Part shown: positions 1-21,924 of the stretch, piece by piece
How the letters are laid out: each line of letters begins with the position of its first letter
Numbering within the stretch: position 1 is the stretch's first letter
IMG/VR virus record: IMGVR_UViG_3300047172_000283
Location: 1 to 21,924 of that record
DNA: 21,924 nt
Direction: 5' to 3' (one strand)
From: a virus
Notes under the pieces: model-generated
The model's input: only the letters and a program-made list of their open reading frames with translations
What the model was told of the DNA's origin: nothing
The model's database searches: none
Program-made: the position numbers and the translations under genes

Positions 1-1041
1 ATGCGGGATCACCGCAAGCTGAGCGCCTGGGCCACGAGCAACGGAGGGGATTACCTTTCTATCGGTGTCCGCGGCGCCATCACAGGCAGGAGAGCCGACC
101 TCATCATCATCGATGACCCGGTAAGGTCACAGGCGGATGCTGAAAGCATTCGGCAGCGGGATCATATCTGGGAGTGGTACAAGTCGGATATAACGACACG
201 CCTGAAGCCGCGCGGCCGGGTGGTTTTAATCATGACACGCTGGCATCCCGACGATCTGGGAGGACAGCTTCTGGAGCGGTCGAGTCTGGACTGGCGCGTC
301 GTGCGGCTTCCCGCCCTCGCAGAACCCAACGACCCGCTTGGGCGGCCGATCGGAGCGGCGTTGTGGCCCGAGTGGGAGGATCATGACGAACTCCAGCGGA
401 AACGAGAACTGATCGGCGAGCGAGCCTGGTCGGCACTTTTTCAGCAACAGCCATTGCCCTCTGGCACTCGCCTTTTTGCCGCTGACCGTATCGCAATCGT
501 TCCTCTGCCAACAGATTTTGAAGCGGTGGTCCGCGCGTGGGACCTGGCGGCGACTAATGTTACCGGCCGAAACGACCCGGATTGGACGGTCGGAGTCAAA
601 CTATCGCGCGAAGCGACGGGCCGGTATCTGATCCTGGATGTCGCGCGCATTCGCGGAACAGCCCATGAGGTCGAAGAGCTTATTATCAGCACGGCCGAAC
701 GGGATGGAACGAAAGTCATCGTGGCGATTCCCGAAGATCCGGGCCAGGCGGGGAAAAGTCAGATGTCGTATCTGACCCGACAACTCGCCGGATTTCATGT
801 GATTTCATCGCGGGAAACAGGATCCAAGGCAACGCGAGCCACGCCGCTCGCGTCACAAGTGGAAGCCGGCAATCTGTCCATCCTCCGCGCCGGCTGGAAC
901 CGGACATTGCTCGATGAGTTGCGGGATTTTCCATGGGGCAAAAAGGACGATCAGGTCGATGCCCTGGTTCGCGCGTTCACCACGCTGACGAACCGCCCGC
1001 GCCCGCCGAGCTCCATCGCGGTATCGATACTAAGCCGCTGA
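1..1041 (+). CDS. terL: Phage terminase large subunit, 5'-truncated by the window edge
   Basis: This is the motor ATPase/nuclease that cuts concatemeric phage DNA and pumps it through the portal into the prohead. Visible are a Walker B-like strand LIIIDDP (residues 34-40), the following coupling segment IMTRWHPDDL (about 78-87), and a C-terminal RNase H-like nuclease with acidic residues in AWDLAAT (about D181), IPEDPG (about 245-246) and KKDDQVDAL (D316, D317, D320). A Walker A P-loop is absent. Since relatives run to roughly 450-550 residues, about 100 or more N-terminal residues must lie upstream, and the ATG at base 1 is probably an internal methionine. The portal gene follows after 19 bases. 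The arrangement resembles the P22-like/psiM2-ORF9 terminase group. The identity is firm; the true start cannot be seen. Confidence 0.93.
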   Translation: MRDHRKLSAWATSNGGDYLSIGVRGAITGRRADLIIIDDPVRSQADAESIRQRDHIWEWYKSDITTRLKPRGRVVLIMTRWHPDDLGGQLLERSSLDWRVVRLPALAEPNDPLGRPIGAALWPEWEDHDELQRKRELIGERAWSALFQQQPLPSGTRLFAADRIAIVPLPTDFEAVVRAWDLAATNVTGRNDPDWTVGVKLSREATGRYLILDVARIRGTAHEVEELIISTAERDGTKVIVAIPEDPGQAGKSQMSYLTRQLAGFHVISSRETGSKATRATPLASQVEAGNLSILRAGWNRTLLDELRDFPWGKKDDQVDALVRAFTTLTNRPRPPSSIAVSILSR

Positions 1042-1060
1042 CGTTAAAGTTTGGAACCGC

Positions 1061-2467
1061 ATGTTCGACACACTTTGCGATTTGGTCGCATACGACAAAG
1101 ACTATCCTCAGCGGGTCCGCCGGCTAACGATCCTGGATCGCGTGCTGAACGGTACGCTTTACGATGTCCTGCCGTATCATTTTCATGAGGAGAGAAGTGA
1201 GGCCGGGGAGTATATCCCGTTACGTCAACGGCGTCCGAGTGTCCGGTACCCGCTGTGCCGAATTGTCGTCGACGATAGTGTATCCCTGTTGTTCAGTGAG
1301 GGGCATTTCCCGACGATCGATAGTAGTGACCGGGCGGTACGGGTGGCGTTCGCGAATATCGTAAAAGAGACGCGGCTAAATCTGACAATGACCCGGGCGG
1401 CGGTACGGGGTGCGACCGGCTCAGTCGCACTTCTTTTACGGGTGCTGAAGGGACGGCTTTTCGTCGATGTCCTGGACACGATGTATCTCACTCCGATCTG
1501 GGATCCATCCGCGCCGGATACGCTAGTGCGGGTCGATGAGCGATATAAGGCTTCCGGTGCCGATCTTATTCGCAATGGTTACGAGATCGCCGATCCGGAC
1601 GGCCAGTTTTGGTTCACACGATCCTGGGACGACGAAAGCGAGACCTGGTTCGAACCAACGCCGGTCGGCAAAACCATTACGGCTGCTATCGACACCGAAC
1701 GATCAGTCTCCCACAAAATTGGTGCTGTCCCGATCGTGTGGATCCGGAACTTGCCCGGGCCAACCGCGACGGGCGACAGCGCTGATGGCGCCTGCACGTT
1801 CGCGGCGGCGATGCACATCCAAGTGGAAATCGACTACCAGCTCAGCCAGGTCGGCCGCGGACTAAAATACAGTAGCGATCCAACATTGTTACTCAAGGAC
1901 CCTGCCCTACCCGACGGCGATTTAATCAAAGGTGCGGGAAATGCCTTGATCGTATCCGAGAAGGGCGATGCGCGGCTTCTGGAGATCGGTGGGACAGCTT
2001 CCGCGGCAGTGATTGAGTATGTTCGCACGTTACGAGAGTTCGCACTGGAGAGCATCCACGGCAATCGGGCCAGTCCCGAACGGATTACCGCCGCGCAGTC
2101 CGGCCGAGCGCTGGAGTTGCTGAACCAGGGGTTGATCTGGCTCGCTGACAATTTGCGTACGAGTTACGGCGAAGCAGGGCTTTTACAGCTTGCCCGACTG
2201 ATCGTACGAGCGTCCCAGATGTACAGTCTTGTCGTTCTGGGTGAGCCGATTGAACCGCTGGATCCCAGCGCATCGCTGAGTCTGAAATGGCCACGGTGGT
2301 ATCCGACAACGGCCGATGACAGGCAAAAAGACGTGCAGTCCCTTACGACGCTGGTGGCGAACGGATGCATCAGTCGCGAGACCGCGCTGAGAGCAATTTC
2401 CGCTTGTTATGATATTGAGTATGCCGAGGACGGCCTGGCATCCGCAACTTTTGATGATGTTTCGTGA
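1061..2467 (+). CDS. Phage portal protein
   Basis: The portal is the dodecameric ring at one capsid vertex through which DNA enters and leaves, and to which terminase and then the neck dock. At 468 residues the length is normal for SPP1 gp6-type portals. The pattern also fits: an N-terminal segment ending in a conserved run around VRYPLCRIVVDDSVSLLFSE (residues about 66-85), a mixed alpha/beta middle, and a C-terminal helical part with GRALELLNQGLIWLADNL, typical of the portal stem and wing. The gene follows terminase directly and precedes a scaffold-like gene and the capsid gene, the classical packaging/head order. No strong Shine-Dalgarno sequence precedes the ATG; only a weak GGAA lies upstream. 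Identity rests on sequence pattern plus position. Confidence 0.85.
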   Translation: MFDTLCDLVAYDKDYPQRVRRLTILDRVLNGTLYDVLPYHFHEERSEAGEYIPLRQRRPSVRYPLCRIVVDDSVSLLFSEGHFPTIDSSDRAVRVAFANIVKETRLNLTMTRAAVRGATGSVALLLRVLKGRLFVDVLDTMYLTPIWDPSAPDTLVRVDERYKASGADLIRNGYEIADPDGQFWFTRSWDDESETWFEPTPVGKTITAAIDTERSVSHKIGAVPIVWIRNLPGPTATGDSADGACTFAAAMHIQVEIDYQLSQVGRGLKYSSDPTLLLKDPALPDGDLIKGAGNALIVSEKGDARLLEIGGTASAAVIEYVRTLREFALESIHGNRASPERITAAQSGRALELLNQGLIWLADNLRTSYGEAGLLQLARLIVRASQMYSLVVLGEPIEPLDPSASLSLKWPRWYPTTADDRQKDVQSLTTLVANGCISRETALRAISACYDIEYAEDGLASATFDDVS

Positions 2468-2474
2468 GATCAAA

Positions 2475-2861
2475 ATGGACGATGAATTGCCTGATGTGCC
2501 ATTAGCCACCGAAGCTGATATTGACCCCGACGAGATCGTCAAGCTTCGTGACCACTTTCAATCCCGTCTCGTGGCCGCGAATTTGCGGACAGAAGCTGTC
2601 CGTGCCGGCATGGTGGATCTGGATGGCTTGAGGTTGATCGACATCTCTGGCGTTCAGCTGGGCAGCGACGATGCCGTCATTGGCGGTCGGAAGATGATGG
2701 ACGATCTTCGACGTGCCAAGCCGTGGCTTTTCGGCGTTGCATCGTCGTCGAGTGCCGCCGTCGCGCCGGCGTCGCAGCCGGTTCGGCAAAAGATGGCATC
2801 AGAGATGACCGACGACGAATATGCGGCCGCCCGAGCGGTTGTGACGAAGTATCAATTCTAA
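2475..2861 (+). CDS. Small scaffold-like head protein
   Basis: This encodes a 128-residue soluble protein rich in acidic and alanine residues, with no signal peptide or membrane segment. The middle has the pattern LRTEAVRAGMVDLDGLRLID followed by a KPWLF segment (about residues 80-84). This recalls the C-terminal part of phage scaffolding proteins of the GP20 type, which are short, helical and sit between portal and capsid genes. The tail after KPWLF is Ala/Ser-rich linker and ends in a short helical segment near TDDEYAAARAVV. I chose the ATG at 2475, eight bases after the portal stop and behind a GTGAG-type site. An in-frame ATG at 2409 would overlap portal coding sequence by 59 bases. The scaffold role is inferred from position, size and composition. 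No maturation protease gene is present beside it. Confidence 0.6.
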   Translation: MDDELPDVPLATEADIDPDEIVKLRDHFQSRLVAANLRTEAVRAGMVDLDGLRLIDISGVQLGSDDAVIGGRKMMDDLRRAKPWLFGVASSSSAAVAPASQPVRQKMASEMTDDEYAAARAVVTKYQF

Positions 2862-2879
2862 TATTATTTAGGACCAGCG

Positions 2880-4202
2880 ATGGGTATTCAAAATTTCCCG
2901 GTTTCACTTCAGCCTATTATTCAGCAGGGTTTTCTGGAGCGAGAGTTTTCGCAGGCGCTCCGTTCGCGGCTTGGGTATCGGGCTTGCGCCGATCGTGTGA
3001 AAGTGGCTGTGGGCATCGGTGAAACACTGACCAAGACGAGAGCCGGCCTTAAACCGTCGGTGACGACCCCGCTGGCGCCGTCCACGAACACCAACTTCGA
3101 TAATGGTCTGACACCGAGCGCCTGGGGCGTCGAGCAGTATACGGTCAGCATCAATCTTTATGCCGCAACAACCGATCTGAACGTCGTGACGGAGCGGGTC
3201 GGCATCGCGTCGCAGTTTCTTCAGAACGCTTATGCGAACGGCGAACAGGCCGCCCGTAGCCTGGACGAACTGAGCCGCAACGCGCTGTTCGATGCGTATC
3301 TGGGTGGCAATACCCGTGTCCGCACGACGCTTGCGAGCGCGGGCCCGACCATTTCAGTCGATGACGTGCGCGGTTTCCAGACCGTGTTCGTAAATGGTGT
3401 ACAGCAGGCAGTCACCAGCAGCACGCCGATGACGGTCACCATCGGGTCCAATGCTTACTCGCTCATAAGCGTTGCCGTTGATACGACCAACGTATCCTCG
3501 GCGCCGAACGGGGTGTCCGGAACATTGACGCTGTCCGGCAATGTTTCGGTATTGGATGGGACAGTCGCCAACACGGTTACCGCCGCCAGCGGATCGACGA
3601 TTGTCCGGCCGTCGCAGCGCGGCAACAGTTCGCTGATCGCCGCGTCCGATACCTTGACGATGTCCAATCTTCTAGATGCCGTCGCGAAGTTGCGGCTGAA
3701 TGCGGTTCCAGAGATCGACGGCGCCTATAACTGCTATCTCGATCCGGTCTCGTCCCGCCAATTGTTCGCTGATCCGGACTTCAAGCAGTTGTTTCAAGGC
3801 GCCACATCGGCCAACCAAGTGTTCAAGAAGGGTATGACGAACGACTTCCTGGGTCTTCGGTTCGTTCCGACCACCGAGTCGTTCGTGCAGCCCCATCCAA
3901 CGCTGGCGGGCCTGATGATCCGGCGGCCCATGATTTGCGGTCAAGGCGCGCTGATCGAGGGCGACTTTGCCGGCATGGCCGCCACGGATATCGTACCGGC
4001 GGACTCGATCATCACGATGGTCGATGGCATCGCGATGGTCACGCGCGAGGCCATTGACCGATTGCAGCAGATCATCGCGCAGTCCTGGTATTGGATCGGC
4101 GGGTTCTGCGCGCCGTCGGATACGACCACGAACCCGACAACCGTTCCGACGGCCACAAACGCCGCGTACAAGCGAGCCGTGATCGTGGAACATATCGGTT
4201 AA
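2880..4202 (+). CDS. Major capsid protein
   Basis: This is the main shell protein (440 residues), expected to adopt the HK97 fold. Supporting features are its position directly after portal and scaffold, its length, an N-terminal arm (IQNFPVSLQPIIQQGFLERE), a helical spine region (about residues 90-145, ending near ELSRNALFDAYLGG) and a C-terminal half with the structural pattern YLDPVSSRQLFADPDF and FLGLRFVPTTES. Residues about 157-240 form a Thr/Ser/Val-rich beta segment that looks like an inserted domain between the spine and the remaining core, reminiscent of the I-domain of P22-type coat proteins. AGGA at 2870-2873 lies six bases before the ATG, a good ribosome binding site for an abundant protein. 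The fold assignment is inference; the role is well supported by context. Confidence 0.82.
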   Translation: MGIQNFPVSLQPIIQQGFLEREFSQALRSRLGYRACADRVKVAVGIGETLTKTRAGLKPSVTTPLAPSTNTNFDNGLTPSAWGVEQYTVSINLYAATTDLNVVTERVGIASQFLQNAYANGEQAARSLDELSRNALFDAYLGGNTRVRTTLASAGPTISVDDVRGFQTVFVNGVQQAVTSSTPMTVTIGSNAYSLISVAVDTTNVSSAPNGVSGTLTLSGNVSVLDGTVANTVTAASGSTIVRPSQRGNSSLIAASDTLTMSNLLDAVAKLRLNAVPEIDGAYNCYLDPVSSRQLFADPDFKQLFQGATSANQVFKKGMTNDFLGLRFVPTTESFVQPHPTLAGLMIRRPMICGQGALIEGDFAGMAATDIVPADSIITMVDGIAMVTREAIDRLQQIIAQSWYWIGGFCAPSDTTTNPTTVPTATNAAYKRAVIVEHIG

Positions 4203-4226
4203 GACCGTCAGAGGGGCGCAATCGCC

Positions 4227-4535
4227 ATGCCGCTAGGTTCCGTGAGTCCCTTCCGTCCAACCGGCACGATCGGTTTGTCGGTGAGTAGCACTTCGGGCAA
4301 CGTTTCGTTGTCGGGTGGCGGCGATTCAATCGTCGTCACCAACACCACGACGGCTCTAGCCTATATCCGGTTCGGGTCCGATTCGACAGTCACGGCATCC
4401 ACCGCCGATATGCCAATTTTGGCCAGCAGCAAGCTGATTCTATCGATCAATAGCCTGATCACCTACGCGGCTGCGATTTCGCCCACCGGATCGGGTACCA
4501 TCCTGTTCAGTCGCGGCGATGGATCGATCACTTGA
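4227..4535 (+). CDS. Small beta-rich head-associated protein of unknown function
   Basis: This encodes 102 residues rich in Ser, Thr, Gly and Ile with alternating hydrophobic residues, suggesting an all-beta fold such as an immunoglobulin-like or jelly-roll domain. There is no signal peptide and no charged helical region. Its location directly after the major capsid gene is where head decoration or stabilisation proteins are often encoded, so a capsid decoration role is a reasonable guess but unproven. GAGGGG at 4211-4216 provides a ribosome binding site ten bases before the ATG. The TGA stop overlaps the TTG start of the next gene (TTGA at 4532-4535), which suggests translational coupling. 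I recognise the general style from alphaproteobacterial prophages but cannot name a family. Confidence 0.55.
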   Translation: MPLGSVSPFRPTGTIGLSVSSTSGNVSLSGGGDSIVVTNTTTALAYIRFGSDSTVTASTADMPILASSKLILSINSLITYAAAISPTGSGTILFSRGDGSIT

Positions 4536-4912
4536 ACCCTTTAACAGACGCCGAGAAGGTGGACATCCGCAGATTCTGCGGATATCCCGCCTATGGAGCC
4601 GCTCCGACCGGCATGCAGTCCTGGCGCTACTTTCAGGTTTATGGCGTGCTTGAGTTTCGGCTCACGAATCTATCAGATTCCGAAATCACGATCGTCCGGC
4701 GATATCTCGGTAGTCTGACCACGCTGGAATTGGCCATTCCGGGTGCATCCGACAATCTGGATACGGATCAGGCCTCCATGTGGACGCGAAACAAAGACGA
4801 GTTGAACGATCGGATGCGTCTGTTCGACGGATGGAGACGACGGCTTTGCGGCTTCATTGGTGTTCCCACTGGTCCCGCGCTATCCAGCGGCACCGCATCA
4901 TTGATCGTCTAA
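4532..4912 (+). CDS. Predicted head-tail connector (adaptor) protein
   Basis: This encodes 126 residues that start LTDAEKVDIRRFCGYPAYG, a pattern I associate with small phage proteins encoded between the capsid and tail-terminator genes. The rest is mostly helical with charged segments (DRMRLFDGWRRRLCGFIGV), consistent with the small helical adaptors (HK97 gp6/SPP1 gp15 type) that form the first ring under the portal. The start is TTG at 4532, overlapping the previous stop by three bases; no better ATG lies near the N-terminal conserved motif. The next gene begins three bases after the stop. The adaptor role comes from gene order and composition, not from recognised catalytic or binding residues. 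Confidence 0.5.
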   Translation: MNPLTDAEKVDIRRFCGYPAYGAAPTGMQSWRYFQVYGVLEFRLTNLSDSEITIVRRYLGSLTTLELAIPGASDNLDTDQASMWTRNKDELNDRMRLFDGWRRRLCGFIGVPTGPALSSGTASLIV

Positions 4913-4915
4913 GCA

Positions 4916-5560
4916 ATGAACGGCCGCAGTTTACAGGATCGCCTGTATTTGGGAATGGGCTTGGCTGCCAGGTATATCGGACGGTCCACGGACGCATACC
5001 GTCCGGATGGCCCGTTCAACCCATTGGCTAGAGAAAATCGGTTTTTGCGTTTGCCCGCCACATTCGGATCGGCAAAAGGCAATGGGGGGCGAAGTAACAC
5101 CTATGGCGATCCACTCTGGCATGGCACGTTCGACGCCAGCTACACACGGATCGGCGACTACCTTGCGCAGGATAGCGGGACGTTCTTCGTGGCATCGCAG
5201 GACCCGCTGCTTCCGATCTTGTGCGTGAAATCCAATCGCATCGTGTCGATCGTTCGGCCAAATATTCAAACGAGTACCGCTAACAACGCCTATGGCGGCT
5301 ATACGCCAAGCCAATCTGTACCCTTAATGACGGCGTGGCCGGCGAGCGTTCTTGGCGAAAACCGGTCCAGCGCGCCGATAGCAGACTTGCCGACAGATCA
5401 GGCGATTCCCTATTGGAACGTTTTGCTTCCGGCGATCGCCCGTATCCTGCTGTCGCCCGGCGATCTGATCACCGACGACCTGAACAGAACAGCCGTCATA
5501 ACGGGATCGGAACTGACCGACCTTGGGTGGCGCATCAGCGCAAAGATGGCAACGACCTAG
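4916..5560 (+). CDS. Predicted head-closure/neck protein
   Basis: This encodes a 214-residue soluble protein without signal peptide or membrane segments. The N-terminal part is rich in Arg, Gly and aromatic residues (SLQDRLYLGMGLAARYIGR). The C-terminal part ends in a compact beta pattern around SPGDLITDDLNRTAVITGSE, similar in style to the small beta-barrel of head-closure (stopper) proteins, where a GD-x-hydrophobic turn is common. It lies between the adaptor candidate and the tail-terminator candidate, exactly where head-closure genes occur. The ATG is three bases after the previous stop, with no clear Shine-Dalgarno of its own, so it is probably translated by coupling. At more than 200 residues it is longer than the minimal stopper fold. 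The function is inferred from position. Confidence 0.45.
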   Translation: MNGRSLQDRLYLGMGLAARYIGRSTDAYRPDGPFNPLARENRFLRLPATFGSAKGNGGRSNTYGDPLWHGTFDASYTRIGDYLAQDSGTFFVASQDPLLPILCVKSNRIVSIVRPNIQTSTANNAYGGYTPSQSVPLMTAWPASVLGENRSSAPIADLPTDQAIPYWNVLLPAIARILLSPGDLITDDLNRTAVITGSELTDLGWRISAKMATT

Positions 5561-6370
5561 ATGGCAGATCTCTCCGATATCGAGCAGGCGGTGGCGGACA
5601 GCGTCTTATCGATTTTGTATCCCGCAGGACCGTCGCAATCGAGCATCGTGGGAGCGCTATGCAGGATTTACCGCGGTTGGCCGAATCCCGCCACTTTAAA
5701 CACGGACCTGAGTGCCGGCGCGATCAATGTCACAGTCGTTTCCGACAATGATTCGGGCCGTACGACGACGCGATATCTTCCCGAATGGCAGACAACGCCC
5801 TCACAGCCAGGGGCCACAGCGAGTACGGCCGGATCGGTCATAACGATATCCGGCAACCCAACGATTGGTGACGTTGTCGGTGTTCTCATCGACGGGATCG
5901 CTTATGCGTATCGCATTCGGACAGGCGATACCACCGACCTGGTGGCCGCGAATTTGAGCCAACTGATTCAAATGGATCGTCCAGCGACCGCGCAGGGCTT
6001 CAATATTACCATACCGGGGGCCGGGTCGATCAAGGTTCGGATAGTTTGCGATAATACAACGTCTTTCGAGAGCCGGCGTCAGGAAAAAGACCTCCGGGTC
6101 ATATGCTGGTGCCCAAGCCCGCCGATCCGCGATTCCGTCGCGGCTGCAATCGACGCGGCTATTGACCCGATGAGCTTCATGGCCCTGCCCGATGGATCGC
6201 GCGCCCGAATGACCTATCGCAACACCAGCAGTTATGATCAGGCGCAAAACGCACTGCTCTATCGGCGGGACCTAGTTTATACAATAGAATATCCGACGAT
6301 CACTGTCATCCAGCAGCCATCTATGCTTTTTGGTGCCTCCGATATCAACGGCAATATTACATACGGTTAG
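5561..6370 (+). CDS. Predicted tail terminator/tail completion protein with an inserted beta domain
   Basis: This encodes 269 residues. The N-terminal MADLSDIEQAVADSVLSILYP and the C-terminal ALLYRRDLVYTIEYPT flank the sequence in a way typical of tail-terminator or tail-completion proteins: an N-terminal helix that spans the subunit and a last strand with the pattern R-x-D-L-x-Y-x-hydrophobic-E-Y. Residues about 88-160 look like an independent beta insertion (SVITISGNPTIGDVVGVLID, then YRIRTGDTTDLVAANLSQLI), a pattern seen in several phage virion proteins. The gene starts immediately after the previous stop and is followed by a tiny gene and then the sheath, consistent with a protein that caps tube and sheath. 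The role is inferred from context and edges; other neck roles remain possible. Confidence 0.5.
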   Translation: MADLSDIEQAVADSVLSILYPAGPSQSSIVGALCRIYRGWPNPATLNTDLSAGAINVTVVSDNDSGRTTTRYLPEWQTTPSQPGATASTAGSVITISGNPTIGDVVGVLIDGIAYAYRIRTGDTTDLVAANLSQLIQMDRPATAQGFNITIPGAGSIKVRIVCDNTTSFESRRQEKDLRVICWCPSPPIRDSVAAAIDAAIDPMSFMALPDGSRARMTYRNTSSYDQAQNALLYRRDLVYTIEYPTITVIQQPSMLFGASDINGNITYG

Positions 6371-6379
6371 GTATTCACC

Positions 6380-6529
6380 ATGACATTTCACCTCGTGGTC
6401 ACGCGGTCTTTTCTCAATTTCGTCAAGGGCGACATTATCGCCGACGTTTCGAGGATCGGGGAGATACTCGCCAGCGACCATAAGAAGTTCGTCACCAAAG
6501 TCGCGGTGTCCAGCACGCCGAAAGGGTAG
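6380..6529 (+). CDS. 49-residue protein before the tail sheath, unknown function
   Basis: This is a short reading frame with ATG at 6380 and TAG at 6527-6529, filling the gap between the tail-terminator candidate (nine bases upstream) and the sheath start (five bases downstream). The product begins MTFHLVVTRSFLNFVKGDII and ends with a basic, strand-like segment KKFVTKVAVSSTPKG. The pattern of beta strand, turn with a KGD motif, helix (IGEILASDHKK), then strand looks like a real small fold. Small genes directly before the sheath gene are common in Mu-like phages (Mu gene 38 occupies the same slot), but I see no sequence relationship to it. The case rests on tight packing within the operon and plausible protein character. 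Confidence 0.6.
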   Translation: MTFHLVVTRSFLNFVKGDIIADVSRIGEILASDHKKFVTKVAVSSTPKG

Positions 6530-6534
6530 TTCAC

Positions 6535-8097
6535 GTGCCAATTTCTCAACAAGGCAGCGTCAATACGACGTCGCTGATCGTCCCTGATCTGTATGTGCAG
6601 ATCGTCCCACCTCAAAACCTAATTTTGAACGGGGTTCCAACGAATATCGTTGGCGTCGTCGGGACCGCCTCCTGGGGTCCAGTCGATGAACCGGCGATCG
6701 TTGCCACGATGGCCGATTATGCCCAGCAATTCGGTACAATCGTTCCGCGAAAGTATGACATGGGCACCCAGATCGCGACAGCGGTCCAGCAGGGCGCCCA
6801 GAACTTCCGCTGCGTTCGGGTGACCGATGGAACCGACACGGCGGCCTATACCGTGGTTCCCGGTTCCAACGCGAGTTTCACGGCCATTCATACCGGTTCC
6901 CTTGGGAACAACATCACTGTGACGCTCGCGGCAGGCACCCAGCCAAACATATGGACGCTGTCGGTCCTGCTGCCAGGATTCGAGCCGGAAATTTATGACG
7001 GGCTCACCGGCAATGGAGCAGCCTTTTGGGTAGGGTTGGCTTCGGCGGTCAATTCGGGTCTGGGGCCTCAGCGCGGACCGTCACAACTGGTCCTGGTCAG
7101 TGCTGGAGGGACGACGGCCTCGCCGGCACCGTTCTCCCTGAGCTTAGGCGCATCCAGCGCAGGCACGGACGGCGCGACGCAGGTGGGCAGCTTCCAACTG
7201 ATCGGTGCCGATCTATCCAGCCGAACCGGCATGTATGCCCTGCGCGGACAGGGCTGTGGTATCGGACTGCTCGCAGATTGCGATGATGCCACCACCTGGA
7301 CCGCCCAGGCCGGCTTTGGGCTGGACGAAGGTATCTACATAATCCTGACCACGCCGTCGGGGGATACGATCACAAATGCCGTGGCGACGATGGCCGCGGC
7401 CGGATTGAACAGCTACGCCGCGAAGTTGATGTTCGGTGACTGGCTGTGGTGGTCCGATCAGGTGAACAACACGATCCGGCTCGTCTCGCCTCAAGGCTTC
7501 GCGGCTGGCCGTCTGGCTAACCTGTCACCGGAACAGTCCAGTCTCAACAAGCAGATATTCGGGGTGATTGGAAGCCAGCGGACGGGCACGCCGGGCTCGG
7601 GGCAAAACACCGCCTATTCCTCCGCCGACCTGAGTGCCCTGCTGGGTGCCGGCCTGGATGTGATCTGCAATCGCCAGCCCGGCGGATCGTATTGGGGCGT
7701 ACGCGGGGGCAACAACACATCCTCGAACGCCGCCATCGACGGGGACAATTACACCCGACTGACCAATTACATCGCCGAGACCCTGGCAGCAGGGATGGGC
7801 CAATATGTCGGTCAGGTGATCAACAGCAATTTGTTTCAACAGATACGATCAACGCAACTGTCGTTCTTGAACAACATGTACGGCCAAGGCCTGCTCGGTA
7901 GCACCGACGGCTCCCTGCCGTTCAGCGTGATCTGCGATTCGAGTAACAACCCCTCTTCCCGAACCGGTCTGGGATACGTCCAGTCCGACTCGCAGATCCA
8001 ATATCAGGCGATCAACGAGCGATTCATCGTCAATGTGGAGGGGGGGCAGACGGTTCAAGTGTCGCGGCAGACGCTGCCTACGGGTCAGGTTAACTAG
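6535..8097 (+). CDS. Contractile tail sheath protein
   Basis: The sheath surrounds the tail tube and contracts to drive it through the cell envelope. The 520-residue product has the family pattern: a short N-terminal linker, then GVPTNIVGVVGTASWGPVDEP (residues about 33-53) and IATAVQQGAQNFRCVRVTDG (about 81-100), a protruding beta domain (about 105-230), and a C-terminal conserved part that ends in strands near QIQYQAINERFIVNVEGGQ, expected to interlock with neighbouring subunits. The start is GTG at 6535, five bases after the previous stop; no in-frame ATG lies nearby. The tube gene follows after 11 bases. Presence of this gene makes the phage a myovirus. The identity is firm. Confidence 0.93.
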   Translation: MPISQQGSVNTTSLIVPDLYVQIVPPQNLILNGVPTNIVGVVGTASWGPVDEPAIVATMADYAQQFGTIVPRKYDMGTQIATAVQQGAQNFRCVRVTDGTDTAAYTVVPGSNASFTAIHTGSLGNNITVTLAAGTQPNIWTLSVLLPGFEPEIYDGLTGNGAAFWVGLASAVNSGLGPQRGPSQLVLVSAGGTTASPAPFSLSLGASSAGTDGATQVGSFQLIGADLSSRTGMYALRGQGCGIGLLADCDDATTWTAQAGFGLDEGIYIILTTPSGDTITNAVATMAAAGLNSYAAKLMFGDWLWWSDQVNNTIRLVSPQGFAAGRLANLSPEQSSLNKQIFGVIGSQRTGTPGSGQNTAYSSADLSALLGAGLDVICNRQPGGSYWGVRGGNNTSSNAAIDGDNYTRLTNYIAETLAAGMGQYVGQVINSNLFQQIRSTQLSFLNNMYGQGLLGSTDGSLPFSVICDSSNNPSSRTGLGYVQSDSQIQYQAINERFIVNVEGGQTVQVSRQTLPTGQVN

Positions 8098-8108
8098 GAG
8101 ATCATGAA

Positions 8109-8537
8109 GTGGCACTGACAGCATTCTCGATCGGCCGGGACACCCAGCTTGTGGTGATGGGTCCCAACGGGCGGGTAGATATAAGCCATGTCACCGGTTT
8201 CGAAAGCCGGCAGATCACAAGCCCGGTTCGGGTCAGCCGGCTTGACGGAACACAGCTTGGTGCTGAATTGCCGAAGGGGTGGGAAGGTAGCTTCGAGGTG
8301 GAAAGGGGGACGTCCGCGCTCGACGACTTCATTTCCACTTTGGAGCAGAATTTCTATAATGGCGGCAGCACTCAGCCTGGCACGATGTATCAATACATCA
8401 CGGAGACCGACAGCTCCGTTTCGACATATCAGTTCGATGGCGTGGTCTTCAAGCTGACCAGCGCGGGTGCCTGGAAGGGCGATGCCAGCGTGAAGCAGAA
8501 ACTTGAGTTCTATGCGACCCGTAAACGGCGCATCTGA
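8109..8537 (+). CDS. Tail tube protein
   Basis: The tube protein stacks in hexameric rings inside the sheath and forms the DNA conduit. At 142 residues, predicted to be mainly beta, directly after the sheath gene and before the chaperone gene, it fits the small tube proteins of Mu/P2-like contractile tails. Visible features include a beta-rich N-terminal half (TAFSIGRDTQLVVMGPNGRV), a LPKGWEGSFEVERG turn near the middle, and a C-terminal strand KQKLEFYATRKRR. The start is GTG at 8109. The strong site TAGGAG (8095-8100) lies eight bases upstream, while the nearer ATG at 8104 opens a frame of only four codons. The TGA stop overlaps the next ATG by one base. Confidence 0.85.
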   Translation: MALTAFSIGRDTQLVVMGPNGRVDISHVTGFESRQITSPVRVSRLDGTQLGAELPKGWEGSFEVERGTSALDDFISTLEQNFYNGGSTQPGTMYQYITETDSSVSTYQFDGVVFKLTSAGAWKGDASVKQKLEFYATRKRRI

Positions 8538-8896
8538 TGACCCCGACACAAGTCATCGCCGGAGTGGCGTCCCAGACCTTCGCCGCGACTGACCGCAATG
8601 GCCGCCGGCTGGTGCTACGACGGCTGACGGCGCTGGACACACTCCGGCTGTTCAAGGCAGCCGGTCCCGTGCTGGCTCAGAACGAGCCGTGGTTGTCGAT
8701 GGCGGGCCTGGCATTTTCGGTTCTGGAAATCGATGGCGTCCCGGTACCGGCACCAGCCGCCGAACTACAAATCGAAAGCTTGATCGAGCGATTAGGCGAT
8801 GCCGGTTTGGCTGCCATCGCGCAGACACTGCAAGACGAATCGGACATTCCCGATGCAAAGTTAATCGTGGGAAACTCGCCCGGCACCCCGTCCTGA
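8537..8896 (+). CDS. Tail assembly chaperone, short (zero-frame) form
   Basis: This is the 119-residue product made when ribosomes do not shift frame. It has the character of lambda gpG/P2 gpE-type chaperones that coat the tape-measure protein and recruit tube subunits: a beta N-terminus (ASQTFAATDRNGRRLVLRRL), then helices TALDTLRLFKAAGPVLAQNE and an EIDGVPVPAPAAELQIE segment, followed by a helical C-terminus. The ATG overlaps the stop of the tube gene by one base (TGATG at 8535-8539). The stop is at 8894-8896, just 19 bases past a slippery heptamer. Such chaperones are not part of the finished virion. The short-form role is taken from the family; the sequence shows only the arrangement. Confidence 0.82.
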   Translation: MTPTQVIAGVASQTFAATDRNGRRLVLRRLTALDTLRLFKAAGPVLAQNEPWLSMAGLAFSVLEIDGVPVPAPAAELQIESLIERLGDAGLAAIAQTLQDESDIPDAKLIVGNSPGTPS

Positions 8897-9057
8897 TCGA
8901 CTGCCTGTACCTTATTCGGAACGGGGTGCCATTCGACGTTGCATTCTCACTACCGTCCACCGATCGGGCGGCGTTTGTGATCGCGCTGGGAACTCTTGAA
9001 GGTCATCGTTTCGATTGGCTGGCGTTCGACTGGGCGCAACCGGCGACGAAAGGTTAG
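8537..9057 (+). CDS. Tail assembly chaperone, long form made by programmed -1 frameshift
   Basis: This is a predicted fusion product of about 173 residues. Ribosomes read 113 codons to base 8875, slip back one base on GGGAAAC, and continue from CTC at 8875 to the TAG at 9055-9057, adding about 60 residues (LARHPVLIDCLYLIRNGVPF and onward to WLAFDWAQPATKG). The extension has no plausible start codon of its own close to the junction and shows conserved-looking protein character, with no stop in the -1 frame across the join. By analogy with lambda gpGT and P2 gpE+E', the extension would recruit the tube protein while the common part binds the tape measure. The ratio of the two forms is normally important for tail assembly. 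Confidence 0.82.
8869..8930 (+). promoter_or_regulatory. Programmed -1 ribosomal frameshift signal (slippery site plus stem-loop)
   Basis: The slippery heptamer GGGAAAC lies at 8869-8875 and is read in the zero frame as G-GGA-AAC, the register needed for simultaneous slippage. After a 6-base spacer (8876-8881), GGCACCCCGT (8882-8891) is perfectly complementary to ACGGGGTGCC (8921-8930): a 10-bp, GC-rich stem. Inside it, 8893-8896 can add four pairs with 8916-8919 after one mismatch. The zero-frame stop (8894-8896) falls within the hairpin. All elements of a classical frameshift cassette are seen directly; the frameshift event itself is inferred. Confidence 0.85.
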
Positions 9058-9062
9058 AGCCC

Positions 9063-9914
9063 ATGCTCAAGGTCGATTCGAAGCGGATTTCATGGTTTCT
9101 CGCGCTGCGACGGCTTCTACCTTTTCCACATCCGTCGTTAGCTCCTCGGGCTTGGGCGCGGCCGGCCCCCGGGCCGACGGGTTTGGAATTGGAGACCGCG
9201 GAGGCATACGAGCGGGCGCTTCAGGCCGGGGCTGCCAGCACGACCCGATCAGTGCGACTCCCGGGTCTTACGCTTCCGGGACTCACGCAGGTAATGCCAC
9301 CGGCCGATCGCTGGCACATCAAGGTCCTGCCAGGCCGACCGAACATGGCAAGCTTCAAGGTGCCGCGGAGTGGCCTTGCGCGGAATGTTATTCCCGATTT
9401 GCCTCTGGCGAGGATGCCCGGCCAGGATTTCATGAACGACCTTGGGCATCGGATCCCCGCGGTTTCCTCGATCAGGGAACGCTACCAACCGATCGGTGGT
9501 TCAGGCGGGATGATCGGTGGTAGCGGCAGATTGTCGAATTTCGCACCGGTGGGGAACGGTCCTGCCACGCAACATGCCGGGGACATTGGTCACTATCCAG
9601 GTTCGTCGACTGTCTCCGCCGGAACTGATGGATTTGTTCCGAAACCGGACCGGGTTCCACCTTGGGAGGCGCTGTTGTCCGGTTCAGATATATTCAGCCA
9701 GGACCAGCGTCTAGCCGGGGGCCAAACAAGCGCGACTACGAGCACTCAGTCGCGATCGACTCGAACGGCTGTTGCGACATTGCATCTTGATGGCTCCGCA
9801 CTGGGCCGATGGACCGTGCAGCATCTGGAGCGCGTGTTGGGGAAGCCCGGCAGCGGCATGACAGGTGTCGATCCCCGAGCCTCGACACCGCGCGGCCGGG
9901 TTTCACCCTTTTAG
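9063..9914 (+). CDS. Unusually short protein in the tape-measure position
   Basis: This encodes 283 residues from the ATG at 9063, six bases after the chaperone stop; an in-frame ATG at 9015 would overlap the chaperone extension. It sits between the chaperone pair and the U-like baseplate gene, where tape-measure proteins are always encoded. The sequence is rich in Pro, Gly, Arg and Ser, without membrane segments or long coiled coils. Only its last 50 or so residues (TAVATLHLDGSALGRWTVQH, then a TGVDPR motif) resemble the C-terminal tail I associate with alphaproteobacterial phage tape measures. Tape measures usually exceed 500 residues because their length sets tail length. This could be a true mini tape measure, a gene shortened by internal deletion, or an unrelated tail protein. 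I see no alternative frame giving a longer product. Confidence 0.5.
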   Translation: MLKVDSKRISWFLALRRLLPFPHPSLAPRAWARPAPGPTGLELETAEAYERALQAGAASTTRSVRLPGLTLPGLTQVMPPADRWHIKVLPGRPNMASFKVPRSGLARNVIPDLPLARMPGQDFMNDLGHRIPAVSSIRERYQPIGGSGGMIGGSGRLSNFAPVGNGPATQHAGDIGHYPGSSTVSAGTDGFVPKPDRVPPWEALLSGSDIFSQDQRLAGGQTSATTSTQSRSTRTAVATLHLDGSALGRWTVQHLERVLGKPGSGMTGVDPRASTPRGRVSPF

Positions 9915-9944
9915 CCATACCTTATTTTACACAGGCGTTTTTAT

Positions 9945-9949
9945 GGAGG
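9945..9949 (+). promoter_or_regulatory. Strong Shine-Dalgarno deciding the TTG start at 9961
   Basis: GGAGG at 9945-9949 precedes a TTG codon at 9961 by 11 bases. In that frame a TGA at 9955-9957 rules out any earlier start, and no ATG occurs near the conserved N-terminus, so the U-like gene very likely starts at TTG. An ATG overlapping the site (9943-9945) opens only a four-codon frame. Confidence 0.6.
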
Positions 9950-9960
9950 CACCCTGAGCC

Positions 9961-10695
9961 TTGCGGGACTCGCCAATTCAGATAGGCCCCATCAGCCTTC
10001 AAGGCTTCGAAATACCGCCCTCGATCCGCTTCGGCGGTCGCCAGCGGCTAGCCGTCCACACGTTGGCGGGTGGCCGCCGGGTGGTTGAGCGCCTGGGGCC
10101 CGACGACGGCGAAGTCGCGTTTCGAGGCACTTTCTCAGGCCCGGATGCGGAAGCGCGGGTTCGGGCATTCGATACCCTGCGTACTTCAGGCGACGTCGTT
10201 TGGTTGACCTGGGAGACTTTCCGACGCCAAGTGGTCGTGAAAAGTTTCGTCGCGGATTACGAGAGTCCTTGGTGGATTCGATACGATGCGCGCTGCGTCG
10301 TTGTGCATCAATCCGGTGTTTCAAGCGCCCTGTTATCGACGATGTCTGCTTTGGTAACATCGGACCTCGGCAACGCCTTGTCCGCTGCGACGGAATCGGG
10401 ACTTTCCCTAATACCGCTACAAAGCGCGCTCGCCCTTCCGAATGCCCTCACGACGGGCACCTCGGATCAGGTCGAAGCCATGGCCGCGGTTGGCACTACG
10501 CTGGACTGCATCAACAGTCAGATCGCTGCGCAATCAGCACAACTTACAAGGCCAACGGCAGCCGACCTGGACCCGGGTGCATTCATCCAGACGGTGACGA
10601 CAATAACGAGTAGTGCGGGACTGCTGGCCTCGGCGGTCAACGCAGGGTCCTATGTTGGACGTATCGGAATGACTTTGACCCGGTCGGGAACCTGA
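9961..10695 (+). CDS. Baseplate/tail-tip protein, P2 GpU-like
   Basis: This encodes 244 residues. The first 120 or so (IRFGGRQRLAVHTLAGGRRV, then VERLGPDDGEVAFRGTFSG, a helix ARVRAFDTLRTSG, strands VVWLTWETFRRQVVVKSFVA) match the pattern of small tail proteins of the GpU type: gly-rich strands, one helix and a final strand pair. The C-terminal half is Ala/Ser/Thr-rich and probably helical. Gene order supports this: chaperone, tape-measure position, this gene, LysM-like X, hub D is the P2 order E-T-U-X-D. It would link tube and baseplate hub. The start is TTG, behind GGAGG. The homology to P2 U itself is inferred from position and pattern; a Mu N/DNA-circularisation-type assignment is less likely given its size. 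Confidence 0.6.
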   Translation: MRDSPIQIGPISLQGFEIPPSIRFGGRQRLAVHTLAGGRRVVERLGPDDGEVAFRGTFSGPDAEARVRAFDTLRTSGDVVWLTWETFRRQVVVKSFVADYESPWWIRYDARCVVVHQSGVSSALLSTMSALVTSDLGNALSAATESGLSLIPLQSALALPNALTTGTSDQVEAMAAVGTTLDCINSQIAAQSAQLTRPTAADLDPGAFIQTVTTITSSAGLLASAVNAGSYVGRIGMTLTRSGT

Positions 10696-10696
10696 G

Positions 10697-10882
10697 ATGC
10701 AGACCATCATCATTATCGGCGGAAATCTGTTCGAGATCGCCGCGACACGGCTAGGAAGTGCCCTGCAATGGATCAACATAGCACGAGCGAATAAACTCAC
10801 CGACCCGATGCTGACGGGGCAAAATGAGATCACGATTCCTCCGTTCTCCCAGACATTTTCCGACGGCATTGGACCGCAATAG
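10697..10882 (+). CDS. LysM-like tail protein X
   Basis: This encodes 61 residues with the signature of the phage tail protein X family: GGNLFEIAATRLGSALQWIN near the N-terminus, then IARANKLTDPML and an ITIPPF end. This is a LysM-type fold of two short helices packed on two strands. In P2-like tails the X protein is a small baseplate component next to the hub. It starts one base after the U-like stop and ends immediately before the hub gene's ATG, so the U-X-D trio is almost certainly translated together. The length is close to the usual 65-70 residues. Confidence 0.85.
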   Translation: MQTIIIIGGNLFEIAATRLGSALQWINIARANKLTDPMLTGQNEITIPPFSQTFSDGIGPQ

Positions 10883-11905
10883 ATGCAGGACGTGGCCGTC
10901 CGAGTTGCCATAAACGGAAGCCAAGTCGAAGGGTTGCTGCACGCTTCAATCGTCACGAGTAATTGCTTTTCCGCTGACTCCTTCGCGCTGACATTCGCAG
11001 TGGGGCTGTCTCCATTGGATGATATCGTTTTCTGGTCTTCTGTGTCATCAGCCTATGTCGAAATCGACGTCACGACCTTATATGAGCCAGCACCGTTCCG
11101 CCTGATCAGCGGGCTGATCGATGCACTACATGTCGATCCCATCCAGCGAACCGTTTCGATCGAGGGGCGCGATTTATCCTCTTCCATGATCGACGGTTAC
11201 CGTCAGCAGGATTTTGTAAACCAGACAGCCTCAGAGGTCGTATCGACCATAGCGCAAAACCATGGATTGACCCCGGTTGTCACGGCGACATCCGGCAGTG
11301 TCGGGCGCTACTATGGAGATGGTTATACGCGGCTTTCGCTTGGGCAATTTTCCAGGCTTCGGTCAGACTGGGACCTTGTGGTTCAGCTTGCCCGCGAAAA
11401 TGGTTTCGATGTGTTTGTACAGGGATCCAGTTTATATTTTCGACCATCAGCATCATCCGCTGGGATCCCTGTTTACATCGCCTTTCGGGATGTCAAGGCG
11501 ATGCGCTTCGAGCAAACGTTGACAATAGCGTCCAATAAGACCGCGCGCGTACAGTCGTGGGATTCCCAGAACATGGCGTCCTACGGCAGCAACAGCTCAG
11601 GTGATGGAACTGATACCGTAGCGCTGAATTCGGCACCAAGCGATCAGCCTTTTCTTTTTTCCGGCTCCAATCTCACATCGCAGCAGGTGACTGATTCAGC
11701 CGGGCGCTATGCGGCCGAGTTGGGCCGCCTCGGGACGGTTTTGCACATCGAGATGCCTTGGAACCTGACGATCTCACCGAGGACGGAGATTCTTATCAAC
11801 GAGACCGGATCGGTATTCGACGCGATCTATGAGGTCGATCATATCGAGCGTCATTACAGTACAACGACTGGATCCACGCAGATCCTGCGCGCTGTTTTTA
11901 TCTGA
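10883..11905 (+). CDS. Baseplate hub protein, P2 gpD/Mu gp44-like
   Basis: This encodes 340 residues, a normal length for hub proteins of the late-control-D family, which form the trimeric platform between tube and spike. The N-terminal part begins with beta strands (VAVRVAINGSQVEGLLHASI). The central section holds YRQQDFVNQTASEVVSTIAQ followed by NHGLTP and LRSDWDLVVQLARENGFDVF, the helix-strand pattern typical of the family. The C-terminus has a strand-rich end (VDHIERHYSTTTGSTQILRA). The ATG directly follows the stop of gene X and a spike gene follows after six bases, as in Mu and P2 relatives. The identity is supported by both sequence pattern and order. Confidence 0.85.
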   Translation: MQDVAVRVAINGSQVEGLLHASIVTSNCFSADSFALTFAVGLSPLDDIVFWSSVSSAYVEIDVTTLYEPAPFRLISGLIDALHVDPIQRTVSIEGRDLSSSMIDGYRQQDFVNQTASEVVSTIAQNHGLTPVVTATSGSVGRYYGDGYTRLSLGQFSRLRSDWDLVVQLARENGFDVFVQGSSLYFRPSASSAGIPVYIAFRDVKAMRFEQTLTIASNKTARVQSWDSQNMASYGSNSSGDGTDTVALNSAPSDQPFLFSGSNLTSQQVTDSAGRYAAELGRLGTVLHIEMPWNLTISPRTEILINETGSVFDAIYEVDHIERHYSTTTGSTQILRAVFI

Positions 11906-11911
11906 GGAAGA

Positions 11912-12427
11912 ATGACCGACAGACTTTCGAATGCGATAAAATCACATGCGTCGAGCTTGGATCAATCTTCTGGGCAGATAAAATTTGGAACCGTGACGTC
12001 GGTCAATTCTCAGAATGCGACAGCTCGCGTGATGATCCAGCCGGATGGCGTGTTGTCCGGCTGGCTTCCTGTCCTGTCACAGTGGGTTGGAGGTGGATGG
12101 GGCATGGTATGCCCGCTTAGTCCCGGCGACCAAGTCCTGCTGGTACCTCAGGAGGGGGATGTGGAACAGGGAATTATCATTGGACGAAGTTTTTCGAATA
12201 AGCAACCGCCGCCGATCGCACCGAGCGGTGAGTTTTGGCTTGTGCATCAGACCGGCAGCTTTTGGAAGCTCTGCAATGACGGAACGATCCGCGTGAGCGG
12301 CGATCTTCATGTTCAGGGCGATGTGTATGACCAGCATGGAGCGCTATCAGGTCTGCGAGCGCACTACAATTCGCATACACATTCTGCGCCAAACGGGTCA
12401 ACCGGCGCGCCCTCACCTTTGGACTAA
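11912..12427 (+). CDS. Baseplate spike protein, P2 gpV/Mu gp45-like
   Basis: This is the trimeric membrane-piercing spike (171 residues). The N-terminal OB-like domain includes GTVTSVNSQNATARVMIQPD and the conserved pattern VCPLSPGDQVLLVPQEGDVE followed by GIIIGRSFS (about residues 64-95). The middle narrows to a beta-helix-like strand series (WKLCNDGTIRVSGDLHVQGDV). The C-terminus has H155-T-H157 inside HYNSHTHSAPNGSTGAPS, an H-x-H arrangement that in P2 gpV and relatives binds an iron ion at the spike apex. GAGGAAG just upstream is a good ribosome binding site. It lies between hub and W-like genes, as expected. Confidence 0.87.
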   Translation: MTDRLSNAIKSHASSLDQSSGQIKFGTVTSVNSQNATARVMIQPDGVLSGWLPVLSQWVGGGWGMVCPLSPGDQVLLVPQEGDVEQGIIIGRSFSNKQPPPIAPSGEFWLVHQTGSFWKLCNDGTIRVSGDLHVQGDVYDQHGALSGLRAHYNSHTHSAPNGSTGAPSPLD

Positions 12428-12432
12428 GAAAT

Positions 12433-12804
12433 ATGTTCGATATCTTTCACGAATGGGGCAGCGACCTGGTCGTGGGTAGCGGAGGCGATCTGGCACTCTC
12501 GACGGGGTCCGACGCCGTCAATCAGCGCGTATGCCGGAGATTGCTGACCAATGCGGGCGATTATATCTGGAACCTCAACTATGGTGGCGGCTTGGCGCAA
12601 TTTGTTGGCACGCCCGCGAATTCGGCTGATATCGAAGCGGTTGTGAGAACACAACTGGCGCTCGAAATAGCCATCGCAGCGACACCCGCCCCGCAGATCA
12701 GTGCTCGTGTCGCCAGTGCGGCTAACGGATACATCGTCGCAACCATCACCTATGCGGATTCGTCGTCGCTGGCGCCGGTGCAGCTTAACGTTGCGACGGG
12801 TTGA
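12433..12804 (+). CDS. Baseplate wedge protein, gpW/T4 gp25-like
   Basis: This is a 123-residue wedge component that anchors the sheath to the baseplate. Diagnostic features are GGDLALSTGSDAVNQRVCRR (residues 17-36) followed by LLTNAGDYIWNLNYGGGL (37-54), matching the family pattern of a gly-asp-leu strand, a helix, an L-x-T-x-x-G turn and an aromatic-x-x-x-YG motif. The C-terminal part is beta-rich. It starts five bases after the spike stop and is followed six bases later by the J-like gene, the standard V-W-J order. The assignment is by pattern and order. Confidence 0.82.
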   Translation: MFDIFHEWGSDLVVGSGGDLALSTGSDAVNQRVCRRLLTNAGDYIWNLNYGGGLAQFVGTPANSADIEAVVRTQLALEIAIAATPAPQISARVASAANGYIVATITYADSSSLAPVQLNVATG

Positions 12805-12810
12805 TCTGAC

Positions 12811-13947
12811 ATGGATCTCAATCTGAAGACCTTCTCGCAACTCGTGGAGGACATGGGTGCCGCACTGCAAAGTGCAGCATCCAGTCTGGTCGACATATCG
12901 GTTGGATCGGTCGTACGGGCCATATTCGAGGCAAATGCCTCGGTTGTACTTTGGCTCCAATGGCTTGTTATTCAAGTCTTGCAGACGACGCGCGCATCAA
13001 CCTCCAACGGACCGGATCTGGATTCCTGGATGTTGGATTTTGGGCTGACCCGGTTACCGGCTGTACCAGCGACCGGGATCGTCACTTTTTCGCGATTTGT
13101 GAATACTTTATCGGCCACGATTCCGCTTGGGACCGTCGTCAAGACAACCGACGGGTCGTTGAGCTTTTCTGTCGCCGCGGATCAGACACTTTCTATTTGG
13201 CAGGGTAACGTTCCGGGTTACGTGCTGCCCAACGGAGCAGGTTCGGCCGATTTGCCCGTTATTTGCATGAGTGGCGGGTCAGCCGGGAATGTATTGAGCG
13301 GCACCACCACAGTGATCGCAGCGTCACTGCCAGGCGTCGATCAGGTCACCAATGCAAATCCGTTTGCCAATGGGGCCGATGCGGAAAGTGACCAGGCGTT
13401 TCGAAATCGGTTTCAAAGCTATTTGGCCAGTCGATCGCGCGCCACCCCGGCGGCAGTGCAGAATGCAATCGCCAATGTTCAACAAGGGCTGAATATCGCG
13501 ATCCAGGAGAACACCGGACCCGGGGGCGTTGTTCAGGTCGGCGCTTTTCAGGTCATCGTCGACGATGGAACTGGCTATCCCGCGTCCGCGCTTCTGTCCA
13601 CCGTGGCCACCGCGATCGAAGCGGTTCGGCCCATTGGGACGACCTTCACCGTTCTACCGCCGCAGGTTCTCACGGTGGGTGTCTCGATGGCAGCAGCACT
13701 CAACTCAAACGCAAACGCTGCCGCAGTCATTTCGAGCATTCAGAACTACGTCGCGATTTACCTCGACAGTCTGCCCATTGGCACCGGTGCGTCGGTCACG
13801 CGCGTTGCGCAGAATGCGTATCTTGCGGGTTCTGGAATCGTCAATATCACGGGCGTCCTGCTAAACGGTCTCTCCTCGGACATCGCCGCTTCACCGGGCA
13901 CAGTTATAAAGGCCGGTTCGGTCGCAGTGACGACCAATGAGGGGTGA
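12811..13947 (+). CDS. Baseplate assembly protein J-like (Mu gp47/T4 gp6 family)
   Basis: J-like proteins form the iris-like wedge ring that transmits the contraction signal. The 378-residue product has a normal length and the family hallmark NGADAESDQAFRNRFQSYLA (residues about 187-206) followed by a Ser/Arg-rich stretch and ATPAAVQNAI. An N-terminal helical part (TFSQLVEDMGAALQSAASSL) and a strand-rich section with PLGTVVKTTDG precede it. C-terminal repeats of beta-alpha-beta type include ALLSTVATAIEAVRPIGTTF. The 3' end overlaps the next gene by 11 bases, suggesting coupling. The identity is firm. Confidence 0.9.
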   Translation: MDLNLKTFSQLVEDMGAALQSAASSLVDISVGSVVRAIFEANASVVLWLQWLVIQVLQTTRASTSNGPDLDSWMLDFGLTRLPAVPATGIVTFSRFVNTLSATIPLGTVVKTTDGSLSFSVAADQTLSIWQGNVPGYVLPNGAGSADLPVICMSGGSAGNVLSGTTTVIAASLPGVDQVTNANPFANGADAESDQAFRNRFQSYLASRSRATPAAVQNAIANVQQGLNIAIQENTGPGGVVQVGAFQVIVDDGTGYPASALLSTVATAIEAVRPIGTTFTVLPPQVLTVGVSMAAALNSNANAAAVISSIQNYVAIYLDSLPIGTGASVTRVAQNAYLAGSGIVNITGVLLNGLSSDIAASPGTVIKAGSVAVTTNEG

Positions 13948-14620
13948 TCTTTCCGATTTCGTGTTCAGGCTATCGGCGGTGCTGCCCGGGCGCTGGTTCG
14001 CCGAACAAAGCCCAATCCTAAACTCACTGCTGACGAGCATCGCGACGCCCTGGGTTTGGCTGCATGGGTTTATTACTTATGTGATTCTTCAAACACGGCT
14101 GGCGACCGCAACGTGCACCTGGCTTGATCTGATCGCGATCGACTACTTTGGCAATGCGTTTGGCCGGAAGACAGCCGAATCGGATTTCTCCTACAGATCG
14201 CGTATTCAGGCGGCGCTTCTTAGGGAAGCAGCCACACGGTCAGCAGTGGAGATCGGATTGGCGAGTCTGACGGGCACGCCGCCGATTATTTTCGAGCCCG
14301 CGAATTGCATGGATACCGGGTCCTATGGAGTTGCATCTCAAAATTCCGTCATGTTAGGCACGGGGATGGCCTATAGCGAGGCAGGGGGATGGGGAAGTCT
14401 GCAACTACCGCTCCAATTCTTCGTGACTGTCGCCCGTCCGGTGACGCCAGGTGTCGGTCTGTTGGCGGGATACGGCACATCCAATGGTGCCTATGGCGCT
14501 GGGGCTATCAGTTATGTGGACCTGAACATGCTGCCTGGCGCCATGACCGACGCGGACATTCAAGGAACATTGAGCAGGCTTCTCCCCATCAATGCCGTTG
14601 CCTGGCTTCGAATTATTTAA
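13937..14620 (+). CDS. Tail protein I-like (Mu gp48/P2 gpI type)
   Basis: This encodes 227 residues, the wedge protein that couples the baseplate to fibers in P2/Mu-like tails. The N-terminal region is helical and hydrophobic (LNSLLTSIATPWVWLHGFIT) and is followed by TCTWLDLIAIDYFGN. The family-like segment DFSYRSRIQAALLREAATRS (about residues 82-101) then leads into EIGLASLTGT. The C-terminal half is Gly/Tyr-rich and beta-like, ending in a short helix (MTDADIQGTLSRLLPINAVA). It overlaps the J-like gene by 11 bases and precedes the fiber genes, the conserved J-I-fiber order. The hydrophobic N-terminal stretch might be mistaken for a membrane segment but is normal for this family. Confidence 0.75.
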   Translation: MRGDLSDFVFRLSAVLPGRWFAEQSPILNSLLTSIATPWVWLHGFITYVILQTRLATATCTWLDLIAIDYFGNAFGRKTAESDFSYRSRIQAALLREAATRSAVEIGLASLTGTPPIIFEPANCMDTGSYGVASQNSVMLGTGMAYSEAGGWGSLQLPLQFFVTVARPVTPGVGLLAGYGTSNGAYGAGAISYVDLNMLPGAMTDADIQGTLSRLLPINAVAWLRII

Positions 14621-14650
14621 TCTCATTCCAGAAAGTAATGAACAGTTCGT

Positions 14651-15901
14651 ATGGACCGCAATATCATTTATCCCGGTAGCATTCCGCTGGATACCGATCT
14701 TCTTTCGCTGAACAAGAACACCATGATCGGCCTAGGATTTCTGGCCCAAGCCGTACTTGGCACAAACACCGTTGCCGACGGCCTGACCTGTCAGCCGACC
14801 AACCCCGCTTCCATGAGTATTGTTATCGGATCGGGCAGCGTAACCCAGTTTTGTCCGGTTGATACTCTGGCCTACGGGTCGATCGCGGCCGATCCCGCAT
14901 ACACGGTCGTGAAGATGGGTATCAACCTAGCGCCAACTGTATTTGCATTGACCGCGCCCTCCAGCGTCGGACAATCGATCAATTATGTTGTCGAGGCTTC
15001 GTTTCAGGAGGCGGATGGCAATCCTGTCGTTCTCCCTTACTACAATGCCAGTAATCCCGCGCAATCATTCAGCGGGCCGTCGAATTCAGGATCCGCGCAA
15101 AATACCACGCGAACCCAACGGGTTCAGTTACAGATCAAACAGGGGCTTCCCGGCAATACCGGCAGTCAAACCACCCCGGCGGCGGATAGCGGGTGGATTG
15201 GTCTTTATCAGGTCACCGTTTCCTATGCCCAGACCCAGGTAACAGCGGACAATATCTCCGTCATTCCGGCCGCGCCATTTTTGCCCTGGAAGTTGCCTTC
15301 GCTACACCCGGGATTCGGTTCCGGTGTCCAGAGCTTTACCAGCAGCGGAAGCTTCACGGTTCCGGCTGGCGTCTCTCAGGTCGAGGTTGAGATTTGGGGC
15401 GCCGGATCGGGGAGTTTCGCGTCGGTCCCGGGATTATCCAGCGGTGGCGGATCGGGAGGCGGATACGCGCGGAAGCTGATTGCAGGTTTGATCCCCGGCG
15501 AGAGCATTCCCGTCACTGTTGGCTCTGGAGGGGCAGCGGGATCTACCGGCGGTGCTGCTGCCAGCTCTGGCGGGGCATCAAGCTTCGGACAATTCGTTAA
15601 CGCGACCGGTGGAAGCCTTAACTATCTTGCGACGACGTCGGCGCCGGAAAACGGCGCAACCCCACCGGGTGTAGGTGTCGGGGGCGACGTAAACTTTACC
15701 GGATCGGCGGGTCAGGCTGGTCTACTCAACCAGGGCGGACTCGGCGGCGGAGCGCCGATGGGCGGGACGCAGAATAGCGGGACGACCGGAAAAGACGGCA
15801 TCTTTCCTGGAGGTGGGGCCGCCGGAGCTGGGACGGGCGCCACGAACTCCGCGTTCGACGGCGCGTCCGGCGCCGGCGGCCTGCTCGTCGTGAGGTGGTA
15901 G
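14651..15901 (+). CDS. Glycine-rich phage tail protein
   Basis: This encodes 416 residues. The N-terminal 220 or so (IIYPGSIPLDTDLLSLNKNT, then TMIGLGFLAQAVLGTNTVAD and a conserved-looking core up to the APFLPWKLPSL linker) match a phage tail protein type I recognise from proteobacterial prophages, probably a baseplate-proximal fiber or hub accessory. After FTSSGSFTVPAGVSQVEVEI (about 237-256) comes a Gly/Ala/Ser-rich C-terminal domain (about 257-412) ending GAGGLLVVRW. Such domains resemble the glycine-rich sandwich tips of receptor-binding proteins, for example the polyglycine-helix adhesin of T-even phages, so host contact is plausible. It starts 30 bases after the I-like gene with only a weak ribosome site. 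Exact function and partner are unknown. Confidence 0.75.
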   Translation: MDRNIIYPGSIPLDTDLLSLNKNTMIGLGFLAQAVLGTNTVADGLTCQPTNPASMSIVIGSGSVTQFCPVDTLAYGSIAADPAYTVVKMGINLAPTVFALTAPSSVGQSINYVVEASFQEADGNPVVLPYYNASNPAQSFSGPSNSGSAQNTTRTQRVQLQIKQGLPGNTGSQTTPAADSGWIGLYQVTVSYAQTQVTADNISVIPAAPFLPWKLPSLHPGFGSGVQSFTSSGSFTVPAGVSQVEVEIWGAGSGSFASVPGLSSGGGSGGGYARKLIAGLIPGESIPVTVGSGGAAGSTGGAAASSGGASSFGQFVNATGGSLNYLATTSAPENGATPPGVGVGGDVNFTGSAGQAGLLNQGGLGGGAPMGGTQNSGTTGKDGIFPGGGAAGAGTGATNSAFDGASGAGGLLVVRW

Positions 15902-15982
15902 CCTGCCGCGGCTAAACGCGTGCCAACCTGATCACCAGGGACCGTCTGTCCTTACCAAAGTCCCTTATTCGATGGGTTATTT
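15902..15982. other. Short intergenic gap
   Basis: This stretch of 81 bases between the glycine-rich tail gene and the adaptor gene has no coding potential. AGGGAC (15937-15942) can pair with GTCCCT (15960-15965) across a 17-base loop, but the stem is short and no T-run follows, so I do not call a terminator. No promoter with convincing -35 and -10 boxes is evident. Confidence 0.5.
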
Positions 15983-16468
15983 ATGTCAACGACCATCAGC
16001 CATGTCTGGAAGCCAAGCAATGCCCGCTTGGTGACGATCGATACTTTCATTCCGGTTCCTCGTGGGACGGCCATGCTGGCGCCGCCTCCCCTGAATTGGC
16101 CGACGAAAGACCCGGGCGATATCCTGGACTATATCCTGGATATCGGACCCGCGATCGTGGGTAACGATGGAGACGGAATCGCAACCCTGTCTGTCAATGT
16201 TTCACCGTCCAACCCTGGCGACCTGGTACTTCAGAGCGCGACGGCGGACGGCTGTCGCGTCGTACTTTGGCTGTCCGAAGGTCAGGCCGGGACGATTTAT
16301 ACGATCACGTTCAGTATAACGACGATCAACGGAAGATCATTGCAGAGAAGCGTCCTCTTGCCGGTGCTTCTTCTGTCCGTCCCCGTGGTTCCACCCAACG
16401 CGCTGATCACGGGAACCGGCGTCGTACTGACTGACCAAAATGGAAATCCGGTCCTGTCAGGCAGTTGA
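15983..16468 (+). CDS. Phage fiber-tail adaptor-like protein
   Basis: This encodes 161 residues. The core has the pattern WPTKDPGDILDYILDIGPAI (about 38-57), then strands IATLSVNVSP, VVLWLSEGQAGTIYTITFSI and RSLQRSVLLPVLLL (about 90-128). This is the style of small immunoglobulin-like proteins encoded before long tail fibers that act as fiber-tail adaptors: a K/D-P-x-x-x-LDY opening, an alternating strand pattern, and a G-G/Q-x-G-T-x-Y-T-hydrophobic turn. The C-terminus (GTGVVLTDQNGNPVLSGS) is Gly/Asn-rich. Its position between the glycine-rich tail protein and the two long fibers fits an adaptor. The ribosome site is weak (GATGGG). The adaptor role is inferred from family style. Confidence 0.6.
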   Translation: MSTTISHVWKPSNARLVTIDTFIPVPRGTAMLAPPPLNWPTKDPGDILDYILDIGPAIVGNDGDGIATLSVNVSPSNPGDLVLQSATADGCRVVLWLSEGQAGTIYTITFSITTINGRSLQRSVLLPVLLLSVPVVPPNALITGTGVVLTDQNGNPVLSGS

Positions 16469-16526
16469 TTCACCCTACTCTGCCTTGATTTCCTATCCGG
16501 ATCACAGAGCCAACTCCTTGGATCAG

Positions 16527-16551
16527 GCTTCCCTAGACGATACCGGGAAGC
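16527..16551 (+). promoter_or_regulatory. Hairpin just upstream of the long tail fiber gene
   Basis: GCTTCCC (16527-16533) pairs perfectly with GGGAAGC (16545-16551) across an 11-base loop. No T-run follows, so it is not a typical intrinsic terminator. The stem ends directly before the probable ribosome site GGAG (16552-16555), 11 bases before the fiber ATG at 16567, so it could modulate fiber translation or stabilise the mRNA 5' of the fiber gene. The function is speculative. Confidence 0.4.
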
Positions 16552-16566
16552 GGAGAATGCGTAGCC

Positions 16567-19500
16567 ATGCCCACAATTGATGAGCTTGCCCCGGCGACTT
16601 CGGCATCTGACATCGACGAGTTCGTCGTCAGCCAGTCGGGCATTGCTCGTAAGATAACACGTGCCCAGATATTGAATGGTGTCCAAACGCAGCTGATGCT
16701 GCCCGCGGGGTCGCTATTGGGCGGTGTCGGTTCCGGAATGGTCACCCCACAGGTCGTTACGGTCGGGCAGAACCTGAGCTTCAACGGGTCCACATTGACG
16801 GCGACGGCGGCTCCGTTCGTCGTTGCGGCCCTTCCGTCCGGAACGGTGCCAGCGACCGGCGATCTCCTGTCCTTGTCGCAAGGCGGCCGTGACGTGTCTG
16901 TGACCTATGGCCAACTTCTAAGCGGCCTTTCGGGCGTTGCGAATATCAACCTCTCACAGGCTCTTGTCACACCAGACGGCGCGGCAGCCGGACAGACGCT
17001 GGGCCAACTGACCGCCAACATGCTGCCCTCATCCGGTGGAACCGTAACCGGAACCCTAACGCTCGCCGAATCCCCCATCGCTTCCGGACATGCGGCGAAC
17101 AAGGCCTATGTGGATCAGCAGGTCGTCGCCACTTTGCCGCTAAACGGCGGCTCGATGTCGGGGATACTGACGCTCTCAGGAACGCCGCAGCATCCGCTCG
17201 ATTCCGCCACAAAGGCATACGTGGATTCAATCGCTGCGAGTATGCTGCCGATCGGTGGTGGCTCCGTTTCCGGTGCTCTGCTTTTGGGAGCCGACCCAAC
17301 TGTTTCGCTACAGGCGTCCACGAAACACTATGCCGATCTGAAGTTGTCGCGGACAGGCGATACGCTGTCGGGCGTATTGACACTTGCCGCGGACCCGGTG
17401 TCCGCTCTGCAGGCAGCCACAAAAAGCTATGTCGATACAGAGGTATCCACTTCTCTACCGCAATCCGGCGGGACGTTGACAGGCGGCTTGTTTCTGGCAG
17501 CAGATCCCATCAGCAGCGCACAGGCCGCCACCAAGCAATATGTCGATCAGCGCGTGCTGCGAACAGGCGATACGCTGACGGGCGCCTTGATCCTCGCAGG
17601 CGATCCATTGGTGGCGTCGCAAGCGGCCACGAAGAACTACGTGGATACGCAAGCTGCCGGCTCGCTCCCACGATCGGGGGCCTCGATGACCGGCGCTTTG
17701 CTGCTGGCTTCCGACCCATCGGCGCCTCTACAGGCCAGTACGAAGCAGTACGTCGATCTACACGTCATGCGCAATGGCGACACGCTGACCGGCGCTCTGT
17801 ACTTGGCGTCGAACCCGACGGCCGCGACGCAGGCAGCCACCAAGCAATATGTAGACAATCAGGTCGCGACGGGCATAACCGCTGGGGGCGGTACCTTCAC
17901 CGGACCGGTGGTACTGGCAGCGGACCCGACGGTGCCAACCCAGGCAGCCACGAAGCACTATGCCGACGCTAGGGTGCTGCGGACGGGCGATACCCTCAGT
18001 GGTGCCCTTATCCTGGCGGCCGATCCGGTGGCCGCCGCTCAAGCCGCAACGAAGAACTACGTGGATACGCAGGTACTGGCGTTGTTGCCGCGATCCGGCG
18101 GCAGTCTTGCCGGGTCTCTTACGCTGAACGCAGATCCAACGAGTTCCGGCCAAGCCGCGACAAAGCACTATGTCGATACGCAGGTTGGCACGGCGCTGCC
18201 TTTGTCGGGTGGGTCCCTGGCGGGATCGCTATCGTTGGCCGCGGGACCAACGGCACCGCTGCACAGCGCCACCAAACAGTATGTTGATGGCCAGGTCGCG
18301 ACGTCCTTGTCCTGTTCGGGCGGCACGGTGACCGGGACATTAACGCTCGCGGGCCTACCAACGATGCCCTTGCAGGCAGCCACAAAGTCATACGTCGATG
18401 CGAACCCCAATTCCGCGGGCGTCATCAACGTGATGCTGCCACCCTACGGTGCCAAGATGGACGGGGTGACGGACGACACCGCCGCATTCAAAGCGGCCTA
18501 CCTTGCAGCTGCTAACGGTGCCACGATCTATGTGCCAAATGGCACGACAGTCATTCAGCAGCCAGGGTCCTGGGGGATATCTCTCACGAAACGGGTGAAG
18601 TGGCAGGTTGACGGAACCGTTCTGGCAGATGGGACACCGCTTGGCGCATCGATCCCGAGCGGCGGGGCGCCGGCGGCTGTTACATTGCCCGGAATGGTCA
18701 CAGGCAGCACTCAGACCGGTCTGACGACGTCGCAAGCGGGATCGCAAATCACCGACTTCGCGGTCAATCAATCGTCTTATATCGTTAGTCATAACGGTGG
18801 GACAAACGGCACCGTCATCGCCAACGTCCGGGCCGACACCATCATTTACGGCAGCCCCGGGAATTATGTTTGGGGCGGACTAGACCGCCTTGTCTGGACG
18901 GGAACCCAGACCCCCACGGCGGCGACACCTGCTCAACATGTCGGCCGCTACATTCAGACCCTTCGGCAATCGGCGTCGACCGGATCCAGCGGTCAGTTTC
19001 TGCCGCAACCGCAACTTTGGGCCGCATGCATCGAATATCGGGACACGACAGGCGAACCGTCCAGTGTGACGAATGCGTCACTCACGACCGAAATGGATTG
19101 GTTCGGGAATGGTCTGGACGATGCTAACTGCAGAACCATCCAGAGCCTGGTGATCGGCCAGAATAACTTGTCGGGCGCCCCTGTCGAGGTATCGACAGTC
19201 ATCGGGGTTTATCTGGCCGCCGGGTCGTCCGGAAGCGTCAAAACGGTATTAGGCATCGGCACTCCGTTTTCGAATGCCGTACTCGATTCGACTTACGGAC
19301 TTTCGATTAACAACGCGCCGGTTATTAAAATGTCGGCTGGCCAGGCAATCGCCTTCGAGAGCAGCAACAGCAATCGATTACTCTACGACTCTACGACCAA
19401 TACACTCCGTTGGAATCAGGGATCGATTTCCTATGTCGTTGGCAAGGGCATCACGGTTGGATGGGCGGACATCTATTCCGGTTCCGCGACGCTGCCGAAC

Positions 19501-19950
19501 TTTAGCTCGGGAAGCATCAATTTCCTGACGGGTAATTCTCCCTATTCCATCACGCTGCCACCGGCAAATACGGTCGCGGCAGGGACAGGCTTTACCTTCA
19601 CGGTCTCAGGGTCCGGGCCTGTCAGCATATTGCCGAGTGGGGCCGACGGGATCGAGTCCGGCCCGATCGTTTTGCATACGAATGATCGATATCATATCAT
19701 CTCCGATGGAGGGTCATTCTGGCACGAAGTGTTTTGGACGAATGGCGTTTCGCCACGCTTCCTTGGGCCGATGGTTCTGGCGTCCTATTCCGTTGCGAAC
19801 CTGCCCTCAGGCGTGACGGCTGGGGCCAAGGCTTTCGCAACGAATGGCCGGAAGCCGGGTGAGGGCGCCGGGTCCGGTACCGGCGTCGAGGTCTTCTTCG
19901 ATGGCCAGCACTGGATCTCGTCATGCGGTGGAACCGCGGCCGCCTCCTAA
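16567..19950 (+). CDS. Long tail fiber protein with 13 tandem fiber repeats
   Basis: This encodes 1127 residues. Residues 1 to about 120 form an N-terminal domain with two copies of a D-hydrophobic-SQ-x-G motif (D17, D99) shared with the next fiber, presumably for attachment to the tail. Residues about 153-611 hold 13 repeats built around TK-x-Y-V/A-D and LPxSGGTLTG or RTGDTLTG, the phage tail fiber repeat type (Phage_fiber_2-like). Residues about 619-665 carry a pectate-lyase-3-like opening (LPPYGAKMDGVTDDTAAF), but I see no extended beta-helix or catalytic residues after it. The remaining region is Ser/Thr/Gly-rich and beta-like. The end (from about 1079, LPSGVTAGAKAFATNGRKPG and VEVFFDGQHWIS) is a C-terminal motif I recognise from phage tail proteins. 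It would trimerise and recognise the host surface. No intramolecular chaperone is recognised. Confidence 0.88.
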   Translation: MPTIDELAPATSASDIDEFVVSQSGIARKITRAQILNGVQTQLMLPAGSLLGGVGSGMVTPQVVTVGQNLSFNGSTLTATAAPFVVAALPSGTVPATGDLLSLSQGGRDVSVTYGQLLSGLSGVANINLSQALVTPDGAAAGQTLGQLTANMLPSSGGTVTGTLTLAESPIASGHAANKAYVDQQVVATLPLNGGSMSGILTLSGTPQHPLDSATKAYVDSIAASMLPIGGGSVSGALLLGADPTVSLQASTKHYADLKLSRTGDTLSGVLTLAADPVSALQAATKSYVDTEVSTSLPQSGGTLTGGLFLAADPISSAQAATKQYVDQRVLRTGDTLTGALILAGDPLVASQAATKNYVDTQAAGSLPRSGASMTGALLLASDPSAPLQASTKQYVDLHVMRNGDTLTGALYLASNPTAATQAATKQYVDNQVATGITAGGGTFTGPVVLAADPTVPTQAATKHYADARVLRTGDTLSGALILAADPVAAAQAATKNYVDTQVLALLPRSGGSLAGSLTLNADPTSSGQAATKHYVDTQVGTALPLSGGSLAGSLSLAAGPTAPLHSATKQYVDGQVATSLSCSGGTVTGTLTLAGLPTMPLQAATKSYVDANPNSAGVINVMLPPYGAKMDGVTDDTAAFKAAYLAAANGATIYVPNGTTVIQQPGSWGISLTKRVKWQVDGTVLADGTPLGASIPSGGAPAAVTLPGMVTGSTQTGLTTSQAGSQITDFAVNQSSYIVSHNGGTNGTVIANVRADTIIYGSPGNYVWGGLDRLVWTGTQTPTAATPAQHVGRYIQTLRQSASTGSSGQFLPQPQLWAACIEYRDTTGEPSSVTNASLTTEMDWFGNGLDDANCRTIQSLVIGQNNLSGAPVEVSTVIGVYLAAGSSGSVKTVLGIGTPFSNAVLDSTYGLSINNAPVIKMSAGQAIAFESSNSNRLLYDSTTNTLRWNQGSISYVVGKGITVGWADIYSGSATLPNFSSGSINFLTGNSPYSITLPPANTVAAGTGFTFTVSGSGPVSILPSGADGIESGPIVLHTNDRYHIISDGGSFWHEVFWTNGVSPRFLGPMVLASYSVANLPSGVTAGAKAFATNGRKPGEGAGSGTGVEVFFDGQHWISSCGGTAAAS
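17023..18399 (+). repeat. Array of 13 fiber repeats with alternating 37/33-residue period
   Basis: The lysine codon before each Y-V/A-D motif lies at 17101, 17212, 17323, 17422, 17533, 17632, 17743, 17842, 17953, 18052, 18163, 18274 and 18385. Spacings are therefore 111, 111, 99, 111, 99, 111, 99, 111, 99, 111, 111 and 111 bases. The 99-base steps are exactly those with a charged R-T/N-GDTL hinge; the 111-base steps have a longer LPxSGG-type hinge. The middle thus forms 210-base (70-residue) super-repeats, a signature of duplication of two-unit blocks. Confidence 0.9.
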
Positions 19951-20052
19951 CGCCACTTGGTTTGATCCCGGCACTCGTGATTCAAAACGGTCTGCCCAAC
20001 ACCTTCACGCTCGCGCTTTCCTGTAAGCGCACCTCTCGAACCGAGATCATAC
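19951..20052. other. Intergenic gap between the two fiber genes
   Basis: This stretch of 102 bases contains no convincing gene: the overlapping frame opening at 19923 is unlike a phage protein and begins inside the fiber. No hairpin followed by a T-run is visible, so I see no terminator, and no clear promoter. A weak GAG-type ribosome site lies about seven bases before the next ATG. Confidence 0.5.
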
Positions 20053-21924
20053 ATGCCAACTATATCGCAATTGCCCGCGGCAGGTCCTATCTCGGCGGCC
20101 GATGAAGTTCCAATCAGTCAGGGAGGATCCGTTTGTGCCGTATCGGTCGGTGCTCTTCTGGCCTCAACGCAGCCAGCGATTATCGTGGCTTCGCCGTCCA
20201 TTCTCGGCAGGATCAGCATCGGATCAGGCGGACCAGAGCAGGTCGATCTCGGGATCGGCCTGAGTCTTTCTAGCGGGACAATGGTTGCGGATGGTTTGGA
20301 CCATGGGGATTTTCCGGTCGCGCCGAGCCTTGCCGTATCCTCCGATCTGGTCATTTCGAATCAGGGCAGTCCGATGCTGATGCAGGCATCCCTGCTGCGC
20401 GGACTGTTTTCCGCCGGTGCCAATGTCGCGATAGATCCAAATGGAACCATCTCCACGACAGCCATCGGGACGGTAACCGGCACAGTTGAATCGGGTAATT
20501 CAATTGGTGAACTGCAAGTTGTCTCTAGTCTGTCAACACAGGATCTGGTCGCGGTCAGCCACGCAGGCTCCGACTATGCCATCGCGTACGGCAATTTCCT
20601 GGGTGGCGTGACGATCGATCAGGCGCCCGCCGCCGGCCCCGCCAGCAACGCCGACACGCTCTGGGTTGCCCAGGGTAGCAATGTCATGGCCAGCCAGACA
20701 TTCAGCGCCATCTGGGTGTGGCTGGCCAATAGTTTGCCGACCTATAAATTGCCAGTGGTTGAAATCACCACCAATACAAACCTCGATACCACCGTTCATA
20801 ACGGCCGCATCCTGGTGTGCAGCCAGCCCGTCACGCTGTCCCCCCTGACCGGTAACATGGGCAGCGGATTTCAGTGTTCAGTGATGAACGCCAGTACGGG
20901 TAACGTAACGCTCGGGTCAGGCTTTGTGAGTTCCAGCGGCAGCCTGATCTTGCCGCCCTGGCAATCGGCGATACTGTCGTGCGCCACTTACTCCGGCGGA
21001 ACAATCGCCTTCGCGGCGATGCCGGGAGCGGCTTCCACGACCGCGCTTCCAGGTCAGGCCGGAAGCCTCGCCAGCACAGGCATCACATCCACAACGATAT
21101 CCGTGTCTTGGCAGGCGCCGTCCACCGGCGGCGTCGTATCATCCTATATTGTCCAACACCGGCTGACTGGCACGACGCCCTGGAGCGGCAGTGCATCGGT
21201 GACGGGTTCGACAGCGTACCAACTCACCGCGCTGCAACCTGCAACAAGCTATGACATCTCTGTCCAGACGCAGAACGCCACCGGGATTGGCGCCACGTCG
21301 ACGATCCTGACCGTCGCGACAACCGCCGCGATACAGGCGACAGTTCCGGCGCAGGTCATCGGTCTCACGGCAACCCCGACCTCCAGCAGCGCCATTCAGC
21401 TCAATTGGTCTGGCCAGACAGGGGCCACGGCCGCGACGAACTTCACCATCCAATACAGGATCACCGGTTCCCCCACCTGGACGTCATCTGTGACGGGAGT
21501 CACCGGGACCCAGGACTCCGTAACCGAACTTCAGGCCGCGACCAGCTACGATTTCTCGATCATTGGGGTGAACAGTGCCGGTGCCGGTGCCGTGTCCGCG
21601 ACGGTGACCGCTGTGACATTGGCTGCTTCGGCCTCGGTGAGTTCCATCACCTGGAATCTGGTTCCAGCCGGCCCCTACACGCACGGCAGTGGGGCGATCG
21701 GGCTCAATGCCCACGTCTCGCCGGCGCCCTCGCCGATCCAATTCGGCTTTTCACTATCGGCGTCCGCCCCGCCGTCAAGCTGGACCGCCGCCGTCCTGGT
21801 CAATACCGATCTTTGGGGCGCTTATGTGAATACACCGGCGACGGCCGGCACCTGGTATGCCTGGGCGGAAGGGCTTGACGGGAGCGAGCCAACGGTCAGT
21901 CCGGCCGGGTTCGTGGTGCAATAG
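20053..21924 (+). CDS. Tail fiber protein with two C-terminal fibronectin type III domains
   Basis: This encodes 623 residues, complete, with a TAG at the last bases of the window. The N-terminus (MPTISQLPAAGPISAADEVP and on to LGIGLSLSSGTMVADG) parallels the first fiber. The D-hydrophobic-x-Q-x-G motif recurs around residues 17, 98, 164 and 201. A beta-rich middle (about 240-325) resembles the glue domains of tail proteins. Two FN3 domains follow: about 331-427 (SYDISVQTQNATGIGATS) and about 431-523 (SYDFSIIGVNSAGAGAVS), each with the typical L-x-P/A-A-T-S-Y-D turn. The last 100 residues form a separate beta-rich domain with WTAAVLVNTDLWGAYVNTPA, possibly the receptor-binding tip. FN3 domains are known in phage tail proteins and are thought to bind carbohydrate weakly or serve as spacers. 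The host target is unknown. Confidence 0.85.
   Translation: MPTISQLPAAGPISAADEVPISQGGSVCAVSVGALLASTQPAIIVASPSILGRISIGSGGPEQVDLGIGLSLSSGTMVADGLDHGDFPVAPSLAVSSDLVISNQGSPMLMQASLLRGLFSAGANVAIDPNGTISTTAIGTVTGTVESGNSIGELQVVSSLSTQDLVAVSHAGSDYAIAYGNFLGGVTIDQAPAAGPASNADTLWVAQGSNVMASQTFSAIWVWLANSLPTYKLPVVEITTNTNLDTTVHNGRILVCSQPVTLSPLTGNMGSGFQCSVMNASTGNVTLGSGFVSSSGSLILPPWQSAILSCATYSGGTIAFAAMPGAASTTALPGQAGSLASTGITSTTISVSWQAPSTGGVVSSYIVQHRLTGTTPWSGSASVTGSTAYQLTALQPATSYDISVQTQNATGIGATSTILTVATTAAIQATVPAQVIGLTATPTSSSAIQLNWSGQTGATAATNFTIQYRITGSPTWTSSVTGVTGTQDSVTELQAATSYDFSIIGVNSAGAGAVSATVTAVTLAASASVSSITWNLVPAGPYTHGSGAIGLNAHVSPAPSPIQFGFSLSASAPPSSWTAAVLVNTDLWGAYVNTPATAGTWYAWAEGLDGSEPTVSPAGFVVQ

Follow-up and report, generated by a model that had tools for sequence, protein, structure and literature searches.

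Tail assembly chaperones of two sizes are known from phage lambda, in which the gene lies between those of the tail tube and the tape measure and a heptamer close to the end of the first ORF allows -1 slippage, so that a long form (gpGT) arises next to gpG. The lambda heptamer is AAG-ended (G_GGA_AAG). A heptamer followed by a structure a few nucleotides downstream is also found in other genes, namely in IS3-family elements and E. coli dnaX, where heptamers are mostly of the AAG type and an upstream Shine-Dalgarno sequence is sometimes added. Phage P2 (Peduovirinae), which has a contractile tail, likewise forms two chaperone products, E and E+E', by -1 frameshift. Its site is T_TTT_TTG with no predicted hairpin downstream, and downstream structures were reported at phage sites in rare cases only (PMC3091744). 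Finally, the heptamer G_GGA_AAC was described in the same functional gene pair (G-T) of haloarchaeal virus HCTV-1, for which the relevant part of PMC5009743 describes no stimulator.

The locus considered here is located in a window (the whole stretch of viral DNA that was analysed) of 21,924 nucleotides, corresponding to positions 1 to 21,924 of IMG/VR record IMGVR_UViG_3300047172_000283; all features given below are on its + strand. The locus displayed the organization of lambda G/GT: an X_XXY_YYZ heptamer in -1 register at the end of a first ORF, an overlapping open -1 ORF, and a position between tube and tape measure genes, the tape measure of the window itself being a candidate only. Upstream are a tail sheath gene (6535..8097; phrog_23, E 1e-46) and a probable tail tube gene (8109..8537), which adjoins the locus and was assigned from its position after the sheath, its match phrog_12993 having no named function. 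Baseplate genes are found downstream. The protein of 119 aa encoded by 8537..8896 matched a single PHROGs family, phrog_20383, also without named function. Its AlphaFold2 model (pLDDT 84.5) had as best PDB match in Foldseek the tail assembly chaperone of siphovirus HK97 (2ob9), with modest similarity (prob 0.89, E 0.055, TM 0.43-0.47, 17% identity), and annotated tail assembly chaperones were among its top viral structure matches. Gene position and fold make it likely that this gene encodes a gpG-like tail assembly chaperone. Pfam gave no match for either the chaperone or its extension, a search of the PDB by sequence returned nothing significant, tblastn of the chaperone alone against phages found no match, and a nucleotide search of phage records yielded only a chance match of 31 bp.

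The ORF of 284 aa at 9063..9914 occupies the tape-measure position. It had no family match in PHROGs or Pfam, and a tape measure was not recognised in the window by these libraries. An ORF of ~283-313 aa occupies this position in most relatives checked (window 9063-9914; L053-L065) and displays a conserved C-terminus of 44 aa and a variable middle. As a rule of thumb, a tape measure accounts for 0.15 nm of tail length per residue; on this basis, were it the tape measure, this ORF would specify a very short tail. The region 9961-10882 was also considered as a second split gene and was rejected: most relatives carry its 61-aa gene as an ORF of its own, which makes the arrangement ordinary. A probable tail fibre of 1127 aa was observed at 16567-19950; its first half consists of many tandem copies of ~45-residue units (..QAATKNYVDTQ..).

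The chaperone ORF extends from ATG 8537 to TGA 8894-8896, so that 8869 is the third position of a codon and GGGAAAC (8869..8875) stands in the register G_GGA_AAC. A spacer of 6 nt (8876..8881) separates the heptamer from a hairpin that contains the zero-frame stop (8894..8896). The -1 frame remains open as far as 9057 and encodes an extension of 60 aa (8875..9057; LARHPVLIDCLYLIRNGVPFDVAF..., stop TAG 9055-9057). The frameshifted product would be joined after Asn113, the residue of AAC, continue with LARHPV and reach 113 + 60 = 173 aa. The extension was modelled as three helices (pLDDT 87) with no fold relative in the PDB. Heptamer and register, spacer, position of the stop within the stem-loop, open -1 frame and junction had all been described in an earlier note made from the sequence alone, and all of its coordinates proved right.

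We consider it very probable that this locus is a hairpin-assisted -1 ribosomal frameshift cassette of the lambda G/GT type that yields a longer chaperone. This had been the proposal of the earlier note, and it is supported by the conserved heptamer, stem and -1 frame, together with gene position and fold. At the level of sequence, comparison with relatives showed the signal, selection on the signal and the need for frameshifting, whereas how efficiently and at which step slippage occurs, and what the two products do, we infer by analogy. Most ribosomes would read G_GGA_AAC and terminate at TGA 8894, and their product would be the 119-aa chaperone. The hairpin of 9-10 bp, 6 nt past the heptamer, would hinder ribosomes holding tRNA-Gly and tRNA-Asn on GGA AAC, and a minority would slip to GGG AAA and go on in the -1 frame for another 60 residues past Asn113. 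As in lambda gpG/gpGT, the short form would coat the tape measure protein, and tail tube subunits would be recruited by the long form through its extension.

Relatives were collected from viral contigs, Acetobacterales genomes and a cultured Komagataeibacter phage, amounting to 371 loci with 288 distinct 80-nt sites. These sites comprised 172 GGGAAAC, 95 AAAAAAC, 20 AAAAAAG/A/T and one GGGAAAT; GGGAAAC or AAAAAAC was thus present in about 93% of them, and the zero-frame stop was nearly always at most 28 nt away. Searching viral contigs with the chaperone yielded 52 loci, 50 of which displayed an in-register GGGAAAC, one contig ending just past the heptamer. With the extension as query, 18 good loci were found in bacterial genomes, and GGGAAAC was present in 18/18. 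Almost all of these loci belonged to Acetobacteraceae, and Rhodopila globiformis DSM 161 and Acidocella facilis ATCC 35904 were among the genomes. A second viral scan with the extension, partly overlapping the first, retained 80 loci (78 GGGAAAC, 2 AAAAAAC). Of 299 genomes sampled within the order to which R. globiformis belongs, 120 encoded the extension.

Among 111 distinct close relatives, 109 displayed GGGAAAC and the other two AAAAAAC. The first base of the heptamer, a third position in the zero frame, was always G in the GGGAAAC class after nine different dinucleotides (GC, GT, CA, CT, TT, CC, TC, AT and AC), and A in the AAAAAAC class. Such a fixed base is not required by the zero-frame protein and indicates selection on the slippery heptamer itself. 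The zero-frame stop was located at heptamer +7 or +25 in 111/111 close relatives and in all but five of the 273 sites of the GGGAAAC and AAAAAAC classes (four at +10, one at +46). The extension was conserved as protein, with third-position variation following the -1 frame. Conservation of the heptamer and of the -1 frame, which had been suggested as checks, was thus observed among the collected relatives. In this family of phages of acetic-acid-type bacteria, the cassette was, in these comparisons, strictly maintained, and for the window phage itself we infer the host from these relatives.

The stem GGCACCCCGT/ACGGGGTGCC begins 6 bases past the heptamer and is perfect in the window (8882-8891/8921-8930). 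The hairpin alone (8880-8932) had a folding energy of -25.7 kcal/mol (z = -5.0), with 0/200 shuffles as stable; the contrast was smaller over a longer stretch (z = -2.3). The 10-bp stem of the earlier note stood within the window, but its innermost pair, 8891/8921, was formed in just 37-46% of relatives. The conserved stem is therefore restricted to the outer 9 bp, with arms GGCACCCCG (8882..8890) and CGGGGTGCC (8922..8930). Four further inner pairs, proposed as a possible extension of the stem, were only partially conserved (90, 99, 54 and 43%). The spacer had the same length across the aligned relatives, the alignment being ungapped.

Constraint on the stem was evaluated on a tree of the 111 close relatives built without the hairpin columns, by counting parsimony changes at third positions of the -1 frame. 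Fourfold-degenerate sites in the core of the stem (CGG 8883, GGG 8925 and GTG 8928) underwent 0, 1 and 0 changes, compared to 27-49 in most fourfold-degenerate codons outside the hairpin. Position 8889, at the tip, varied freely (30 changes) and yet was paired in 88%. In 83 diverse sequences, the nine pairs were formed in 90.1% of cells versus 39-49% when the partner was slid by one to three columns, and two-sided changes amounted to 30 versus 6.7 +/- 2.3 in shuffles that ignore relatedness, a weakness from which the slid-partner control and the synonymous-site test are free. The compensatory changes that the earlier note had proposed to look for were encountered in diverged relatives: GGAACCCCG/CGGGGTTCC in L198, L227 and L230, GGGACGCC/GGGGTCCC with one mismatch in L229, and GGCACTCC/GGAGTGCC in L382 and L438. 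A stable stem 5-9 nt past the heptamer and with compensatory changes, as expected of a hairpin-stimulated -1 cassette, was accordingly found. The covariation and the silent sites show constraint on the stem at the RNA level; its presumed role would be to stimulate slippage.

Several relatives displayed other architectures, which constitute natural controls. In L051 (2783-2995), L052 (3318-3521), L155 and the host locus L401, the extension had an ATG of its own and formed an ORF distinct from the chaperone, through an ATGA overlap in L052 and L155 and a junction TAGGCTATG in L051. All four split-gene loci lacked the heptamer, and L051, L052 and L401 also lacked the stem. L155 and its near-identical host copy L393 retained a shortened stem, ACCCCGT/ACGGGGT, without heptamer, which is suggestive of descent from a frameshifting ancestor. 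Distant relatives with AAAAAAG had no hairpin, with a mean folding z of -0.5 (13 sites) versus -3.9 for 140 GGGAAAC sites with the stem motif. The cultured Komagataeibacter phage phiKX1 (LC644975.1; L072 2657-3198) displayed AAAAAAC (L072 2995-3001) directly followed by TGA, the same nine stem pairs and, two genes past the chaperone, a recognised tape measure (phrog_28). Its record holds the two halves as separate 'hypothetical proteins', which bears out the earlier expectation that gene callers would miss the extension; this pair is most likely one frameshifted chaperone gene.

Three further junctions were observed. L157, L189 and L254 shared GCGGGGGAATAGC upstream of the extension in place of an XXXYYYZ heptamer, with the extension in the -1 frame, and this junction (GCG GGG GAA TAG) is possibly another slip site. 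The AT-rich loci L449, L452, L455 and L456 displayed AAAAAAC/T and a -1 extension with no stable downstream hairpin (-1 to -8 kcal/mol). In L380, a host genome, the extension was conserved, and neither slippery heptamer nor start codon was recognised near the junction.

Conservation of the stem might instead reflect mRNA stability, the coding of the HP and GVP motifs or some other need, with the heptamer slipping unaided. The residues that the stem encodes (RHP, GVP) are indeed conserved, and both the AAAAAAG relatives without stem and L155/L393, with a shortened stem and no heptamer, would fit such a dissociation. However, the synonymous sites of the stem are frozen, its changes are compensated, its distance to the heptamer is fixed at 6 nt, and the split-gene L051 and L052 keep VP in the motif while losing the stem codons; we regard this explanation as improbable. 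A stimulator other than a simple hairpin was also considered. The loop TCGA (8897-8900) is complementary to TCGA at 8933-8936 in the window, and a pseudoknot had been deemed conceivable on that ground, but it received no support: 50.9% of cells paired in the 83 sequences, against 49.8% in shuffles and 58.7% after a slide of one column, and no fourfold-degenerate site from 8931 to 9033 was unusually constrained. The conserved loop-to-downstream pairing expected of a pseudoknot-stimulated cassette was thus not found, and a pseudoknot acting in place of the hairpin is very improbable. Shine-Dalgarno-like sequences upstream of the heptamer, as in some IS3 and dnaX cassettes, were not enriched (11% versus 16% in shuffles).

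Two further explanations would dispense with ribosomal slippage altogether. The extension could be a gene in its own right, translated from a start within the chaperone gene through internal initiation or termination-reinitiation, as it is in the distant relatives L051, L052 and L155; in the window itself, a GTG in frame with the extension lies 180 nt upstream of the heptamer. On the other hand, in 94 of the 111 close relatives the part of the -1 frame that separates its preceding stop from the heptamer contains neither ATG nor GTG nor TTG, which leaves frameshifting. Protein-level conservation nevertheless covers codons 1-17 of the extension, the in-frame GTG within the stem (8926) being too far downstream to account for it, and the invariant heptamer would be left unexplained, so that a separate start is very unlikely for the window. 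RNA polymerase slippage on the heptamer, giving -1-frame mRNAs, is a known bacterial alternative according to PMC5009743, and the six-A run of AAAAAAC in many relatives would suit it. The longest homopolymer in GGGAAAC is three, however, the codon register is strictly kept, and a stem at constant spacing reveals an RNA-level constraint that polymerase slippage does not need; this alternative is hardly credible. Hairpin-assisted ribosomal frameshifting consequently remains our preferred reading.

The type of heptamer may be related to host tRNAs. In E. coli, AAC-ended heptamers are less shift-prone than AAG-ended ones, according to PMC5009743 and, as regards how AAG-ended heptamers rank, PMC4066793. 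The two cultured host genomes that were checked, R. globiformis and A. facilis, both harbored tRNA-Lys(UUU) and tRNA-Lys(CUU), so AAG-ended heptamers should be less slippery there. One speculative and rather doubtful proposal is that the cassette is adapted to this tRNA set, the weaker slipperiness of an AAC-ended heptamer being offset by an obligatory hairpin. If true, the family would form a natural series trading slippery site against stimulator, in which AAAAAAG relatives do without hairpin and others drop slippage by gene splitting. Since different slippery sites, forms with or without hairpin and split-gene forms all occur in the family, it could be used to study how modes of protein-ratio control are swapped. 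These results also suggest a likely function for the unnamed family phrog_20383, whose phages probably possess a second chaperone product, divided or overlooked by ordinary annotation.

Compared with known systems, the locus shares with lambda gpG/gpGT the position of the gene, the probable kind of chaperone and the way in which the long form would be made, and differs from it by its AAC-ended heptamer, its conserved and covarying hairpin and the contractile tail of the virus. The contractile tail and the two chaperone products are common to P2, with sizes of 91/142 aa for E/E+E' and 119/173 aa here; membership of the P2 family was rejected, as the heptamer differs and the profile libraries (PHROGs, Pfam) returned no P2-family match. 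HCTV-1 has the same heptamer in an archaeal siphovirus, and IS3-family elements and dnaX have the same succession of heptamer and structure. The arrangement and its logic are hence already known from lambda gpG/gpGT and P2 E/E+E'. Since P2-type sites have no predicted hairpin and downstream structures at phage sites are described as rare, the present case is, as judged from its sequence comparisons, an unusually well-documented one and among the better-supported hairpin-assisted frameshifts of tail chaperones.
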